NCBI GenBank assembly: GCA_000961655.1
Contig: LADR01000079.1
Coordinates: 1-64,000, forward strand
Reading direction: 5' to 3'
Length of the DNA: 64,000 nt
Source: Desulfatitalea sp. BRH_c12
Lineage (GTDB): Bacteria > Desulfobacterota > Desulfobacteria > Desulfobacterales > Desulfosarcinaceae
Shown: positions 1 to 64,000 of the stretch, one piece after another
How the letters are laid out: each line of letters opens with the position of its first letter
How positions within the stretch are numbered: position 1 is the stretch's first letter
Made by a program: the position numbers and the translations under genes
The notes under the pieces: model-generated
Seen by the model: the letters and a program-made list of their open reading frames with translations, nothing else
Told to the model about the DNA's origin: nothing
Database searches by the model: none

Positions 1-594
1 GGCTGCCATCAGCTCGAAAATACATTTGGCCTCGGCACTGTCCGGGTCGTCGCTCTCCAGCGCTTTGAGCGCGCTGCCGCGAACGATCGGCGTGTCGTCG
101 CCCGGAAATTCATACTTGCTTAACAGCTCGCGCAGCTCCAGCTCCACCAGCTCGATCAGCTCTTCATCGTCGACCATGTCGCATTTGTTCAGAAAAACAA
201 CAATGCGCGGTACGCCGACCTGACGTGCCAGCAAAATGTGCTCGCGGGTCTGCGGCATGGGCCCGTCATCGGCGGCCACCACCAGGATCGCGCCATCCAT
301 CTGCGCCGCACCAGTGATCATGTTCTTGATGTAGTCCGCATGGCCGGGACAATCCACGTGCGCATAGTGCCGGGCGTCGCTCTCGTATTCCACGTGCGCT
401 GTGGCGATCGTGATTCCGCGCTCTTTTTCCTCAGGCGCCTTATCGATCTGATCGAACGGAATGTACTCCGCCCGTCCGCGCAAGCCGTTGAGCTTGGTGA
501 TTGCGGCCGTCAAGGTTGTCTTGCCATGATCAATGTGACCGATGGTCCCTACGTTGACATGTGGCTTTTTTCTCTCAAATTTTGCCTTCGCCAT
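1..594 (-). CDS. tuf: Elongation factor Tu, N-terminal part (cut by window edge)
   Basis: Translation GTPase that delivers aminoacyl-tRNA to the ribosome. The 198 codons present begin with [20 protein letters not shown] and contain the G1 loop GHIDHGKT, the switch region [13 protein letters not shown], the G3 motif DCPGHADY and the G4 motif NKCD. The start at 594 follows a strong GGGAGG ribosome site. The C-terminal half lies beyond base 1. Four tRNA genes lie directly upstream on the same strand in the order Thr, Tyr, Gly, Thr, the arrangement of the E. coli thrU-tyrU-glyT-thrT-tufB operon, so this is probably the tufB copy, co-transcribed with the tRNAs. Confidence 0.97.
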
Positions 595-712
595 CTCGTC
601 CTCCCTGGCTTCAAAATAGATTCAAATTTTAGGACTTCAAATTAAGATCGCCTTCGCTCAGTCAGTATCGCGCTTTGTTCGCTTACTCTGCGGCGTCAGA
701 TCAATTCAAAAA

Positions 713-789
713 TGGAGCCCACGACCGGAATCGAACCGGTGAACCTCTTCCTTACCAAGGAAGCGCTCTACCGTCTGAGCTACGTGGGC
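713..789 (-). tRNA. tRNA-Thr (anticodon GGT)
   Basis: Cloverleaf on the minus strand: acceptor GCCCACG pairs with CGTGGGC, the anticodon arm is CTTCC-TTGGTAA-GGAAG, the T arm is ACCGG-TTCGAAT-CCGGT, and CCA is encoded. The anticodon GGT reads ACC. It is the tRNA nearest to tuf. Confidence 0.97.
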
Positions 790-847
790 TTATATTTTCT
801 GATTCGGATATCTGATTGAAGGCTGCGTGAAGTTAGGCTGATAAGTT

Positions 848-923
848 TGGAGCGGGAGACGAGGCTCGAACTCGCGACATTCAGCTTGGAAGGCTGAAGC
901 TCTACCAACTGAGCTACTCCCGC
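848..923 (-). tRNA. tRNA-Gly (anticodon TCC)
   Basis: Minus-strand cloverleaf with acceptor GCGGGAG, anticodon arm TCAGC-CTTCCAA-GCTGA, T loop TTCGAGC and encoded CCA. The anticodon TCC reads GGA and GGG. Third gene of the tRNA-tuf cluster. Confidence 0.97.
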
Positions 924-1073
924 CTGATTTTCAAACCGCCTGATCTCTGAACCCCACATCTATACAGTCATTACCGCCCCAGGTTTTGACAAGGGGCTGC
1001 GCATACTGGAAGCCATGTAGTCAGAATCGATCCCGAATACGGATATCTCCTACAATTAGCACTCTTGTTTGGG

Positions 1074-1159
1074 TGGTGGTGGGGGGAGGATTCGAACCTC
1101 CGAAGGCGATAGCCGACAGATTTACAGTCTGTTCCCTTTGGCCGCTCGGGAACCCCACC
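1074..1159 (-). tRNA. tRNA-Tyr (anticodon GTA)
   Basis: Minus-strand 86-nt class II tRNA with a long variable arm. Acceptor GGTGGGG pairs with CCCCACC, the anticodon arm contains CTGTAAA (anticodon GTA), the T stem is GGAGG/CCTCC, and CCA is encoded. Confidence 0.97.
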
Positions 1160-1172
1160 TTTATTACATCAT

Positions 1173-1248
1173 TGGAGCCAGCGGAGGGACTCGAACCCCC
1201 GACCCACTGATTACAAATCAGTAGCTCTACCAACTGAGCTACGCTGGC
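1173..1248 (-). tRNA. tRNA-Thr (anticodon TGT)
   Basis: Minus-strand cloverleaf with acceptor GCCAGCG/CGCTGGC, anticodon loop TTTGTAA (anticodon TGT), T loop TTCGAGT and encoded CCA. First gene of the tRNA-tuf cluster. Its promoter should lie just upstream (about 1250-1330), but only weak -35/-10 candidates were visible. Confidence 0.97.
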
Positions 1249-1804
1249 ACCAAACACCTGCGATATAGTCGTTTTTAAAGATCGACCAAAGCCACCGTGC
1301 CGGTGCCAAGGTAACTGAAAATGGGCTTTTTAATCACATCTTTCAAAAAACGCAAGCAAAATCTAAAATATCCCGAAAAAAAATTCCACAGGGCTATATC
1401 GCCTTTTGTAGTGCGGATGCCTATGCGATGCCTTTCTTCGATCCAACCCCTATACGCTTTTATAGGCATAAATACAACAACAGAACTTCATTTCCGGCTT
1501 TCACCTGAAATAGAAACGCCCCATGACCTGTATCTCAACATCGATCTTTCGCTGAGCATAATCGCCGTGTGTCCCGGAGCGTCCATCGACATGGCAGACG
1601 CAAACCAGCGTCCTGCTGACCGGCGCGTGATAATTACTTGACAAGCACGGCAATTTTTGTGGTATCGTCGCCTTCAACTTACGATCAATGCACCCATCCC
1701 CCTGTGGTGCCGCTTGATCGGACGGACTGGCAACCCCCCGCGCTTTCAAACGCAACAAGTGTGATCCCGGCGTGGCGAAACAATCAATCTAATTCATTCA
1801 CATT
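1249..1804. other. Divergent intergenic region between the tRNA-tuf operon and the lytic transglycosylase gene
   Basis: About 555 bases with no convincing gene. Open frames here lack ribosome sites and recognisable protein features. The stretch must hold the promoter of the leftward tRNA-tuf operon and that of the rightward gene. Confidence 0.6.
1638..1668 (+). promoter_or_regulatory. Candidate sigma-70 promoter of the lytic transglycosylase gene
   Basis: A perfect TTGACA at 1638-1643 is followed by GGTATC (17-base spacer) or TATCGT (19-base spacer). It lies about 140 bases before the ATG at 1805. The -35 is strong and the -10 is poor. Confidence 0.4.
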
Positions 1805-3697
1805 ATGGGTAACGGTTTGAACATTCAATCCTTCTACAAATTGGTCCTTCCCTTTGTCCTGATTTTCTCTACCTATAGCTGCGGCCATCTGCCCTCCGGT
1901 ACCGAGGCATCGTCCGAACCAGCACAACACGCGGCGGTCGATAACGATGCCGCAAGCCTGCCACAGTCTGAGGACGCCGTTTTCGCGCAAGAAGCGTTGT
2001 CAGAGGAACTTGCGGCCAACGGCGATGCGGATTTACCAGCTGCGCCCGTTGACGAAGCTCAGGAAAATCTGTCGGCCGGCGAATACCCGGATGACGACGG
2101 TGGCGATTCAGCGGTGACGGCCGAAAAGGAATTTTCAGAAACGGATAAGGTGACGCAGTCTAAACTGGATGAGGCCTTGGATTTCTGTGAAGTCGCCCAA
2201 TCCTTGTGGCAAAAAGGGGAGTTGGACAGTGCGCTGGAGTCATTGGACAAGGCGTATTCGTTGATCTGGGAGGTGGATACCAATCAGGACACCGAACTGA
2301 TTCAACAGAAAGAGGATCTGCGTTTCCTGATCTCCAAAAGGATTCTGGAAATTTATGCTTCCCGCAACACAGTTGTGACCGGGAACCATGATGAAATTCC
2401 CATGGAGCTAAACAGCCATGTGCTGAACGAGATCCGACTGTTCACAGGTCCGGAAAAAAACTTCTTTCTGAGGTCCTATCAGCGATCGGGTCAGTACATG
2501 CCCTACATCCTCCAAGCGCTCAAGGAAGCCGGTCTGCCCGAAGACCTGGCCTGGCTTCCGCTGATCGAAAGCGGTTTCATGGCCAAAGCGCTCTCCAGCG
2601 CACGCGCCCTGGGGTTGTGGCAATTCATTCCAAGCACCGGCTACAAGTTTGGCTTGAAGCGCAACAGCTACATCGACGAACGAATTGATTTCATGAAGGC
2701 AACCAATGCGGCTATCGCCTATCTGAAAGAGCTCCACAGCATGTTCGGCGATTGGTCGACGGTTCTGGCCGCTTATAATTGTGGCGAGGGACGGGTGCTT
2801 CAAGTGATTCGCACACAGAATATCAATTACCTCGATAACTTCTGGGATCTCTACACGAGACTGCCGCGCGAGACAGCGCGCTATGTGCCCAGATTCATCG
2901 CAACGTTGCACATGGTAAAAAATCCGGAAAAATACGGTTTGGATCAGGTCGTGTTCGATGCACCGCTGGCTTTTGATCAAATTGAGATCAACCGCCAGAT
3001 GCACCTGAAAGATGTCGGCAAAGTACTCAACATCGACTTGAAAGAATTGGAAGCCCTCAACCCGGAACTGCGCTATCACATCTTGCCGCCGGAACCATAC
3101 ACGTTGAGAGTTCCGGTCGGAGAAGCGGACAATCTCCTGGCCAACCTGGAAACCGTACCCACCTGCACTTTACCGCAAAATACGTTTACGTACGCCCGTC
3201 ATCGCGTGCGGGCCGGTGAAACGCTTTCCGGCATCGCCCGGCGCTATCGCGTCGGCGTCTCCACTATCCTGAAGGCCAACAATCTAAAGAGCAGCAGAAT
3301 CCGCATCGGCCAAATTCTCAAGGTACCCGGCAGCGCCTATGCCGCCCTCGACACCCCCGAAAAAAAGGCAACCGCTTTTTCAGGCACGCATACGGTGGTC
3401 CGCGGAGATTCATTGTGGAGCATTGCCGCACAATACAACACCACAGTGAAAAGCATCAGCGACTTGAATGGTTTGCCGTCCACAAAACTGGTAGCCGGTC
3501 AAAAACTGAAAATTCCAGGGAAGCATTCCGCCGCGGTGTCAACGTCTAAGAACAAGAACACGTATCGGGTTCAAAACGGCGACAGTCCTTACGCGATCGC
3601 CCTAAAACACAATATGGCCCTCGATCAGTTGCTGCGCATCAACAAACTCCGACCGGGCAGCACCATTCACCCCGGCCAGACGCTTTATCTTGAATAA
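1805..3697 (+). CDS. mltD: MltD-like membrane-bound lytic murein transglycosylase with three LysM repeats
   Basis: Cleaves the glycan strands of peptidoglycan, probably anchored in the outer membrane. The N-terminus is a lipoprotein signal with the lipid-accepting Cys at residue 26 (STYSC). An acidic low-complexity region (about 30-120) precedes the SLT domain (about 205-345), with catalytic Glu255 in LPLIESGF, then the ALGLWQF and LAAYNCGEGRV motifs. Three LysM peptidoglycan-binding repeats occupy about 463-510, 528-573 and 586-630. At 630 residues it is longer than E. coli MltD because of the acidic linker and third LysM. No clear ribosome site precedes the ATG; this start was chosen because it gives an intact signal peptide. 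It stands alone on its strand, followed by a tRNA. Confidence 0.93.
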   Translation: MGNGLNIQSFYKLVLPFVLIFSTYSCGHLPSGTEASSEPAQHAAVDNDAASLPQSEDAVFAQEALSEELAANGDADLPAAPVDEAQENLSAGEYPDDDGGDSAVTAEKEFSETDKVTQSKLDEALDFCEVAQSLWQKGELDSALESLDKAYSLIWEVDTNQDTELIQQKEDLRFLISKRILEIYASRNTVVTGNHDEIPMELNSHVLNEIRLFTGPEKNFFLRSYQRSGQYMPYILQALKEAGLPEDLAWLPLIESGFMAKALSSARALGLWQFIPSTGYKFGLKRNSYIDERIDFMKATNAAIAYLKELHSMFGDWSTVLAAYNCGEGRVLQVIRTQNINYLDNFWDLYTRLPRETARYVPRFIATLHMVKNPEKYGLDQVVFDAPLAFDQIEINRQMHLKDVGKVLNIDLKELEALNPELRYHILPPEPYTLRVPVGEADNLLANLETVPTCTLPQNTFTYARHRVRAGETLSGIARRYRVGVSTILKANNLKSSRIRIGQILKVPGSAYAALDTPEKKATAFSGTHTVVRGDSLWSIAAQYNTTVKSISDLNGLPSTKLVAGQKLKIPGKHSAAVSTSKNKNTYRVQNGDSPYAIALKHNMALDQLLRINKLRPGSTIHPGQTLYLE

Positions 3698-3772
3698 AGG
3701 GTCAAACAACCACGTACTTTCGATTTTCAAAGACGCGATCTTGTGGTATTTGATTTCGCCTTTAAGCGAAGC

Positions 3773-3848
3773 GCCCTCGTAGCTCAGGGGATAGAGCAGC
3801 AGATTCCTAATCTGTTGGCCGCAGGTTCGATTCCTGCCGGGGGCACCA
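3773..3848 (+). tRNA. tRNA-Arg (anticodon CCT)
   Basis: Plus-strand cloverleaf: acceptor GCCCTCG pairs with CGGGGGC, the anticodon arm contains TTCCTAA (anticodon CCT, reads AGG), the T arm is GCAGG-TTCGATT-CCTGC, and CCA is encoded. Confidence 0.97.
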
Positions 3849-3924
3849 AGAACACCACGGTCCATGCGACACATTGCAAGCCCTTGCTATGCCCCCTGAC
3901 CTTTCCCTCAAATAAAACGGCTTG

Positions 3925-5253
3925 TCACTTTCCGAGCATTGCGTTGGGCAGCCAGACCACAACTTGCGGGAAAATCGAACAGATCACCACTCCGACAATC
4001 TGGATGATCAGAAAGGGAATAACGCCGCGGTATATGTGGCCCAGTTGAACGCCTTCAATCCCCAGCCCGGACAGATAGAAGAGCGCATATCCAAAGGGTG
4101 GGGAGAGGAACGACAACTGAAGGTTAATGGCGAGCATTGCAACAAACCAGAGCATATCGAAGCCGAGTTGTTGGGCCACTGGCAGAAATATCGGAAAGGT
4201 GATCATGACGATTCCAATCCAGTCGATGAAAAGACCGAGAATGACATAAATCGCCATAATCATGATGTAGGTACCCCATTTGCCGAGACCGAGGCCGACG
4301 ATTGCGTTCACCAGGGCGGCACCTCCGCCCAGTTTCAAAAAGACGCCGGTGAAGCAGGTCGCTCCGATGATGATCATGATGACCATGGTAACCGTGCGGG
4401 AGGTCTGGTAGAGGCAATCGGTGAAATTTTCCCAGGTGAACTTCCCGTAGGCAACGACCATGATGAATGCGAGAAGGGCCCCAACTCCGGCCGCCTCGGT
4501 GGGCGTTGCGAATCCTAAGAAAATCGATCCGAGGACAAGGAAAATCAGACCCATGGGCGGGACAGCGTAGCGCAGGGCGTTTTTGATCCTCTTACTCACT
4601 GGAACCAGGGCCAGTTCCTCCTTGGGAACCGGAGGTCCAATCTTCGGATTCAGACCGCAGCGGACAGCGATGTAGGCCATGTAAAGACCCGACAAAACCA
4701 AACCGGGAAGGGCGCCCGCTATGAGGAGCTTCCCTGCGGAGAGCCCCCCCTGGTCGGCCATCATGACAAGCATGATGCTAGGAGGGATCAGTATCCCCAG
4801 GCTACCGCCGGCCGCCACGAGCCCCATTGACAACTCCTTCTGATAGCCATATCGAATCAGCATTGGCCCGGCAAGGAGGCCCATGGTCACGACCGAAGCG
4901 CCCACAATCCCCGTGCAGGCCGCAAAGACGATACAGACCCCGATCACCGCAACGCCGACACCTCCCCGGACCGGCCCCAGAAGCATTCTAAGCGCCTTGA
5001 ACAATCCGTCCGCAACGCCCGACATGGTCAGCAAATTCCCCATCAGGATAAACAGCGTAATCGCCACCAATACGAAATTATCCATTGTCCCATAGATTCG
5101 ATCCATGAAAATGCCGAAGAACTGTGGTCCGATGAAAAAAAACCCGAACACGACGCCTACCCCTCCGAGAACGAATGCCAGCGGGTGTCCCATGAAGAAG
5201 AAGATCACCAACGCGACGAACATACCGATGGCGGCTACTATTTCAGGGCTCAT
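3925..5253 (-). CDS. dctM: TRAP transporter large permease (DctM family)
   Basis: Large membrane subunit of a tripartite ATP-independent periplasmic transporter, which moves carboxylates using an ion gradient. The 442 residues are almost entirely hydrophobic helices, with typical DctM stretches such as GHPLAFVLGGVGVVFG near the N-terminus, GSLGILIPPSIMLV in the first half and LQLSFLSPPFGYALFYL near the C-terminus. Its ATG overlaps the TGA of dctQ by four bases (ATGA), so the two are translationally coupled. Full length for the family. Confidence 0.95.
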   Translation of the reverse strand: MSPEIVAAIGMFVALVIFFFMGHPLAFVLGGVGVVFGFFFIGPQFFGIFMDRIYGTMDNFVLVAITLFILMGNLLTMSGVADGLFKALRMLLGPVRGGVGVAVIGVCIVFAACTGIVGASVVTMGLLAGPMLIRYGYQKELSMGLVAAGGSLGILIPPSIMLVMMADQGGLSAGKLLIAGALPGLVLSGLYMAYIAVRCGLNPKIGPPVPKEELALVPVSKRIKNALRYAVPPMGLIFLVLGSIFLGFATPTEAAGVGALLAFIMVVAYGKFTWENFTDCLYQTSRTVTMVIMIIIGATCFTGVFLKLGGGAALVNAIVGLGLGKWGTYIMIMAIYVILGLFIDWIGIVMITFPIFLPVAQQLGFDMLWFVAMLAINLQLSFLSPPFGYALFYLSGLGIEGVQLGHIYRGVIPFLIIQIVGVVICSIFPQVVVWLPNAMLGK

Positions 5254-5765
5254 GTGTTCCTCTTTCTTTCCTGAACGATCACGTTAACGGCTTTGATCAC
5301 CTCGGAGACACCCTGTAAAAAGAGCATGACAGCGGTGATCGGGATGACCGTCTTGATCGGGTATAATGGCGGTCCCCATATACTCCAGGACTTTTCCAGC
5401 ATCTGCCAGGAATTGACCGAATAGCTGAAGCCGAAGTAAATAAAAACGATGATAAAAGGGAAGTACATTAGAAAATAGCAGATCAGTGAAAGGATCGCTT
5501 GTGTTTTCTTTGAAAAACGCCCGGAGACGAGATCGATGGCGACATGTGATTTGCATAGCAGGCCGTATGCTGCAACCAGCATGAAATGCGCCCCATAAAA
5601 AAAATTACTCATTTCGAAAGTCCAGATCGTAGGCCGCTGAAACGATCGGGTAAACACCTCGTAGACGATAAAAAGCGTCAAGGGGATCATCAGGTAACTG
5701 AATACGATCCCGGTCCATCGGCTGAACGCGTCGATCCTTCTGGACAAGCCAAGCCACATGTTCAT
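5250..5765 (-). CDS. dctQ: TRAP transporter small permease (DctQ family)
   Basis: Small membrane subunit, 171 residues with four predicted helices (for example FSYLMIPLTLFIVYEVF and LSLICYFLMYFPFIIVFIYF), matching the DctQ family in size and layout. The open frame extends further upstream, but the ATG at 5765 has a GAGG ribosome site six bases before it and starts at the family N-terminus (MNMWLGLSRRID). It lies between dctP and dctM. Confidence 0.93.
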   Translation of the reverse strand: MNMWLGLSRRIDAFSRWTGIVFSYLMIPLTLFIVYEVFTRSFQRPTIWTFEMSNFFYGAHFMLVAAYGLLCKSHVAIDLVSGRFSKKTQAILSLICYFLMYFPFIIVFIYFGFSYSVNSWQMLEKSWSIWGPPLYPIKTVIPITAVMLFLQGVSEVIKAVNVIVQERKRNT

Positions 5766-5840
5766 AGAGAACCTCTTTGTTCGCCCGGAACGCCCGGGGG
5801 ATTTCGGGCGCCCCGTCAAAGGTCAGATGGGTTCAGGCCC

Positions 5841-6941
5841 TTATTTGAGACCCGGAAGATTTGGCCAGGAATAGGGCTTGCGTCCCTGGGAGAATGGTTG
5901 CTGGACATCGCGTGTGGGTTGGAAGTCTTTCAGAAACTGGAACATGGACAGTGCGGCCGTCTGATAATCGGGATTTTTCTTGGCCTCTTCCACGAGGTAC
6001 TCCCAGGCATAGTTTTCGATTTTCTTGAGTTCCTCCTCGGACAGCTTGAAAATTTCGTGACCCGATGCAACGAATTGGTTTAGGGCTTCGATATTGGTGG
6101 CCTCATACCAACTGCTCATGTAGGCCACATTGGCAATCGAGGCTCTCTCGACGATCACCTTCAGGTCGTCCGGCAATTTTTCCCAGGCACCTTTGTTGAT
6201 CATGACTCCGAAGGTGGACGAGGGCTGATGCCAACCAGGACCGATGTTGTATTTTGTTACCTCCGCGAAACCCATTTTCCAGTCGATCGAAGGGCTGCAG
6301 AACTCAGCGCCATCGATGGTCGCCATTTGCAGTGCCTGATAGATTTCGCCGCCGGATACCATAACCTGGGCAGCCCCCAGCTTCTGGAGGATGTGGCCCT
6401 GGGCCTTTCCGGACATCCTCAGCTTCTTGCCTTTGTAGTCTTCGAGGGTCTTGATTGGCACGCGCGCACGTATCCCTGATTCCATCGGGCTCACGGCGGT
6501 CAGGAAATACTTCATATTGTACTTTCCGAAAAGATCGTCGAAGACCTTTTTCCCGCCCCCATGATAGTACCAGTTGATAGCGTCATACTGGCCCAGCCCC
6601 ATCGGAAAGGAGCCAAGAAGGTCGAAGGCGGAGTTCTTACCGGCCCAGTAGCTCGGCCAGTCCCCGCCGCACTCCACAGAACCCTTGGAAACCGAGTCGA
6701 AGACCGCAGTGGCGGGAACGAGTTCACCGGCGGGAGAAACGGAGATCTGAAGGCGGCCGTTGCTCAATTCGTTGACGAGTTTGGCGAAATTCTTATCCCC
6801 CTCAAGAAGGTTGATGGTCGGGGTCCAGGTACTGACCATCGTCCATTTGATCGGTTTTTCGGCGGCCGAGACAAGGCCGAGACCGGCACAAAAAATTGTC
6901 ATCGCCGCAATAGCGATCACGAAACTCTTTTTTTTCTTCAT
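5841..6941 (-). CDS. dctP: TRAP transporter periplasmic solute-binding protein (DctP family)
   Basis: Binds the substrate in the periplasm and hands it to DctQM. The start at 6941 has AAGGAG seven bases upstream and gives a standard signal peptide (MKKKKSFVIAIAAMTIFCAG...LVSA). The mature protein has the DctP layout with RARVPIKTLEDYKGKKLRM (containing the conserved substrate-carboxylate Arg region) and ALQMATIDGAEFCSPS. The open frame extends 63 codons upstream without a signal peptide, so that longer start was rejected. The ligand is not predictable from sequence. The neighbouring acyl-CoA ligase suggests a carboxylic acid that is activated on entry. Confidence 0.94.
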   Translation of the reverse strand: MKKKKSFVIAIAAMTIFCAGLGLVSAAEKPIKWTMVSTWTPTINLLEGDKNFAKLVNELSNGRLQISVSPAGELVPATAVFDSVSKGSVECGGDWPSYWAGKNSAFDLLGSFPMGLGQYDAINWYYHGGGKKVFDDLFGKYNMKYFLTAVSPMESGIRARVPIKTLEDYKGKKLRMSGKAQGHILQKLGAAQVMVSGGEIYQALQMATIDGAEFCSPSIDWKMGFAEVTKYNIGPGWHQPSSTFGVMINKGAWEKLPDDLKVIVERASIANVAYMSSWYEATNIEALNQFVASGHEIFKLSEEELKKIENYAWEYLVEEAKKNPDYQTAALSMFQFLKDFQPTRDVQQPFSQGRKPYSWPNLPGLK

Positions 6942-7179
6942 GGCATTTTCTCCTTTCATAGGTAAACGCAAGTAGCGGATCGAACCTTCGGATGCCAAGC
7001 ACCATGACCTCAGAACCAGGCCGCTGTCCCTATTAGGCCCCTGAAGTTCTTCCCTGCCCTTTCGAAGCATCACCTCCCTTTTTACAAGCCAGTTGGTGCT
7101 TGCACACACCCACCTGCGAACGATCATCATCCAAAGAGTGGGATTTAATCATCGCCCAGCAGCCAAAGGTCCGGATGCA

Positions 7180-8829
7180 TCATTCCCGGAATGGATGCCC
7201 CTTCTGCTTTTCAATCTCCAGCTTGCGCAAGTCTCCGCGGATGATCTTGCCGGTGCTCGTCATCGGAAGTTCGGCCACGAATTCTATCTCGCGCGGATAC
7301 TCGTAAGCGGCCAGACGCGTTTTAACGAAAGTTTGGATCTCTTTCGCCAACTCTTCTGTGGCGGGTATTCCTTCTTTCAAAACGAGGAACGCCTTGACGA
7401 TTTCAGTGCGGACCGCATCGGGTTTGCCTATGACAGCGCACATCGCAACGGCGGGATGCTTGATCAGGCACCCTTCTATCTCCGCCGGGCCGATCCGATA
7501 TCCCGAGGAAGTGATGAGGTCGTCCTTGCGGGCGACATACCAGATATAGCCATCCTCATCCTTCTTGCCCAAGTCACCGGTAAGAGACCAGTCGCCAACG
7601 AATTTATTCCGCGTGGCTTGAGGGTTTTGCCAATAATTGAGGAACATGACCGGATCGGGCCGCAGGATGGCGATCTCGCCGACCGTAGAGGGCGGGCAGA
7701 TGTGACCCTCTGCATCCACAACTTCCACGCGGTGCCCGGGGATCGGTTTGCCCATCGACCCTCGTCGCACGGGCATGATCTCGCAACAGTTCCCCACGAC
7801 CAGATTGACTTCGGTCTGGCCGTAGAATTCATTAATATCAAGATCCATGACCTGGCGCCCCCAGTCGAGGAGTTCCTCTCCCAGAGTTTCACCGCCGCAA
7901 CCAATCGTCCGCATCCGGAAATCATGGCGGCTTTTGGGATCTTTGACCAGACGCATCATCTTCAAAGCGGTTGGTGGCATGAAGGCATTGCGTATGCCGT
8001 GCTTGGCAATGAGATAAAAGGCGTGTTCGGGATCAAATTTCCTGGTGCGGTGGGCGACAACCGGGACGCCGTGATGCCAACTCGGCAGCAGGACATCGAT
8101 CAAACCGCCAATCCAGGCCCAGTCGGCAGGAGTCCAGTATACATCGCCTTTTTCAGGAAAAAAGTTGTGGAAAAATTCTACTCCCGGAACGTGGCCCAGC
8201 ACCACGCGGTGGGCATGCAGGGCTCCCTTCGGCGGACCGGTGGTTCCCGATGTGTAGATGATCATTGCCGGGTCGTCTGCTCTGGTAAGAACAGGTTCGA
8301 AATGGGACGACCCCTTTTCCAGCGCCCCCCAAAAATCGACAACCCCGGGCTGGCTCTTCCCGCCGCTGACGAACAGCAGCTTTAAATCGGGAAGTTGGCC
8401 GCGGATCTGAAGGACCTTGGCGATGTTTGCGCTGTCTGTGACAATGGCTTTCGCTCCGCTGTTGGCGAGCCGGTATTCGAGCGCGTCCGGACCGAACAAC
8501 GTGAACAAGGGGATGGCGATAGCGCCCACCTTGTAGGTGGCAATGTGGGTGATTGCCGCTTCTGGGCACTGTGGCAACAGAATACCGACCCGATCGCCTG
8601 ACGATATGCCACTCGCCCCAAGGGCATTGGCCAAACGATTGGAAAGCTGCTTGATGTCCCAGAAGGTGAATTTTTCAGTCTTTCCCCTTTCGTCCTCATA
8701 GATGAGTGCGAGCCGATAACGTTCGTCCGCCCACTTGTCGCAGACATCCACGCCGATATTGTAGTGTTCGGGGATCGACCAGCGGAAACTGCTGTAGACC
8801 TCGTCGTAAGTACTTTTTTTCGGTAGCAT
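7180..8829 (-). CDS. AMP-forming acyl-CoA synthetase (medium-chain/aryl acid type)
   Basis: Activates a carboxylic acid to its CoA thioester with ATP to AMP and pyrophosphate. The ANL-family motifs are all present: MIIYTSGTTGPPKG (phosphate loop), EFYGQTE, LTGDLGKKDEDGYIWYVARKDD (hinge) and the C-terminal TSTGKIIR with the catalytic Lys. At 549 residues it matches medium-chain acyl-CoA synthetases rather than the longer acetyl-CoA synthetases. A GAGG site precedes the ATG. It lies 238 bases upstream of dctP on the same strand, so it may be co-transcribed with the transporter and use its substrate. Chain length or aromatic preference cannot be read from sequence. Confidence 0.9.
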   Translation of the reverse strand: MLPKKSTYDEVYSSFRWSIPEHYNIGVDVCDKWADERYRLALIYEDERGKTEKFTFWDIKQLSNRLANALGASGISSGDRVGILLPQCPEAAITHIATYKVGAIAIPLFTLFGPDALEYRLANSGAKAIVTDSANIAKVLQIRGQLPDLKLLFVSGGKSQPGVVDFWGALEKGSSHFEPVLTRADDPAMIIYTSGTTGPPKGALHAHRVVLGHVPGVEFFHNFFPEKGDVYWTPADWAWIGGLIDVLLPSWHHGVPVVAHRTRKFDPEHAFYLIAKHGIRNAFMPPTALKMMRLVKDPKSRHDFRMRTIGCGGETLGEELLDWGRQVMDLDINEFYGQTEVNLVVGNCCEIMPVRRGSMGKPIPGHRVEVVDAEGHICPPSTVGEIAILRPDPVMFLNYWQNPQATRNKFVGDWSLTGDLGKKDEDGYIWYVARKDDLITSSGYRIGPAEIEGCLIKHPAVAMCAVIGKPDAVRTEIVKAFLVLKEGIPATEELAKEIQTFVKTRLAAYEYPREIEFVAELPMTSTGKIIRGDLRKLEIEKQKGHPFRE

Positions 8830-8959
8830 AGCATCCTCTGAATCTCTAACACGTTGCGTGCTTTTTGAGGTGACAGGCCGAAATCAAGCTGACAGACTGG
8901 GAACTTTTATCGATTTTCAAAAAATGAATGGTCTTCAATTTTTTAACAAGCCTTGTGAT

Positions 8960-9254
8960 CTTTGTCAAGATGTTGGATCCACCGCAGGGCGCCCGATCAG
9001 GCACAATTCGAAAAAAGGCCGCCTCATTTGCACAAGGAGGCTGGCGCACGGCTTTTGCGCCGATCACTGGGGAAGTAGTCCGCCGTATAATCCATACCAC
9101 GGCGGACTTCTCCCTGGCGCAGACGGTCCGGTTTTCCCCTGATGCGGACGGCGCCATGCTCAAGGACAAGTACGGGACCGCATTGTGGAAACCTGCCATA
9201 AGTCCAGGCTGGGGCCGCATTTTCGCCGAGCAGGCCGGCCGGGCGCGCCGTTGA
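8960..9254 (+). pseudogene. Remnant of precorrin-8X methylmutase (CbiC/CobH), N-terminal part
   Basis: Frame starting near 8928 reads ...FAPITGEVVRRIIHTTADF, then SLAQTVRFSPDA. This closely resembles the N-terminal CbiC/CobH signature (VVRRxIHTTADFxxAxxxRFSPDA) of the cobalamin-pathway enzyme. The match covers only about 45 residues; the rest of the roughly 200-residue enzyme, including the TDT-M region, is not found in any frame before the stop at 9254. There is no good start or ribosome site. Best read as a decayed fragment. Confidence 0.5.
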
Positions 9255-9704
9255 TCAATACGGATCGGGGGGATTTTTTGCTGTTCGTTTTCCTGATCGC
9301 CGGAGTTACCGGCGGCTTTGTGGCCGGATACCAGTATCGCAGGCTGTTGGGGGAAAAGCGAGGTCAGTCAAGAGTTGGGGGTTTGATCTGTTTTCCGATT
9401 TTTTCGCACGGTGCGACAATGTCCTGCAGCGACTGGCGGCAGGTGCCAAGGCAGTTGTCACCTAAGTCATAATTATGCTGCCTTCTTGATGGGCCTTCCT
9501 GGACAGCATGACCCTTTGCAGGATCAAGCCATACCAGTGGGACGATGTCCCATCGCCGCAAATATAGGCTGTAGCATCCAGCTTCACCCGGGATGAACAC
9601 CAACCCGAGTAGAAGTGACAACTATCCTGACACTGGGGGATTCGTTCAGTCGCATTTCCAGTCGTTACATGGTTGATTGTAATAACCGGCCTTTCGATCT
9701 CACT
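9255..9704. other. Non-coding or decayed stretch after the CbiC remnant
   Basis: No intact gene. A plus-strand frame at about 9280-9350 encodes one hydrophobic helix (LLFVFLIAGVTGGFVAGYQY) followed by RRLLGEKRG, without a usable start. It could be the tail of another decayed membrane-protein gene. Confidence 0.4.
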
Positions 9705-10328
9705 CTACAGCCGTTTAAAACCATCTTGGGTGATAAAGGCATACGACAGGGGTCCGGAAATCTCTTCATCCAATTCGGCCAGTCGTTCCATTTCATGGCG
9801 CACGATCGTAATCACACGATCCAATTCGGCATTCTGATTGACGCTCTGATGCAGACTATGCTCCAGCTTGATCACCCGCGGCACGCTGAAACAGATGCCG
9901 ATCTCATCGCTGTCCAAAAGGGGTAATTTCCGTTTGGTCCATAACAGGTACATACGAAATGGATGGACGGGATCATACCGGGTGTACCCGCCTAGAATAA
10001 AGGTGACCTGGTGTATGGGGTCGATGGGTTGTATCTCGCACTTTTTTCGCATAAAACGTTCATACTCTGTCGCCAAAAACGGCAGGGCCGCATTATAGAT
10101 ATCATCCACGTAGGTTAAGTTTTCATCACCCACGAACCGCTTCAGTGCATGACACATGGATTCGCCTGCCGCCGCCCCTCCGTTCAGAATACCCGCGTAA
10201 TCCGAAAGCTGGTGCAAACGATCGACTCTGAACTCGATCAGATTGCCGTTGGCATCCACATCCACGGCTTTGGCATCGGCACCGAATACAACGCCTTCCC
10301 GGGCTTTGCAGGCAATCAATTGAGACAT
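9705..10328 (-). CDS. Proteasome-fold (Ntn-hydrolase-like) protein
   Basis: The N-terminus SQLIACKAREGVVFGADAKAV aligns with the start of proteasome beta subunits and HslV (TTTxxxxxxDGVxxAADxRxT). After Met removal Ser would be residue 1 and Asp falls at residue 17, as in the proteasome. The DRLHQLSDYAGILNGGAAAG stretch matches the second strand pair and the SGxAAD loop, but Arg stands where catalytic Lys33 is expected. At 207 residues it has proteasome-subunit size. GGAGG lies seven bases before the ATG. No ATPase partner is adjacent. It may be a protease-like enzyme of the bacterial proteasome-related group or a non-catalytic relative. Confidence 0.75.
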   Translation of the reverse strand: MSQLIACKAREGVVFGADAKAVDVDANGNLIEFRVDRLHQLSDYAGILNGGAAAGESMCHALKRFVGDENLTYVDDIYNAALPFLATEYERFMRKKCEIQPIDPIHQVTFILGGYTRYDPVHPFRMYLLWTKRKLPLLDSDEIGICFSVPRVIKLEHSLHQSVNQNAELDRVITIVRHEMERLAELDEEISGPLSYAFITQDGFKRL

Positions 10329-10543
10329 GTTACTTCCTCCGCATGGACCTTGGGTAATGAATTGGGATTACGCCCCAACGCTGGTGGTCCAATCAGCGCC
10401 TTCGAATGTTTCTGATCTGGTTACCAACATATAGTAAATCAGAGGGTGTGGAATGCCAGAGGCACTGGAAAAAAAGCCCTGTCCGGCGGTGCGGTCCGGT
10501 TGATACGTAAAAATAATGCGGAGGGTGTCGGAGGCGCCGGATC
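10329..10543. other. Short intergenic region
   Basis: About 215 bases between rarA and the proteasome-fold gene. Apart from the ribosome site of the latter, nothing was recognised. Confidence 0.5.
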
Positions 10544-11923
10544 TTATAATTCGTCGGCAGGGCGCCGTCGCTGAGCGCGGCCGGCAAGTTGGCGGCGCCA
10601 TTGATCCAGGCGCTGTTTGATCAGTTTTTCGTACCCGCGCTCACGAGGCTGATAGAAGTGCGTACCCTGAAGCTTTTCAGGCAGGTAATCCTGCGGCACG
10701 AAAGCATCTTCATAGTCATGGGCATACTTGTAATCACGCCCGTAACCCAGATCTTTCATCAATGCGGTGGGGGCATTACGAATATGCAGCGGCACCGGCA
10801 AGGTGCCTGTTTTGCGGATAACTTCGCGCACCTGTCCGTATGCCACGTAAATACTGTTGCTTTTAGCCGCCGTGGCCAGGTAAACGGCGGCCTGGGCCAG
10901 GGCCAGTTCGCCTTCAGGCGGACCAATGAAACGGAAGGCTTCCATGGCCGCCATGGTGATACGCAAGGCATATGGATCTGCGTTGCCGATATCCTCGGAG
11001 GCAAAACGCACCATGCGGCGAGCGACGTACAGCGGGTCCTCGCCGGCCATAAGCATGCGCGCCAGCCAATAAAGCGCCGCATCCGGATCGCTTCCACGCA
11101 GGCTTTTGTGAAAAGCTGAAATAAGATTGTAGTGTTCGTCCCCGGATTTATCGTACTGCAGCGCTTTTTGCTGAATGGCTTTTTCGATATCCGCCACCTC
11201 GATTTGCCGCCGTGTCTCATCCGCGGGTGGTCCCTGGCGGGCCATTGTCAGGAAAGCGGCCATTTCCAAATTGTTCAGGGCGGCCCGGGCGTCGCCGTCG
11301 GAAGCTCTGATCAAATGGGCTTCGGCTGCGTCGGCCATCGCCAGGCGGTAGCGCCCCAGTCCTCGTTCACTGTCGCTGAGCGCCTGTTGCAAAATCGCCG
11401 AGAGATCTTTGGCTTCGAGCGATTTGAGGGTTACTACCCGACAGCGCGAAAGCAAGGCGGCCACCACCTCGAACGAAGGATTTTCGGTGGTCGCGCCGAT
11501 CAGCGTCAGCAAGCCGCTTTCCACATGATGCAGAAAGGCATCCTGCTGGGCTTTGTTGAATCGATGAATTTCATCGACAAACAACACGGTACGCCGATGA
11601 TTCATCTTGAGTTGCTCGCGGGCTTCCTCGATGACCGCGCGGATCTCCTTGATACCAGACAAAACAGCCGAAAAATGCACAAAATGAGACCGGCTGCTTT
11701 GGGCTACGATCCTTGCCAGCGTGGTTTTTCCCGTCCCTGGCGGCCCCCACAACAAGATGGAAAATATACGGTCGTTGCGTATGGCTTCGGCCAAAAGCGA
11801 TCCCGGCCCTACCACTTCTTGCTGGCCGATAAATTCCTGAAGGCTGCGCGGGCGCATGCGTTCGGCCAACGGTCTGGATTCGGTGTCGGTATTGACCGCT
11901 GATTCGAATAGATCCTCTGTCAT
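10544..11923 (-). CDS. rarA: Replication-associated recombination protein A (RarA/MgsA), AAA+ ATPase
   Basis: Clamp-loader-like ATPase that acts at stalled replication forks. It shows LAERMRPRSLQEFIGQQ at the N-terminus, Walker A GPPGTGKTT, Walker B VLFVDEIHRFN, sensor-1 GATTENPSF, and the C-terminal region KSLRGSDPDAALYWLARML, all characteristic of RarA. The ATG at 11923 (459 residues) is preferred: a GTG 24 bases upstream also opens the frame, but its purine-rich stretch is too close. It diverges from the AsmA gene. Confidence 0.95.
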   Translation of the reverse strand: MTEDLFESAVNTDTESRPLAERMRPRSLQEFIGQQEVVGPGSLLAEAIRNDRIFSILLWGPPGTGKTTLARIVAQSSRSHFVHFSAVLSGIKEIRAVIEEAREQLKMNHRRTVLFVDEIHRFNKAQQDAFLHHVESGLLTLIGATTENPSFEVVAALLSRCRVVTLKSLEAKDLSAILQQALSDSERGLGRYRLAMADAAEAHLIRASDGDARAALNNLEMAAFLTMARQGPPADETRRQIEVADIEKAIQQKALQYDKSGDEHYNLISAFHKSLRGSDPDAALYWLARMLMAGEDPLYVARRMVRFASEDIGNADPYALRITMAAMEAFRFIGPPEGELALAQAAVYLATAAKSNSIYVAYGQVREVIRKTGTLPVPLHIRNAPTALMKDLGYGRDYKYAHDYEDAFVPQDYLPEKLQGTHFYQPRERGYEKLIKQRLDQWRRQLAGRAQRRRPADEL

Positions 11924-12027
11924 CGTGTGCTCTTTCCCGTTGGTCACTTCCCTTGCAGCATAATAAATGGTATTTCAATACACAATGGTAAGCACAGCCC
12001 ATGCGATGCGCTGATGCTGAACTTTAC

Positions 12028-12061
12028 TTGCGCGCAAAATGTTTTAATATTGCGGCAATAT
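12028..12061. promoter_or_regulatory. Inverted repeats in the rarA / asmA divergent region
   Basis: A 10-base palindrome TTGCGCGCAA (12028-12037) is followed by the perfect inverted repeat ATATTGC-G-GCAATAT (12047-12061). They sit about 80-115 bases before the AsmA ATG and overlap a weak TTTACT/TAATAT promoter candidate. They could be an operator; no regulator is implied. Confidence 0.3.
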
Positions 12062-12142
12062 CACTCCCCTGGGAAAGCGTCACGCTTTTTAAAAAGTCCC
12101 GCCATGCCCCGGGCGGCACACACAAGGAAGGAAAGCGCCCTC

Positions 12143-14149
12143 ATGTCCAAATCGATCAAATGGATAGCGGCCATTATGGCCGTATTGGTGTTGATTGTTC
12201 TTTTAGCCATTGTCATTGTCCCCCGAATCATCGATCTGGAAAAGTACAAGCCGCGCATTGAAGCCGAAGCTGCCAAAGCACTCGGACGCCCCGTGACCCT
12301 GGGCGGCAAGATCGAACCTTCGCTATTCCCGTGGATCGGCATTGCCCTTTCCGATGTTCGCCTGGGCAACCCGCCCGGATTTAAAGAAAAGGAATTCGCC
12401 TCGGTCGGACTATTCGAGGTCCGCATGAAGCTGCTGCCGTTGCTCTCCGGCAATTATGAAATAAAAACATTTGTCATCGAAAAACCGAGTATTCTTCTGG
12501 TGAAGAAAAAAGATGGCCGCGCAAACTGGCAGGGGATCGGCGCTCAGGACGCAGAACCGCCCGCGCCGAAGCCCGAACAGGCGCCTGGAGAAAAAAGCGG
12601 TCTGTCCATCAAAAACCTGGCATTGAGCCAAATGTCGGTGAGTGACGGCCACCTGGTGTTTGTCGATAATGGCACCGGTGCCCGCCACGAAATCAAGAAC
12701 ATCGAACTCACGCTTAAAGATGTCACCTTGGATCAGCCGATACATGTCGATTTCAGCGCAATCGCCGACGAACATCCACTGAATCTGTCGGGCACCGTCG
12801 GGCCGGTGGGGCCAGATCCCGGCAAAAGTCCGGTCGATGTCGATCTGGGGCTGGAACTGCTCAAGCACATCAACATTCAGTTAAAGGGACGCATCGATCA
12901 GCTCGAACAAACGCCGCAAATGGCACTGTCCATGAACGTCGCGCCGTTTTCCTTGCGCCGGGTCATGAGCGACCTTAAGCAGCCGATGCCGATGCAAACA
13001 TCGGATGAATCCGTTTTGCAAAAGATTGCCTTGTCAATGAATCTTTCCGGAAGTCCGGAGAAGGTGGCGCTCAGTAATGGTAAATTGACATTGGATGACT
13101 CGCAGATGCTCTTCAGCGGCCAAGCCAGAGAGTTCGACAAGCCTAATGTAAAACTCGAAGCCGCTCTCGACCGCATCGACCTGGATCGTTATCTGCCGCC
13201 GCCACAGGACAAACCCGCCGATGCGCCCAAAACGCCAAGCCCCGAACGTCCGGCTGAAAAAAAAACCGACTATACCCCTTTGCGCCGGCTTGTGCTGGAT
13301 GCGCAGATAAAGATCGGCGAAATGAAAATCAAAAACGCGCGTACGCGGAACATCGTCATGAAAGCCTCCGCGAATAAGGGCATTATCCGTCTCGACCCGA
13401 TGACGGTGGATCTGTACCAGGGCCACATGTCACTTGCAACCACCATCAATGTGCAGAAGCAAACCCCGCGGACCGAAACCCGGCTGGCCATCGAAAAAGT
13501 CCAATCAGGGCCGCTGCTCAGGGATGTGATGGAAAAAGACATTGTTGAAGGCGTGCTCGAATCGGCCATTTCGCTGCAGTTCAACGGCGACACCGATGCA
13601 CAAATCCGCAGGTCCCTTAATGGCAAGGGAGAGCTGATGTTTACCAATGGCGCGATCGTCGGTGTCGATCTGGCCGGCATGGTGCGCAATGTACAATCGG
13701 CTTTCGGGCTGGCCGAAAAAAAGACGGAACGGCCGCGCACCGACTTCAGCGCTCTGACCGTGCCTTTCACGGTGACGGACGGCGTATCAAAACTGGAAAA
13801 TGCCCTGCTTCAATCACCCCTGGTACGCCTGCAGGCCGACGGCAGCGCCAATCTGGTCCAGGAGACACTCGATATCCGCGTGGAGCCCAAATTTGTAGGC
13901 ACCTTGAAGGGCCAGGGCGACACTCAGCAGCGCTCGGGAGTCGTTGTCCCGGTAAATGTCCGGGGTACGTTCGACCAACCGAAATTCAGACCCGATATGA
14001 AAGCGATTCTGAATCAGGAGCTGCCGGATAAGGAAGCTCTCAAAAAAATGATTCCGCCTAAAGAGGATCTCTCCAAAGAATTGGAAAAGAAGAAACAAGA
14101 GCTGCTCAAAGGGTTGCCTTTCGGCAACCGGAATCAGGAAAAACAATGA
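12143..14149 (+). CDS. AsmA family protein
   Basis: AsmA-type proteins are inner-membrane-anchored and project into the periplasm; related proteins are implicated in phospholipid transport to the outer membrane. The chosen ATG has GGAAAG upstream and gives MSKSIKWIAAIMAVLVLIVLLAIVIVPRII, one N-terminal membrane helix, followed by the hallmark DLEKYKPRIEAEAAKALGRPVTLGGKIEPSLFPWIGIALSDVRLGN spread over residues 30-80. A C-terminal AsmA_2-like region (about 440-620) contains NGKGELMFTNGAIVGVDLAGM, and the tail is Lys-rich. It has 668 residues. It overlaps the next gene by four bases (ATGA). Confidence 0.9.
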   Translation: MSKSIKWIAAIMAVLVLIVLLAIVIVPRIIDLEKYKPRIEAEAAKALGRPVTLGGKIEPSLFPWIGIALSDVRLGNPPGFKEKEFASVGLFEVRMKLLPLLSGNYEIKTFVIEKPSILLVKKKDGRANWQGIGAQDAEPPAPKPEQAPGEKSGLSIKNLALSQMSVSDGHLVFVDNGTGARHEIKNIELTLKDVTLDQPIHVDFSAIADEHPLNLSGTVGPVGPDPGKSPVDVDLGLELLKHINIQLKGRIDQLEQTPQMALSMNVAPFSLRRVMSDLKQPMPMQTSDESVLQKIALSMNLSGSPEKVALSNGKLTLDDSQMLFSGQAREFDKPNVKLEAALDRIDLDRYLPPPQDKPADAPKTPSPERPAEKKTDYTPLRRLVLDAQIKIGEMKIKNARTRNIVMKASANKGIIRLDPMTVDLYQGHMSLATTINVQKQTPRTETRLAIEKVQSGPLLRDVMEKDIVEGVLESAISLQFNGDTDAQIRRSLNGKGELMFTNGAIVGVDLAGMVRNVQSAFGLAEKKTERPRTDFSALTVPFTVTDGVSKLENALLQSPLVRLQADGSANLVQETLDIRVEPKFVGTLKGQGDTQQRSGVVVPVNVRGTFDQPKFRPDMKAILNQELPDKEALKKMIPPKEDLSKELEKKKQELLKGLPFGNRNQEKQ

Positions 14150-14658
14150 AACCCTTACGACAACGCACACGCTTCGTAATCGGCGGCGCCATCCTTGTGG
14201 CCTGGCTGGCGGGCTGCGCTATGTTGGGATCCCGCTTTGAAAGCCCTCACATTCATCTGGCGGGTATACGGCTGCTGGAAATCAGAGGTTTCGAAAGCGT
14301 TTTTGAGGTCGATCTGCGTGTGGTCAATCCAAACAACCAAAGCCTGCCCATTCAAGGCGTCGAGTGCGACTTGGCCCTCGAGGGACGTCATCTGGCCAAA
14401 GGGGTAGCCAACCCGCAAAAAGAAATTCAAGCTTACAGTAGCGCCATTGTTCCGGTCATCGTGTATGCCTCCATGATCGACATGGTCGGTGTGGCCCACC
14501 GGCTCCTGAAAGGAGCGCAAAGCAATACGCCCGACGAAAAGTGGCATTACGCAGTCAAAGGCCACCTGCGCCTGCAGGGATCGGCATGGCCAGGCGCCAT
14601 TCCCTTCGACGCCGCCGGCGTCATCGATTTGAATGAGCTGACCGGAACTGCGCCTTGA
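14146..14658 (+). CDS. LEA14-like (LEA type 2) lipoprotein
   Basis: A 170-residue protein with a lipoprotein signal (WLAGC, Cys24) and one WHy/LEA2-like beta-sandwich domain, indicated by LLEIRGFESVFEVDLRVVNPNN, then PIQGVECDLALEGRHLAKGV and the C-terminal YAVKGHLRL. Such domains occur in desiccation-related and cell-envelope proteins; no enzymatic activity is expected. The start codon overlaps the AsmA stop, so it is translationally coupled and probably works with AsmA in the envelope. Confidence 0.8.
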   Translation: MKPLRQRTRFVIGGAILVAWLAGCAMLGSRFESPHIHLAGIRLLEIRGFESVFEVDLRVVNPNNQSLPIQGVECDLALEGRHLAKGVANPQKEIQAYSSAIVPVIVYASMIDMVGVAHRLLKGAQSNTPDEKWHYAVKGHLRLQGSAWPGAIPFDAAGVIDLNELTGTAP

Positions 14659-14706
14659 GCCGGCTTCACGGCCGGTCATCCACATAAAGTCTCGGGACGT
14701 GGACAT

Positions 14707-15375
14707 TTATCGGGATGTGGTCACCCCGATGCGCGGGCACATATCAGCCACCGGGCAACGGCTGCAAAACGGTGACACCGGCCGGCAGATCGTCTGCCCG
14801 AACGCGACCAGCAGTTCATTGTAGCGGGTCCAGTGTTTGCGCGGTAATTTTTCCCGCAAAGCCGTTTCGGTCTGCGTGGGCGTTCGGGTGCGCACAAAAC
14901 CAATCCGATTGCTGATCCGGTGCACGTGGGTGTCAACGCACATCGCCGGTGTGCCGAAACCTTCCGACAGGACCAGGTTGGCTGTCTTGCGCCCCACGCC
15001 AGGCAATGCCAGCAGCCCTTCCATGTGATCCGGCACCTCACCGTGAGCGTGCTCCAGAAGAATGCGGCTGATGTCGATCAACCGTTTGGCCTTGGTTGGA
15101 TAAAACCCCACGGGATAGATTAATTGCGCCACCTTGCTTTCACCCAGGGAGAGCAACGCCGCCGGTGTGCGGGCGTGCGCAAAGAGCCGGACCGTAGCGG
15201 CCGAAGTCACTTCGTCCTTGGTGCGCAGTGACAAAAGGGTGGATACCAGAATTTCGAAAGGTGTGGCGCCTCTGTTGGCGATAAAGGTGATGACAGGGGC
15301 CTGCCATTGCACCGACGCCTCGGTCAGCACTGCCATAAAACGATCGATATCCAGTTTTCCACCCCTCGGCGCCAT
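14707..15375 (-). CDS. nth: Endonuclease III (DNA glycosylase / AP lyase)
   Basis: Removes oxidised pyrimidines in base-excision repair. The helix-hairpin-helix LPGVGRKTA carries catalytic Lys130, Asp148 lies in VDTHVHRISNR, and the iron-sulphur cluster motif is complete: Cys197-x6-Cys204-x2-Cys207-x5-Cys213. At 222 residues it matches the family. It is convergent with the LEA14-like gene and divergent from the LexA-like gene. Confidence 0.95.
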   Translation of the reverse strand: MAPRGGKLDIDRFMAVLTEASVQWQAPVITFIANRGATPFEILVSTLLSLRTKDEVTSAATVRLFAHARTPAALLSLGESKVAQLIYPVGFYPTKAKRLIDISRILLEHAHGEVPDHMEGLLALPGVGRKTANLVLSEGFGTPAMCVDTHVHRISNRIGFVRTRTPTQTETALREKLPRKHWTRYNELLVAFGQTICRPVSPFCSRCPVADMCPRIGVTTSR

Positions 15376-15523
15376 GGTCTTCCCTTTCCTGAATTGGCGC
15401 GCCGATCATAATGCGCCCGCCCTATCCTGTAAAGCTTCTTTACTCGGCCCGACCCTACGCACACCTTTTGCCTCACTTGAGCGAAATGGCGTGTGGCGCG
15501 GACCACCGCCCGGCTTACCGGCG

Positions 15524-15541
15524 TTTGGAACCCGAAAGTTG
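15524..15541 (+). repeat. CGAAAGTTG motif, copy A
   Basis: The intergenic sequence TTTGGAACCCGAAAGTTG shares 17 consecutive bases with copy D near 30281 and belongs to a set of five intergenic CGAAAGTTG motifs in this window. Confidence 0.5.
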
Positions 15542-15567
15542 AATTCTTTATTATGAACATTATTTAC

Positions 15568-15640
15568 TTTTAACTATACATTGACATTTACATTGTTTCA
15601 ACTATACTGAATCTAAGTTGCGGGTTAACGTTACCCCCGC
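15568..15640 (+). promoter_or_regulatory. Promoter and candidate operator of the LexA-like cassette
   Basis: A strong promoter is visible: TTGACA (15581-15586), 16-base spacer, TATACT (15603-15608). Two direct repeats, TTTTAACTATAC (15568-15579) and TTTCAACTATAC (15596-15607), flank the -35, the second overlapping the -10. Just downstream, 15620-15640 is an inverted repeat with core TAACGTTA and arms GCGGG / CCCGC. Its position at the expected transcription start fits self-repression by the LexA-like protein. It does not match the CTGT-N8-ACAG box. Confidence 0.6.
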
Positions 15641-15663
15641 CACTAACGAAAAGCGGAGGGCTC

Positions 15664-16290
15664 ATGACGGTCCAACTTTCTCCCAAGCAACAACACCTGC
15701 TGGATTACCTGACCAACGGCCTCGACCGCCAGGGCCACGCTCCCAGCCTGCGGCAGACCGCCGCCGCTCTGGGCGTCAGTCACGCAGCTGTGGCCCAGGG
15801 GCTCAAGGCCCTGGAAGACAAAGGCTATGTCAAACGCGAGGGGCGCTACAGCCGGACCGTGTATCTGCTCAACCCAGCCGGGCAAACCGCCGCAAACCAC
15901 CGCTGGCGCGAAATCCCCGTAATCGGTCGGGTGACCGCCGGGCTGCCCATGTACGCCCAGCAAGAATGGGACGGCACCCTGGTGCTGGACACAGCGTTGT
16001 TCAGGGAGCCGCACCTGTTCGCTCTGCGGGTGCAGGGCGATTCCATGCGCGATGCGGCCATTCTGGACGGCGACTTAGCCATCTGCACGCCCCGCCAGTA
16101 TGCCCACAATGGCGAGATCGTAGTGGCTCTGGTGCACCAGGAAGAGGCCACGGTCAAACGGTTTTTTCTGCATGCCGAGCGGATCGAACTGCGACCGGAA
16201 AATCCACGCTACGCACCCATGTTTTACGCCTTCGATGACGTACTGGTACAGGGCAAGGTGGTGGGCATACAAAGAGGCCCGCAGGAATAA
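15664..16290 (+). CDS. lexA: LexA-family SOS repressor
   Basis: Self-cleaving transcriptional repressor. A winged helix-turn-helix occupies residues 1-68 (LRQTAAALGVSHAAVAQGLKALEDKGYV carries the recognition region). The S24 peptidase domain follows: cleavage site Ala92-Gly93 in RVTAGLPM, catalytic Ser127 in GDSM and Lys165 in ATVKRF. So RecA-stimulated autocleavage should be possible. 208 residues is normal for LexA. AAGCGGAGGG precedes the ATG. It is the first gene of a same-strand series with DUF72, ImuB-like and DnaE2-like genes and probably controls it. It may be a second LexA in the genome, since cassette-specific copies are known. Confidence 0.9.
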   Translation: MTVQLSPKQQHLLDYLTNGLDRQGHAPSLRQTAAALGVSHAAVAQGLKALEDKGYVKREGRYSRTVYLLNPAGQTAANHRWREIPVIGRVTAGLPMYAQQEWDGTLVLDTALFREPHLFALRVQGDSMRDAAILDGDLAICTPRQYAHNGEIVVALVHQEEATVKRFFLHAERIELRPENPRYAPMFYAFDDVLVQGKVVGIQRGPQE

Positions 16291-16319
16291 GAGTTAAAAG
16301 CAAAGTGCCAAAGTGATCC

Positions 16320-17138
16320 ATGAACTTGAAAAATGCCCTATCATCCTGTCCGGCCGGTCTAACGCGAGTAGGCACCAGCGGCTACTCCTATCCTGAATGG
16401 AGCGATGCCGGCTTTTATCCACCGGGAACACCCGCCCGGGAGATGCTGGCGATTTACGCCCGTCGGTTCCCCATTACGGAACTGAACTACACCTGGTACC
16501 ACATGCCCAAGGCCGCCGCCATGGAACGCATGCTCCCCCTGCTGCCGCCCGGTTTCAGCGTTGCCGCCAAACTGACCCGCACGATGACCCACGAAATCGA
16601 CCCACATGCTTGGCGCGGTCAAGCGGCTCAGTACCGGGAAGGGATCGCCCCCTTGATCCAGGCTCAGCGCCTCGTGGCCCTTTTGGTGCAGTTGCCGCCG
16701 GCCTTTGAACGATCCGATAGCAACCGCCGCTATCTGGCCCTCCTGCTCGATGAACTGACCGGTCTGCCGTTGGCCGTCGAATTCCGTCACCGTTCCTGGG
16801 CGGTCGACCGGGTGTTCGCCGAACTGGAACGGCGTCTGATCACCCTTGTCACAGTCGATGTGCCGGATTTGCCCTATCTGTTTCCATCGCTGGAGGTTGT
16901 GACCAATCCGGATCTTTTTTACGTCCGCTTCCACGGTCGCAATGCCAGGGGCTGGCGTTCAGGCAACATGCAAAAGCAATTCGACTATCTTTACAGTGCC
17001 GCCGAGTTGCACCAGTGGAGCCAAGTTTTTATCCCCAAACTGACCACCCAAGCGCACAGCGGCATCATGATTTTCAACAACCACGTTCGCGCCCAGGCGC
17101 CGCGGAATGCCCAAATGCTGAGTTCGTTGATGCGTTAA
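16320..17138 (+). CDS. DUF72 (YecE-like) protein
   Basis: A 272-residue TIM-barrel-like DUF72 protein: VGTSGYSYPEW at the N-terminus, NYTWYHMPKAAAMERM, GFSVAAKLTRTMTH, LAVEFRHRSW, FYVRFHGRN and the C-terminal IFNNHVRAQAPRNAQML are the family signatures. The biochemical function of DUF72 is unknown; some members occur near DNA-repair genes. It begins 29 bases after the LexA-like gene and is very likely in the same transcript. No strong ribosome site is seen. Confidence 0.9.
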   Translation: MNLKNALSSCPAGLTRVGTSGYSYPEWSDAGFYPPGTPAREMLAIYARRFPITELNYTWYHMPKAAAMERMLPLLPPGFSVAAKLTRTMTHEIDPHAWRGQAAQYREGIAPLIQAQRLVALLVQLPPAFERSDSNRRYLALLLDELTGLPLAVEFRHRSWAVDRVFAELERRLITLVTVDVPDLPYLFPSLEVVTNPDLFYVRFHGRNARGWRSGNMQKQFDYLYSAAELHQWSQVFIPKLTTQAHSGIMIFNNHVRAQAPRNAQMLSSLMR

Positions 17139-17169
17139 TTTGGTGATTTGGTGATTCGATGATTCGGTC
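17138..17169. repeat. Tandem octamer repeat (4 units)
   Basis: Four head-to-tail 8-base units, ATTTGGTG, ATTTGGTG, ATTCGATG, ATTCGGTC, begin at the stop codon of the DUF72 gene, in the gap before imuB. Confidence 0.75.
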
Positions 17170-17254
17170 CTTGGGACACACAACCATTCATAAAGACACG
17201 ACTTAAGAATCGATGACAACCCATTAACGAATCTAATCAACGAATCAATAAGCC

Positions 17255-18418
17255 ATGGATCGACACATCATCCATATCAACGTCGCCGATTTTGCCGTAG
17301 CCGTTGAGCGGCGCCTGGACCATCGACTGCATAACCGGCCGGTCGTCATTGCGCCCGAAGGCGCGGCGCGCGCCACCGTTTACGACATGAGCGAAGAGGC
17401 TTATCAAGCCGGCATACGCAAGGGCATGGCGCTGCGCGGGGCAATGCGCCTGTGCCGCGATCTGGCCATCCTGCCCCCTCAACCGGCCCGCTATGAGCAG
17501 GCCATGCACGCGTTGCTGCATCAGGCCCTGCCCTACTCGCCCCTTATCGAGCCAGGCGAGCAGGACGGCCACCTGTTCGTGGATGTAACCGGCACCAGCC
17601 GTTTGTTCGGCCCGCCCGTGGATGTGGCCTGGCGTCTGCGCCGCCAGGCACGCAAAGAGTTGGCCCTGGATCCTATATGGGCGCTGGCCGCCAACAAACT
17701 GGTCGCAAAGGTGGCATCGCGTCTGGTTAAACCCCAGGGGGAGTACATCGTGGCCGCAGGCGACGAGAAGGATTTTCTAGCGCCGTTGCCGGTAGAATTG
17801 ATTCCCGGCATCGAGGCGCCCGACCTGGCGCGGCTGCGCGAATTAAACCTGAACCGGGTCCACCAGGTGACAACGCTCGACACGGCCCACCTGGCGGTAG
17901 TTTTCAACAACCGCGCGACTTTCATCCAAAAGGTCTTGCGCGGCCAAGACAACGCACCCGTGTGCCCGATCGGCCAACAACCGCCCCGCGTGGTTCTGGA
18001 TCACACCTTCGGCACCGACACCCACTCGCCGGACGCGATGACGGCTATCATCTACGCGCTGGTTGAAAAGGCCGGCCACAGCCTGCGCAGCCAGGGCCGG
18101 GTGACCCGACGGATCAGCATCACGGCAGACTACAGCGACGGCCGGCGCAGCATCCGCCAAATCGGCATAGAGCCGCCCACGGCCAATGATTGGGTGCTGT
18201 TCCCCCTGGCGCGCCGTGTCCTGAACCTGGCCGTAACACGACGCACGCGGGTGCGCCACCTGCGCCTGATTTGCGACCGGCTTGTCTTTCCGCCGGCCCA
18301 ACTCCCATTATTTGAGGCCGAACGCAAAACCTTTTTTCACCAACAAGCCCTGGTTGCAGCCGTGGATGGCATCCGCGAACGATTTGGGTGGCAAGCGGTG
18401 GGCACGTGTGCCCGTTAG
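17255..18418 (+). CDS. imuB: ImuB-like inactive Y-family DNA polymerase protein
   Basis: A 387-residue Y-family fold. The first metal motif, HIDMDAFFASVE in active polymerases, reads HINVADFAVAVE here (Asn9 for Asp), and the SxDE motif is replaced by EQDG before HLFVDVTGTSRLFG (about 102-119). Catalysis is therefore not expected, as in ImuB. A beta-clamp-binding motif QLPLF is at 349-353, again as in ImuB, where it tethers the mutasome to the clamp. It lies between the LexA-like/DUF72 pair and the DnaE2-like polymerase. Known cassettes also carry imuA, which is absent. The ATG has little ribosome site. Confidence 0.85.
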   Translation: MDRHIIHINVADFAVAVERRLDHRLHNRPVVIAPEGAARATVYDMSEEAYQAGIRKGMALRGAMRLCRDLAILPPQPARYEQAMHALLHQALPYSPLIEPGEQDGHLFVDVTGTSRLFGPPVDVAWRLRRQARKELALDPIWALAANKLVAKVASRLVKPQGEYIVAAGDEKDFLAPLPVELIPGIEAPDLARLRELNLNRVHQVTTLDTAHLAVVFNNRATFIQKVLRGQDNAPVCPIGQQPPRVVLDHTFGTDTHSPDAMTAIIYALVEKAGHSLRSQGRVTRRISITADYSDGRRSIRQIGIEPPTANDWVLFPLARRVLNLAVTRRTRVRHLRLICDRLVFPPAQLPLFEAERKTFFHQQALVAAVDGIRERFGWQAVGTCAR

Positions 18419-18548
18419 CCGTTTGCCCCATGGCGTTGGGATCGGGGACTACTCGAATCATAGGCGTGATCATTATGAGAGGTAAACGATTTGAAGCTTT
18501 GGCGTGCTGGCAGGTGGCCGACTCACGGCCCAACGGGCAAACGACCCC

Positions 18549-21536
18549 ATGATTCCGTTAACAGTCCGCTCGCATTACTCGCTCATGTGGGGTACGGCTT
18601 CGATCCGGGATTTGTGCCGCACGGCACGGCAGCTGGGCTACGAGCGGCTGGCGCTGACCGATACGGACAACCTCTATGGGATGTGGCCCTTTTTGGATGC
18701 TTGCCGCCAAGAGGGGCTGACGCCGATCATCGGGGCCGAAGTGACCGATCCGCACCGCCGGTGTCGCGCGATCTGCCTGGTGGCCGACAACGCCGGCTAT
18801 GCCGGTTTGTGCCGCCTGCTCACCCAACGCCATATGGACCACGCTTTCGATCTGGCCGTCTGTTTGCCCGCGCATGCCAAAGGGTTAATCGTGCTCACCT
18901 CGGACGCCGGTCTGCTTGAACGCTGGCACCGGGCCGGTGTTTGCGTGGCCGCCGCCATGCCGCGCTCGCCCCTGGCACCGATCCATCCTTTGCGCCAAAA
19001 GGCGCGGGCATTGAACATTCCCCTGACAGCCACGCCCGGCAGCTTTTTTTTGACGCCCTCAGACCATTGTTTGCACCGCCTGCTGCGCGCTATTGCTCTG
19101 AACACCACCCTGGAGCGGCTGCCAGCCGAGCAGACGGCCCCAGCCAATGCCTGGCTGGCCGACCCCCAGGTCTATGCCGAACGCTTCGCGGCCTGTCCCG
19201 AAGCGCTCGCCCACACCGAATCCCTTGCGGAATGCATCACCTTCAACGGACCGCAATTCGGCCTGGTCATGCCACCCTGGCAGGATCGCGAGGGCGAAAG
19301 CGCCAGCGCGGTGCTGCGGCGGGCGGCCTACGACGGGGCGCGCCAGCGCTACGGCCACGGTCTGCCCGAACCGGTCGTGGATCGCCTGGAACACGAACTG
19401 CGCATCATCGACCAGATGCACTTTTCGGCCTATTTTCTCATTGTGCGCGATATTGTCCGCCGCAGCCCGCGCACCTGCGGCCGCGGCTCGGGAGCGGCCT
19501 CGCTGGTGGCTTACAGCCTGGGCATCACCAATGTCTGTCCGGTCAAACACAACCTTTACTTCGGCCGCTTTTTGAATCCCGGCCGCAAGGATCCCCCCGA
19601 CATCGACGTGGATTTTGCCTGGGATGAGCGCGATGCGGTCCTGCACAGTGTGCTCGACCAGTTCGGAGAACAGGCGGCCATGGTGTCGAGCCACATCTTG
19701 TTCCAGCCGCGCATGGCCGTGCGCGAAACTGCCAAGGTATTCGGCCTGACCGATGCCGAAATCGGCCGGATCACCGAGCGGCTGCCGTGGTTCTGGCGCG
19801 TTCAGGATGGGGATGGCAATTTTCTGGCCGACCTGAAAAACCGGCCGGAAACCCGGGCCCTGGATTTTATCCATCCTTGGCCCGAAATTCTGCGCCTGGC
19901 TCAACAGGTGATCGGCACACCCCGCTATCTGTCGGCGCACCCGGGCGGTGTGGTGATCACGCCGGGACCCATCCAGGCGTACGCGCCCGTGCAACGTTCG
20001 GTCAAAGGCGTGCCGATCATCCAATGGGAAAAAGACGCTGCCGAAACGGCCGGACTGGTAAAAATCGATTTACTGGGCAACCGCAGCCTGGCGGTCATCC
20101 GCGATGCGATTGCCAACGTGCATGCCAATGGCGTGCACTTCGACGAAACCCATTGGGAACCCGAAGAGGACCTGCCCACCCAGGAATCTCTGGCCCAGGG
20201 CCGCACCATGGGCTGTTTCTATATCGAAAGCCCGGCCACACGGCTGCTGCAGCAAAAATCCGGCGTGGGGGATTTCGAGCACCTGGTGATCCATTCGAGC
20301 ATCATCCGGCCGGCAGCCAACGAGTTCATCCAGGAATATATCCGGCGACTGCAGGGCGGCGCCTGGGATCCCATCCATCCCCTGCTGGCCGACGTGCTGG
20401 ACGAAACCTACGGCATCATGGTCTATCAGGAGGATGTCTCGCGGGCCGCCATGGCCCTGGCCGGCTTTGACGATGCCGAAGCCGACGGCCTGCGCAAAGT
20501 GATGTCCAAAAAGGACCGCGCGCATCGGCTGCAGGACTACCGGCGGCGGTTTACCGAAGGCGCCCGGCGCAAGGGTGTCACTGACGCTCAAATCGAAGCG
20601 GTCTGGGCCATGATGATGAGCTTTTCGGGCTACTCCTTTTGCAAGCCCCACAGCGCTTCATACGCCCGGGTATCGTTTCAGGCCGCCTATCTCAAGGTTC
20701 ATTTTCCGGCCGCGTTCATGGCTGCGGTGATCAGCAACCAGGGCGGCTTCTACAGCACCTTTGCCTATGTCTCCGAAGCGCGCCGGCTGGGAGTGACGAT
20801 CACACCGCCCGATGTGCGGCACAGCCAGGTCCGCTGGACCGCTGACCAGAAAAACATCCGCGTCGGGTTGATGGCCGTCAAGGGCCTGGCCACCGACACG
20901 GCGCAACGCATCATCGATCAGCGCCCAAATGGCCTTTTCGGCACCCCCGACGATTTTTTCAACCGTGTGCGACCGGACGCTGCCGAGGCACGCGCCCTGA
21001 TTCAGTGCGGTGCCCTGGACGGCATGGCGCCGGCCCTGTCGCGTGCCCAACTGCTGTGGGCCCTGGCCCAGTGGCAGGCCAAACGCCCCCCTGTCCGGGA
21101 TGCCCTGCCGCTGTTCTCCGATGTGCAACCCCTCGCGCCGCCCGAACTGCCACACGATGATCCCCGCGAACGCCTGCGTCGCGAATTCCGGGTACTGGGC
21201 TTTTTGTGCGACCGCCATCCCATGGTCCTTTTCAGGGATGACGCCCAGCGGGCCGGCGCCATCCCGGCCGCCGCGCTGGGACGCCAAGTAGGGCGCCGCA
21301 TCAGGTTCGCCGGCTGGCTGATCACCGGCAAGGTGGTGCATACCAAACGCGGCGATCCCATGGAATTTCTCACCTTCGAAGATGACACGGGCATCGTGGA
21401 AACCACTTTTTTTCCAGAGGCCTACGATCGCTTCTGTCATCTACTCGACCGCGGCCTCCCTTACCTGCTGGGCGGAAAAGTCGAGCAAAACTGGGGGGCG
21501 GCCACATTGACGGTGTCCATGGTGCGGCCGTTATGA
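18549..21536 (+). CDS. dnaE2: Error-prone DNA polymerase III alpha subunit (DnaE2-like)
   Basis: C-family polymerase for translesion synthesis. The ATG at 18549 starts at the family N-terminus (MIPLTVRSHYSLMWG); a GTG 45 bases upstream is possible. Order: PHP domain (1-220), polymerase core with GRGSGAAS, catalytic PPDIDVDFAWDER and VKIDLLGNRSL, fingers region, helix-hairpin-helix (about 770-820) and C-terminal OB fold (about 910-995). The catalytic aspartates are intact, so polymerase activity is expected. The PHP metal motif HxHS is degenerate (TVRS), which argues against intrinsic proofreading. 995 residues is in the DnaE2 range. It follows imuB by 130 bases. Confidence 0.93.
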   Translation: MIPLTVRSHYSLMWGTASIRDLCRTARQLGYERLALTDTDNLYGMWPFLDACRQEGLTPIIGAEVTDPHRRCRAICLVADNAGYAGLCRLLTQRHMDHAFDLAVCLPAHAKGLIVLTSDAGLLERWHRAGVCVAAAMPRSPLAPIHPLRQKARALNIPLTATPGSFFLTPSDHCLHRLLRAIALNTTLERLPAEQTAPANAWLADPQVYAERFAACPEALAHTESLAECITFNGPQFGLVMPPWQDREGESASAVLRRAAYDGARQRYGHGLPEPVVDRLEHELRIIDQMHFSAYFLIVRDIVRRSPRTCGRGSGAASLVAYSLGITNVCPVKHNLYFGRFLNPGRKDPPDIDVDFAWDERDAVLHSVLDQFGEQAAMVSSHILFQPRMAVRETAKVFGLTDAEIGRITERLPWFWRVQDGDGNFLADLKNRPETRALDFIHPWPEILRLAQQVIGTPRYLSAHPGGVVITPGPIQAYAPVQRSVKGVPIIQWEKDAAETAGLVKIDLLGNRSLAVIRDAIANVHANGVHFDETHWEPEEDLPTQESLAQGRTMGCFYIESPATRLLQQKSGVGDFEHLVIHSSIIRPAANEFIQEYIRRLQGGAWDPIHPLLADVLDETYGIMVYQEDVSRAAMALAGFDDAEADGLRKVMSKKDRAHRLQDYRRRFTEGARRKGVTDAQIEAVWAMMMSFSGYSFCKPHSASYARVSFQAAYLKVHFPAAFMAAVISNQGGFYSTFAYVSEARRLGVTITPPDVRHSQVRWTADQKNIRVGLMAVKGLATDTAQRIIDQRPNGLFGTPDDFFNRVRPDAAEARALIQCGALDGMAPALSRAQLLWALAQWQAKRPPVRDALPLFSDVQPLAPPELPHDDPRERLRREFRVLGFLCDRHPMVLFRDDAQRAGAIPAAALGRQVGRRIRFAGWLITGKVVHTKRGDPMEFLTFEDDTGIVETTFFPEAYDRFCHLLDRGLPYLLGGKVEQNWGAATLTVSMVRPL

Positions 21537-21544
21537 CCTACTGT

Positions 21545-21573
21545 TTTACAATGGTTTGCGCTTGATCTATAGT
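21545..21573 (+). promoter_or_regulatory. Candidate sigma-70 promoter for the primase/helicase gene
   Basis: TTTACA (21545-21550), a 17-base spacer and TATAGT (21568-21573) lie just after the dnaE2 stop and 107 bases before the next ATG. Five of six bases match in each box, so the downstream gene may have its own promoter as well as read-through. Confidence 0.5.
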
Positions 21574-21679
21574 GCTTTCCAACCCGAACCGGTTGATCGA
21601 TGGCATTGCGCATCCCGCGGGGTTCGCTCGCGGCTGACGTCTTTCTGACCATTGGAGACACCACTCGCAGAGAAAACTG

Positions 21680-23449
21680 ATGATTCCTTTTGAAATTCTG
21701 AAAACCTTTTACGAAACCCACCTGCCTGAAGCCGTCTGGAAGGGTCATCATCTGGTCGCACCCTGCCCTTTTTGCCAACGCAAGGCCGAAAAGACCGGCA
21801 AAATCGTCGTCCTGCTCCATCCGGAAAGCTTATTTTGCGGCCATTTCAGGTGCCTCAACGGCTGTGTGCCAGGTGGATTTCATTTCCACTTCGGCCGTTT
21901 GATCGGGATCGAAAACTCCCAAGTGCCTGGGTTTGATCCGGACGCAGAGCCATATGCCATGGATGTGCACTACCCAGCGCGCCATCTTGGCGCTGAGATG
22001 GACAAAAACGCCGCCTTGATGAGCCAGGAACAATTCGATCATTTTGCCCGGTTCGGTGTCTCCGAAGCCACCCTCAAACAAATGAGGGTGGGGTTCAATG
22101 GGCGCTATGTGATGTACCCCTACATCCAGGAGAGCGGCTATGCCTATGCTGCGCATGGCGTTATTCCCGGCAGGGATGAAGATCATTTCTGGCATGGCAA
22201 CGAGGCTTTCTTCACCGGCGAAGCAGCCGTTTTCAACGCCCTCGAGATTGGATATAGTGAAGGCGGCGCCCTGTTCATCACCGAAGGTGAAGTCAACGCA
22301 TTGATTCTCAAGGAATTGGGCTATCTTGCCATTGCCGTTCCCTTGGTCACTGGGTTTGCCGACCTGTCGGCCGAACGTCTGGCCCGCATCGAACATCTTT
22401 TTCTGCTGACGAACCACTCCCCTGAAGCCCGGTCGGCCGCACGGGAGTTGGCGGTGCGGGTGGGGTTCAAAGCACGCATTCTGGCGTGGCCAACCCATTT
22501 CAAACGTGGCGACAATTTGGCCGACCTGGCCGCAGAATCTGCCGTGGAAACCAAACAAGCCGTCCACCGCATGATCCAGCAAGCCAAAGCTTTTTCCCCG
22601 TTCGGCACACCTGACAAAGAAAGACGGACATTCCGGGAGTTTCTCGATAAGGAAAAAGGCAAGCCGTTATTGGGCCTGGAAACCGGCTTTACCAAGCTGG
22701 ACCGCCACCTGGAGGGGCTGCGGGGCATCTCCATTCTGGGTGGACCGCCCAAAGCCGGAAAATCATGTTTTTTCATGCAGATTTCAACCGAGGTGTCGCG
22801 CCGCGACGTACCGGTCATTTACTATGATTTTGAAAACGGCCGCCAGAAGATTTACCTGCGCACCCTTGTGCGCATGGCGCGCATAGCCGAAAAAAAAATC
22901 CGTAGCGGTACTTTGAATGCAGAGGAAAAGCAGGCCTTACTGAAAGCGCAAGGCGAACTGGATCGCCTGCTGGCCCATTTCCGGGTGGTCAATGATCGCC
23001 AATTGACCCCGGATACCATGCGTCGGCACATCGATTTTATCCGGCACGAAACCCGCAAAGATGCGTTGCTCATCGTGATCGACAGTCTGCATAAGCTTCC
23101 ATTCAAGGACCTCGCCGAACGGCGCACGGGCATCGATTCATGGCTGCGCCAATTGGAGGCTATCCGCGATGAGCATCAGGTCTGTTTTTTGGTGATCAGC
23201 GAACTAAGCCGTGGAAAAGGAGGCGGTTACGGTGAGAAACCCGACTTGAGTTCCTTCAAGGAATCAGGCGACATCGAGTACACCGCCGACAATGCGCTGA
23301 TCCTGATGCCTGACTGGGACCCCATGGCGCCCAACCCGGCGCGCCAGCGCAAGAGCATTTTGTGGATGGTGGCCAGCCGCGAGGCTTCACCCGGTCAAGT
23401 GGCCGAGTATGAACTGGATTTTCCTTTTTGGCGTTTCAAGGAGATTTAA
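21680..23449 (+). CDS. Primase/helicase-like protein (zinc finger, TOPRIM-like, RecA-like ATPase)
   Basis: A 589-residue protein with the layout of phage T7 gp4 or Twinkle. The N-terminal zinc-binding region has Cys29, Cys32, Cys53, Cys58 and Cys62. A TOPRIM-like domain (about 195-270) keeps LFITEGE, but the following acidic residues are changed (VNA for xDA, TNHSPEA for DxDxAG), so primer synthesis is doubtful. The C-terminal RecA/DnaB-like ATPase (about 330-589) has Walker A GGPPKAGKS and Walker B LLIVIDSLHK. It lies 143 bases after dnaE2 on the same strand and could be a helicase partner of the mutagenesis cassette, although it may use its own promoter. Confidence 0.82.
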   Translation: MIPFEILKTFYETHLPEAVWKGHHLVAPCPFCQRKAEKTGKIVVLLHPESLFCGHFRCLNGCVPGGFHFHFGRLIGIENSQVPGFDPDAEPYAMDVHYPARHLGAEMDKNAALMSQEQFDHFARFGVSEATLKQMRVGFNGRYVMYPYIQESGYAYAAHGVIPGRDEDHFWHGNEAFFTGEAAVFNALEIGYSEGGALFITEGEVNALILKELGYLAIAVPLVTGFADLSAERLARIEHLFLLTNHSPEARSAARELAVRVGFKARILAWPTHFKRGDNLADLAAESAVETKQAVHRMIQQAKAFSPFGTPDKERRTFREFLDKEKGKPLLGLETGFTKLDRHLEGLRGISILGGPPKAGKSCFFMQISTEVSRRDVPVIYYDFENGRQKIYLRTLVRMARIAEKKIRSGTLNAEEKQALLKAQGELDRLLAHFRVVNDRQLTPDTMRRHIDFIRHETRKDALLIVIDSLHKLPFKDLAERRTGIDSWLRQLEAIRDEHQVCFLVISELSRGKGGGYGEKPDLSSFKESGDIEYTADNALILMPDWDPMAPNPARQRKSILWMVASREASPGQVAEYELDFPFWRFKEI

Positions 23450-23466
23450 ACAGACAGGAAATTTGG

Positions 23467-23889
23467 ATGGACGCGGTTTTAAGAAACGGCATTATGGAGG
23501 CCGTCCGAAGCGAGTCTTTCGCGCAGGCCCTGCGGATGTCCCTGACGGCACTGGAACTTGGCCATTCAGTTGTGGAAATGGACTACGATCCTCATTTGAT
23601 GAACAACATGTATGCCAGAGCGCACGGCGGCGCTCTGTTCGCTCTGATCGACGAAGCCTTTGAAACCGCGTCCCAGACACATGGTACAATTGCCGTGGCG
23701 CTCAATGTCAATGTCACCTATATCCGATCGCCGCAACCTGGAGAGCGGCTGCGTGCCCAAGCCGATGAAACTGCCCGCACCCGCAAAACCGCCTCTTACG
23801 ATATCAAAGTGACCAACGCCAGCGGTGATCTGGTCGCCACCTGTCAGGCTCTGGCCTATTGCACCGGCAAACCGGTGCCATTTGGGTAA
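23467..23889 (+). CDS. Hotdog-fold thioesterase (PaaI-like)
   Basis: A 140-residue single hotdog domain that should hydrolyse an acyl-CoA. It shows NNMYARAHGGALFALIDEAFETAS (the HGG-x-shaft with the catalytic acidic residue) and VALNVNVTYIRSPQPGERLRAQA, typical of PaaI-type thioesterases. The ATG at 23467 has AGGAAAT seven bases upstream and lies 17 bases after the helicase stop. The open frame runs upstream into the helicase gene, but that longer start was rejected. Probably co-transcribed with the helicase although functionally unrelated. Confidence 0.88.
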   Translation: MDAVLRNGIMEAVRSESFAQALRMSLTALELGHSVVEMDYDPHLMNNMYARAHGGALFALIDEAFETASQTHGTIAVALNVNVTYIRSPQPGERLRAQADETARTRKTASYDIKVTNASGDLVATCQALAYCTGKPVPFG

Positions 23890-24128
23890 ATTGCCACGAG
23901 AGCGATACTACCTGGTGCCTTGACGAAGGGTACCCGCTAAAGAAGTGTCAAAAACAGCCGATAGCGGATGTAAAGGCCGTTGCAGACATAAGCAACCCAT
24001 GCAGGACGGAGTCAGCACGCCTTTTGCTTATGAACGCACTTCCGGATTCAGCACTGAAGAGGTGAACCGTGAAAAGTGGTCTGCGAATATCATTACACGG
24101 GTCAGGTGTTGGAACCCTATAATTGAAT
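23890..24128. other. Intergenic region
   Basis: No gene or hairpin was recognised between the thioesterase and the small membrane ORF. Confidence 0.5.
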
Positions 24129-24314
24129 ATGAACCCAAAATGTCTAATATTCTGTGCCTGGATCTTCTATCTTCTCGAACGGCATACATCTGATACGGTA
24201 TGGATCTTCTGTTCGATCTACAGCTGTCTTCTGGCGGCCTGTGCTTATTTTTACCAACATGAAAAACGCAAAACCGCGGCCAAAAAAGGCGCTCTTGTCC
24301 AAGCCAAAAACTGA
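24129..24314 (+). CDS. Possible small membrane protein
   Basis: A 61-residue open frame, MNPKCLIFCAWIFYLLERH followed by a second hydrophobic segment (VWIFCSIYSCLLAACAYFY) and a basic tail (HEKRKTAAKKGA). The two-helix hairpin with a positive C-terminus is protein-like, but the ATG has no convincing ribosome site, and no family was recognised. It converges on the inositol-phosphatase gene. Confidence 0.35.
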   Translation: MNPKCLIFCAWIFYLLERHTSDTVWIFCSIYSCLLAACAYFYQHEKRKTAAKKGALVQAKN

Positions 24315-24335
24315 GCTTTGGCCGGCCGATGGCCC

Positions 24336-25136
24336 CTACCCTTTGTTCAAACAATCCAGGATCTGACCGGCATTGGCCGGACTGGAGATGATCAAGTGGT
24401 CGTCGATTCTGCGACCATCCACGTAATCGCCCGGGAAAAATTCAGAGCCGTCGGTTTTGTACATTTTGCCACCCGCCGCTTCGACGATCACACGCACCGC
24501 AGCCAGATCCTTGAATGATTCATTGGCGATAATGGCCGCATCCGCCCTGCCCATGGCCACATAGCAGACATGCGCGCCGGTACTGCCCAAGGCCCTGACC
24601 TTGCCTGGAAAGCGGCATCGATACTGCTGATGAAAACGGGAATAGGTCAAAACAATGCTTTCTTGGGAAAGATCACCACGTTCGGTGATGTGGATCTCAC
24701 CATCGTTCCAGTAGGCCACCTGCCCTGCCAGGGCGTAAAACAGATCCCCGGTGGCCGGCATGTAAAAAAAACCCAGCACCGGCCAATGGTTTTCATACAG
24801 GGCCAACGACATCCCCCATATCGGAATGCCGGTCTGAAAATTGTCGACGCCATCCAAAGGATCGAAAACCCAGAGATAGCGCTTGCCACCATGGGTATAC
24901 CCTTCTTCGAACGGTTCCATTCCATAGGTCTGATGATCCGGAAAACGCGCGCTCAGATGGCGCTGAAACGCCTCATTGAGATGCAATTCGGCCCGTGTGA
25001 CCAAATCCTGGTCGAAGGGAGGACGGCGGCGGCCCTGGCCATAGAACTGAAGGGCTTCATCGCCCATATACCGGATAGTGGCCAGTGCGAAGGAACGCAA
25101 TTCGCCGATATCCAAAACGGCAGCCGATTTTGGCAT
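24336..25136 (-). CDS. Inositol-monophosphatase family phosphatase
   Basis: Mg-dependent, Li-sensitive phosphatase fold. The metal-binding signature WVFDPLDGVDNFQTGIPIWGMSLAL (about 88-112) matches the family motif DPxDGTxNF, and the second metal region appears as ESFKDLAAVRVIVEAAGG (about 210-227) with D215. The N-terminal EE-type motif is less clear. At 266 residues it matches SuhB, CysQ and related enzymes. GGAGGG precedes the ATG. The substrate (inositol phosphate, PAP or a sugar bisphosphate) cannot be decided. Confidence 0.88.
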   Translation of the reverse strand: MPKSAAVLDIGELRSFALATIRYMGDEALQFYGQGRRRPPFDQDLVTRAELHLNEAFQRHLSARFPDHQTYGMEPFEEGYTHGGKRYLWVFDPLDGVDNFQTGIPIWGMSLALYENHWPVLGFFYMPATGDLFYALAGQVAYWNDGEIHITERGDLSQESIVLTYSRFHQQYRCRFPGKVRALGSTGAHVCYVAMGRADAAIIANESFKDLAAVRVIVEAAGGKMYKTDGSEFFPGDYVDGRRIDDHLIISSPANAGQILDCLNKG

Positions 25137-25312
25137 ATATCCCTCCTGGGCCGGACGTCACCGGCGTCGAAAGTGAAATGTTCTAAAATAGGTACTGTAT
25201 CGATTTGATCAGCCATGTCTTTCTCCGGATGCACGCTGCTGCGTGGATGTTGATGAGAAAGAGTCTAAAAAAGTACGCTGGACCTGGAACACAGGAGATT
25301 GAGGGTCTAATG

Positions 25313-25345
25313 GCAAAAACAGAACTGCGCCGCATGGTGCGGCGC
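25313..25345 (-). terminator. Possible Rho-independent terminator after fmdB
   Basis: On the minus strand, GCGCCGCA-CCA-TGCGGCGC (25327-25345) is followed within ten bases by TGTTTTTG. It lies about 85 bases after the fmdB stop. Confidence 0.45.
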
Positions 25346-25429
25346 GAGATGTGCAGGATTGAACAATCCGCTTCGCGGAAGTCAGATCGAAACTGGCGTA
25401 TCGATAAGCATCATCGAAAAGAAAAAGAT

Positions 25430-25612
25430 CTATTTTTTAGAAGCATACCCGTCCGCGTACCAACCGCCCCCTTTAAGTTCGAAGGTGCAGGCGCTCATGA
25501 TTTTTTTGGCCTCCTGCTTACGACACTGAGGGCATTGATGGCTCTCGGTTCCCATGGGGACCAATTCCTCAAAGACATGACCGCATTTGCATTGAAATTC
25601 ATAAACAGGCAT
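25430..25612 (-). CDS. FmdB-family zinc ribbon protein
   Basis: A 60-residue protein starting MPVYEFQCKCGHVFEELVPMG with a second pair CPQCRKQEA: the CxC...CxxC zinc ribbon of the FmdB/CxxC_CXXC_SSSS family. The start at 25612 has GGAG a few bases upstream; the ATG four codons earlier overlaps that site. FmdB was first described as a putative regulator of amide metabolism, but the molecular role is unknown. Confidence 0.9.
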   Translation of the reverse strand: MPVYEFQCKCGHVFEELVPMGTESHQCPQCRKQEAKKIMSACTFELKGGGWYADGYASKK

Positions 25613-25817
25613 ATTTTTCTCCATCGCTTATCACTATAGGTGGTGCAAATCTGGGCTAATTTAGGAGGCAATATACAGAGTGTCAAGAGAAAATTCCAGA
25701 CACACCTCCGCGCACGCTGTTTATCCCGCACAGGGGCCGGCTGTGCTGAAGCAGCAACAACCGGCCCGATTGACATGCAGGGAAGGACCCCTGCTTGGCG
25801 AGAGGGAGAACTCAGTG

Positions 25818-27245
25818 TCAAGGCATGATTTTTATGGCTTTCAGACCTTCATTGCGACGTGAGATCAGCATATGCAAAGCTTTTTTCTTGTCAGCCGACG
25901 CCATCAGCGACTGGTAATCTTTTAAATTGTCGACCTTTTTACGGTTGATCCCCTTGATCACATCGCCCACCCGGACACCCGACTTGTCGGCGCGGCTGCC
26001 ACTTTCCACATCGACCACCAGCACGCCGTTTTCATCTTTATCCAGCCCAAACTGCTGCGCGCGTTCAGGCGAGAGATTGGCCACTTGCAGCCCCAGCGCA
26101 TCGCTGTCCTTTTGCTCGGCTCCGGCACGCGTCTCTTTGTCATCTCTTTTGGCCACCGTGGCGGTGAGAGTCATTTCCTTATTGCCCCTGATCAATGTGA
26201 TCCGGGTCTTTTCTCCGACTTCGGTATTGGCTATGACCGCCGACAGTTCACGGCCGGTCGAAACGGCCTGACCGTTCAGGGCAACGATGATGTCGTTCTT
26301 CTTGAGTCCGGCTTTGTCGGCCGGATCGCCTTCGAATACCTGAGTAACCAGAATCCCGCGCCGGTTTTCAATGCCATAGTATTCGGCCAGTTCCGGCGTA
26401 AGGTCCTGTATACCGACCCCCAACCACCCGCGGGTGACTTCGCCCTTGTCTTTGAGTTGGGAAACGATCAGTTTGGCCATATCGATAGGAATGGCGAACC
26501 CGATACCCTGGCCGCTCGCCACAATGGCCGTGTTGATCCCGACAACCCTTCCCTGCAAGTCCAGCAGCGGACCGCCGCTGTTGCCCGGATTGATCGAAGC
26601 ATCCGTTTGGATAAAATCATCATAGGGTCCCGCGCCTATCACCCTTTTTTTTGCGCTCACGATTCCCTGGGTGACGGTTTGCTCCAGACCGAACGGGCTG
26701 CCGATCGCCACCACCCAGGTGCCGACCTTGAGCGTTTCGGAATTGCCCAGGGGCAAGGGTTGCAGATCCTTACCGCCCTCGATCTTGATCAACGCCAGAT
26801 CGGTTTTAGGATCCCTGCCAACCACGGTGGCTTGGTATTCTTTTTCATCATACAGTCGCACCTTGATTTGATCGGCCTGATCGATCACATGGTTGTTGGT
26901 CACGATATAGCCCTCTTTATCGATGAGGAACCCCGACCCCAGGCTTTGCTGCTTGTATTCCTGCTGCGGCTGTTCGGAAAATGGACCGAAAAAATCTTCG
27001 AATGGATTACGGCGGCCACCGAACGGTTCACCGAAAAAGTGCCGGTAGACCCGGCCGCCGCCTTTCATCGTCCGCTCGGTGCGTATGTTGACAACGCCCG
27101 GGCGCGCCAGTTCCGCCAATTGAGTGAAATTGGCCGGCACCATCGGGAATTGATGTTCCTGGGCTCCTACCAACGATAAGCCGCATGGAACGGCCATCGC
27201 AAGACTCAGAATTAAGATCATTACGAGACGTAAGCGTGTACGCAT
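25818..27245 (-). CDS. degP: Periplasmic serine protease/chaperone HtrA (DegP/Do family)
   Basis: Degrades misfolded envelope proteins. A signal peptide (about 1-28) precedes a trypsin-like domain with His119 in TNNHV, Asp149 in KTDLALIK and Ser223 in NPGNSGGPL, then two PDZ domains (about 270-360 and 385-470). At 475 residues it has the DegP/DegQ layout, with a Gly/Phe-rich Q-linker (70-95). GGAGGAAAAAG precedes the ATG. It lies 90 bases downstream of an OmpR-type regulator and kinase on the same strand, so an envelope-stress operon is likely. Confidence 0.96.
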   Translation of the reverse strand: MRTRLRLVMILILSLAMAVPCGLSLVGAQEHQFPMVPANFTQLAELARPGVVNIRTERTMKGGGRVYRHFFGEPFGGRRNPFEDFFGPFSEQPQQEYKQQSLGSGFLIDKEGYIVTNNHVIDQADQIKVRLYDEKEYQATVVGRDPKTDLALIKIEGGKDLQPLPLGNSETLKVGTWVVAIGSPFGLEQTVTQGIVSAKKRVIGAGPYDDFIQTDASINPGNSGGPLLDLQGRVVGINTAIVASGQGIGFAIPIDMAKLIVSQLKDKGEVTRGWLGVGIQDLTPELAEYYGIENRRGILVTQVFEGDPADKAGLKKNDIIVALNGQAVSTGRELSAVIANTEVGEKTRITLIRGNKEMTLTATVAKRDDKETRAGAEQKDSDALGLQVANLSPERAQQFGLDKDENGVLVVDVESGSRADKSGVRVGDVIKGINRKKVDNLKDYQSLMASADKKKALHMLISRRNEGLKAIKIMP

Positions 27246-27335
27246 CTTTTTCCTCCATTAGACAGTTACAAGATGACTGAACATAGCACAGAAGGATGAC
27301 CGCAAGATGATCTCAACATTATCGTTTGGTAATCT

Positions 27336-28763
27336 TCATGGCGTTTGGATCGAATCCGCCGTGGCAGGGATTTTCACCGCAAACGTGCTGCCGGTCCCGG
27401 GTTGGCTTTGCAGTGCAATCTCACCGCCATGCGCGCGCGCAATGGCCAGAGCCAGACTAAGCCCCAGACCCGCCCCGCTTTGCGACCGGCTTTGATCCCC
27501 GCGGAAAAAGCGCTCGAAAACACGTTCGCAATCTTCCGGCAAAATGCCGGCACCACTATCCTGAACGCGTGTTTGGACATACGCTCCGCGATGCTCTACA
27601 CCGACCCGGACCCAACCCTGAACCGGCGTATATTTAATCGCATTATCAATCAAATTGGCGACCAGACGCTGCAGCAGCGCCTCGTTCCCGCTGATCAGGC
27701 AGGCATCCGGGGCATCGCATTGCAATTCGATATTCTTATCTTCGCAAAGCGGCTGGAAAAGACCGCACGCATCACGCACAATGGCGGCCAGATCCACCGT
27801 TTGGAAGGTTTTGTGATCAACCCCCGCTTCAGTGCGCGAAATGGTCAGCATGGTATTGATCATCTGCAGCAGGCGGTCGCACTCTTCAATGGTGCTGGCG
27901 GCCATATGGCTGTATTCAGCAATGCCCGTGTCACCGGTCAACGTAACCTCGGCCAATCCGCGGATGCGTGTAATCGGGCTGCGCAGGTCGTGAGCGATAT
28001 TGTCGTTCATTTGACGGATACCGCCTACCAGCAATTGGATACGGTCCAGCATCTGGTTGAAAGTGACCGCCAGTTGATCGATCTCGTCGTGCCGGTGCTC
28101 AAGTGGGACGCGGGTATCCAGATCGTTGCCTGAGATGCGCTGGGCCGTATGGGTGACGGATGCCACCCCCGACAGGGCCCTGCGCGCCATGAACCATCCG
28201 ACGCCCACGGCAATGAGCAGCAAGACCGCCATGGTCATCAAAAAAGTCCGACCGAAAGTCATCAGCAAACGACTCTCGCTTTCCAACGAATACCCTAACT
28301 GCAACATAATCGCATTACCGATGCGCATGTATACCACTCTGGCCTCATAGGATTGGCCGGGAAGCGGTTGCGTGACATACCGGTAGGGTAAGCCATCCTC
28401 GAGCACGGCATCGACTGCAGCGCGGTCGATGCCGATATCGCGCCAGTAGGATAAATTGGAAGACGCAAAAAATACGCCACTGGGATAAAAGAGCCGGAAG
28501 AACATCTTTTGTTCGCCGGCAGCCTGGGCCTGCAGCAAGGCGGCATCCTGCAGCATCTGGCTGCCTTCAAGGAGGTAGATCTGATTAAGACGATTGGCTG
28601 CCGTCAGTAAATCCGCATCGGTACGCTGATCGAAGATACGCACGATCAGAATATAAAACAGCGCAAAGGCGATAGCCGCTGAAAGAATAAAGACGATCGT
28701 ATACCAGAGCGTCAGCCGAAATGCCAACGTATGGGGCAGTTTAGTGATCCTGCCGAATGACAT
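27336..28763 (-). CDS. Sensor histidine kinase (HAMP, HisKA, HATPase)
   Basis: A 475-residue membrane kinase: helix 1 (about 12-35), periplasmic sensor (about 36-145), helix 2 (about 150-180), HAMP, H-box NDNIAHDLRSPITRIRG with the phospho-accepting His, N box NLIDNAIKY, and G boxes DSGAGI and GAGLGLSLA. The layout resembles CusS-type heavy-metal or envelope sensors, but the ligand is unknown. The ATG at 28763 overlaps the end of the response-regulator gene by 23 bases; an upstream extension into that gene was rejected. Confidence 0.92.
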   Translation of the reverse strand: MSFGRITKLPHTLAFRLTLWYTIVFILSAAIAFALFYILIVRIFDQRTDADLLTAANRLNQIYLLEGSQMLQDAALLQAQAAGEQKMFFRLFYPSGVFFASSNLSYWRDIGIDRAAVDAVLEDGLPYRYVTQPLPGQSYEARVVYMRIGNAIMLQLGYSLESESRLLMTFGRTFLMTMAVLLLIAVGVGWFMARRALSGVASVTHTAQRISGNDLDTRVPLEHRHDEIDQLAVTFNQMLDRIQLLVGGIRQMNDNIAHDLRSPITRIRGLAEVTLTGDTGIAEYSHMAASTIEECDRLLQMINTMLTISRTEAGVDHKTFQTVDLAAIVRDACGLFQPLCEDKNIELQCDAPDACLISGNEALLQRLVANLIDNAIKYTPVQGWVRVGVEHRGAYVQTRVQDSGAGILPEDCERVFERFFRGDQSRSQSGAGLGLSLALAIARAHGGEIALQSQPGTGSTFAVKIPATADSIQTP

Positions 28764-29418
28764 AGCCAACCCCGCGCACCGTGTGAAGCAATTTAGGTTC
28801 GTATCCCTTGTCGATTTTATCGCGCAACCGGCAGATGCGGGCCTCGACCACGTTGGTTTGCGGATCGAAATTGTAGTTCCAGACATTTTCCATGATCATG
28901 GTTTTGGAAACCACTTTGCCGGCATTGCGCATAAGGTAGGCCAACAGCGAATATTCCAGCGGCTGCAGGTCAATCCGCCGCCCTGCCCGGCTCACTTCGC
29001 GCGTGACCCCATCAAGGCTCAGATCAGCCAGGATCAGGCGGGTAGGTTCGGCCGTGCCATTGGCGCGTCGAATCAAAGCCTGCACGCGGGCCAGCAGTTC
29101 GGCAAAAGCAAACGGCTTGGGTAAGTAATCATCACTGCCGGTTTCCAGGCCTTTGACGCGATCCTCCACCGAATCCTTGGCGCTGAGGATCAGCACCGGC
29201 GTTGTGATCTTTTCACGGCGCATATGGCGGATGATCGATAGCCCGTCGCGTTGCGGCAGCATGAGATCCACGATGACCACGGCATACGGTTCACTCATGA
29301 CTGCATCCAATCCGCTGTCACCATCCGCAACATGGTTCACCGCAAAACCGGCTGCGGACAATCCTTTGACAATGAAAGAGGCTATTTTGATGTCATCTTC
29401 AATCAGAAGCAAACGCAT
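28741..29418 (-). CDS. OmpR/PhoB-family response regulator
   Basis: Receiver domain with acidic pocket EDD (7-9) and phospho-acceptor Asp51 (VIVDLMLPQRDG), followed by a winged helix with LTEQ-like LQPLEYSLLAYLMRNAGKVVSK and the recognition helix RRL-like VVEARICRLRDKID. 225 residues, full length. AAGGA precedes the ATG. It is the first gene of the regulator-kinase-HtrA operon and diverges from yqeY. Confidence 0.95.
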   Translation of the reverse strand: MRLLLIEDDIKIASFIVKGLSAAGFAVNHVADGDSGLDAVMSEPYAVVIVDLMLPQRDGLSIIRHMRREKITTPVLILSAKDSVEDRVKGLETGSDDYLPKPFAFAELLARVQALIRRANGTAEPTRLILADLSLDGVTREVSRAGRRIDLQPLEYSLLAYLMRNAGKVVSKTMIMENVWNYNFDPQTNVVEARICRLRDKIDKGYEPKLLHTVRGVGYVIRQDH

Positions 29419-29495
29419 AGATGTTCCTTATTATGATCCATGTACCCAAGCCAAACTCATATATCTGTAATTCCCGAGAAAATGTCAAATGCGGC

Positions 29496-29525
29496 TTGAC
29501 AAAAGGCTTCACTCCTTGAAATAGT
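29496..29525 (+). promoter_or_regulatory. Candidate sigma-70 promoter of yqeY
   Basis: A perfect TTGACA (29496-29501) is followed by AAATAG or AATAGT 17 or 18 bases later. It lies about 185 bases before the yqeY ATG. Confidence 0.45.
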
Positions 29526-29597
29526 CTGGTCCGCAACCTGGGTTAACAGGCCATCAATCCGGTCTTTCAACCCCGGCTGTGCCGGTGGGTTAAGTTT

Positions 29598-29608
29598 ATG
29601 CAACTTTC
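29598..29608 (-). repeat. CGAAAGTTG motif, copy B
   Basis: Plus strand GCAACTTTCGGAATCTGCAC (starting 29598) is the reverse of ATTCCGAAAGTTGC. It lies in the leader of yqeY. Confidence 0.45.
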
Positions 29609-29708
29609 GGAATCTGCACGAAGGAACGCTGTCGATTCCGCCACGGTCGTCAGGGTGGTGGCACGGTGCTATTCATTCGTTTTTGATCAATACGGTGGAG
29701 GAAAAGAT

Positions 29709-30107
29709 ATGGGGTTACAAGCTCAAATAAAGAAAGATCTAATGATGGCCATGAAAGCCAAAGATGAAGATAAAAAAAGCATTTTGAGAGTATTCATGGG
29801 AGAATTCGGCCGTCAAGAAAGGAAAGAAATTCCTGATGCTGAAGTCATTCAGATACTGAAAAAGTTGATTAAATCCGAAAAAGAAGTGTTGCTGAGAACC
29901 GGTGGAGCAGAATCCAACCGCTTTATCGATGTGGCGGAATCTTACCTGCCGAAGATGGCCTCCGAAGAAGATATCGCCGCGTGGATATCCGCCAATATTG
30001 ATTTCTCAAAATTCAACAACAAGATGCAAGCGATGAAACCCATTATGGATCATTTTGGGCCTGCAGCCGATGGCAATCTGGTCAAGAAAGTACTGCAGCG
30101 CCAATAA
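29709..30107 (+). CDS. yqeY: GatB/YqeY domain protein
   Basis: A 132-residue stand-alone GatB/YqeY domain: MGLQAQIKKDLMMAMKAKDEDKKSILRVFMGEF, the central EVIQILKKLIKSEKEVL, YLPKMASEEDI, and the C-terminal KPIMDHFGPAADGNLVKKVL. The related C-terminal domain of GatB binds tRNA, but the function of the free protein is not settled. GGAGG lies before the ATG. The frame opens upstream at about 29598, but that part is not family-like. Confidence 0.93.
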   Translation: MGLQAQIKKDLMMAMKAKDEDKKSILRVFMGEFGRQERKEIPDAEVIQILKKLIKSEKEVLLRTGGAESNRFIDVAESYLPKMASEEDIAAWISANIDFSKFNNKMQAMKPIMDHFGPAADGNLVKKVLQRQ

Positions 30108-30241
30108 CGTAGAATCCATTCGGCGCCCGAGCCCTTGCCGTTCGCCGCGGACAACTCACGGCAGAACGGCTTGGCGCACCGACCGACTTACCCACTAGCT
30201 TCTTCTCATTTTAGCATCCGATCAATACCACCAAAGAACGC

Positions 30242-30299
30242 AACTTTCGAGATTGGCACGCATTAAGGTGATCCGGGCGGTTGGAACCCGAAAGTTGGA
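30242..30299. repeat. CGAAAGTTG motif, copies C and D (inverted pair)
   Basis: Copy C reads CAACTTTCG at 30241-30249; copy D reads TTGGAACCCGAAAGTTG at about 30281-30297. They face opposite ways, about 45 bases apart. Confidence 0.5.
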
Positions 30300-30622
30300 C
30301 AAGAACCTTTTCAGACACCCGAATTACTTCTTTTCATTTTCGCCATGAAATATTGGCCCTGAAGGGCCTGAAAAATAAAATGAATGTGGCATGCGCTGCA
30401 CACAATATTCCACTACTTATTCTAGACTTCATTCATATTCTTATGTCGAATTTCCTGCTGGCGAAAATTCATAAGCAAGTATTTTTACTTGTCACAATCC
30501 TACCCCCGTCAATGTGCTTTCTTGCGGATTTCATCCATAACTTACCGAAAATTAAGTTTAAAGCATGACCATCTTCTGGGACATCGAGTGTCATACAAAG
30601 CTCTAAATCAAATCACTGTATA

Positions 30623-30642
30623 AATATTTATCGATAAATATT
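30623..30642. promoter_or_regulatory. Perfect 20-base palindrome, candidate operator of adh-aor
   Basis: AATATTTATCGATAAATATT is its own reverse complement. It lies about 140 bases upstream of the alcohol dehydrogenase ATG and abuts a TATAAA box at 30619-30624. This placement is typical of a repressor or activator site for a dimeric protein. Confidence 0.45.
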
Positions 30643-30779
30643 CTTACTTCTCTCTTTCTTTTTAAAAGCAAAGCATGTATGCGATGCAGTACAAGCAACA
30701 TCCAAGATATCATCCATCATGAAACCCGTCATTTACAAAGTAATCAAAAAACCACGACGCTTGCCGCGGGAGGGAGCCT

Positions 30780-31949
30780 ATGAACTTCGTATTTCCATTG
30801 ACAAAAATTATTTTCGGGGACGGTACGTCCACCCAGATTGGCAACGTAATGCTGGGATTGGGCTGTAAAAAGGTTCTATGCATCTATGACCCGGGCGTGA
30901 AGGCTGTGGGTATTGCGGATCCGATCGTCGAAGCCATTCGTCTGGCAGGCTTGGAGGTTTTCGAATATGGCAATGCACAGGTATCCGTTCCCCTGTCCAG
31001 CGTTCATGAAGCGACCCAGATTGCCAAGGATGCGGGCATTAATGGCATCGTTGCCATCGGCGGTGGCAGTGCCATGGATACGGGCAAGGCGGTAAATGTG
31101 TGCCTGACCCAACCCGGCGACCTCGAGCAGTATGTAGGGACACTGGATGCGGGCATGGTTTTCGGCCCATTGCTTAAACCATACGTCTGCATTCCCACCA
31201 CGGCCGGAACGGGCAGCGAAGTTTCCCCGATTGCGGTGGTCTACGACGAAAAGGCCGGCGTAAAAAAAGCACTGCCCCAACAGGAAAACGTGCCCAAGGT
31301 GGCGATTATCGACCCCCTGCTGCATGTCAAAATGCCCCCTGGCCTGACGGCCTCCACAGGCATGGATGCTCTGGCTCATGCGATCGAGGGTATCGGCGGC
31401 ATCGCGCGCAATCCCATGCTGACCTCCTGGGGACTGACCGTGTGTGAAATGATCTTCAAATACCTTCCCAGGGCCATTGCCAATGGGAACGACCTGGAAG
31501 CGCGCGAAAAGATGGCTATGTCCGCTACATTCGGCATTATGGTGGGCGCCTATGGTGCTTTTCACATCCCGCACGCCCTGGGCCACTCTATCGAGGCCGT
31601 CACCCATGCGCCGCACGGCATTACCTGTGCATTCGCCATGCCCGAAGTGTGTGAATGGTACGCCGATCTCATCCCCGATGAAACCCGTAAAATGGCCGCG
31701 ATGCTGGGGATTGATTCAAATGGCGGCCGACCTATCGCGGAAGTGGGACAGGAATTCAAAAATGCGTTGCGCGCTTTTTACCTGAAGCTCGGATGCCCGC
31801 GCACTTCGAATGTGATTCCCAACCAAGCCGACATTGGGCGGATCATCGATCTTGCACTCGGTGAATACACCTACATGACAGCGGCTAAAAGGCCCTCGAA
31901 GGAACAGATGACCCGCATGCTCACATCGGCCTGCGAGAGTCTGAACTGA
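30780..31949 (+). CDS. Iron-containing alcohol dehydrogenase
   Basis: Fe-dependent group III alcohol dehydrogenase that interconverts an alcohol and aldehyde with NAD(P). Motifs include the nucleotide-binding GIVAIGGGSAMDTGKAV, PTTAGTGSEVSP, and the metal ligands in TGMDALAHAIEG and GAFHIPHALGHSIEAVTHAPHG. 389 residues, full length. GGGAGGGAG precedes the ATG. The aldehyde:ferredoxin oxidoreductase starts 40 bases later on the same strand, so the pair probably converts alcohol to aldehyde to acid or the reverse. Confidence 0.95.
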   Translation: MNFVFPLTKIIFGDGTSTQIGNVMLGLGCKKVLCIYDPGVKAVGIADPIVEAIRLAGLEVFEYGNAQVSVPLSSVHEATQIAKDAGINGIVAIGGGSAMDTGKAVNVCLTQPGDLEQYVGTLDAGMVFGPLLKPYVCIPTTAGTGSEVSPIAVVYDEKAGVKKALPQQENVPKVAIIDPLLHVKMPPGLTASTGMDALAHAIEGIGGIARNPMLTSWGLTVCEMIFKYLPRAIANGNDLEAREKMAMSATFGIMVGAYGAFHIPHALGHSIEAVTHAPHGITCAFAMPEVCEWYADLIPDETRKMAAMLGIDSNGGRPIAEVGQEFKNALRAFYLKLGCPRTSNVIPNQADIGRIIDLALGEYTYMTAAKRPSKEQMTRMLTSACESLN

Positions 31950-31989
31950 TCAAAGATCCCCGATAAAAAAATCGCAAAGGAGACGCCAT

Positions 31990-33705
31990 ATGGAAAAAAT
32001 TGTTCGTATCACTATGAATAACGGCACGGTCGCAATGGACGGCCTTCCCGATATATACAAAACGCTTGGCAACCGCGGTCTGGTCGCCAAGGTGCTGACC
32101 GAAGAGGTCGACCCGACCTGCGATCCCCTGGGAGAAGGCAATAAACTTATTTTTGCCCTGGGCATGTTGGCCGGGACTGGTTTTCCCACCGGCAACCGGC
32201 TCTCGGTGGGCGCCAAGAGCCCATTGACCGGCGGCATCAAGGAGGCCAATTCGGGCGGCAATTTCGGTGCGCTGCTGGCACGCCATGCCATCAAACTGAT
32301 CGTCGTCGAAAACAAACCCGGCGACGATAGCAGCTATGTCCTTGTCATTCAGGCCAATGGCCTGCCCAAGCTGGTAAAGGCGGATGCGTATGCCGGCCTG
32401 GGCTCCTACGCGCTGGTGGAAAAATTGAAAGCCATCCACGGCGACAAAATCGCCGTGGCCTGCATCGGACCTGCCGGTGAACGTGGGTACGCCAACTCGA
32501 CCATTCAGGTGACCGATAACGCCACCGGCCATCCAAGCCGAGCCCTTGCGCGCGGCGGGATCGGCTCTGTGATGGGTTCCAAGGGCCTCAAAGCCATCGT
32601 AGTCGAACCCACGAAAACACGCGCTGAAATCGACTACGCCGATAAAGAAAAATTTTCGCAAGCCATGAAGGCTTACATGGAAGTGCTCAGTCGCAATGGT
32701 GTCACCTCACGGGCAATGACGTTGTTTGGCACCATGGTGGGCATGGCGGTCACAGGCAAAACCGGAGCGCTGCCGGTCAGAAATTTCAGCGGCGAGCGCT
32801 CCACCATTCTCAACGACATTGGCGCGCATAAATTCCACCAGAACATCTATCAGCGCGGCGGCAAGACCGGCCAAGCCTGCCAGCCCGGCTGCCCTATCAA
32901 GTGTTCCAACATTTACAACGACAAAGACGGCAACTATCTCACCTCCGGCTTTGAATATGAAACCGTTGCACTGATCGGCGCCAATTGCGATATTGCCGAT
33001 CTGGATCAGCTTGCCCGCATCGAGCGCATGAGCGACGATTTCGGGATTGACACCATCGAGTTGGGCGCCACGATCGGTGTCTGCATGGAAGCGGGTAAAT
33101 TAGCCTTCGGCGACGGCCAGGGTGCACAAGCCCTCGTACAGGAAATGATCGACGGCACCGAATTCGGCCGAATCATGGGCCAGGGCACACTGGCCACTGG
33201 AAAATTTCTGGGCGTCAAACGTATCCCCACGGTCAAGGGACAAGCCCTGCCCGGATACGACCCGCGCAACAGCAAGGGCACCGGCGTCGGCTTTGCGACC
33301 TCGCCCATGGGCGCGGACCACACGGTCGGCACGACCAGCGGCGCCGCCGGAGACAGCAACAAGATCGGCCGCGTGCAAATGTCGCAAAAGGTTCAGATCG
33401 CTTATGCGGCGGTCGACAACTTCATGTGCCATTTTGCCTCCTTCCCCCTGACCTCCACTCACAAATACGCGGTGGGGCACATTGCCGCGGCCATGGCCGC
33501 CAAGTTCGGCGGCGAATGGGACGAACAGAAGGTATTCGGGATCGGTATCGAGACCCTCATGCTGGAAAAGAAATTTAACCGGGCTGCCGGTTTTACAGCC
33601 AAGGACGATCGCTTGCCGCAATTCTTCTATGACGAGGCATCGCCCATGACTGGCGCGACATTTGACTTCACCGATGAAGAGCTGGCCCAAGTCCTGCCCT
33701 TCTAG
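31990..33705 (+). CDS. Aldehyde:ferredoxin oxidoreductase family protein (tungsten/molybdopterin)
   Basis: Oxidises aldehydes to acids with ferredoxin, or runs in reverse. The AOR N-terminal domain (about 1-200) has GTGFPTGNRLSVGAKSPLTGG and ARGGIGSVMGSKGLKAIVV. The cluster-binding cysteines appear as CQPGCPIKC (about 297-305) with a further Cys in DNFMCHF. The domain-2/3 region includes TSGFEYETVALIGANCDIADLD. 571 residues, close to family size. AAAGGAG precedes the ATG. Metal identity and substrate are inference from the family. Confidence 0.93.
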   Translation: MEKIVRITMNNGTVAMDGLPDIYKTLGNRGLVAKVLTEEVDPTCDPLGEGNKLIFALGMLAGTGFPTGNRLSVGAKSPLTGGIKEANSGGNFGALLARHAIKLIVVENKPGDDSSYVLVIQANGLPKLVKADAYAGLGSYALVEKLKAIHGDKIAVACIGPAGERGYANSTIQVTDNATGHPSRALARGGIGSVMGSKGLKAIVVEPTKTRAEIDYADKEKFSQAMKAYMEVLSRNGVTSRAMTLFGTMVGMAVTGKTGALPVRNFSGERSTILNDIGAHKFHQNIYQRGGKTGQACQPGCPIKCSNIYNDKDGNYLTSGFEYETVALIGANCDIADLDQLARIERMSDDFGIDTIELGATIGVCMEAGKLAFGDGQGAQALVQEMIDGTEFGRIMGQGTLATGKFLGVKRIPTVKGQALPGYDPRNSKGTGVGFATSPMGADHTVGTTSGAAGDSNKIGRVQMSQKVQIAYAAVDNFMCHFASFPLTSTHKYAVGHIAAAMAAKFGGEWDEQKVFGIGIETLMLEKKFNRAAGFTAKDDRLPQFFYDEASPMTGATFDFTDEELAQVLPF

Positions 33706-33749
33706 TCCTTCTGCGTTTCGGGTTCGCACAACTATTTCGAACACATAAA

Positions 33750-33789
33750 GATGAGCCGGCACGTGGTACAACCACATGTCCGGCTCATC
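33750..33789 (+). terminator. Hairpin after the aldehyde oxidoreductase gene
   Basis: A long stem, GATGAGCCGG (33750-33759) pairing with CCGGCTCATC (33780-33789), with an inner CGTGGT/ACCACA arm, lies 45 bases after the stop. Only a short T run (GTTTCTC) follows, so termination is likely but not textbook. Confidence 0.6.
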
Positions 33790-33800
33790 GTGTTTCTCAG

Positions 33801-33840
33801 CGTCCAAAAAGAGGCGGCCGCCTGAACCATCAGGCGGCCG
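33801..33840 (-). terminator. Rho-independent terminator of the prpE-satP operon
   Basis: On the minus strand, the perfect 11-base stem CGGCCGCCTGA-tggt-TCAGGCGGCCG (33815-33840) is followed by CCTCTTTTTGG. It lies about 27 bases after the satP stop. Confidence 0.8.
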
Positions 33841-33866
33841 AGGGGGCATGATCGTTGAGGATACGA

Positions 33867-34493
33867 TCAGGAGGAAGGATTTTCGGCCAAACGGGTCAGA
33901 CGCTGTTTAGCTGCCGAGGGATCGATCCAGGGACGACCAACCGGCAAAATATCAGTACCGAACACCTGCAGGAAGATCACATGGGCCATCATGTACCAGG
34001 CGCTCAGCGCACACAGGATAAGGACATAGGCCGCCGCGTGCGTAAGCCCCGGATAACCGAAATGGGCCAAATCCAACAGGATGAAACCGATTGTCAGTAA
34101 AGTGAAAGTCAGCGCCATGGCGCCGTGAATGCGCATGGCGGCCACCCACATAATGAGAGTATACAATGTCCAAACCACCAAAAAGTAGCCTACGTCGGTG
34201 CCTGCGGAATAATAGATACCAAAATGGTTCAGCAGAAAAATGACGCTGAGCGCAATCCAGAAAGCACCGTAGGAAACAAAAGCGCTGTAGCCAAAGTTGT
34301 TGCCGCATTTGAATTCCTGGAAACCGGCAATCATTTGAGCCAACCCTCCGAAGACCAGCCCCAGGGCCAGCACAGGACCGACCGAGCACAAGCCCAGGTT
34401 GTGCAATTGCAGAATCAATGTCGTCAACCCGAATCCAGCCAGGCCTACCACTGCCGGGTTCGCAGTGGGTGTGTTTGTAGTGGCGTTTGCCAT
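33867..34493 (-). CDS. satP: Acetate/short-chain carboxylate transporter (SatP, GPR1/FUN34/YaaH family)
   Basis: Six-helix inner-membrane permease or channel for acetate and related acids. The family motif is seen as NPAVVGLAGFGLTTLIL near residue 12, followed by FGGLAQMIAGFQEFKCGNNFGYSAFVSYGAFW, which is highly conserved. 208 residues, as in E. coli SatP. It begins 27 bases after prpE, in one operon with it, so uptake is paired with CoA activation. Confidence 0.94.
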   Translation of the reverse strand: MANATTNTPTANPAVVGLAGFGLTTLILQLHNLGLCSVGPVLALGLVFGGLAQMIAGFQEFKCGNNFGYSAFVSYGAFWIALSVIFLLNHFGIYYSAGTDVGYFLVVWTLYTLIMWVAAMRIHGAMALTFTLLTIGFILLDLAHFGYPGLTHAAAYVLILCALSAWYMMAHVIFLQVFGTDILPVGRPWIDPSAAKQRLTRLAENPSS

Positions 34494-34520
34494 GGTTTTT
34501 CCTCCTTGCTGAAAGTTGTA

Positions 34521-36425
34521 TTAATTCCGGGCCTTGGCGTAGCCCATAGTCACCAGCGCGATTTCGATCTCAGGCAAAATGGACGGATCATCGATGGTTG
34601 CCGGCACTTTAAAATCTTGATTGTCGGCTATCTTTTGAATGGTGCTGCGCAAAATTTTGCCGGAACGCGTTTTGGGCAGACGTTTGACTATGGTGGCCTT
34701 TTTAAAAGCCGCTACAGGTCCGATACGTTCGCGCACCATATCGACCACCTCGCGGATGATCTCGCGCACATCCCGCGTCACACCGGCATTGAGGACCAAA
34801 AAGCCCACCGGGACCTGTCCTTTGAGATCGTCGGCAACGCCCAGTACCGCACATTCGGCCACATCCGGATGATCGGACAACACCTCCTCCATGGCACCTG
34901 TCGAAAGCCGGTGCCCAGCGACATTGATGATGTCATCGGTGCGGGCCATGACGTACACATAGCCCAGCTCGTCGATAATACCCGCGTCAGCGGTCTTGTA
35001 ATAGCCCGGATAATCGCGCATGTAGGAATCGAGAAAGCGCTGATCGTTATTCCAGAGCGTGGGCAACGTTCCCGGCGGCAAAGGCAGTTCCACAACCAGC
35101 GCACCGATACGCCCGGCGGGTGCCGGGTTCCCTTCTTCGTCCATGACCTGCAGATTCCAGCCCGGCACAGCCTTGGTCGGAGAACCGTATTTGACCGGAT
35201 AAGCGTGCAGCCCCATACAGTTTGCAGCAATGGCCCAGCCTGTTTCGGTTTGCCACCAATGATCGATGACCGGTACCTTCAGATGCCTTTCCGACCATTG
35301 GATGGTGTCGGGGTCGGAACGTTCCCCGGCCAGAAAAAGAATGCGAAAACTGGATAAATCGTAATCCTTCACCAGCTTGCCCTCAGGATCATCGCGCTTA
35401 ATGGCCCGGTAGGCGGTCGGCGCCGTGAACATCGTGGATACCTTGTGCTGCGAAATGACCCGCCAAAAAGCCCCGGCATCCGGCGTCCCCACGGGTTTGC
35501 CTTCATACAGAATCGTGGTGCAGCCTTTGAACAGTGGCGCATAGACGATATAAGAATGCCCCACGACCCAACCCACATCCGAAGCGGCCCACCACACATC
35601 ATCCTCATCGATGTCGTAGATCGCCTTCATGGACCATTTCAGGGCCACCATATGGCCGCCATTGTCGCGCACCACACCTTTGGGCTGGCCCGTCGTTCCG
35701 GATGTATACAAAATGTATAAAGGGTCGGTCGCCAACACCGGCACGCAGGCGTGCGGTTCGGCTTTGGCCATCTCGTCGGACCAATCCAGGTCCCGACCGG
35801 AAACCATGCTGGCAAGGGCCATGGACCTTTGAACGATAATACAATGTTGCGGTTTACTTTGGGCGAGTTCTATGGCTTGATCCAGCAAAGGTTTATAGGC
35901 GATCACCCGTTTGACTTCGATGCCGCACGAAGCGGAGACAATCACTTTGGGTTTGGCATCGTTGATTCGGGTGGCCAGTTCGTTGGCCGCAAATCCGCCG
36001 AAAACCACCGAATGGATGGCGCCAATGCGCGCACAGGCCAGCATGGCGATGGCTGCTTCGGGAATCATGGGCATGTAGATGATGACCCGATCGCCTTTGC
36101 CAACACCTTGGGCCGCCAGAACACCAGCGAAAAGCGCCACCTGGTCGCGCAGTTCGCGGTAAGTATAACGCCGAATGGTATCACTTACCGGGCTGTCGTA
36201 AATGAGTGCAAGTTTATCGCCCCGCCCGGACTCCACATGCAAATCCAGGGCATTGTAGCAGGTATTGACCATGCCACCTGTGAACCAGCGGTAAAAAGGC
36301 GGTTTGCTGCTATCCAGAACCTTGTCCCACTTGCGATACCAGTGACACGCCTTTGCCATTTCTCCCCAAAAGGATTCTGGATCGGCAATGGAATGTCGAT
36401 ACGCCTCCACATACGGATTGGTCAT
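34521..36425 (-). CDS. prpE: Propionyl-CoA/acetyl-CoA synthetase (AMP-forming, PrpE-like)
   Basis: Activates propionate (or acetate) to the CoA ester. Motifs: ILYTSGTTGQPKG, DHWWQTETGW (the PrpE form; acetyl-CoA synthetases read WWQTETGG), TADAGIIDELGYVYVMARTDDIINVAGHRLS and the C-terminal RLPKTRSGKILR with the catalytic Lys. The ATG at 36425 (634 residues) begins MTNPYVEAYRHSIADPESFW as in the family and has AAAGGA upstream; the ATG 54 bases earlier has no ribosome site. A sigma-54 promoter lies about 110 bases upstream, and satP follows. Confidence 0.92.
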   Translation of the reverse strand: MTNPYVEAYRHSIADPESFWGEMAKACHWYRKWDKVLDSSKPPFYRWFTGGMVNTCYNALDLHVESGRGDKLALIYDSPVSDTIRRYTYRELRDQVALFAGVLAAQGVGKGDRVIIYMPMIPEAAIAMLACARIGAIHSVVFGGFAANELATRINDAKPKVIVSASCGIEVKRVIAYKPLLDQAIELAQSKPQHCIIVQRSMALASMVSGRDLDWSDEMAKAEPHACVPVLATDPLYILYTSGTTGQPKGVVRDNGGHMVALKWSMKAIYDIDEDDVWWAASDVGWVVGHSYIVYAPLFKGCTTILYEGKPVGTPDAGAFWRVISQHKVSTMFTAPTAYRAIKRDDPEGKLVKDYDLSSFRILFLAGERSDPDTIQWSERHLKVPVIDHWWQTETGWAIAANCMGLHAYPVKYGSPTKAVPGWNLQVMDEEGNPAPAGRIGALVVELPLPPGTLPTLWNNDQRFLDSYMRDYPGYYKTADAGIIDELGYVYVMARTDDIINVAGHRLSTGAMEEVLSDHPDVAECAVLGVADDLKGQVPVGFLVLNAGVTRDVREIIREVVDMVRERIGPVAAFKKATIVKRLPKTRSGKILRSTIQKIADNQDFKVPATIDDPSILPEIEIALVTMGYAKARN

Positions 36426-36536
36426 GCCTTGGGTCCTTTCTTCTGCAAGCGGTTGTTGTTGTGGGTTCATGAATTTCATTCATTGAATTACATGAATTTC
36501 TTTTTTGTTGATCGCCACAATCTTTTAAAACCATAC

Positions 36537-36553
36537 AGCAAACCACATGCCAA
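36537..36553 (-). promoter_or_regulatory. Sigma-54 (-24/-12) promoter of prpE-satP
   Basis: Minus strand TTGGCATG-TGGT-TTGCT fits the consensus TTGGCACG-N4-TTGCA with GG and GC at the required spacing. It overlaps a 14-base inverted repeat, ATGCCA-CT-TGGCAT (36547-36560). The gene for an NtrC-type sigma-54 activator lies immediately upstream. Confidence 0.8.
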
Positions 36554-36712
36554 GTGGCATTGGTTTATAAGTTATTGATTTAATTTTATTAGACGAAGAA
36601 ATGGCAGGATGGGCCGGTCAAACAAACACAACTTTTATTGTAGGCCCTTGGACGAATATCCATCGGAACCGGTCATAGCGCAACAAAATGCCATCGACAA
36701 CATTGGTTGTAC

Positions 36713-38155
36713 CTACAATTCTGGTTGTGCCTTGGGCGATGCAGGGCCTTGGGACTGGCTTTTAAGGCGTTTGCTCAGGGCCTGTTGAGATACTCCCAGC
36801 AAGGTTGCGGCCGCGGACTGGTTGTTGCCGGCACGTCGCATGGCCTCCTGCACCAGCATGCGCGCGGTTTCCTTGAGCGTGGGCAAAGGTGTGGGAAAAA
36901 GCACAGCGGGGCCGTACGATCCGTTCGTTGGGTGGTTCTGATCGCGCGATGCTCTGGCCAAATGGGACTGAATGACTTCCAGCGGCAGGTTATTTGCTTT
37001 TTGTTGGGCCACGGCATCGAACATCATGGCTTGCAACTCGCGCACATTTCCAGGGAAAAAATGGGTCGCCAAAAGTTCCAATAGTTCAGCCGACATCGCC
37101 GGTTTGGTTTTGGCCAGCGACTGGGAGGCCTTATCCGCAAAAAAATCGGCCAGAACCGCCAAATCTTCCTTGCGTTCGCGCAAGGGGGGAATCCGCAGGC
37201 GATGCGTGCGCAGTCGATAGTGCAGATCTTTGCGAAAGCGGCCTTGCTGCTGCAAGGCCCACAAATCGGCATGTGTCGAGGTGATCACGCGCGCGTCGCT
37301 GATGCGCAGGCTGTCTTGACCCAGGGGCATATATTCATGCTCCTGAAGCAATCGCAGCAGTTTTACCTGCGATCCTTGATTCAAATCGCCGATCTCATCC
37401 AAAAAAAGGGTTCCGCCCGCTGCTTTCTCGACCAGGCCGGAACGCGCACCCTCGGCGCCCGTAAAAGCCCCTTTGACGTGGCCGAACAGGGTATCGGAAA
37501 ACACATTATCGTCAAGGCCGGCCACATTGATGGCCACAAAGGAACCGGTCCGTCCACTGAGGCGATGTATGGCGCGCGCCACCAGTTCCTTGCCGACACC
37601 GGTTTCTCCGCGGATCAGGACCGGCTGGGGTGACGGCGCAATGGATTCGATGTAGCGGAACAAGGCGAACATATTGGGACTGGCCGTCACGATCTCGGCA
37701 AACGCCTCCGGATGTGCGAGTTGCTCTTCCTCCAATTGCAGTCGCAGGGCGCGGTTTTCCTGATGCAGATCCCTGAAACGCAAAGCCTGATGAATGGCCG
37801 TGACCAGCCGGCTTTCGTCCACAGGTTTGACCAGATAGTCCAGCGCTCCTGATTTCATGCAATGCACAGCCGTATCCACATCGATGGTGCCGGTAATGAT
37901 GACCACGGGTGTGTCCGGATGGTCGGCATGAATGCGCGGCAGCAAGGATTGACCATCCAGGTGCGGCATGTTCAAATCCAGCAGGACGCAACTGGGCGAA
38001 CGGCTTTGGAGCAGGGCCAGCGCCTGGCGGCTATCGTTGCAGCAGATCACGTTATTGAACCCCGCAAGCTGCAGGGTCGTATCGATGGACAATAAAATAG
38101 ATTCTTCATCATCGATAACCAGGATAGGCATTTGAGGATGGCGTGGTCGGGTCAT
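36713..38155 (-). CDS. Sigma-54-dependent response regulator (NtrC family)
   Basis: Three domains: receiver (1-120, Asp60 in CVLLDLNMP), AAA+ activator (about 155-390) with Walker A GETGVGKE, the sigma-54-contacting GAFTGA loop and LFLDEIGDL, and a C-terminal Fis-type helix-turn-helix (NNQSAAATLLGVSQQALSKRLK). 480 residues. AGGAG precedes the ATG. It follows the Cache-domain kinase gene by 91 bases and precedes prpE, whose sigma-54 promoter it probably activates. The promoter between this gene and prpE makes autoregulation unnecessary. Confidence 0.95.
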   Translation of the reverse strand: MTRPRHPQMPILVIDDEESILLSIDTTLQLAGFNNVICCNDSRQALALLQSRSPSCVLLDLNMPHLDGQSLLPRIHADHPDTPVVIITGTIDVDTAVHCMKSGALDYLVKPVDESRLVTAIHQALRFRDLHQENRALRLQLEEEQLAHPEAFAEIVTASPNMFALFRYIESIAPSPQPVLIRGETGVGKELVARAIHRLSGRTGSFVAINVAGLDDNVFSDTLFGHVKGAFTGAEGARSGLVEKAAGGTLFLDEIGDLNQGSQVKLLRLLQEHEYMPLGQDSLRISDARVITSTHADLWALQQQGRFRKDLHYRLRTHRLRIPPLRERKEDLAVLADFFADKASQSLAKTKPAMSAELLELLATHFFPGNVRELQAMMFDAVAQQKANNLPLEVIQSHLARASRDQNHPTNGSYGPAVLFPTPLPTLKETARMLVQEAMRRAGNNQSAAATLLGVSQQALSKRLKSQSQGPASPKAQPEL

Positions 38156-38246
38156 ACGGATGCTCCTGGTTGAACCGGTTGCGCCGGCCTGGAAAGAGGT
38201 AATTAAAAAGAAGATTCGCGCTTGGGTGAATGCTTCGAGTAATGGA

Positions 38247-40196
38247 CTATTCAGCTTTTCCGGAGATCACACCAGGGGCCAACGCCGAAGATTTTCCGGA
38301 ACAGGGGCGTGCTGATCTGACATCGGTCGACCGGAAGGTCATGGTGACCGTGGTCCCCTGGCCATCATGCGACACGAAAGTCAGACGTCCGCCATGGTCG
38401 CGAACAATGGTGTCGGAAATGGATAGCCCCAGTCCAATGCCGCCACTGTCGCGCTTCGTCGTAAAAAATGGATCGGTGATCCGCTCCAGGACAGCCGGCG
38501 ACATGCCTGCCCCCGTGTCGCGCACCTCAAGCCAGACCGATCCTTCTTCGGGGCAAAAGCCGGTGGTTACGGATATGCCCGCCGGCTTGCCGCTAAGGGC
38601 CTGGCAGGCATTGACCAGCAGGTTCATCACCACCTGCTCCAGACGCTGGCGGTTGCCAGCGATGGTCGGCAGCCCCGGTGCAAGACCTACCTGAAAGCTG
38701 TCGGTTGTTTTCTTGATCATATGCTCGACCAGCGCGATGGCCTTTTGGGCCACTGCATTTAGATCGATTGCATCCCGGGCATCCGAAGCGCGCTGGCCGG
38801 CAAAATCTTTCAAATCTCCCACGATCTGTTTGACCCGAGTGACACCTTCACGGGCATGCACCAACAATTGCGGGAGCCGCTCGCGCAGCCACGCATACTC
38901 CATGCCGCCGATGCACAAATGCCCGCCGTCAACGCAATGGTCGTCCAGAATGGGCCGACTGCCTTGCCAGAATTTTTCGAACACCTGAATATTGAGCAGG
39001 ACCGAAGTGATGGGATTGTTGATTTCATGCGCCACGCCCGATACCAAGGTACCCAGGGAGGCCATTTTCGCAGCTTGAAACAGCTGCTCCTGCTGCAGCT
39101 TGGCCTGACGTTGCGCTTTTTTCTTTTCAGTCACATCACGCGCCATCATAAGATACCCGCTGCCGGGCATCTGGGCCAGTGTCGCTTCCACAGGCAGATG
39201 TTCGCCCCTGCTGTTGCACAACTCGGTTTCCAAAAAATAATCATGCCCATCACCTTCTGCGATGGTCGCCAGTTTTCCAAAGAAGGCTTCTTGGCGCTCC
39301 GTCGGCAGAATTGCACCGATGGGCTGCCCCACCAGTTCCGCACCCCCGTACCCGCTAATCGCCTGCCAGCTGTGATTGGCATAGCTGATGTGCCCCTCAT
39401 TATCGAACATAACGATAATTTCCCGCGCGGTTTCAGCCAATAGCCGATACTTGGCTTCGCTCTGCCGCAAAGAATTTTCCATCAGACGGCGGCGGCTCTC
39501 GACACCGGCCCCCTGCCAAACGACATAACCGGCCAGCAGCGCGACAATCATTAGAATAGCTGCGAATATGAGCGCCATGCGATGGACGATGGCACCAATT
39601 TGATCACGCACATCCTCCACGTAAACCCCAGTGCCGATGATCCATCCCCAGGGGACAAACGCCTTGACGTAGGAAATCTTGGTCACGATTTTGTTGGCGT
39701 TGTCCTGCCACTGCCATTGATAATCGACAAAGCCGGCCCCCTGACGACGGGCGGTATCTACAAAGGTTGTAAAAAGATGTTTGCCGGTCGGGTCGGTGAA
39801 GCCAGTGACGTCCTGCCCTTCCAGATCGGGCCGGTAGGGATGCATGATCATGTGCGGATGCATGTCATTGATCCAGAAATAATCTTTGCCGTCCGGGCCG
39901 TAACGCAAATCGCGCAACTGAGAAATTGCCTGCTGCTGGGCTTCGGACAGGGTCAAGCCACCGTCGTCCACCTGATCGGCAAAGTGCCTGGCCGTGTTCC
40001 ATGCCACCTCGGTCAGCGTGCGGATCATTTCGCGTTTGCGCTCCATCAAGTGATCTTCAACCCGCGGAAGCACCAGCCAGAATAAGGTCAGCGCCAACAG
40101 AACCACTGCCGCCAACACCGGCAGAAATATTTTGGTCGGTGCCGCCTGGATGCGCCGAATCTTCAACCAGGCCCTTTTTTTCAACGCTGCTCGCAT
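38247..40196 (-). CDS. Cache-PAS sensor histidine kinase
   Basis: A 649-residue membrane kinase. Helix 1 (about 22-45) and helix 2 (about 208-230) flank a periplasmic single-Cache domain with GPDGKDYFWINDMHPHMIMHPY and the WGWIIGTGVYVEDV end. A PAS domain (about 255-375), H-box GVAHEINNPITS, N box NLLVNACQAL and G boxes DTGAGM and GIGLGLSIS follow. sCache_2 domains commonly bind C2-C3 carboxylates (as in the chemoreceptor McpP), which fits the adjacent prpE-satP. The ATG at 40196 was chosen for the N-terminal arrangement; the frame opens 22 codons earlier. Confidence 0.9.
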   Translation of the reverse strand: MRAALKKRAWLKIRRIQAAPTKIFLPVLAAVVLLALTLFWLVLPRVEDHLMERKREMIRTLTEVAWNTARHFADQVDDGGLTLSEAQQQAISQLRDLRYGPDGKDYFWINDMHPHMIMHPYRPDLEGQDVTGFTDPTGKHLFTTFVDTARRQGAGFVDYQWQWQDNANKIVTKISYVKAFVPWGWIIGTGVYVEDVRDQIGAIVHRMALIFAAILMIVALLAGYVVWQGAGVESRRRLMENSLRQSEAKYRLLAETAREIIVMFDNEGHISYANHSWQAISGYGGAELVGQPIGAILPTERQEAFFGKLATIAEGDGHDYFLETELCNSRGEHLPVEATLAQMPGSGYLMMARDVTEKKKAQRQAKLQQEQLFQAAKMASLGTLVSGVAHEINNPITSVLLNIQVFEKFWQGSRPILDDHCVDGGHLCIGGMEYAWLRERLPQLLVHAREGVTRVKQIVGDLKDFAGQRASDARDAIDLNAVAQKAIALVEHMIKKTTDSFQVGLAPGLPTIAGNRQRLEQVVMNLLVNACQALSGKPAGISVTTGFCPEEGSVWLEVRDTGAGMSPAVLERITDPFFTTKRDSGGIGLGLSISDTIVRDHGGRLTFVSHDGQGTTVTMTFRSTDVRSARPCSGKSSALAPGVISGKAE

Positions 40197-40408
40197 AGAC
40201 ACGCACCGCCCTCTTCGGTAACGGCTGCCTCCATAATTGCTTATGAATCTGCAAGAGTGCAAAAGGAAGTTTTTTCACGGCATCCATGCCAGTGAAGAAA
40301 AATATCGAGGAGAGCCGCCGCTTGACACCGGACACTCAGTTTAGACGTGCCCTGCGCGGGATGTCAATCAGCAATTGAATTGCAGGCAATGACGGAGGTA
40401 AGCGGTTG

Positions 40409-40663
40409 CTATGCCTGTTCTTTCAGCAGCGTCCTGGCGAGATTCATGTCATAGGCTCTGTGAGGATCGAAGCCGGTTCCTTTGTACATGGCCTGGGCCT
40501 GCACAATAGCACTGTACGGCACCCAGGCGTGGGCCTCCCACAACGTGGGATCATCCTGATTCCACATACGAAACTGAATATCTTCACTATCTTGCCGCAC
40601 ATACATGCGCACCCGCTTGTTGCTGGGGAATGGATAATAGTACAGACCGCGATCGTCTTTCAT
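40409..40663 (-). CDS. Conserved hypothetical protein, 84 residues
   Basis: Starts MKDDRGLYYYPFPSNKRVRMYV and continues with FRMWNQDDPTLWEAHAWVPYSAIVQAQAMYKGTGFDP. It is soluble, acidic and Trp/Tyr-rich, with no known catalytic motif. The ATG at 40663 was chosen because the longer frame runs into the cutA gene; GAAGAT is the only upstream purine stretch. It follows cutA by about 107 bases on the same strand. Function unknown. Confidence 0.7.
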   Translation of the reverse strand: MKDDRGLYYYPFPSNKRVRMYVRQDSEDIQFRMWNQDDPTLWEAHAWVPYSAIVQAQAMYKGTGFDPHRAYDMNLARTLLKEQA

Positions 40664-40770
40664 ATCTTCACAGATCCTTTTACCAAAGATTTTGCAATTC
40701 AGCCTAATTTGATGGTAATCCGGGGGCACGGCGTGTGATACCCGCTCACGCACACCGGCAAACGATTCCC

Positions 40771-41109
40771 CTATCCTTCCGGCGAAGCCGGCACGGATTG
40801 CACCTGCGCCACGATCCACTGCAAGAAGGCCGGATTGCCGTCCTGGATCGGCAAACTGACAATGCAGGGACACTCGTAACTATGCAGTCGCTGTATGGCC
40901 TGGACGAGTTCCGGCAGCCTGTCTTCAGTGGTTTTGGCGATCAGCACGGCTTCTTCATCGTCCTGAAATTCGTCTTTCCAATAATACATTGAATTCATGT
41001 GGTTAATAATGTTGACGCAGGCCGCCAGACGCGATTGCACCACATCGCGCCCGATAGCACGCGCCTCGGCTTTGTCCTTGGTGGTGACATAAACAAAAAC
41101 GGATTTCAT
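40771..41109 (-). CDS. cutA: Divalent-cation tolerance protein CutA
   Basis: A 112-residue CutA1: MKSVFVYVTTKDKAEARAIGRDVVQSRLAACVNII, YYWKDEFQDDEEAVLIAKTTEDR and the SYECPCIVSLPIQDGNPAFLQWI end. It forms trimers and has been linked to copper tolerance. AGAGG precedes the ATG at 41109; the longer frame overlaps the preceding gene. It begins 11 bases after the upstream hypothetical gene. Confidence 0.95.
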   Translation of the reverse strand: MKSVFVYVTTKDKAEARAIGRDVVQSRLAACVNIINHMNSMYYWKDEFQDDEEAVLIAKTTEDRLPELVQAIQRLHSYECPCIVSLPIQDGNPAFLQWIVAQVQSVPASPEG

Positions 41110-41120
41110 GGGTCGCCTCT

Positions 41121-41480
41121 TCAGGACAGCAAGCCTTGCGTCATTAAAAAAGTCATGGATTTCTGGCCGATACGGTTTACCTGAGACAGCGCCTGAGTCA
41201 AGTGGTATCCGGACTCGTGGCCCACACCAGATTCGATCATCACCCGGGCATTGTTGAGGAACTTGTCCACTTCCGACCACACCGGGTCTCCGGAAGCCTG
41301 TCGGGCCACCTGCACCTCATTGGCGATCATCGCAATGAGGGCCTGCAGCACTCGCAAGGCACCTTGCTGCTCCGGCGGCGGCAAGTTCTCAAGAATTTGG
41401 GTGCACTGAGAGCACCAGATCAATCCGCTTTTTACCTTTTCGCTTTGCGAAAAGGAGATAATGGCCTGCCTGCTATCCAT
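41121..41480 (-). CDS. Hypothetical protein, 119 residues
   Basis: Mostly helical by composition, with CSQCTQILENLPPPEQQGALRVLQALIAMIANEV and a long helix VDKFLNNARVMIESG. The CxxC pair at residues 23-26 could bind metal. AAGGA lies seven bases before the ATG, and the short spacing to cutA indicates an operon. No family was recognised. Confidence 0.75.
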   Translation of the reverse strand: MDSRQAIISFSQSEKVKSGLIWCSQCTQILENLPPPEQQGALRVLQALIAMIANEVQVARQASGDPVWSEVDKFLNNARVMIESGVGHESGYHLTQALSQVNRIGQKSMTFLMTQGLLS

Positions 41481-41895
41481 CGCTCGTTCCTTAATCCGGT
41501 TGGCCGAAAAGCGTCACACCATGTCTTCGCGCGATTAGCTACGCTTCCGGGCTTACATGTACCAAGCCAATTTTCGGGGGCCACGCAGACCACCTCTTCC
41601 GTGCCGGTCCCGAAAGGTGAATACTAAGATAAACATCTAAATCGTATCGCCTTTCTGCCATAAAACGGCTGACAAGTAAAGCGCACGCCGTGATGTCCGT
41701 GATTCCTTTAATGACCCATGAGGTGCAAAATGACCAGTCACAACGGCCTCAAGCCTTTTCCTTTCGGCTTCACACTGCCCTTTTTCGCTTTTTCCCTTTC
41801 TTTTTCAGGTATTTCATGGCATTGAATGGGGCATTTTTCGAAACACTCATACCGGCTTTTCTGAACAATGAAACGCCCCACGGAGAGATCCGCTG
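41481..41895. other. Divergent intergenic region before the NarX-like kinase
   Basis: About 415 bases. The only notable features are a pyrimidine-rich block (41755-41812) and a 31-codon open frame at 41730-41825 with an apparent GAGGTG site. No promoter was clear. Confidence 0.5.
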
Positions 41896-43938
41896 ATGAG
41901 CGCTACTTCGGACCAGCTCCCAGCCAGTGCCTGGGAGCTGTTGCAGACGCTTCTGCGCAAAGGCCCCGCTGCCATCGACCACCGGGTCACTGATTCCCGG
42001 GCGCTCATCGCTGTGCTTAAGGAAAATGACAGACTGTTCAATGCAATGATCGATGCTTTCGACGGCATGATCTATATCTGCTCCTCGGATTACCGCATCG
42101 AATATCTCAGCGATCGAATGATTCGACACTTGGGATACGATGCCACTGGCGACTTTTGCTACCGTGCTTTCGGACGTCAAACAGTTTGCCCATGGTGCGT
42201 CAATCACAGGATCATCAAAGGCGAAACAATCGGGTGGGAAATGGTCAGCCCACTGGACGGCCGCTGGTACCATGTAGTCAACGCTCCCATTCACCACCTG
42301 GACGGCTCGATTTCCAAGTATGCCATCATGATGGATATTCATAATCGCAAGAATACCGAGGAAGAACTACGCAACCATCGTGATCAACTGGAAAACCTTA
42401 TCCAAGCACGTACTCTCGCATTAACCGAGGCCAATGTGCATTTGCGCCGTGAAATCGATGAGCGCATAGAGATCGAAAAGACGCTGCGCGAAAGCCACCA
42501 GCGCTATCGAAGCCTGTTCGAGGGCTCGCGCGATGCCATCATCATCAGCGATGCCGGCGGCCTCATTCTGGACGTCAACGATGCCGCCACCCTTTTGACA
42601 GGCTATGACAAATCGGAACTGATCCACAAACTTATCCAGAGCCTGCACAGCAGCATCACGCTGGCGTCCTACCAGGACTATTTCAATCGCATTCAAGCAG
42701 GCCAGTCGTTTACCCGGGAAATAGCGATTCAAACCAAGATCGGTCAAACCATCTATGCCGAATTCAGCAGCAAAAAAATAACCTTGGCCGGTGTGCCTTG
42801 CATACACACGACAGCCCGGGATATCACTTCGCGGCGGCAAGCTGAAGAGGCACTGCGCGAAAGCGAAACCAAATACAGAGACTTGGTCCAGAACGCAAAC
42901 AGCATCATTATCCGCTTCGACACTGAAGGAAAAATAAAATTCTTCAATGAATATGCCCAGGAGTTTTTCGGTTATAAGGAAGGCGAGATTCTGGGCCAAT
43001 CTCTTCTTGATACTATTTTACCCAACGTATACAGCAACGGCCGTAGCATTCAGGCCGAAATAGAAGATTTCCTGCGTAACCCGGATAAGTTCACGACCAA
43101 CGAACTTGAAAACCGGCGGCGCAACGGCGATCGGGTCTGGGTGACCTGGACCAATCGTCCTATCGTCAATGAAAAAAACCAAGTGGTGGAGTTTCTATGG
43201 GTCGGCGCGGATGTCACCGAGCGCAATCAAACCCGCCGGCAAATCCAGAACCTGACCCACGCATTGCTTAAAGCACAAGAAACCGAACGCCACCGGATCG
43301 CCCGCGATTTGCACGACCATATCGCCCAGGACCTTTCATCCCTTAAAATCCGCTTGCAGACGATGTTCGGCGCGGACCCGCCGGGCATTGGTGATTTCCG
43401 GCGCCAAGTGGATGATACGCTCCAGATTTTACAGCGCTCCATCTCCGAAGTACGCAACCTGGCCTACGATCTACGTCCACCCGGCCTTGATCAGCTCGGA
43501 TTGGTCCGCACCCTGTTCCTGTATTGTGATGATTTTGCCCAAACCAACAACCTGAAAATCGACTTCATCGCGGCCGGCCTGGATGATTTGATTCTGGACG
43601 AAGATATCCAGATCAACATTTACCGCCTCATCCAGGAAGCTCTGCACAATGTCAAAAAGCACGCCGAAGCCAAGGGCGTCACCATCCGACTGGTGGCTTC
43701 CTCCCCTAACCTGATGCTGCGCATCATCGATGACGGTAAAGGTTTCGACGTAGCGAACTGGCGCGCCAAATCGTTTGCAGAAAAACGCATGGGGTTACAA
43801 AGCATGGTCGAACGCGTGGGATTGCTCAACGGCACTATCAATATACGTTCGCGCCTGACCAAGGGGGCCGGTATCTTCATTACCATCCCCATTAAGGAGC
43901 ACTACCGTGACAGAGAAGAGGCGCATCCTGATCATTGA
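41896..43938 (+). CDS. NarX-like histidine kinase with three PAS domains
   Basis: Cytoplasmic (no membrane helix seen), 680 residues. Three PAS domains (about 45-155, 200-310 and 325-450) lead to a HisKA_3 domain with ERHRIARDLHDHIAQDLSSLK (phospho-His in RDLHD) and a HATPase with IQEALHNVKKHAEA, DDGKGF and GLQSMVERV. The first PAS contains a Cys-rich stretch, FCYRAFGRQTVCPWC, which could sense redox state or hold a metal or haem. GGAGAG precedes the ATG. It overlaps its LuxR-type regulator by 32 bases. Confidence 0.92.
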   Translation: MSATSDQLPASAWELLQTLLRKGPAAIDHRVTDSRALIAVLKENDRLFNAMIDAFDGMIYICSSDYRIEYLSDRMIRHLGYDATGDFCYRAFGRQTVCPWCVNHRIIKGETIGWEMVSPLDGRWYHVVNAPIHHLDGSISKYAIMMDIHNRKNTEEELRNHRDQLENLIQARTLALTEANVHLRREIDERIEIEKTLRESHQRYRSLFEGSRDAIIISDAGGLILDVNDAATLLTGYDKSELIHKLIQSLHSSITLASYQDYFNRIQAGQSFTREIAIQTKIGQTIYAEFSSKKITLAGVPCIHTTARDITSRRQAEEALRESETKYRDLVQNANSIIIRFDTEGKIKFFNEYAQEFFGYKEGEILGQSLLDTILPNVYSNGRSIQAEIEDFLRNPDKFTTNELENRRRNGDRVWVTWTNRPIVNEKNQVVEFLWVGADVTERNQTRRQIQNLTHALLKAQETERHRIARDLHDHIAQDLSSLKIRLQTMFGADPPGIGDFRRQVDDTLQILQRSISEVRNLAYDLRPPGLDQLGLVRTLFLYCDDFAQTNNLKIDFIAAGLDDLILDEDIQINIYRLIQEALHNVKKHAEAKGVTIRLVASSPNLMLRIIDDGKGFDVANWRAKSFAEKRMGLQSMVERVGLLNGTINIRSRLTKGAGIFITIPIKEHYRDREEAHPDH

Positions 43939-44584
43939 CGATCACCCATTGTTCCGCGAAGGCATCAAAACCATCATCAACCGCAACAGCCATTTTGAAG
44001 TCATCGATGAAGCCGGAACAGGACGCGAGGGATTTGAAAAGGCCAGCCGGCTGAAGCCGGATGTGGTGTTGCTGGACATATCCTTGCCGGACGAAAGCGG
44101 CATGGAAGTGGCGCGCAAAATCCGCCACCATCTACCCCGCACGCGGATCATGATCCTTAGCATGCATTCCAAGATCGACTACATCGTGGAAGCATTTCAG
44201 TCGGGCGCTACAGGGTATGTGGTCAAGGAATCGGCCGCCGAACGCCTGGCCCAAGCCTTGGAAGCAGTCACCTCCGGCGAATACTTCCTGGACACATCCA
44301 TCTCCCAGGAGGTCATCGCCAAACTGATGAAATCTCCTGTCAAGGAAGCCAAGGTCAGCGACGCCGGATATGGCAAGCTTACTTCACGCGAACAGGAGAT
44401 CATGCGCATGCTTGCAGAGGGTGCTTCCAAAGGCCAAATCGCCGATCGCCTGTGCATCAGCATCAAAACAGTGGAGAATCATCGCGCCAACATCATGCGC
44501 AAGCTGGATATTCACAGCGCCATGGAACTGGTGCGCTACGCAGCCCGCCTCGGGCTGATCGATGTCGATCTGTGGAAAGAATGA
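43907..44584 (+). CDS. NarL/LuxR-family response regulator
   Basis: Receiver with Asp57 in DVVLLDISLP and a LuxR helix-turn-helix (LTSREQEIMRMLAEGASKGQIADRLCISIKTVENHRANIMRKL). 225 residues. It uses a GTG start with AAGGAG seven bases upstream; the kinase stop lies 32 bases into this gene, so the two are coupled. Targets are unknown; the small genes downstream are candidates. Confidence 0.95.
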   Translation: MTEKRRILIIDDHPLFREGIKTIINRNSHFEVIDEAGTGREGFEKASRLKPDVVLLDISLPDESGMEVARKIRHHLPRTRIMILSMHSKIDYIVEAFQSGATGYVVKESAAERLAQALEAVTSGEYFLDTSISQEVIAKLMKSPVKEAKVSDAGYGKLTSREQEIMRMLAEGASKGQIADRLCISIKTVENHRANIMRKLDIHSAMELVRYAARLGLIDVDLWKE

Positions 44585-44606
44585 CATAAGCGCACAACGT
44601 TTGGAT

Positions 44607-44631
44607 GGGCGGGCTGACAAGCGGCCCGCCC
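44607..44631 (+). terminator. GC-rich hairpin after the NarL-type gene
   Basis: GGGCGGGC (44607-44614) pairs with GCCCGCCC (44624-44631) 22 bases after the stop. No T run follows, so intrinsic termination is uncertain. Confidence 0.4.
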
Positions 44632-44819
44632 GCCCAAGATCCGTCCATCTTTCTCCGGGATGATCTCCCGAGCATACCCCATAACCCCACCAAAAATAAG
44701 GTAGCGGCATTATGGACAGTCGCCGGCGATCTTCTATATAGTAACTCATAAAGGGATGGAAGATTGGTCAATGTGTAACGTTTTTATATAGTTATCCTCA
44801 AAAGCGAAAGGAGCGTCCC

Positions 44820-45020
44820 ATGATATCGTCTCCGTGTAAAGACTGCCTGAAAAAAAACTCTCCCAAAGACGAATGCTTGAAAACCTGCCAGATGATTCAA
44901 GACATCCAGGGGATGCAGTTAGCACGCAGGGAAAGCAATGTGTACACGGCAGTTGATTTTACGGAGGAAAGTCGTTTTCAGATTTCATCTCCTTTCGCCA
45001 GTGCCTTGAATGCCTGCTGA
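44820..45020 (+). CDS. Small Cys-rich protein
   Basis: A 66-residue protein with a tight cysteine cluster, CKDC-x10-CLKTC (residues 6-22), followed by MIQDIQGMQLARRESN. AAGGAG lies seven bases before the ATG, a strong sign of a real gene. The pattern suggests metal binding. Family and role are unknown. Confidence 0.65.
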   Translation: MISSPCKDCLKKNSPKDECLKTCQMIQDIQGMQLARRESNVYTAVDFTEESRFQISSPFASALNAC

Positions 45021-45350
45021 GCGCCATGGGTGTCGCCATGTTTCGGAAACAATCGGGGAAACGGATATGAATAGAATCCTTTCCCCGTGGAACTGGGAGA
45101 TTTTCCCGAGTTACCTTGGGATTTTGTCCCAGCCTTCATCATTGCTGATAAAACGCGTAAAAAGCCCCCAGGAGTTAAGCCCGGCGAAGCCGGAATCAGA
45201 GTCGGGCCTGATGTGCCGGATGCTGCAAACGCTTCCTCTCGTGCCCACCGGGCTGATGACGAAAGGGCTTTGTACGATTTGACGTGTCATCAATCACTGA
45301 AACGCAACCAAATTGCTGGAAAATTCCAGCGAGGGTTGTCTGAAAGATAT

Positions 45351-45635
45351 ATGATCATGAAAGATTGGATCTTTGTGATGGCCGATCAAATAAAAATGGA
45401 TTCGAGCTTCAATGGGAAAAAAGATAGTTCTCAGCGATCTTCACCCTGTAGTCCCAAGGTTGAGAGCCCCGATCTGAACAAACGCTATGTTGATATTACC
45501 GCCATGGTCCGGAGCTTGCAGCGCACAGAGGGAATGACCGACTGCTTTCGCCGTGGCATCGCCGACTGTAACCAATTGGAATGCTCCTGGCGCCAATACT
45601 GCTTTGGATGTTCAGACGACCGCCACGCTGAGTAG
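45351..45635 (+). CDS. Small Cys-containing hypothetical protein
   Basis: About 94 residues. The C-terminal half (YVDITAMVRSLQRTEGMTDCFRRGIADCNQLECSWRQYCFGC) has five spaced Cys and looks protein-like and conserved; the N-terminal part is low-complexity. The start is uncertain: the frame opens to 45087 and has several Met codons without a good ribosome site. It shares the Cys-rich character of the preceding gene. Confidence 0.5.
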   Translation: MIMKDWIFVMADQIKMDSSFNGKKDSSQRSSPCSPKVESPDLNKRYVDITAMVRSLQRTEGMTDCFRRGIADCNQLECSWRQYCFGCSDDRHAE

Positions 45636-45754
45636 AAAAGCACTTCTCCTCCCAATGTGAGATAGCCTTTGCTACACGCCGGATCAGAACGGTGAACCGC
45701 CTGCCTCGACACCCGCCGGAAATTCAATGTTCATCCGCCGCGCAGGAAGGAAAT

Positions 45755-48136
45755 TTACGTTCTTTTTTCCGGCAAATCATCGCTCAAGGGCCTGTTCGCG
45801 TCAACCGCCCAAAACCGCGCCAAACTGTCTTTATATGATGGCTCATCGCCGATGGTCCTCGGCTGCCATGTTTCGGGCAGCAAGGCCCGATATTGCCTCT
45901 GTGCATACCGCTGATCAATGAGCAACACGACCCCGCGGTCCATTTCCGAACGGATCACCCGCCCGGCCGCCTGCAATACCCGATTAATCCCCGGGTATTG
46001 GTAGGCAAACGCAAAGCCGCAGCACTGAGTTCTGTCGTAGTAAGCGCGGATAAGCTCCCGCTCGGTGCTGATAGCGGGCAATCCCACGCCCACGATAACA
46101 GCTCCGGCCAGGCGATCGCCTTTCAGATCGATGCCTTCGCCGAAAATGCCGCCCATTACGGCGAATCCGACCAGCGTGCACGCCACCTGCTCGGTAAAGT
46201 GCGCCAAAAAATCCATGCGCGCCTCTTCGGTCATGTCGGGGGTCTGCACGAGCGTCGCAATATGACCATGGTCCTGGCTGAAACGCCTGTGAATCATAGC
46301 CAGATATTCATAGGAAGGAAAGAACAACAGGTAATGGCCACGCCGCTGCATGACGAGATCGGCCACCGCATCGCTCAGTGCAAGACAGGAAGATTCTCTT
46401 TGTCGATAAAAAGTGGAAATGCGCGATGCGATAAAAACAGCCAGGTTGTCGGAAGGAAACGGAGTGGCCAGTCGGAGATTGAGGGCATCGGGATGACATC
46501 CCAAAATCGACTGAAAGTAATCTCCCGGTGTTAACGTGGCGGAAAAAAGGACGGCTGCATGACAGTGACGCCAACAGTCGCGCAACTGCTCTGAAGGATC
46601 CATGCAGAAAAGTTTAATCTGTACATCCTTGCCATGTGCCTCAGCAATCGTGGCGTAAGTGTGGTTGTACTGCTCGGTGACCCGCGCAAAAGCCAAACAG
46701 TCGAAGTAGCATTGCAGCAGTTCTTCGCGAAATTCACTGGGCAAGTTACGCCGCAGCCAGCGCTCGGCAGCCGTTGTAAAAGCGAGCAGACGTTTGGATA
46801 ATTCCTCGGGCGCAGTGTTCTCGATCAGCGGTGCCTGCAATTGCAGACACCGGCGCCGCAAGGTGCCCATCCAGGCATGAACACGGCCCAACGCCCGGTG
46901 GAGCGTCGGCAGTTCATTTTTCAGTTTCGCACGCAACGTCGTGATCGGCTGCCGGTTCAACTGCGCCGAAAACATCTCCCGGGAGCGATCCACCAGGTTG
47001 TGGGCCTCGTCAACGAGCACCGCGTGCGCACCGCCTTCTTCTCCGAACAGACGCCGTAAGGTGACCGTCGGATCGAAGGCGTAATTGTAATCGCCAATCA
47101 CGCAGTCCGCCCAGGTAACCAGTTCCAAGGAAAACTCGAACGGGCAGACCCTATGTTCTTCGGCCACCTTTTCAATGGTTTCGCGATTCAGCGCGTCATG
47201 CTGCCAAGCCACGTCCAAAGCCGCGTTGAGACGATCGTAGTGGCCTTTGGCATAAGGACATTCCTCCGGAGAACAGGTGTGGCCCGGGGTAAAACAAATC
47301 TTCTCTTTGGCCGTCAGGGTCACCCATTTCAGCCGAAGCCCGTTTTGCGACAAGGTTTGCAAAGCGACTTCGGCCGCCAGGCGGCCTGTGGTGCGCGCGG
47401 TCAGGAACACGACTTTGGGTACCAGCCGCTGACCGAGCGCCTTCAGCGCCGGGTAAAGCGCGGCCATGGTTTTACCGATACCGGTGGCGGCCTGTACCAG
47501 CAGATGCCGACCGTCGCGGATGGTTCGGAAGACTTCGACGGCCATATCCCGCTGACCCGGACGGTATCCGTCAAACGGAAAAGGCAGCTGTGCAATGCTG
47601 TGATCGCGCGTTCGTGCCCATTGCGCCAACTGCTGGACCCACTGTACGTAGCGGTCGAGCAGGTCGTTAAAAAACGCAGCCAGGGCTTCGAATTCCCACA
47701 CGCGCACGACCTCGAGCACGTGACCGCTGTCCAAATGGACGTAGGTCAGTTGTACATCGATCTGTGGCAAATTTTCCTGACGGGCGTACATATAAGCATA
47801 GCATTGCGCCTGGCCCCAGTGAAGCGCCGAAGGCGCAGCCTCGACTTCCGCCAGAGGTCGCTGGGTGGTTTTGATCTCTTCAATGGTCACGCGGCCCTTC
47901 GGTTGGTACACGCCATCGATGCGTCCGGAAACGCATAAGGTAAACTCAGGCCGCTCGATATCCAGACGCACGGGCAGTTCAGCCTGATAGTCGGCAGGTC
48001 GCTGACGCTGGATACGCTGATGGGCGCGGATGCCTTCGAGTGCGCGCCCGCCACCGGTGAATTCGAAGCGTAAATCGCCACTGCGCAAAACATGCGCTAT
48101 CAGGGCGCCTACGGCGATGTTGAAATGGGGGGTCAT
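45755..48136 (-). CDS. XPD/DinG-family helicase with N-terminal PD-(D/E)XK nuclease-like domain
   Basis: A 793-residue superfamily 2 helicase. The N-terminal domain (1-200) carries Asp74 in GRIDGV, Glu87-Ile-Lys89 in TIEEIKTT and QAQCYAYMYA (109-118), the RecB/Cas4-type nuclease pattern. The helicase part has Walker A QAATGIGKT, DEAH box LVDEAHN, four Cys of an Fe-S cluster (KICFTPGHTCSPEECPYAKG, then VCPF) and C-terminal VIRSEMDRGVVLLID. The ATG at 48136 avoids overlap with the preceding gene, though it has no clear ribosome site. Likely DNA repair. Confidence 0.88.
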   Translation of the reverse strand: MTPHFNIAVGALIAHVLRSGDLRFEFTGGGRALEGIRAHQRIQRQRPADYQAELPVRLDIERPEFTLCVSGRIDGVYQPKGRVTIEEIKTTQRPLAEVEAAPSALHWGQAQCYAYMYARQENLPQIDVQLTYVHLDSGHVLEVVRVWEFEALAAFFNDLLDRYVQWVQQLAQWARTRDHSIAQLPFPFDGYRPGQRDMAVEVFRTIRDGRHLLVQAATGIGKTMAALYPALKALGQRLVPKVVFLTARTTGRLAAEVALQTLSQNGLRLKWVTLTAKEKICFTPGHTCSPEECPYAKGHYDRLNAALDVAWQHDALNRETIEKVAEEHRVCPFEFSLELVTWADCVIGDYNYAFDPTVTLRRLFGEEGGAHAVLVDEAHNLVDRSREMFSAQLNRQPITTLRAKLKNELPTLHRALGRVHAWMGTLRRRCLQLQAPLIENTAPEELSKRLLAFTTAAERWLRRNLPSEFREELLQCYFDCLAFARVTEQYNHTYATIAEAHGKDVQIKLFCMDPSEQLRDCWRHCHAAVLFSATLTPGDYFQSILGCHPDALNLRLATPFPSDNLAVFIASRISTFYRQRESSCLALSDAVADLVMQRRGHYLLFFPSYEYLAMIHRRFSQDHGHIATLVQTPDMTEEARMDFLAHFTEQVACTLVGFAVMGGIFGEGIDLKGDRLAGAVIVGVGLPAISTERELIRAYYDRTQCCGFAFAYQYPGINRVLQAAGRVIRSEMDRGVVLLIDQRYAQRQYRALLPETWQPRTIGDEPSYKDSLARFWAVDANRPLSDDLPEKRT

Positions 48137-48155
48137 GGCAACGTCAACGAAGCGT

Positions 48156-48458
48156 CTATTCGCATCGATAGGCTTTTGCCGCAGCGGAATCGGGGGTGCC
48201 GTGCAGCCAGACAATGTGCGTAGCCCTCAATTGGAGGGCACGCCGCTCGATTTTCTGCACCATGTTGCGTTGGGCAAGATAGGTGGAAAGGTTTGCGGCG
48301 TCGGCCGTTTCAGCGACCATGCCCAGCATGCGGCATTCCGTCATCAAAGATTCCTGCGTTTCCGTCAGACCGGAGGGGGGATTCGCTAAAGAACTGCAAC
48401 CGACAAGACCTGTCGCAACCATTGCCACACATAGACGTTTCATTATCATTGCGTTCAT
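48156..48458 (-). CDS. DUF4156-like lipoprotein
   Basis: A 100-residue protein with a lipoprotein signal (MKRLCVAMVATGLVGC) and a small domain with LMTECRMLGMVAETADAAN and ATHIVWLHGTPDSAAAKAYRC, similar to DUF4156/RcsF-like outer-membrane lipoproteins. AAAGGG lies seven bases before the chosen ATG; a Met five codons later is possible. It precedes the helicase gene by 19 bases. Confidence 0.75.
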   Translation of the reverse strand: MNAMIMKRLCVAMVATGLVGCSSLANPPSGLTETQESLMTECRMLGMVAETADAANLSTYLAQRNMVQKIERRALQLRATHIVWLHGTPDSAAAKAYRCE

Positions 48459-48641
48459 ACCGATGCCCTTTTTCAGCCAGCGCTTCCGAAAAATGAGTAT
48501 TATGGCATACTGCCGCATAAACGATATGACGGCTTTTTCCAGAACCGTCAATACACAAGGCATATTTTCTCAGGGTTCATCGCATTGACGCCAAAGCCTG
48601 ATCTCCCAACGCGGTCAGCCTCAATCCCCCCTGTTATAAGA

Positions 48642-48669
48642 CTTTACACTTTACCCTTTACCCTTTACA
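48642..48669. repeat. Tandem heptamer repeat (4 units)
   Basis: CTTTACA, CTTTACC, CTTTACC, CTTTACA in direct succession, followed by CTT. A microsatellite-like element in the intergenic region before the aldo/keto reductase. Confidence 0.8.
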
Positions 48670-48679
48670 CTTCTCCGCA

Positions 48680-48742
48680 TTGACGCGGCGTCAGTCGTAC
48701 CAATTATAGGGTGTCTTTTCAGATTATAGTGTGTCTTTTCAA
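48680..48742 (+). promoter_or_regulatory. Promoter region with a 2 x 20-base tandem duplication
   Basis: Two adjacent 20-base units, ATTATAGGGTGTCTTTTCAG (48703-48722) and ATTATAGTGTGTCTTTTCAA (48723-48742), differ at two positions. TTGACG at 48680-48685 with TTATAG at 48704-48709 could be the promoter of the aldo/keto reductase; the second unit duplicates the -10. Confidence 0.4.
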
Positions 48743-48776
48743 AACGAATACAGAATCCAAGGCAAAGGGAGGAAAC

Positions 48777-49736
48777 ATGCAGCAGCGAAAGATCGGTCAA
48801 ACCGATATCACGATATCCGCCATCATCATGGGGACCTGGCAGGCCGGCAAGGCCATGTGGACGGATATCGACGACAACGAGACCCAACGGGCCATGCGCG
48901 CTGCGCTGGATGGCGGCATTACGACCTTCGATACAGCCGAGGTTTACGGCAATGGCCATTCGGAACGCATCATCGCCAAGGCGCTCTCGAATGTTCGCGA
49001 GCGGGTCGTGCTGGCGACCAAAGTTTTCTCCAATCATCTGAAGTATGAACAAATCATCGAAGCTTGCAATCGCTCATTGAAAAATCTGAATACCGATTAT
49101 ATCGATCTTTATCAGATCCATTGGCCTCCCGGAACCTTCGGGCACCCAGTGGTACCCATGGAAGAGATCATGCGCGCCATGGTCGATCTGAAAACCCAGG
49201 GAAAAATTCGTGCCATTGGCGTTTCCAACTTCAACCGCGCACAGATGGAAGAAGCCTCTCTATACGGCCCCATCGAAACCCTGCAACCGCCCTACTCGCT
49301 TTTCTGGCGCGGTGTCGAAGGCGAAGCCGCGCCTTATTGCCGCGAACGCAACATGACCCTTCTGGCGTATTCGCCCATGGCCCAAGGCCTGCTGACGGGC
49401 AAATTCGGACCGGATCATAAATTTGCCAAAGGCGATCATCGTAGCGCCAACCGTTTATTGCAACCTGAACATTTCGCACGCGTTCAGACAGCCCTGCAGC
49501 AACTGCAACCCATAGCGGACAAGTACTCAGCCACTTTGGGGCAACTGGCGCTCGCCTGGATCATCGCGCAGCCCAATGCCTGCGCCATTGCCGGCGCGCG
49601 CGACAGTGCCCAGGCGACCCAGAACGCCGCGGCCGGCGACATCGTGCTATCTGAGCAAGATCTTGCCGCCATGGACCGCATCGGCCGCACGGTGACCGAT
49701 CACCTGGACGAAAACCCAGTACAGTGGCAATGGTAG
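48777..49736 (+). CDS. Aldo/keto reductase
   Basis: NAD(P)H-dependent oxidoreductase, 319 residues. The tetrad is visible: Asp in TTFDTAEVYG, Tyr in the same motif, Lys in VLATKVF and His in YQIHWPPG. The C-terminal IAGARDSAQATQNAAAGDIVLSEQDLAAMDRIG matches the cofactor-binding end. AAAGGGAGG precedes the ATG. The substrate is unknown. Confidence 0.95.
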   Translation: MQQRKIGQTDITISAIIMGTWQAGKAMWTDIDDNETQRAMRAALDGGITTFDTAEVYGNGHSERIIAKALSNVRERVVLATKVFSNHLKYEQIIEACNRSLKNLNTDYIDLYQIHWPPGTFGHPVVPMEEIMRAMVDLKTQGKIRAIGVSNFNRAQMEEASLYGPIETLQPPYSLFWRGVEGEAAPYCRERNMTLLAYSPMAQGLLTGKFGPDHKFAKGDHRSANRLLQPEHFARVQTALQQLQPIADKYSATLGQLALAWIIAQPNACAIAGARDSAQATQNAAAGDIVLSEQDLAAMDRIGRTVTDHLDENPVQWQW

Positions 49737-49840
49737 GAATATGAACCGCTAATGGATGCTAAGTCGGCGGCGCTGCCTGAAGTGTCGCCGCACGACTATG
49801 GGGATCGCTACACAACACAGAAACCGGAGACCGCATATCG

Positions 49841-50683
49841 ATGAATCGTCCATCCCGCAATTCCATCCTCTGTCCGAACTGCCGCAAACTGATCAGCGAA
49901 GATGAATCCAGATGTCCTTTTTGCGGAATTCAGGCGCCCGGCTCACGCTGGAAAAACAATCCTCTGGTCCGGGGATGGGGCTCGGGCGAAAAGATCATCC
50001 GTACCATCATCTACATCAATGTGGGTATGTATCTGCTCAGCCTGCTGCTTAACCCGCGCCGCATGGCCTTGGGCTTCAATCCCATGAGTTTGCTGGCACC
50101 CGACCAGACCAGCCTTGCGGTCCTGGGTGCCACCGGCACCTTATTGATGAATATGACCCAGGGCTGGTGGACACTGCTCTCAGCCAACTACTTGCATGGT
50201 TCGATCCTGCACATCTTTTTCAATATGGTCGCGTTTTATCAGATCAGCCCCCTCATCACGCAGTTGTATGGCCCTTATCGTTTTTTTGCAATTTACACCT
50301 TGAGCGGCATGGCCGGGTTCTGGATCTCTTTCATGGCCGGCATTCCTTTGACCATCGGCGCTTCGGCCGCCTTGTGCGGGTTGATCGGTGCGGCCCTGTA
50401 TTATGGCAGGGATCGTGGTGGCGTGTTCGGACACACGATTTACAAACAAGTGGGCGGGTGGGCACTGTTCATTCTGCTGTTCGGTTTCCTGGTGCCGGGT
50501 ATCAATAACTGGGCTCACATCGGCGGCATGGCCGCCGGGGTACTGTGCGGTTTTCTTTTGGGATATCATGAAAAATCGCGCGAATCGATGTCCCATCGCC
50601 TGCTGGCCGGCGGATGCATTGTGGCAACCCTGTTGGCACTGGCCTGGGGCCTTGTACGCGCTATCGCCTTCTGGCTGCAATAA
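49841..50683 (+). CDS. Rhomboid-family membrane protease with zinc ribbon
   Basis: Six-helix intramembrane serine protease. An N-terminal zinc ribbon (Cys11, Cys14, Cys25, Cys28) precedes the membrane domain, with NYLHGSILHIFFNMV, catalytic Ser175 in GASAALCGL and His226 in NNWAHIGG. The usual GxSG is GASA here, so the residue after the nucleophile differs. 280 residues. Upstream of the GcvT-SHMT fusion on the same strand. Confidence 0.9.
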   Translation: MNRPSRNSILCPNCRKLISEDESRCPFCGIQAPGSRWKNNPLVRGWGSGEKIIRTIIYINVGMYLLSLLLNPRRMALGFNPMSLLAPDQTSLAVLGATGTLLMNMTQGWWTLLSANYLHGSILHIFFNMVAFYQISPLITQLYGPYRFFAIYTLSGMAGFWISFMAGIPLTIGASAALCGLIGAALYYGRDRGGVFGHTIYKQVGGWALFILLFGFLVPGINNWAHIGGMAAGVLCGFLLGYHEKSRESMSHRLLAGGCIVATLLALAWGLVRAIAFWLQ

Positions 50684-50835
50684 AGCTCAGCGAAGGGCGA
50701 AAGAACCGTAAAGACCACATCGACTTCGGGGGTGCGCACAACATCAGGTAAGCCGGACGACTGGCGCAGGGGCCACCCGGTCACCATGTTATGAGTCGAA
50801 AAACAAGCGATCAATCTTAAACAAAGGAGGGGCAT

Positions 50836-53493
50836 ATGGAACCCTTGCTGCAAACTCCCTTGTTCGCGCGCCATGTCGACCTGGGCGCCCAGATCGTGCC
50901 GTTCGGCGGGTGGGAAATGCCAGTGCAGTATCCTGCCGGAATTCTTCAGGAACACCTGGCTACCCGCCGACAGGCGGGCCTTTTCGATGTATCGCATATG
51001 GGGCGCCTGACCATACGCGGCAGAGAAGCACTGCCCTTTTTGCAATATGTCCTGACCAACAACGCCGCCGCCTTGCAGGTCGGCCAAGGCCAGTACACCA
51101 TGATTCCCGACGAGCACGGCGGGGCGATAGACGATGCCTATCTTTACCGCTTTTTCGACGATCACTTTTTGCTGGTGATCAACGCGGCCAATCGCGAAAA
51201 GGATTGGCAGCACTTGCAAACACTGCGCGCGCGTTTCAAAGAGGTCGAACTGACCGACCGCACGCACGCGCTGGCCATGCTCAGCCTGCAAGGCCCGCAA
51301 TCCAAGGCCATCCTGAGCGGCATCATCGAAGAGGGTGCCCTGCCCGAGCCGCGGCGCAACGCCCTGAGCATCGTCCGCTGCCAGGGAACCGAGGTATGGC
51401 TCTCCCGGACGGGATACACCGGCGAACCCCTGTGTTTCGAACTCTTTATGCCCGCGTCAGCCGTCATGCCGCTCTGGGACCAGTTGCTGCAACACGGTGC
51501 GCACCCCGTAGGCCTGGGGGCACGCGACACGCTGCGCCTGGAGGCGGGCCTGCCATTGTACGGTCATGAATTGGGCAATGATCCCGATGGTCGGCCCATT
51601 CCGATCTTCGCCTTGAGTTTAGCCCGATTTGCAGTCAGTTTCTCTCCTGTCAAAGGGGACTTTATCGGAAGGTCGGCCCTGCTGCGCCAGTTCGATGCCT
51701 ACAAGCAGTTTATGGAAGGCCGTTTCGATGCCCTGCATGTCCTGCCACGCATGATTCGCCCGATCGAGCTGATTGACAAGGGTATCGCCCGCGCCGGCGC
51801 ACCGGTTTACAAAGACGATGCTGCTGTCGGCTGGATCACCAGTGGCACCATGGTGCCCCACTGGGAATATGAAGGCCAGGGCATTGCATCGACCATCACC
51901 GATCGCCATGCTCGACGTGCCATCGGCTTGGCTTTGATTGACAGTCGCATCCAGGAAGGAACCCTCATCGATGTGGATGTCCGCGGCAAGCGCCTGCGGG
52001 CCGGCGTGATGCCCTATTTGCTGCGCAGTGAAGCGCCACCCCACTCCCGGCCGATCACATGGGCGATCTATCGAAGTAATTTAACGGCCGCGCCCAAAAC
52101 CGACGCCACGACCATACGGCAGGCGCATCAGTGGGTGCGCAAGGCCATAGACAATCATGTCTGGCGTCAGCGTCAGTGCATCAACCTGATTCCATCCGAA
52201 CAAACGCCTTCGCCTCTGGTGCGACGGTTGTCGATCACCGATCCGGTGGGTCGCTATGCCGAGCACAAGAAGGTTAAAGCCTTTGCTGACATGGATATTT
52301 TTTACTATCAGGGCACAGAATTCATCGCGGCGGTCGCCAATGCCTTGGCTGAAGAGTTACGGCACTATCTCGGCTGCCGCCAGGTCGAGACCCGGCCGAT
52401 CTCCGGTCAAATGGCCAATACGGTCGTCTTCAGCGCCATGGTGGATCACATCAACCGGTCCGATCGCAAAAACGAGCAACGGCGTATGCGCATGGTAATG
52501 AACCACCACATCATCAACGGCGGCCATCTGAGTGCGCAACCCATGGGCGCTTTGCGCGATTTTGTCATGCGCGATCCGGCCACCGAGCAACCGGCCATGG
52601 TTCATTTTCCCACCCTGGCCCACAATCCCTATGATGTCGATCTGTCCGCCTGCAGGGAGTTAATGGCCCGTCACCGTCCGGAGCTGATCATTATGGGCAA
52701 GAGCATGACCTTGCACAAAGAACCAGTCGCGGCCGTTCGCGGGATGATCGACGAATTGCAGTTGGATACTGTACTGCTCTATGACATGGCCCATGTTCTG
52801 GGATTGTGCGGCCCGCACTTCCAGCAACCGTTTGCCGAAGGCGCGGACCTGGTCACCGGCTCGACGCACAAAACATTCTTCGGCACCCAGCGCGGCATCG
52901 TGGCGGCGAACACCGCTCCCGAGCAGCTGCAGCAAGTGGCCTTATGGGAAGCCATCCAGCGCCGTGCCTTTCCCGGCGCGGTCAGCAACCACCATTTGGG
53001 TACTTTGCTGGGATTACTGCTGGCCAGCATGGAGATGAATGCCTTCAAGGAGCAGTATCAGCCGCAAGTAATGGCCAACGCCAAGGCTTTTGCGCGCGCA
53101 CTGCACGACTGCGGTCTGGATGTGGCCGGCGATCCGGCCATCGACTATACTGAAACCCACCAGGTCATCGTGAAAGTCGGCTACGCCCAAGGGCCGGCGA
53201 TCGCTCAGCGGCTGGAAGAGAACAATATTATTTGCAACTATCAGGCGGCTCCCGAAGAAGAAGGCTTTACCGCATCCGGCGCGCTTCGTCTGGGGGTGGC
53301 CGAAATGACCCGCTTCGGCATGCAGCAGGAAGATTTCGGCGTACTCGCCCAATTGATGGCGGAAGTAATTTTACGAGCGGCCCACGTCAAAGAAAAGGTA
53401 CATACTTTGCGCGAGCAGTTTTTGGATATGCGCTATTGTCTGGATGACTCTCAGATCCAGGCATCCATGGAAGAACTTCACCGATTGGTGTAG
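50836..53493 (+). CDS. Fusion of glycine-cleavage aminomethyltransferase (GcvT) and serine hydroxymethyltransferase (GlyA)
   Basis: An 885-residue protein with two complete enzyme domains. Residues 1-400 are GcvT-like: PFGGWEMPVQY, GLFDVSHMG, GYTGEP and LGARDTLRLEAGLPLYGHEL. Residues about 430-885 are SHMT-like: INLIPSEQTPSPLVR, the tetrahydrofolate/PLP regions, and Lys679 in TGSTHKTFFG, the Schiff-base lysine. The first domain makes methylene-THF from aminomethyl-lipoyl H-protein; the second uses methylene-THF and glycine to give serine. AAAGGAGGGG precedes the ATG, and the frame is uninterrupted. No glycine riboswitch was recognised upstream. Confidence 0.95.
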   Translation: MEPLLQTPLFARHVDLGAQIVPFGGWEMPVQYPAGILQEHLATRRQAGLFDVSHMGRLTIRGREALPFLQYVLTNNAAALQVGQGQYTMIPDEHGGAIDDAYLYRFFDDHFLLVINAANREKDWQHLQTLRARFKEVELTDRTHALAMLSLQGPQSKAILSGIIEEGALPEPRRNALSIVRCQGTEVWLSRTGYTGEPLCFELFMPASAVMPLWDQLLQHGAHPVGLGARDTLRLEAGLPLYGHELGNDPDGRPIPIFALSLARFAVSFSPVKGDFIGRSALLRQFDAYKQFMEGRFDALHVLPRMIRPIELIDKGIARAGAPVYKDDAAVGWITSGTMVPHWEYEGQGIASTITDRHARRAIGLALIDSRIQEGTLIDVDVRGKRLRAGVMPYLLRSEAPPHSRPITWAIYRSNLTAAPKTDATTIRQAHQWVRKAIDNHVWRQRQCINLIPSEQTPSPLVRRLSITDPVGRYAEHKKVKAFADMDIFYYQGTEFIAAVANALAEELRHYLGCRQVETRPISGQMANTVVFSAMVDHINRSDRKNEQRRMRMVMNHHIINGGHLSAQPMGALRDFVMRDPATEQPAMVHFPTLAHNPYDVDLSACRELMARHRPELIIMGKSMTLHKEPVAAVRGMIDELQLDTVLLYDMAHVLGLCGPHFQQPFAEGADLVTGSTHKTFFGTQRGIVAANTAPEQLQQVALWEAIQRRAFPGAVSNHHLGTLLGLLLASMEMNAFKEQYQPQVMANAKAFARALHDCGLDVAGDPAIDYTETHQVIVKVGYAQGPAIAQRLEENNIICNYQAAPEEEGFTASGALRLGVAEMTRFGMQQEDFGVLAQLMAEVILRAAHVKEKVHTLREQFLDMRYCLDDSQIQASMEELHRLV

Positions 53494-53610
53494 TGGAAAA
53501 ATCAACCTCCGGGATCGGCATGGAAGATGTGATCCGGAAAGGTGGTCCGCAAGGTTTGAAACACCGCAAGGTGACATCAAGAATAATATTCATCCGGCAG
53601 GAGGCGAGCA

Positions 53611-54309
53611 ATGCAAAAACGTGCGAAATCACACAACCAGCCGACTCGCGCTGCCTATCCAGTAACATTATGGGATCTGCCCACGCGCCTCTTTCACTGG
53701 CTGCTGGTAGTGCTGATCGCTGTTTCTTATACCACGGGAAAAATCGGCGGCAGTGCCATGCAGTACCATTTATGGAGCGGTTATACTATCATGACGCTGC
53801 TGCTGTTTCGCCTGGTGTGGGGTTTCATCGGCGGCCACCCAGTGCGCTTTGCTTCTTTCCTGCGCGGCCCGCGGACCGTTTGGCAATATGCCCGCACTTT
53901 GCTGCGCTCCGGTTATTCCGGTCATTTGGGCCATAACCCTTTGGGCGGCTGGTCGATTGCAGCGATGCTGTTGACCCTGCTGCTGCAGGTAGTTACGGGG
54001 TTATTCGCCAATGACGAAATCTTCACCCAGGGACCGCTTTACCCCTGGGTGAGCGATCAGACCAGCCGTTGGCTCACACGGGTACACCGCATTAACCAGC
54101 AAGTGATCATGTATTTAATCGGACTGCATGTCATGGCCGTCCTGTTCTACCTATTGGTAAAACGCGACAACCTGATCACCCCAATGATCACGGGTGTCAA
54201 ACCCTGGCATGCGCCCGTACACATCGAAAAACCACGCTTAGGAGCCGCAGTTGTCGTGGCAGCCCTTTCGGCCGCAGCAGTCTACCTGCTGGTGTGGTAT
54301 GGCGGCTGA
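53611..54309 (+). CDS. Cytochrome b561-type membrane protein
   Basis: A 232-residue, four- to five-helix dihaem b-type cytochrome. Histidine ligand candidates are in TRLFHWLLVV, QYHLWSGYTI, RVHRINQQV and LHVMAVLFY. It carries electrons across the inner membrane, typically to a soluble c-type cytochrome. AGGAGG precedes the ATG. It converges on a cytochrome c' gene, which could be its partner. Confidence 0.9.
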   Translation: MQKRAKSHNQPTRAAYPVTLWDLPTRLFHWLLVVLIAVSYTTGKIGGSAMQYHLWSGYTIMTLLLFRLVWGFIGGHPVRFASFLRGPRTVWQYARTLLRSGYSGHLGHNPLGGWSIAAMLLTLLLQVVTGLFANDEIFTQGPLYPWVSDQTSRWLTRVHRINQQVIMYLIGLHVMAVLFYLLVKRDNLITPMITGVKPWHAPVHIEKPRLGAAVVVAALSAAAVYLLVWYGG

Positions 54310-54380
54310 AAGCCGGACAGCGACTTCTTTACTTCTTATTTGCAGATACACTTTGTAGCGGCTGGCATCTGGTCAAAAAG

Positions 54381-54839
54381 TTAATGGGAGCGGTACCTGT
54401 CATGGCATGCCTTGCAGCTTTTGGCGGTCGCGCCAAATTGGCTCTTAACGGCAGCCAGTTCGCCCTTGTCCGCTGCCTCGGCCAGTTTGGCAGTCTCCAT
54501 TTGCATGTCATCGGCCGCTTTACGGAACGCCTCTTTGTCCTTGAGGACTTCGGGCTTCATGTGCGTCTCTCCCTTATCTGTATCGGCTATCGTGAATGCA
54601 TCCCACGGCAATGTGGCCAACGTTGCGAGCAACGTCGCATTCTGCTCGGTTTCCTTTGGATCGTATTGTTTGTCTCCTTTAACCACGGCACCGATGCGTC
54701 CGAAGTGATCCCCGATCAACGTCATCGTAGCCCGGCGATAGGCGATGGCTTGCTCCGGTTTGGCAAACTGCGCATATGCCACGCCAAAAAGACTGATGAC
54801 AACTGCACCTGAAACGACCCATCCGAAAATACGTTGCAT
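54381..54839 (-). CDS. Cytochrome c'
   Basis: Periplasmic four-helix-bundle haem protein. A signal peptide (1-23, ...LFGVAYA) precedes a helical domain that ends with the haem motif Cys142-Lys-Ala-Cys145-His146, near the C-terminus as in cytochromes c'. 152 residues. GGAGGT precedes the ATG. These proteins bind NO and are linked to nitrosative-stress protection. Confidence 0.93.
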   Translation of the reverse strand: MQRIFGWVVSGAVVISLFGVAYAQFAKPEQAIAYRRATMTLIGDHFGRIGAVVKGDKQYDPKETEQNATLLATLATLPWDAFTIADTDKGETHMKPEVLKDKEAFRKAADDMQMETAKLAEAADKGELAAVKSQFGATAKSCKACHDRYRSH

Positions 54840-55055
54840 GTGACCTCCTTGAAAAAGGTTAATGGCTTGTTTAACCGGCCGTACGACAGTTTTCATGGAT
54901 CGAAATGGGACACCACCGTGGTAAACGCAGTATGTATCCAGAGTGAAACGGACGAGGGCGCAAGAAAAGGGTGAGTACTTGAAAATGTGCCAAAAGCGCA
55001 TTGAATTGTCAACACGAGAGTCGCGTCTCCCACCGTCCCGGCATCCCACAGGCTT

Positions 55056-55154
55056 TCAGCACCACATGAGCAAGGTCAGCCCCGCGCTCATAGCCACGAA
55101 CAAAGTCATGAGCGCCCATACTTTGACACCGTTCATAATTCCCTGTACCCACAT
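55056..55154 (-). CDS. Tiny membrane protein, 32 residues
   Basis: Reads MWVQGIMNGVKVWALMTLF followed by VAMSAGLTLLMWC and a stop: one hydrophobic helix with a short charged start. Its ATG overlaps the stop of the gene before it (TGATG), which suggests translational coupling. A second ATG at residue 7 also has a possible ribosome site (AGGGA). It is too short to identify by family. Confidence 0.5.
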   Translation of the reverse strand: MWVQGIMNGVKVWALMTLFVAMSAGLTLLMWC

Positions 55155-55333
55155 CAGGCAGCCTCACAGCAGGCACGCTGATCGTTGAAAAAATCTGCCG
55201 CCTCTTCCGGGGAATTGAAAAATAACCATTCCCGCCGAACGTTTCCTTTTTGCCTGCGGATACGTTCCACAGCCGTGTTGCCGTGGTACTCAAAACATTC
55301 CTGCCAGTCGCGACAAACGATAGATGTGGTCAT
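55154..55333 (-). CDS. Small hypothetical protein, 59 residues
   Basis: Starts MTTSIVCRDWQECFEYHGN and continues with VERIRRQKGNVRREWLFFNSPEEAADFFNDQ and a C-terminal CCEAA. It is soluble and charged, with four Cys. GGAGGACTT immediately before the ATG is a strong ribosome site. It is followed by the coupled 32-residue membrane protein. No family recognised. Confidence 0.65.
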   Translation of the reverse strand: MTTSIVCRDWQECFEYHGNTAVERIRRQKGNVRREWLFFNSPEEAADFFNDQRACCEAA

Positions 55334-55481
55334 AAGTCCTCCATTTGCAAGTAAGTGAGCATGCATGGCGCAGGCAGGATCCGCCTTGTGCCATAATGGA
55401 GACTCTAACAGACCATTGTGACAGATACGGTCACAGTGTGACGATTTAATTTTGATGGATTCGTAAAAACCGGAAAAATTT

Positions 55482-57356
55482 TCAAGGGGCAATCGGAAAA
55501 GAGAGTTTGAAGGTCGTGCCGCGGCCTTCATCACTGACCACTTCAATTTTACCGCCATAGTCTTCCACGATGCCGCTGGAAATCGACAACCCTAACCCCA
55601 TGCCCTCGCCCATCTCTTTGGTGGTAAAAAATGCCTCGAATATTTTTTTACGCATGCTTTGGGGGATACCGATGCCGTTGTCGGCCACCGAGACAATCGC
55701 GCGGCCGTTTTCATGAAAGGTCCGGATTTCAATCGTCCGGTCCGGTTCCGGGTTGGTCTCGTCTTTCTGAATGAGCGCATCGCGGGCGTTGGTGACCAGA
55801 TTGAAAATAACCTGTTCCAACCGGTTGGGGTGGACGAGTACCATGGGCGGATCGTTGGCCAGTTCAAGCTTGAGGGCGATATTCTGGAGGCTCAACTGGC
55901 GGCCGATAATATTCAGAACGCTATTGATCGGCTGATTCAGAGAGACCTTATCGCGCGTGAAATCGGACTTACGCCCAAAATCGCGCAGCCGTTTGATTAT
56001 GTCCGATGCACGATCCACCTGCCGGCTGATTTCGACCGTCACCGTCTGCAAGTCCTCGGAGGACATGGTCTGCTGGTTTTCGATCACCATTTCCAGATAT
56101 TCACTGCCCATTTTGATGGCATTCAAGGGTTGATTGAGTTCATGGGCAATGCCGGCCGACATTTCGCCCAAGGTCTTGAGCTTGCTGAACTGAATCAGCT
56201 GATTGTCCTTCTCTACCATTTCAGTGATGTCAGTGGTGGCCACGATCAAAGCCTCATAACCGGCGTAGCGTACCGGGCAGGCCTGCACGTTGACATACAG
56301 CGGAATCTGCCCTTTCCTGAAGAAGCGTTCTCTGGCACTGACAATCACCGTTTCAAAAGCAGCGCTTTCCTTGCGGCCGCCAACGGCCGCGTGTGGCATG
56401 AAATCAAAATGCCCCAGTAGTGTAAATGGCTGTCCGATAAGCTCGTCTCTCTGGTATCCATAAGTATCTTCGGCCGTGGGGTTGGCATCCAAAATGGCAA
56501 AAGTCATTCGGTCGATGACAAAAATAGGGTTCGGTCCGCTGGCAAACATGGAACGGTATTTCTGTTCCGAATCGCGCAGGCTGGCCTGAGATTGAATAAT
56601 GGTCTGGGTCATGTTCCGAAAGGATTGGGCCAATCGGTAAACCTCGTCATTGGTCGGCTTCTGACGTTCTAACTGGTGGCCCAGATCCTCGTGCGCCTTG
56701 AAGTTGCCCCGGCTCAAGTCGTCTGATATGCGGATCAACTGTGCGATGGGACGCGTGATATAGCGGGTCAGGCGGTGGCTGATCAGAAAGCAAAAGAGGG
56801 TCACCACGGAAACGAAACCCAGAAACGTTGTGCGCAGCTTGGCAATCAACTGGTCGATATGCTTTTTATAGAGCCCGACGTGAACGCTGCCGATTTGATA
56901 AATCCCTTCCTGCACCGGCACGGCGATATCATAGACATCATCGCCTTCCAGGCGCTGCAACGCGATGCGGTAGGGCTGATCTCCTTCCAACGGATTGATC
57001 CATTGCAGGCTGGCAGGAACCGGATGAACAAAAGTGTGCGCCAGGATATTCTTCTGTTTGTCTTGGATAAAAATATAATTGACCAGCAATCGGCGCTGCC
57101 CAAGACGTGCATCGAAGGCAATACTCGTCAGTTGGGCGATATCTTTGGTCAACAAAAAACCACGCCCGCTTTCAGCGACACTGTTGGCAATGCCCAGCCC
57201 TCTCTGGATGAGTTCCGATCGCAGACTGGAGATCAATATCCAGCGGGTAAACACGGCGATGAGGGCGCTGATCAGCAAAATGACCAGCGTGGTCGTGAAA
57301 AAAATTTTGTTTTTCAGACTGGTGTTCTGCAGCCGCGTTACTAATCGGTTAACCAT
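55482..57356 (-). CDS. Sensor histidine kinase (HAMP-PAS-HisKA) linked to a binding protein
   Basis: 624 residues: helix 1 (about 17-40), periplasmic sensor (about 41-180), helix 2, HAMP (about 205-265), PAS (about 265-390), H-box [18 protein letters not shown] box [10 protein letters not shown], and G boxes DNGIGI and GMGLGLSIS. The [11 protein letters not shown] form resembles the DctB/C4-dicarboxylate kinase group. It overlaps the preceding binding-protein gene by 16 bases, so the pair is co-translated; the binding protein probably provides ligand input. Confidence 0.93.
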
Positions 57357-58582
57357 ACGAATCGACCGTCTTTAAAATAGGTGAAGTAAACCCTTTCCAA
57401 TCCCTGGTGCCGATCGGGGCTGAACGAAAGCGGGTTGGCAATGCCCAGGTCCAGGTCGTGAATCGAATCAATGGCCTCGATGAAACGTTCACGATCCAGA
57501 TAACGTCCCGCACGGCGTAATCCCTCGACCAAGACCTTGGCATTGATATAGCCTTCCAGGCTGACAAAATTGGGCGCATCATCTGGAAAGTATTGTTTAA
57601 GCCGCTCGACATAATCGCTTGCGCCCCATAGCTGAAGGGCTTTGCGTCGGGGTTCGGGCGGCGGAACCACCTGGGTGACAATGACGCCATCCGCGTCGGG
57701 TCCCAGCAGACGGGATAATTCATCCGCCCCCACAAAGGAGGTGTTGGCAAAGACAGGCTTAAAGCCCTTTGAAAGGGAAAGTTGGATAAACCGGGCGCAC
57801 GGTTCATAGGTGCCAATCATGACCACTGCCTCGGCGCCGGCCGCCATGATCTTATTCAAACCCTCCTCAACCCCCAGTGTGCCGCGCAAGTAAGTGCCCG
57901 TGGCCACGGGCACCAGGTCATAGTGCTTCAAGGCCAGTTCGGTGCCGCGCAGACCATCGAACCCATAGGCATCATATTGATAGAAAACCGCGATCTTGCG
58001 CAGGTTGCGTTTTTCAACAAGGTGCCGGACGGCGGCGCCGGTCTCCTGGTAATAGGAGGCCCTCACGTTAATGAGATAGCGGCTCACAGGGTCGCGCAGG
58101 ACATTGGCCCCGCTGAAAATGCCCACCAGGGGAATCCGGGCTTCTTCGACCAGTGGCACGATCTTGACGGCCGTGGGCGTACCCACATAGCAAAAAAGGG
58201 CGAACACCTTGTCTTCGATGATCAAGCGCTGGGTGTTGAGGACACAACGCGGCGGATCATAACCGTCATCATAACTGATGACCCGGATCTGCCGGCCGTG
58301 AATGCCGCCGTTTTCATTGATATGGTGAATGTACGCCATGGCGCCGTGCAAAGTCTGAGTCCCCAGGTAACCGGCATGACCAGTCAGCCCCAGGGATGCG
58401 CCAATCAAAATTTCGTCGGACTGAATGCCGTTTGAGCGGGTGTCGCTCTGCAAAGACGCTAAATCTTTCTCGCAGCCGAGGACCAGCAGGATTGCAAGGA
58501 TACATGCAATAACACAAGCGTTCAGCACGAAGGTCCTGTAAAGGGGTGCTTTCGATTGTCGCGGGGGCTCTGGTATCATCAT
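57341..58582 (-). CDS. Lipoprotein ABC-type (branched-chain-amino-acid-like) solute-binding protein
   Basis: A Leu/Ile/Val-binding-protein fold, about 413 residues. A lipoprotein signal with Cys37 (LLVLGC) precedes ILIGASLGLTGHAGYLGTQTLHG, then INENGGIHGRQIRVISYDDGYDPPRC and FALFCYVGTPTAV, the family's first-lobe features. No ABC permease or ATPase is adjacent; instead a kinase follows and a response regulator precedes, so it is probably a sensor. The start is uncertain: 58582 (Met-Met) was chosen to place the signal at the N-terminus, while a GTG at 58645 overlaps the regulator stop (GTGA). Confidence 0.85.
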   Translation of the reverse strand: MMIPEPPRQSKAPLYRTFVLNACVIACILAILLVLGCEKDLASLQSDTRSNGIQSDEILIGASLGLTGHAGYLGTQTLHGAMAYIHHINENGGIHGRQIRVISYDDGYDPPRCVLNTQRLIIEDKVFALFCYVGTPTAVKIVPLVEEARIPLVGIFSGANVLRDPVSRYLINVRASYYQETGAAVRHLVEKRNLRKIAVFYQYDAYGFDGLRGTELALKHYDLVPVATGTYLRGTLGVEEGLNKIMAAGAEAVVMIGTYEPCARFIQLSLSKGFKPVFANTSFVGADELSRLLGPDADGVIVTQVVPPPEPRRKALQLWGASDYVERLKQYFPDDAPNFVSLEGYINAKVLVEGLRRAGRYLDRERFIEAIDSIHDLDLGIANPLSFSPDRHQGLERVYFTYFKDGRFVWLTD

Positions 58583-58641
58583 GACCTTGTACGGTGATTT
58601 GCGTTTTGGGTCGGACACCTCCATGATTAAAGGCAACACGG

Positions 58642-59385
58642 TCACAACCCATTTTTTGGCTTGCTGAGCGAGGCGACCGCATCGGCCTCGACGTCACATA
58701 AATCGGCAAAACGGCCGATGCCCACCATCTTGAAAATTGCCTTGAAATTCTCGGAAAGCCCCACGATGGCCACGGCCTTCTTTGTCTGACGGATGGCGGA
58801 GAGGCATTTGATCAACTCGGCAATGCCCGCTCCGTTAACCGCGGCATTGTCCATGAAATGCATCAGAACGCGTTGACAGGGAGCCTGACGAGCCTGCTGA
58901 CAGCACTCGCGCATCTGCTCCCGGTGCTCCCGACGCAGGGTGCCCGTAATGCGGATGCAACCGATATCGTGTTCCAGAGAAAATGAGAGGTGGCACTCCT
59001 GGGGCACGGGATGCAGCAGCCGTTCGGTGGCCCGCTGCAAAGCGGCATTCAGGGCGCTGCGCTGAATGGGCTTATCGATAAAATCGGTGGCGTCCAGATT
59101 GAGCGCCTGCACCACCAAATCCATATCCCCATGCCCGGTGATGACGATTACTTCCGTGCTCGGGGCGATCCGTTTGATCTCCTTGAGGACTTCAAACCCA
59201 TCCATTTCCGGCATTTTCAAATCGGTAAAAACAATGTCGGGGCGATGTTCACACATCAAAGCCAGTCCCGATTTGCCATCTTCCGCCAGGAGTACGTTGT
59301 AGCCGTACGCAGTTAAAAACAGGCGGAACATGGTGAGTGTTGCGCTTTCATCGTCAATAACCAACACGGTGCGGGCTGTATCCAT
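58642..59385 (-). CDS. Response regulator with REC and STAS-like domains
   Basis: The receiver (1-120) has acidic residues DDE (11-13) and phospho-acceptor Asp55 (IVFTDLKMPEMDG). The C-terminal domain (about 135-245) resembles STAS anti-sigma-antagonist domains: CIRITGTLRREH, VLMHFMDNAAVNGAGIAELI, AVAIVGLSENFKAIFKMVGIGRF. The usual phosphorylatable Ser of the STAS motif is not present (NGAGI). No DNA-binding domain is visible, so output is likely by protein contact. It is the first gene of a regulator / binding-protein / kinase operon. Confidence 0.85.
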   Translation of the reverse strand: MDTARTVLVIDDESATLTMFRLFLTAYGYNVLLAEDGKSGLALMCEHRPDIVFTDLKMPEMDGFEVLKEIKRIAPSTEVIVITGHGDMDLVVQALNLDATDFIDKPIQRSALNAALQRATERLLHPVPQECHLSFSLEHDIGCIRITGTLRREHREQMRECCQQARQAPCQRVLMHFMDNAAVNGAGIAELIKCLSAIRQTKKAVAIVGLSENFKAIFKMVGIGRFADLCDVEADAVASLSKPKNGL

Positions 59386-59926
59386 GGCGAGATGATCCTT
59401 TCATAATCATTGAGCAATGGCGTGACAGGCACCTGCTCAATGAAACACTTATCATACACCTAAAGCATAGAATAATCTAAAAAATACCATTTTGTCACCC
59501 CTTCATTGCAGGGACCGCATTTGCGCGTGGCTTGATCACCGAAACGGAACATCGTGTTCGCCCGGTGCGTATGCAATGGTGCGTCTTTGCTCAGGTCCGC
59601 GCCTGTGGTGAAGGGCAGCTTTTCGAAACTATAAGGTGAGAAGTCTTAAAGAACTGAATTTCCAAATGCGGTTACCCTGCCCTTCATTGAACACGAGGTG
59701 TGCAGGGGGACTGATCACCCCTATCGGTCAAAGCAGGTGCCGCGCCCGTACAGGATTAAACCCAGGTGTGGCGCAAGCCGCTATTGGCAGGACGGTTGTA
59801 ATTCCGAAAGTTGAGTGTTTCAATGAAACAACACATCTGATACAAAAAGTGAGATGGACGAAAGCGGAAAAGCCTGGAACGGCAACATTGGTCGGGTAAC
59901 CACGGCATGATCCAGGATAAGATTAG
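59386..59926. other. Divergent intergenic region between the REC-STAS operon and the STAND regulator
   Basis: About 540 bases with no supported gene. It holds an inverted repeat, ATTGAGCA (59409-59416) and TGCTCAAT (59434-59441), and copy E of the CGAAAGTTG motif (about 59790-59813). An open frame at 59636-59899 lacks a ribosome site and family features. Confidence 0.55.
59792..59814 (+). repeat. CGAAAGTTG motif, copy E
   Basis: GGTTGTAATTCCGAAAGTTG, the longest variant of the intergenic motif, lies about 115 bases before the STAND regulator gene. Confidence 0.45.
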
Positions 59927-62900
59927 ATGCATTTCAATGCTTCAAAATACACAGCCCCCCGACTGCCGGTGCTCATTACCCGCGACCGGTTGATGCGACG
60001 TTTGCGGACTGGCCGACCTAACGGGGTGGTCCTCTTGCTGGGCCAGGCTGCCCAAGGTAAAACAACCCTGGCGGCGGATTACCTGAAAACCTGGCCGACA
60101 CCGGTTGCCTGGCTCACTCTGGATGCCGCGGATGCCGAGCCTGCCCGATTTTATGCCCTGCTCATACAAGCCCTGATCCATGCGATGCCCTCGGCCGCGC
60201 TGAAGGACTATCACGAAACACCCCATCCAAGCATCGGGCCCCAGAATGACCCACGTCCGTTTGTTCAAAGCCTGCAAAATCTTTGGCCGCACCTACCCGG
60301 TCAGATCCAGATCGTCCTGGACGGCCTGGACCGGCTGCCCGATGCGGCCCCCTCCGCTTCGATCATCGCGCATATATGCGCCGCAGTGGCTCCAACCGGC
60401 CGGGTCTGGCTTTTATCGCGGCGAAAACCGCCATTCAGATACCAACAGGCCATGATCAACAGGCAGATGCTGGTGCTTAACAACAATGACCTGGCTTTCA
60501 GTGCACGCGAGATTCAACGCTATTTCGAAGCAGTATATCCATGCCAATTGCCGCGTGAATGCCTCGAGGCGGTGCATCAGGCAACCGAGGGTTGGCCCGG
60601 CGCGTTGGTACTGCTGGCCCAAGCCCTGGAACGCATGGATCCCGCGCGGTGGCGCGACGATCTTTGCCGGCATCTGCCTGCCGCTTTATCGGGCGAAGCC
60701 CTGCATTATTTCTCCGAGGAAGTCTTCGATGGCCTCCCCCCAGCATCGCGTTCAGTTCTAATGCACGCCGCTGTAATGGATGGTATTGTCCCGGACATGC
60801 TGGCCGACCTCACGAATACCCCTGACGCTGCGGAGCAAATCGATAGCCTGGTGCAGAAAAATGCTTTTATCCACAGCTGTCATGACGCTATTCGGGATGA
60901 GACGCTTTATCGCTTCAACCCGATTTTTCAGGAATTTTTACGGACGCGGTTCAAAGCCGCGTTTACCCTGGCCGAGCAACAGGCGTTTTATTCGAAAATT
61001 GCGGCTTGGTTCGATGCCCGCCAGGATGTCGCCATAGCCGCCAGATGGTACCTGCAGGCCCAGGATTATGGAATGGCGGGCCAAGCGTTGAAGAAAATCA
61101 GCACGGATTTGATCATTCGCGGACGCATATCGGAATTGGCGGCCTACCTCGAAAATTTGCAGGTCCATCAACTGCATTCCGACCCCTGGCTGTTCTTTTT
61201 GCTGACCGTGACCCGGCAGATAAAGGGCGGATCAAGAAGCTTGGCTGATTTCGAGACAGTGCTGGACCGTTTTGCCGCCCTGAATGATGTTCGCGGTCAA
61301 CTGCTCGCCCTGGCCTACCTCATCGAAACAAACACGCTCCTGGGGCAGGCTCCGGAAGCGTGCTTGCACTGGATTCAGGAAGGCGAACGCTGGCTGGTCG
61401 CCCAGAACACAAACCAATATTACAGTTTCGCCAAGGCGCTGTTGTGCCTTCAGATCGGATTCGGGTACATTGCCACCGGGCTGGATCTGGCCAAAGGTCT
61501 TTCGGCTGCCCGCAATGCCTATCTGCTATCGCGCAAAATGAAGAACACTTTTTTGATGGCGCGCTCGGCAATGGTTTCCGTGCTTGGCTGGGCGACCGCC
61601 GGCGAGTTCGATCGCGCCGATGAGATCTTGGTCAAAATCAAAGCAATGGACCTTTGGGGCGTGCAAGCCGAGTACGATAGCCTGCATCAGTTGGTCATGG
61701 CGGAGCTCGCGTTGCGACGCGGCAATTGGCAGGCTGCCTGGCAGCACACCCAAGACCTGGGCCGGAATATCGAGGCGAATGGTTTCCTGTTCCTGTATCC
61801 CGCTTATGTGGATCGCTGCGGCCTTGTGCACCTTTACGAGGGCCGTTTGGCCGAAGCCCGCAACACGTGCCGTCACCTGCTGGATGTCGCGATGCTGGCC
61901 GGCAATGCCACCTGCAAGGGCTTGGCCCACAGGCTCAGTGCCCTGATTCATCATTATCAGGACAACCCCATGCAAGCGGCAGCGGACGCAGAGCAGGCCA
62001 TTGCCGTTTGGAATAAGGAAGGATCGCCGACCCTGCAATCGATGCAGGCACGGCAGCTGCTTGCACTAGCCTGGATTCAGCTTGGCAAATACAGCCCTAG
62101 CAAATTGCTGCTCGATCAGGCCATGAGCTACTTCAAACAGGCCGCCAACCCGCTTGCAATAACGGAAACCTACTTGATCCTGGCGCTCTGGGCCCACGCC
62201 AGTGGGCGGTTGCCAGAGAGTCGGGACTACCTCCAAAAAGGCCTTAGTATAGCCAGCACGAAGCGCTTTGGGTGTATGCCCCTTCTCAGACGGACGGATA
62301 TCGCCCTGATAGGCCACTTAACTGAACAGTTCAGGTTGCAGCTGCCCGAAAGCTTTTGCCCGCACACGCGGATGGATAAACTGGATGTTTGCGTGCAAGC
62401 CGCGATCGTTGACACGATGCGCCCGGACGACAATCTTTCCACTCCCGAGGAAACCATTGCCCTTGAAATCAGAACGTTCGGCGGTTTCAGCGTGATGCGC
62501 AACGGAAACGTTCCTATAGAAGAGCGTGAATGGTGCGGTCATCGGCCAAAACTGCTGCTCAAAGCGATCCTGGTCCACGGATTGCGCGAGATTCCCAAAG
62601 ATATTCTGATCGACGATTTATGGCCGGAAAGCACACCGGAGGCAGGATTGCAAAACTTCAAGGTGACGCTGCACCGCTTGCGCAAGATATTGGAACCTGA
62701 ACTGAAAAAAAGTCATGGATCTGTATTTATCCACCTTAAAAACAACCTCGTCTCTCTCGCCAAAGATGCCTGTCGCGTGGATTTAGAGGCTTTTCTGCAA
62801 GCCTGCAAAGATATCAAGCGCCATGCACTCAACGGCGAGACCGTTGAAATCATAGCTCTGAGCCGCAAAGTGATGGCCCTGTATCAAGGTGATTTTCTCC

Positions 62901-63226
62901 CCGAAGAGCCCTATGCCCCTTGGGTGGAAATGAAGCGCTGGGCGCTCAAGGATACCTATCTCGGGGTAGTGTTGCAGTTGGCGCGCATTTTTTATAGCCA
63001 AGAGCATTACGAGCAGTCGGTGGATTGCTGCCGCACTGTTCTGCAAGTCGATCCCTGCCACGAGACGGCCGGCCAGATCCTGATACAGGCTTGTATACGT
63101 CAGGGCCGCGGCAACGAAGCGCTCCAGGCATATCAAACCTTGTGCAAAGCGTTGCATGAGGAACTGGGCGTCACCCCCGATCCAGCCACCACACACCTTG
63201 TGGAGAAAATCAAAACCGTCCACTAA
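59927..63226 (+). CDS. STAND/MalT-like ATPase regulator with C-terminal BTAD domain
   Basis: A 1099-residue signal-transduction ATPase. The N-terminal NTPase (about 1-270) has Walker A GQAAQGKTT (39-47) and Walker B IQIVLDGLDRL. A long TPR-like helical region (about 300-830) is followed by a SARP-type winged helix (about 850-940: IRTFGGFSVMRNG, KLLLKAILVHG, DDLWPES, LHRLRKILEPEL) and the BTAD domain (about 955-1090). It is probably an ATP-dependent transcriptional activator. The formate-dehydrogenase gene downstream on the same strand is a plausible target. Confidence 0.9.
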   Translation: MHFNASKYTAPRLPVLITRDRLMRRLRTGRPNGVVLLLGQAAQGKTTLAADYLKTWPTPVAWLTLDAADAEPARFYALLIQALIHAMPSAALKDYHETPHPSIGPQNDPRPFVQSLQNLWPHLPGQIQIVLDGLDRLPDAAPSASIIAHICAAVAPTGRVWLLSRRKPPFRYQQAMINRQMLVLNNNDLAFSAREIQRYFEAVYPCQLPRECLEAVHQATEGWPGALVLLAQALERMDPARWRDDLCRHLPAALSGEALHYFSEEVFDGLPPASRSVLMHAAVMDGIVPDMLADLTNTPDAAEQIDSLVQKNAFIHSCHDAIRDETLYRFNPIFQEFLRTRFKAAFTLAEQQAFYSKIAAWFDARQDVAIAARWYLQAQDYGMAGQALKKISTDLIIRGRISELAAYLENLQVHQLHSDPWLFFLLTVTRQIKGGSRSLADFETVLDRFAALNDVRGQLLALAYLIETNTLLGQAPEACLHWIQEGERWLVAQNTNQYYSFAKALLCLQIGFGYIATGLDLAKGLSAARNAYLLSRKMKNTFLMARSAMVSVLGWATAGEFDRADEILVKIKAMDLWGVQAEYDSLHQLVMAELALRRGNWQAAWQHTQDLGRNIEANGFLFLYPAYVDRCGLVHLYEGRLAEARNTCRHLLDVAMLAGNATCKGLAHRLSALIHHYQDNPMQAAADAEQAIAVWNKEGSPTLQSMQARQLLALAWIQLGKYSPSKLLLDQAMSYFKQAANPLAITETYLILALWAHASGRLPESRDYLQKGLSIASTKRFGCMPLLRRTDIALIGHLTEQFRLQLPESFCPHTRMDKLDVCVQAAIVDTMRPDDNLSTPEETIALEIRTFGGFSVMRNGNVPIEEREWCGHRPKLLLKAILVHGLREIPKDILIDDLWPESTPEAGLQNFKVTLHRLRKILEPELKKSHGSVFIHLKNNLVSLAKDACRVDLEAFLQACKDIKRHALNGETVEIIALSRKVMALYQGDFLPEEPYAPWVEMKRWALKDTYLGVVLQLARIFYSQEHYEQSVDCCRTVLQVDPCHETAGQILIQACIRQGRGNEALQAYQTLCKALHEELGVTPDPATTHLVEKIKTVH

Positions 63227-63808
63227 CCAACCCGCAGTTCTTGGGACCAACCGCATCAGCCGGTGGGCACCCAGGGATCGGTAGCCGGGTTTTCATGGTG
63301 CCGCTTTGCGGCCCACCTCTTAGCCCGCGCTGGTCGACCCCGAATGAGATCTGCCCGCCAGACGTGTCCTATATAACTTACAGGTAACCGCATTTTGAAA
63401 TTGTTCTCGCAGGTGCAAAGCCACCACCCCAAAAAATCATGGTGCGGGAGAAAAAAAAGGCCGCGCATTTTGTGCGATGCCTAAAAACAGTGGTTCGCAT
63501 GGGCGACCGCCGTTCGCCCCTACAGCGTGCATCGTGATTCTCAAGGATCCATTTGTTTAGGATTAACCGACATTTACGCACCAGACGAACACAAGGTTCG
63601 CCCCTAAGAAAGAACGATGTTCCCATTCCTTGAATGCGGCCCAACCAAATGCGGTACCCTGTTTTGTAACCTTTTTTTAACTTTAGCGCTGCAATGATAG
63701 CCGACATACGGATCAGAATGTGATTGCCCGCCAGCGATGTGGCTCAAAAAATAAAAACAGAACACTCTCGTCCGGTGTTTCACCGGATAACCCATAAGGA
63801 GGCCGACT
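63227..63808. other. Intergenic region before the formate dehydrogenase gene
   Basis: About 580 bases with no supported gene. It carries two copies of a hairpin-type repeat ending in TTCGCCCCTA and must include the fdh promoter, but no strong -35/-10 or sigma-54 site was recognised. Confidence 0.55.
63501..63607. repeat. Pair of REP-like hairpin repeats
   Basis: GGGCGACCGCCGTTCGCCCC (63501-63520) folds as GGGCGA/TCGCCC, and GACGAACACAAGGTTCGCCC (63583-63602) folds as GAAC/GTTC. Both end in CGCCCCTA. Such GGGCGAA...TTCGCCCC elements are often dispersed in Desulfobacterota genomes; this is recollection, not a search. Confidence 0.5.
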
Positions 63809-64000
63809 ATGGATCTAAACCGACGTGAGTTTATAAAGCTTTCCGGAGCGACCTTGTCGGGGATCGCTTTCGGAACGATGGGGTTCGACCTATCCCCGAT
63901 CGAGGCCTACGCCTCGACCCTGCGCATTCAGAATGCGGACCAGACCACGACGATCTGCCCGTACTGCGCCGTTGGTTGCGGCATTCTGGTGCACACCATC
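63809..64000 (+). CDS. Formate dehydrogenase-type molybdoenzyme, alpha subunit N-terminus (cut by window edge)
   Basis: The 64 codons present encode a Tat signal (NRREFIKLSGATLSGIAFG) and the start of the catalytic domain with the 4Fe-4S motif ICPYCAVGCG (Cys-x2-Cys-x3-Cys). This is the N-terminus of an exported formate-dehydrogenase-like subunit (FdnG/FdhA type). AAGGAGG lies before the ATG. Whether it contains selenocysteine lies beyond the window. It follows the STAND regulator gene. Confidence 0.85.
   Translation, partial: MDLNRREFIKLSGATLSGIAFGTMGFDLSPIEAYASTLRIQNADQTTTICPYCAVGCGILVHTI

Follow-up and report, generated by a model that had tools for sequence, protein, structure and literature searches.

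DnaE2 systems that lack ImuA have already been published as the DnaE2B-iPolY-RecA type, also called the gbDinB2/scDinB2 type (PMC12926913; PMC6511836). In the available text of these two papers, they comprise an inactive Y-family protein with a tail resembling the RecA N-terminus (RecA-NT) and an adjacent DnaE2 that is not ImuA/ImuB-linked, often together with lexA, in genomes devoid of ImuA; RecA has been proposed there to stand in ImuA's place. The locus described here resembles them in each of these respects. It occupies part of a 64,000-nucleotide stretch of DNA from a sulfate-reducing bacterium; the whole stretch is referred to as the window.

Gene content and order

Five open reading frames lie in series on the plus strand, in the order that an earlier note on this DNA had given. 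Its reading of a LexA-family protein, a DUF72 protein, a Y-family protein and a DnaE-type polymerase agrees with the coordinates and with the profile matches:

15664-16290, plus strand: lexA (TIGR00498, 173 bits, cut-off 111)
16320-17138, plus strand: DUF72 gene, predicted TIM barrel of a cassette-specific clade (PF01904, 180 bits, cut-off 25)
17255-18418, plus strand: iPolY, predicted inactivated Y-family polymerase, previously termed 'ImuB-like' (IMS, 115 bits; IMS_C, 49 bits)
18549-21536, plus strand: dnaE2, DnaE-type polymerase of a clade that is not imuA/imuB-linked (alternative GTG start at 18504)
21680-23449, plus strand: DnaB-like helicase, relative of phage-type primase-helicases (DnaB_C, 102 bits, cut-off 27)

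The list of open reading frames places the dnaE2 start at 18504; the start at 18549 is favoured, as a query starting at that point is matched by three homologues from its first residue onward. In the window, no additional gene lies between lexA, DUF72, iPolY and dnaE2, including any standalone ImuB-C, the partner of iPolY in DnaE2X systems. Among the 63 named loci with sufficient sequence on either side, 45 keep the complete order of these four (46 with L057, a locus missed by the scoring rule), so the arrangement exceeds chance. Culturable carriers include Desulfosarcina widdelii, D. alkanivorans and Desulfatitalea alkaliphila. Matches to DUF72, lexA and dnaE2 that covered less than 90% of the model were excluded from trees and distances, and 59 DUF72, 65 lexA and 63 dnaE2 sequences from 80 loci were usable after this filter.

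iPolY, DnaE2 and the place of ImuA

A comparison with the genome's own active PolY reveals that the catalytic aspartate of iPolY is replaced by Asn9 and the Asp-Glu pair by Gly105-His106. Asn9 is found in 89/90 iPolYs and Gly105-His106 in all 90. Judged by these replacements, iPolY is a catalytically inactivated Y-family polymerase. Two segments near its C-terminus were further analyzed:

18299..18313, plus strand: QLPLF, beta-clamp-binding-like motif, iPolY residues 349-353 (Q349, L352 and F353 conserved)
18344..18409, plus strand: RecA-NT-like tail, iPolY residues 364-385 (profile test)

The first is comparable to the canonical clamp-binding motif QLxLF, as given in the available text of PMC11791011. 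Its residues Q349, L352 and F353 are conserved in 13 aligned rows, and a loose clamp-like pattern is present in 88/90 rows. For the tail, a single-sequence pairwise comparison of the RecA N-terminus with iPolY gave a non-significant result: 36 of 200 shuffles scored as high. In a profile test performed after that result, a profile built from 90 iPolY tails found its best place in the genome's RecA at residues 9-30, and 1 of 2000 shuffled RecAs scored equally high. Binding of both RecA and the clamp by iPolY is anticipated from these segments.

No fused ImuB-C was found on iPolY, a protein of 387 amino acids that stops two residues past the tail, and its best local alignment with a plasmid ImuB spans 81 residues. 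The term 'ImuB-like' is thus correct as far as the Y-family domains IMS and IMS_C are concerned and does not extend to ImuB proper, given the replaced active site, the RecA-NT-like tail and the missing ImuB-C. Some relatives have extra genes located between iPolY and dnaE2; these were considered as a separate ImuB-C and then dropped. From their sequences, we take them to be ROK-type kinase, hemerythrin-like and toxin-antitoxin-like genes.

DnaE2 falls in a clade (support 99) with more distant same-phylum iPolY-dnaE2 loci and with Bacteroidota PolY-DnaE2, in a set without any author-labelled DnaE2B or gbDinB2 sequence; it may belong to the DnaE2B group. It lies outside the clade of six rows labelled imuA/imuB-linked. 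Against PRK05672 it reaches 565 bits of a cut-off of 939, versus 1543 for a plasmid DnaE2 that stands beside ImuA. The description 'DnaE2-like' therefore holds for a DnaE-type polymerase, and not for the imuA/imuB-linked kind.

The earlier note was right that imuA is absent from the locus, and an unlinked copy, which it had proposed to look for, was not found in the draft genome either (98% complete, 91 contigs). Three NF033429 matches at E ≤ 10 were all below the cut-off (the best with 49 of 150 bits), and the best of them is recA itself (TIGR02012, 572 bits). Because iPolY carries a RecA-NT-like tail and no ImuB-C, and DnaE2 lies outside the imuA/imuB-linked clade, RecA likely substitutes for ImuA, rather than DUF72 or the helicase.

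The proposal that DUF72 performs the ImuA role, put forward on the basis of the sequence alone, is consistent with its location upstream of the Y-family gene, which is the place of imuA in known cassettes. We consider it exceedingly improbable and have rejected it. The predicted fold of DUF72 is a TIM barrel, the gene was lost about nine times beside a retained iPolY, and the tail of iPolY points to RecA itself. Moreover, three Burkholderiaceae plasmids encode a DUF72 after imuA-imuB-dnaE2; since the two proteins coexist there, DUF72 is not an ImuA replacement.

The downstream helicase

The helicase follows dnaE2 on the same strand after a gap of 143 bp. It matches DnaB_C together with phage replicative-helicase or primase/helicase families, and reaches 91 of the 385 bits of the replicative-DnaB equivalog TIGR00665. 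A promoter-like site precedes it:

21545-21573: promoter-like site of the helicase (10/12 consensus)

That this protein is an ImuA-like ATPase, as had been suggested, or otherwise a functional component of the mutasome, appears very improbable. Its direct downstream position would fit such a role, as would Desulfatitalea alkaliphila, where the helicase still adjoins dnaE2 although both are located away from DUF72-iPolY. However, besides having a promoter-like site of its own and belonging to replicative or phage-type families, the helicase is uncoupled from the cassette outside the genus. It is present in 11/11 genomes of the genus, among them a draft (G007) where searches for iPolY and this DnaE2 found neither, and in only 2/19 other genomes of the family, away from the cassette in both. 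In two sisters it lies 2.5 to 3.3 kb from dnaE2, and in a third the distance is about 13 kb. The helicase was consequently rejected as an ImuA substitute, and is judged to be a genus-level neighbour outside the cassette. Of the co-occurrence with iPolY-dnaE2 in relatives that had been anticipated for both proteins, the helicase part is limited to the genus.

Conservation and descent of DUF72

By contrast, DUF72 lies upstream of iPolY in 61/74 related loci with room for it and is absent in 13/74; six loci with less than 1.1 kb upstream of iPolY were excluded from this count. The co-occurrence was thus borne out for DUF72, and the view of a lexA-led, mutagenesis-type cassette without imuA stands, with DUF72 as a genuine conserved member. 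DUF72 is retained across iPolYs as low as 45% identical. All 65 rows of cassette DUF72s in the tree form one clade (support 99), and over 44 loci DUF72 distances track those of iPolY (0.80) and DnaE2 (0.81). In 247 evenly drawn genomes of the phylum, all five DUF72s scoring at least 384 bits adjoin iPolY, and the next best scores 252. On the evidence of these sequences, DUF72 is a protein that evolved along with the cassette polymerases, here and in many relatives. Six genomes with more distant iPolY-dnaE2 loci have unlinked DUF72s, which are placed outside the cassette clade, as are those of the three plasmids.

DUF72 is lacking in 17 rows of the tree, on which two loci (L090 and L102) were left unscored for it. 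As the gene was lost several times, it is accessory. These losses without loss of iPolY, together with the absence of DUF72 from the more distant iPolY-dnaE2 loci that were looked at, would suit a passenger, that is, a gene unrelated to the operon that became trapped in it, was passed on by vertical descent and has no role in translesion synthesis. Matching distances alone are no proof of function either, because the four genes are inherited together. Nevertheless, a passenger is unlikely in view of the retention of DUF72 in most loci and across divergent iPolYs, the invariance of its predicted binding residues (65/65), the presence beside dnaE2 on the three plasmids of a DUF72 that does not belong to the cassette clade, and the report of DUF72 near PolB2 in the available text of PMC11791011.

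Predicted structure of DUF72

DUF72 proteins constitute a widespread family with solved structures. The model of the cassette protein (pLDDT 90) superimposes on Tm1631 (PDB 1vpq) with a TM score of 0.82 at 34% identity, and the best structural matches found with Foldseek are DUF72s and other TIM barrels. The DNA-contact residues predicted for Tm1631 in the available text of PMC3828134 are kept: N56, Y60, K84, Q124, R156 and R203 are conserved in 65/65 cassette DUF72s. Most of the kept residues are likewise kept in 20 non-cassette DUF72s. One predicted contact differs, as Trp59 occupies the position of Tyr47 in Tm1631; this tryptophan is common to the 65 cassette proteins, and the 20 others have Tyr or Phe. 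The text available from PMC3828134 and PMC4939058 mentions no cassette for Tm1631, and the former, in that text, reports no metal in DUF72 crystals.

After other DUF72s, the Foldseek ranking includes the TIM barrels UVDE (E 1.4e-4) and endonuclease IV (E 1e-3), with a GH18 chitinase just above UVDE (E 1.3e-4). The modelled likeness to the two nucleases appears weak and is not unique, with TM scores of about 0.5, identities of 13-14% for UVDE and 7-9% for endonuclease IV, and other non-DUF72 matches. DUF72 may act as a lesion-binding or lesion-processing accessory.

LexA and a candidate operator

The lexA gene is the sole TIGR00498 match in the genome at E ≤ 0.001. The motifs VTAGLP, GDSM and ATVKR are all present in its product, and VTAGLP is presumably the A-G cleavage site, in agreement with the earlier description of a LexA-family repressor with a cleavage site. 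Two sites were located upstream:

15575..15593, plus strand: operator candidate TATACATTGACATTTACAT (1 mismatch to the relatives' TTTACATTGACATTTACAT)
15581..15608, plus strand: sigma-70-type promoter-like site TTGACA-16-TATACT (11/12 consensus matches; consensus only)

The 19-bp repeat TTTACATTGACATTTACAT is conserved among relatives and was found by a motif search upstream of lexA. The search forced palindromes, yet the sites found were tandem repeats; a palindromic LexA box was dropped, and the sites were recounted as repeats. The candidate in the window consists of tandem TKACAT-like hexamers and can also be read as the direct repeat TTTACAT-N5-TTTACAT. It is the single match in the window at ≤3 mismatches, with none in 100 shuffles. 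At the same threshold, the repeat is present in 55/65 upstream regions of the relatives' lexA and missing in 10/65, and each of 20 letter-shuffled motifs matched 0/65. The reversed motif matched 45/65 regions and is unusable as a control, which we attribute to the repeat reading nearly alike backwards. The promoter-like site overlaps the candidate, so that the repeat covers the -35 box of the cassette. LexA would bind the repeat, and co-transcription and induction by DNA damage are predicted. The motif lies shortly before DUF72-iPolY in Desulfatitalea alkaliphila and in a sister MAG, at a locus from which lexA and dnaE2 are absent; a further draft genome (G006) retains the motif, and no LexA was found there at E 1e-8.

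LexA could be a dedicated local repressor of this operon and not a global SOS regulator, a reading that is compatible with the model below and to which we give somewhat less than even weight. The near-exact motif occurs once per genome; of 14 copies (≤1 mismatch) counted in 26 genomes, 13 are at the cassette, and no motif was seen within 250 bases before recA. On the other hand, a second LexA was not found in the genome, and one well-conserved autoregulatory site is compatible with weaker sites at other genes; at ≤3 mismatches the genome has five matches, versus three for the reversed control.

Proposed mechanism

The region 15664-21536 probably constitutes an operon for translesion synthesis under LexA control. 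It would be of the DnaE2B-iPolY-RecA type, with an added DUF72 accessory for binding and perhaps processing lesions. LexA would repress the operon through the repeat operator over the -35 box, and upon DNA damage RecA filaments would trigger its self-cleavage. The catalytically dead iPolY would serve as a scaffold whose RecA-NT-like tail contacts RecA and whose QLPLF motif contacts the clamp; it would bring in DnaE2, by which synthesis would be carried out. DUF72 would bind, and perhaps process, lesion-bearing DNA for the complex, and the helicase would be a neighbour outside it. The model builds on gene content, order and conservation, the active-site replacements, the RecA-NT similarity of the profile test, clade membership and motif conservation, all read from sequence.

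Several points were weighed against this explanation, namely the dispensability of DUF72, the pairwise RecA-NT result, the regions without the motif, the motif of G006 without a found LexA, the weak UVDE/endonuclease IV likeness, and the residues shared with non-cassette DUF72s.

Comparison with known mutasomes

An ImuA-less DnaE2 cassette such as this one appears to be of an already known kind, and DUF72 as its member was not found in print. Unlike the published DnaE2B-iPolY-RecA systems, the present locus has DUF72 as a conserved member; the word does not occur in the available text of PMC12926913 and PMC6511836, supplements aside. In a literature search on DUF72 with mutasomes or repair, supplementary tables aside, PMC11791011 was the sole mutasome paper mentioning it. 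If DUF72 is a mutasome part, the published parts list is incomplete. As far as sampled, a DUF72 clade within a LexA-led translesion cassette provides a testable biological setting for this family, and the cassette contributes a candidate LexA operator of the direct-repeat kind for Desulfobacterota.

The ImuA-ImuB-DnaE2 mutasome is likewise an SOS-type cassette that combines a Y-family scaffold with a C-family polymerase, and its three Burkholderiaceae plasmid versions also hold DUF72, a second link that points the same way. It differs from the present cassette, which has no ImuA, no fused ImuB-C and a DnaE2 of a different clade. According to the available text of PMC11791011, the neighbourhood of the PolB2-PPB2-iRadA mutasome is enriched in DUF72 and, in bacteria, in lexA; that system contains a B-family polymerase and an inactive RadA, and its polymerase genes are unrelated to those described here. 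Tentatively, DUF72 might be a mutasome factor that recurs: a TIM barrel that binds or incises lesions and couples their handling to error-prone synthesis. Three unrelated mutasomes (DnaE2B-iPolY, the plasmid ImuA-ImuB-DnaE2 and, in the literature, PolB2) would each have recruited it independently, with a tryptophan wedge evolved in the DnaE2B branch.

Locus and Distribution of the Cassette

The nearest named relatives put the window in Desulfatitalea or close to that genus (Desulfobacterota), and the draft genome to which it belongs measures 6.0 Mb. The cassette under study and its flanking genes are arranged as follows:

14707-15375, divergent to lexA and upstream of it: endonuclease III-like gene (nth)
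15664-16290, + strand: lexA
16320-17138, + strand: DUF72
17255-18418, + strand: Y-family protein (iPolY)
18549-21536, + strand: C-family polymerase (dnaE2)
21680-23449, + strand: DnaB-like helicase

From lexA to the helicase, the intergenic gaps measure 29, 116, 130 and 143 bp. Of 20 stretches from the family that surround the cassette, 15 also include a relative of nth. The absence of imuA, claimed in the earlier note, is borne out as far as a draft that is 98% complete allows.

An iPolY alignment scan provided the best 80 of 201 relatives as 80 named loci, which are not independent and include some near-copies. Among these 80, DUF72 lies upstream of iPolY in 61 of the 74 loci with at least 1.1 kb of room, which upholds its proposed membership of the cassette; three of the 61 copies are apparently broken (L058, L080, L118). 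LexA is encoded in 61 of the 67 loci with 2.2 kb upstream, and together with DUF72 in 52 of them. By the rule of the script, dnaE2 follows iPolY in 70/76 loci and the full order is kept in 45/63; counting L057, where a long ORF escaped this rule, raises these to 71 and 46. A presumably ROK-type sugar kinase-like gene separates iPolY and dnaE2 in L087, L100 and L106. Genome G013 has two cassettes (L046, L052), the DUF72 of one being only 166 aa long, and in Desulfosarcina ovata a whole cassette lies on Do28_1, a mobilizable plasmid (L222; NZ_AP021877.1, 54119-73267), its iPolY being annotated only as a hypothetical protein.

In 247 evenly drawn phylum genomes, including the window's own, iPolY exceeds 420 bits in nine, with DUF72 adjoining in five and not in four. 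The five DUF72s of at least 384 bits in this sample all adjoin iPolY; the next best reaches 252 bits, and the second DUF72 of the window's genome, located elsewhere, 113 bits. DUF72 is apparently a new, unreported part of an ImuA-less cassette, conserved but dispensable; no report of it in this role was found in the literature searched, which comprised few subscription papers and no supplements.

The helicase, also proposed in the ImuA role, is judged to be a genus-level neighbour of the cassette. It occurs in 11/11 same-genus genomes, including G007, a draft of 520 contigs in which searches found neither iPolY nor this DnaE2, and in 2/19 genomes of other genera of the family, away from the cassette. 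It is separated from dnaE2 by 2.5 to 3.3 kb in two sister genomes and by some 13 kb in G008.

History and Predicted Site of DUF72

A quick iPolY tree was built from 100 rows: 71 with DUF72, 17 without, two not scored and 10 of a distant outgroup, one of which (L151) is apparently an active PolY. DUF72 presence requires 10 changes on this tree, against a shuffled mean of 24. The early-branching rows of the iPolY clade have DUF72, and several deep forks are open. Our reading is a single gain with about nine losses, although the number of changes by itself does not distinguish the two. In a quick tree with long outgroup branches, the 65 DUF72s of cassettes group as one clade (support 99) against 20 others. 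Where all four genes are available (44 loci), the distances of DUF72 track those of iPolY (0.80) and DnaE2 (0.81) almost as tightly as iPolY tracks DnaE2 (0.85), and lexA follows the other genes less closely (0.60-0.63).

The DUF72 structure model (pLDDT 90) matches DUF72 structures best, followed by a GH18 chitinase (E 1.3e-4), UVDE (1.4e-4) with three further UVDE entries, sugar isomerases and Endo IV (1e-3), all non-DUF72 matches having a TM of about 0.5. Tm1631, a DUF72 protein, was proposed in a computational study to bind damaged DNA through Asn44, Tyr47, Tyr48, Lys72, Gln114, Arg145 and Arg191 (PMC3828134). By alignment, with an offset of 12 deduced from matching residues, the equivalents in the window are N56, W59, Y60, K84, Q124, R156 and R203, invariant in 65/65 cassette DUF72s. 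The Tyr47 place holds Trp in all 65, and Tyr or Phe in 20/20 others. The predicted site is therefore kept, with a clade-specific change at the predicted wedge residue. Non-cassette DUF72s share most of these residues too, so the residues alone are no mark of a mutasome role.

DUF72 near Other Mutasomes

In both archaea and bacteria, the neighbourhood of PolB2 is reported to be enriched in DUF72 "to some degree" (PMC11791011). From 41 plasmid records with a relative of the window's DUF72, 14 were inspected, in stretches reaching 3 to 9 kb to either side and shorter where a record ends. One, Do28_1, has the window's own cassette type. In three, DUF72 follows imuA-(Y-family gene)-dnaE2, at 10 bp in Paraburkholderia acidisoli, 19 bp in Paraburkholderia sp. 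D15 and 361 bp in Caballeronia grimmiae, and in two, imuA lies 4 to 6 kb from DUF72. The other eight show no imuA or dnaE2 link of DUF72 in the stretches inspected; in one of these (L232, Paraburkholderia graminis), a Ku gene, a repair neighbour, lies about 2 kb away. Since 777 plasmid records have dnaE2 and the search with the window's DUF72 found only 41, the link is rare among plasmid dnaE2 loci.

A Candidate Operator Upstream of lexA

A 19-bp repeat of tandem hexamers, TTTACATTGACATTTACAT (window 15575..15593, + strand, with one mismatch), overlaps the -35 box of a promoter-like site before lexA (TTGACA-16-TATACT in the window). It recurs with at most three mismatches in 55 of 65 lexA upstream regions, with at most one in 46 and exactly in 32, and 20 letter-shuffled versions gave no match in these 65. 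The reversed motif matches 45 regions and is unfit as a control. Copies with at most one mismatch number 14 in 26 genomes, one per genome. Thirteen stand at the cassette, and for the fourteenth (G283) no cassette gene was found within 1.5 kb. In Desulfatitalea alkaliphila and SH-MAG143, the motif shortly precedes DUF72-iPolY though the locus has neither lexA nor this dnaE2, the latter lying on another contig. We infer that LexA may bind the motif, of which no report was found in the same literature (few subscription papers, no supplements).

The D. alkaliphila cassette is split (L041, L062, L208-L210), motif-DUF72-iPolY lying apart from dnaE2-helicase. Two divergent LexA relatives are encoded elsewhere in this species, one adjoining what we take to be a transposase-like gene and the other near a presumably recombinase-like gene. 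In G277 (C273:10084-10114), the candidate is lengthened to about five consecutive hexamers, suggestive of a repeat-array operator.

An Inactivated Y-Family Polymerase

The protein that the earlier note called ImuB-like is, by its sequence, an inactivated Y-family polymerase and not an ImuB. At best, it aligns locally to a plasmid ImuB over only 81 residues. Compared with the active PolY of the same genome, it has Asn9 in place of the first catalytic Asp in 89 of 90 clade rows (Asp in one), and Gly105-His106 in place of the Asp-Glu pair in 90/90, at what we take to be the catalytic positions of active PolY.

iPolY ends 2 residues past a tail resembling the RecA N-terminus. Within the RecA of this genome, a profile from 90 such tails fits best at residues 9-30, with 1 of 2000 shuffled RecAs scoring as high; a single-sequence test of the tail against the RecA N-terminus was not significant (36/200 shuffles as high). 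Loose clamp-like and RecA-NT-like patterns occur in 88/90 and 85/90 rows, respectively. The genome's active PolY (L238:1055-2245, contig C26) likewise has a RecA-NT-like C-terminal tail, scoring 20.7 bits with the profile.

Comparison with Known ImuA-less Systems

By its sequence, the window polymerase is best classed as a DnaE2 of the kind not linked to imuA/imuB. It scores 565 bits with the NCBIfam error-prone polymerase model (cut-off 939), and a plasmid DnaE2 adjoining imuA and a Y-family gene scores 1543. In a quick DnaE2 tree of 34 rows, the window's polymerase groups with 16 further members of its cassette clade (support 100), joined next by six more distant phylum iPolY-dnaE2 loci (98) and then by two Bacteroidota PolY-DnaE2 rows (99). 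This group is separate from a Thermomicrobium row and six rows that we labelled imuA/imuB-linked, of which four have an annotated imuA and two a "damage-inducible protein" or a "hypothetical protein" in its place. ImuA-less systems of this kind, with RecA proposed instead of ImuA, are described in two published surveys (PMC6511836 and PMC12926913). The absence of imuA is thus already explained, and the window cassette is of the same, already described kind.
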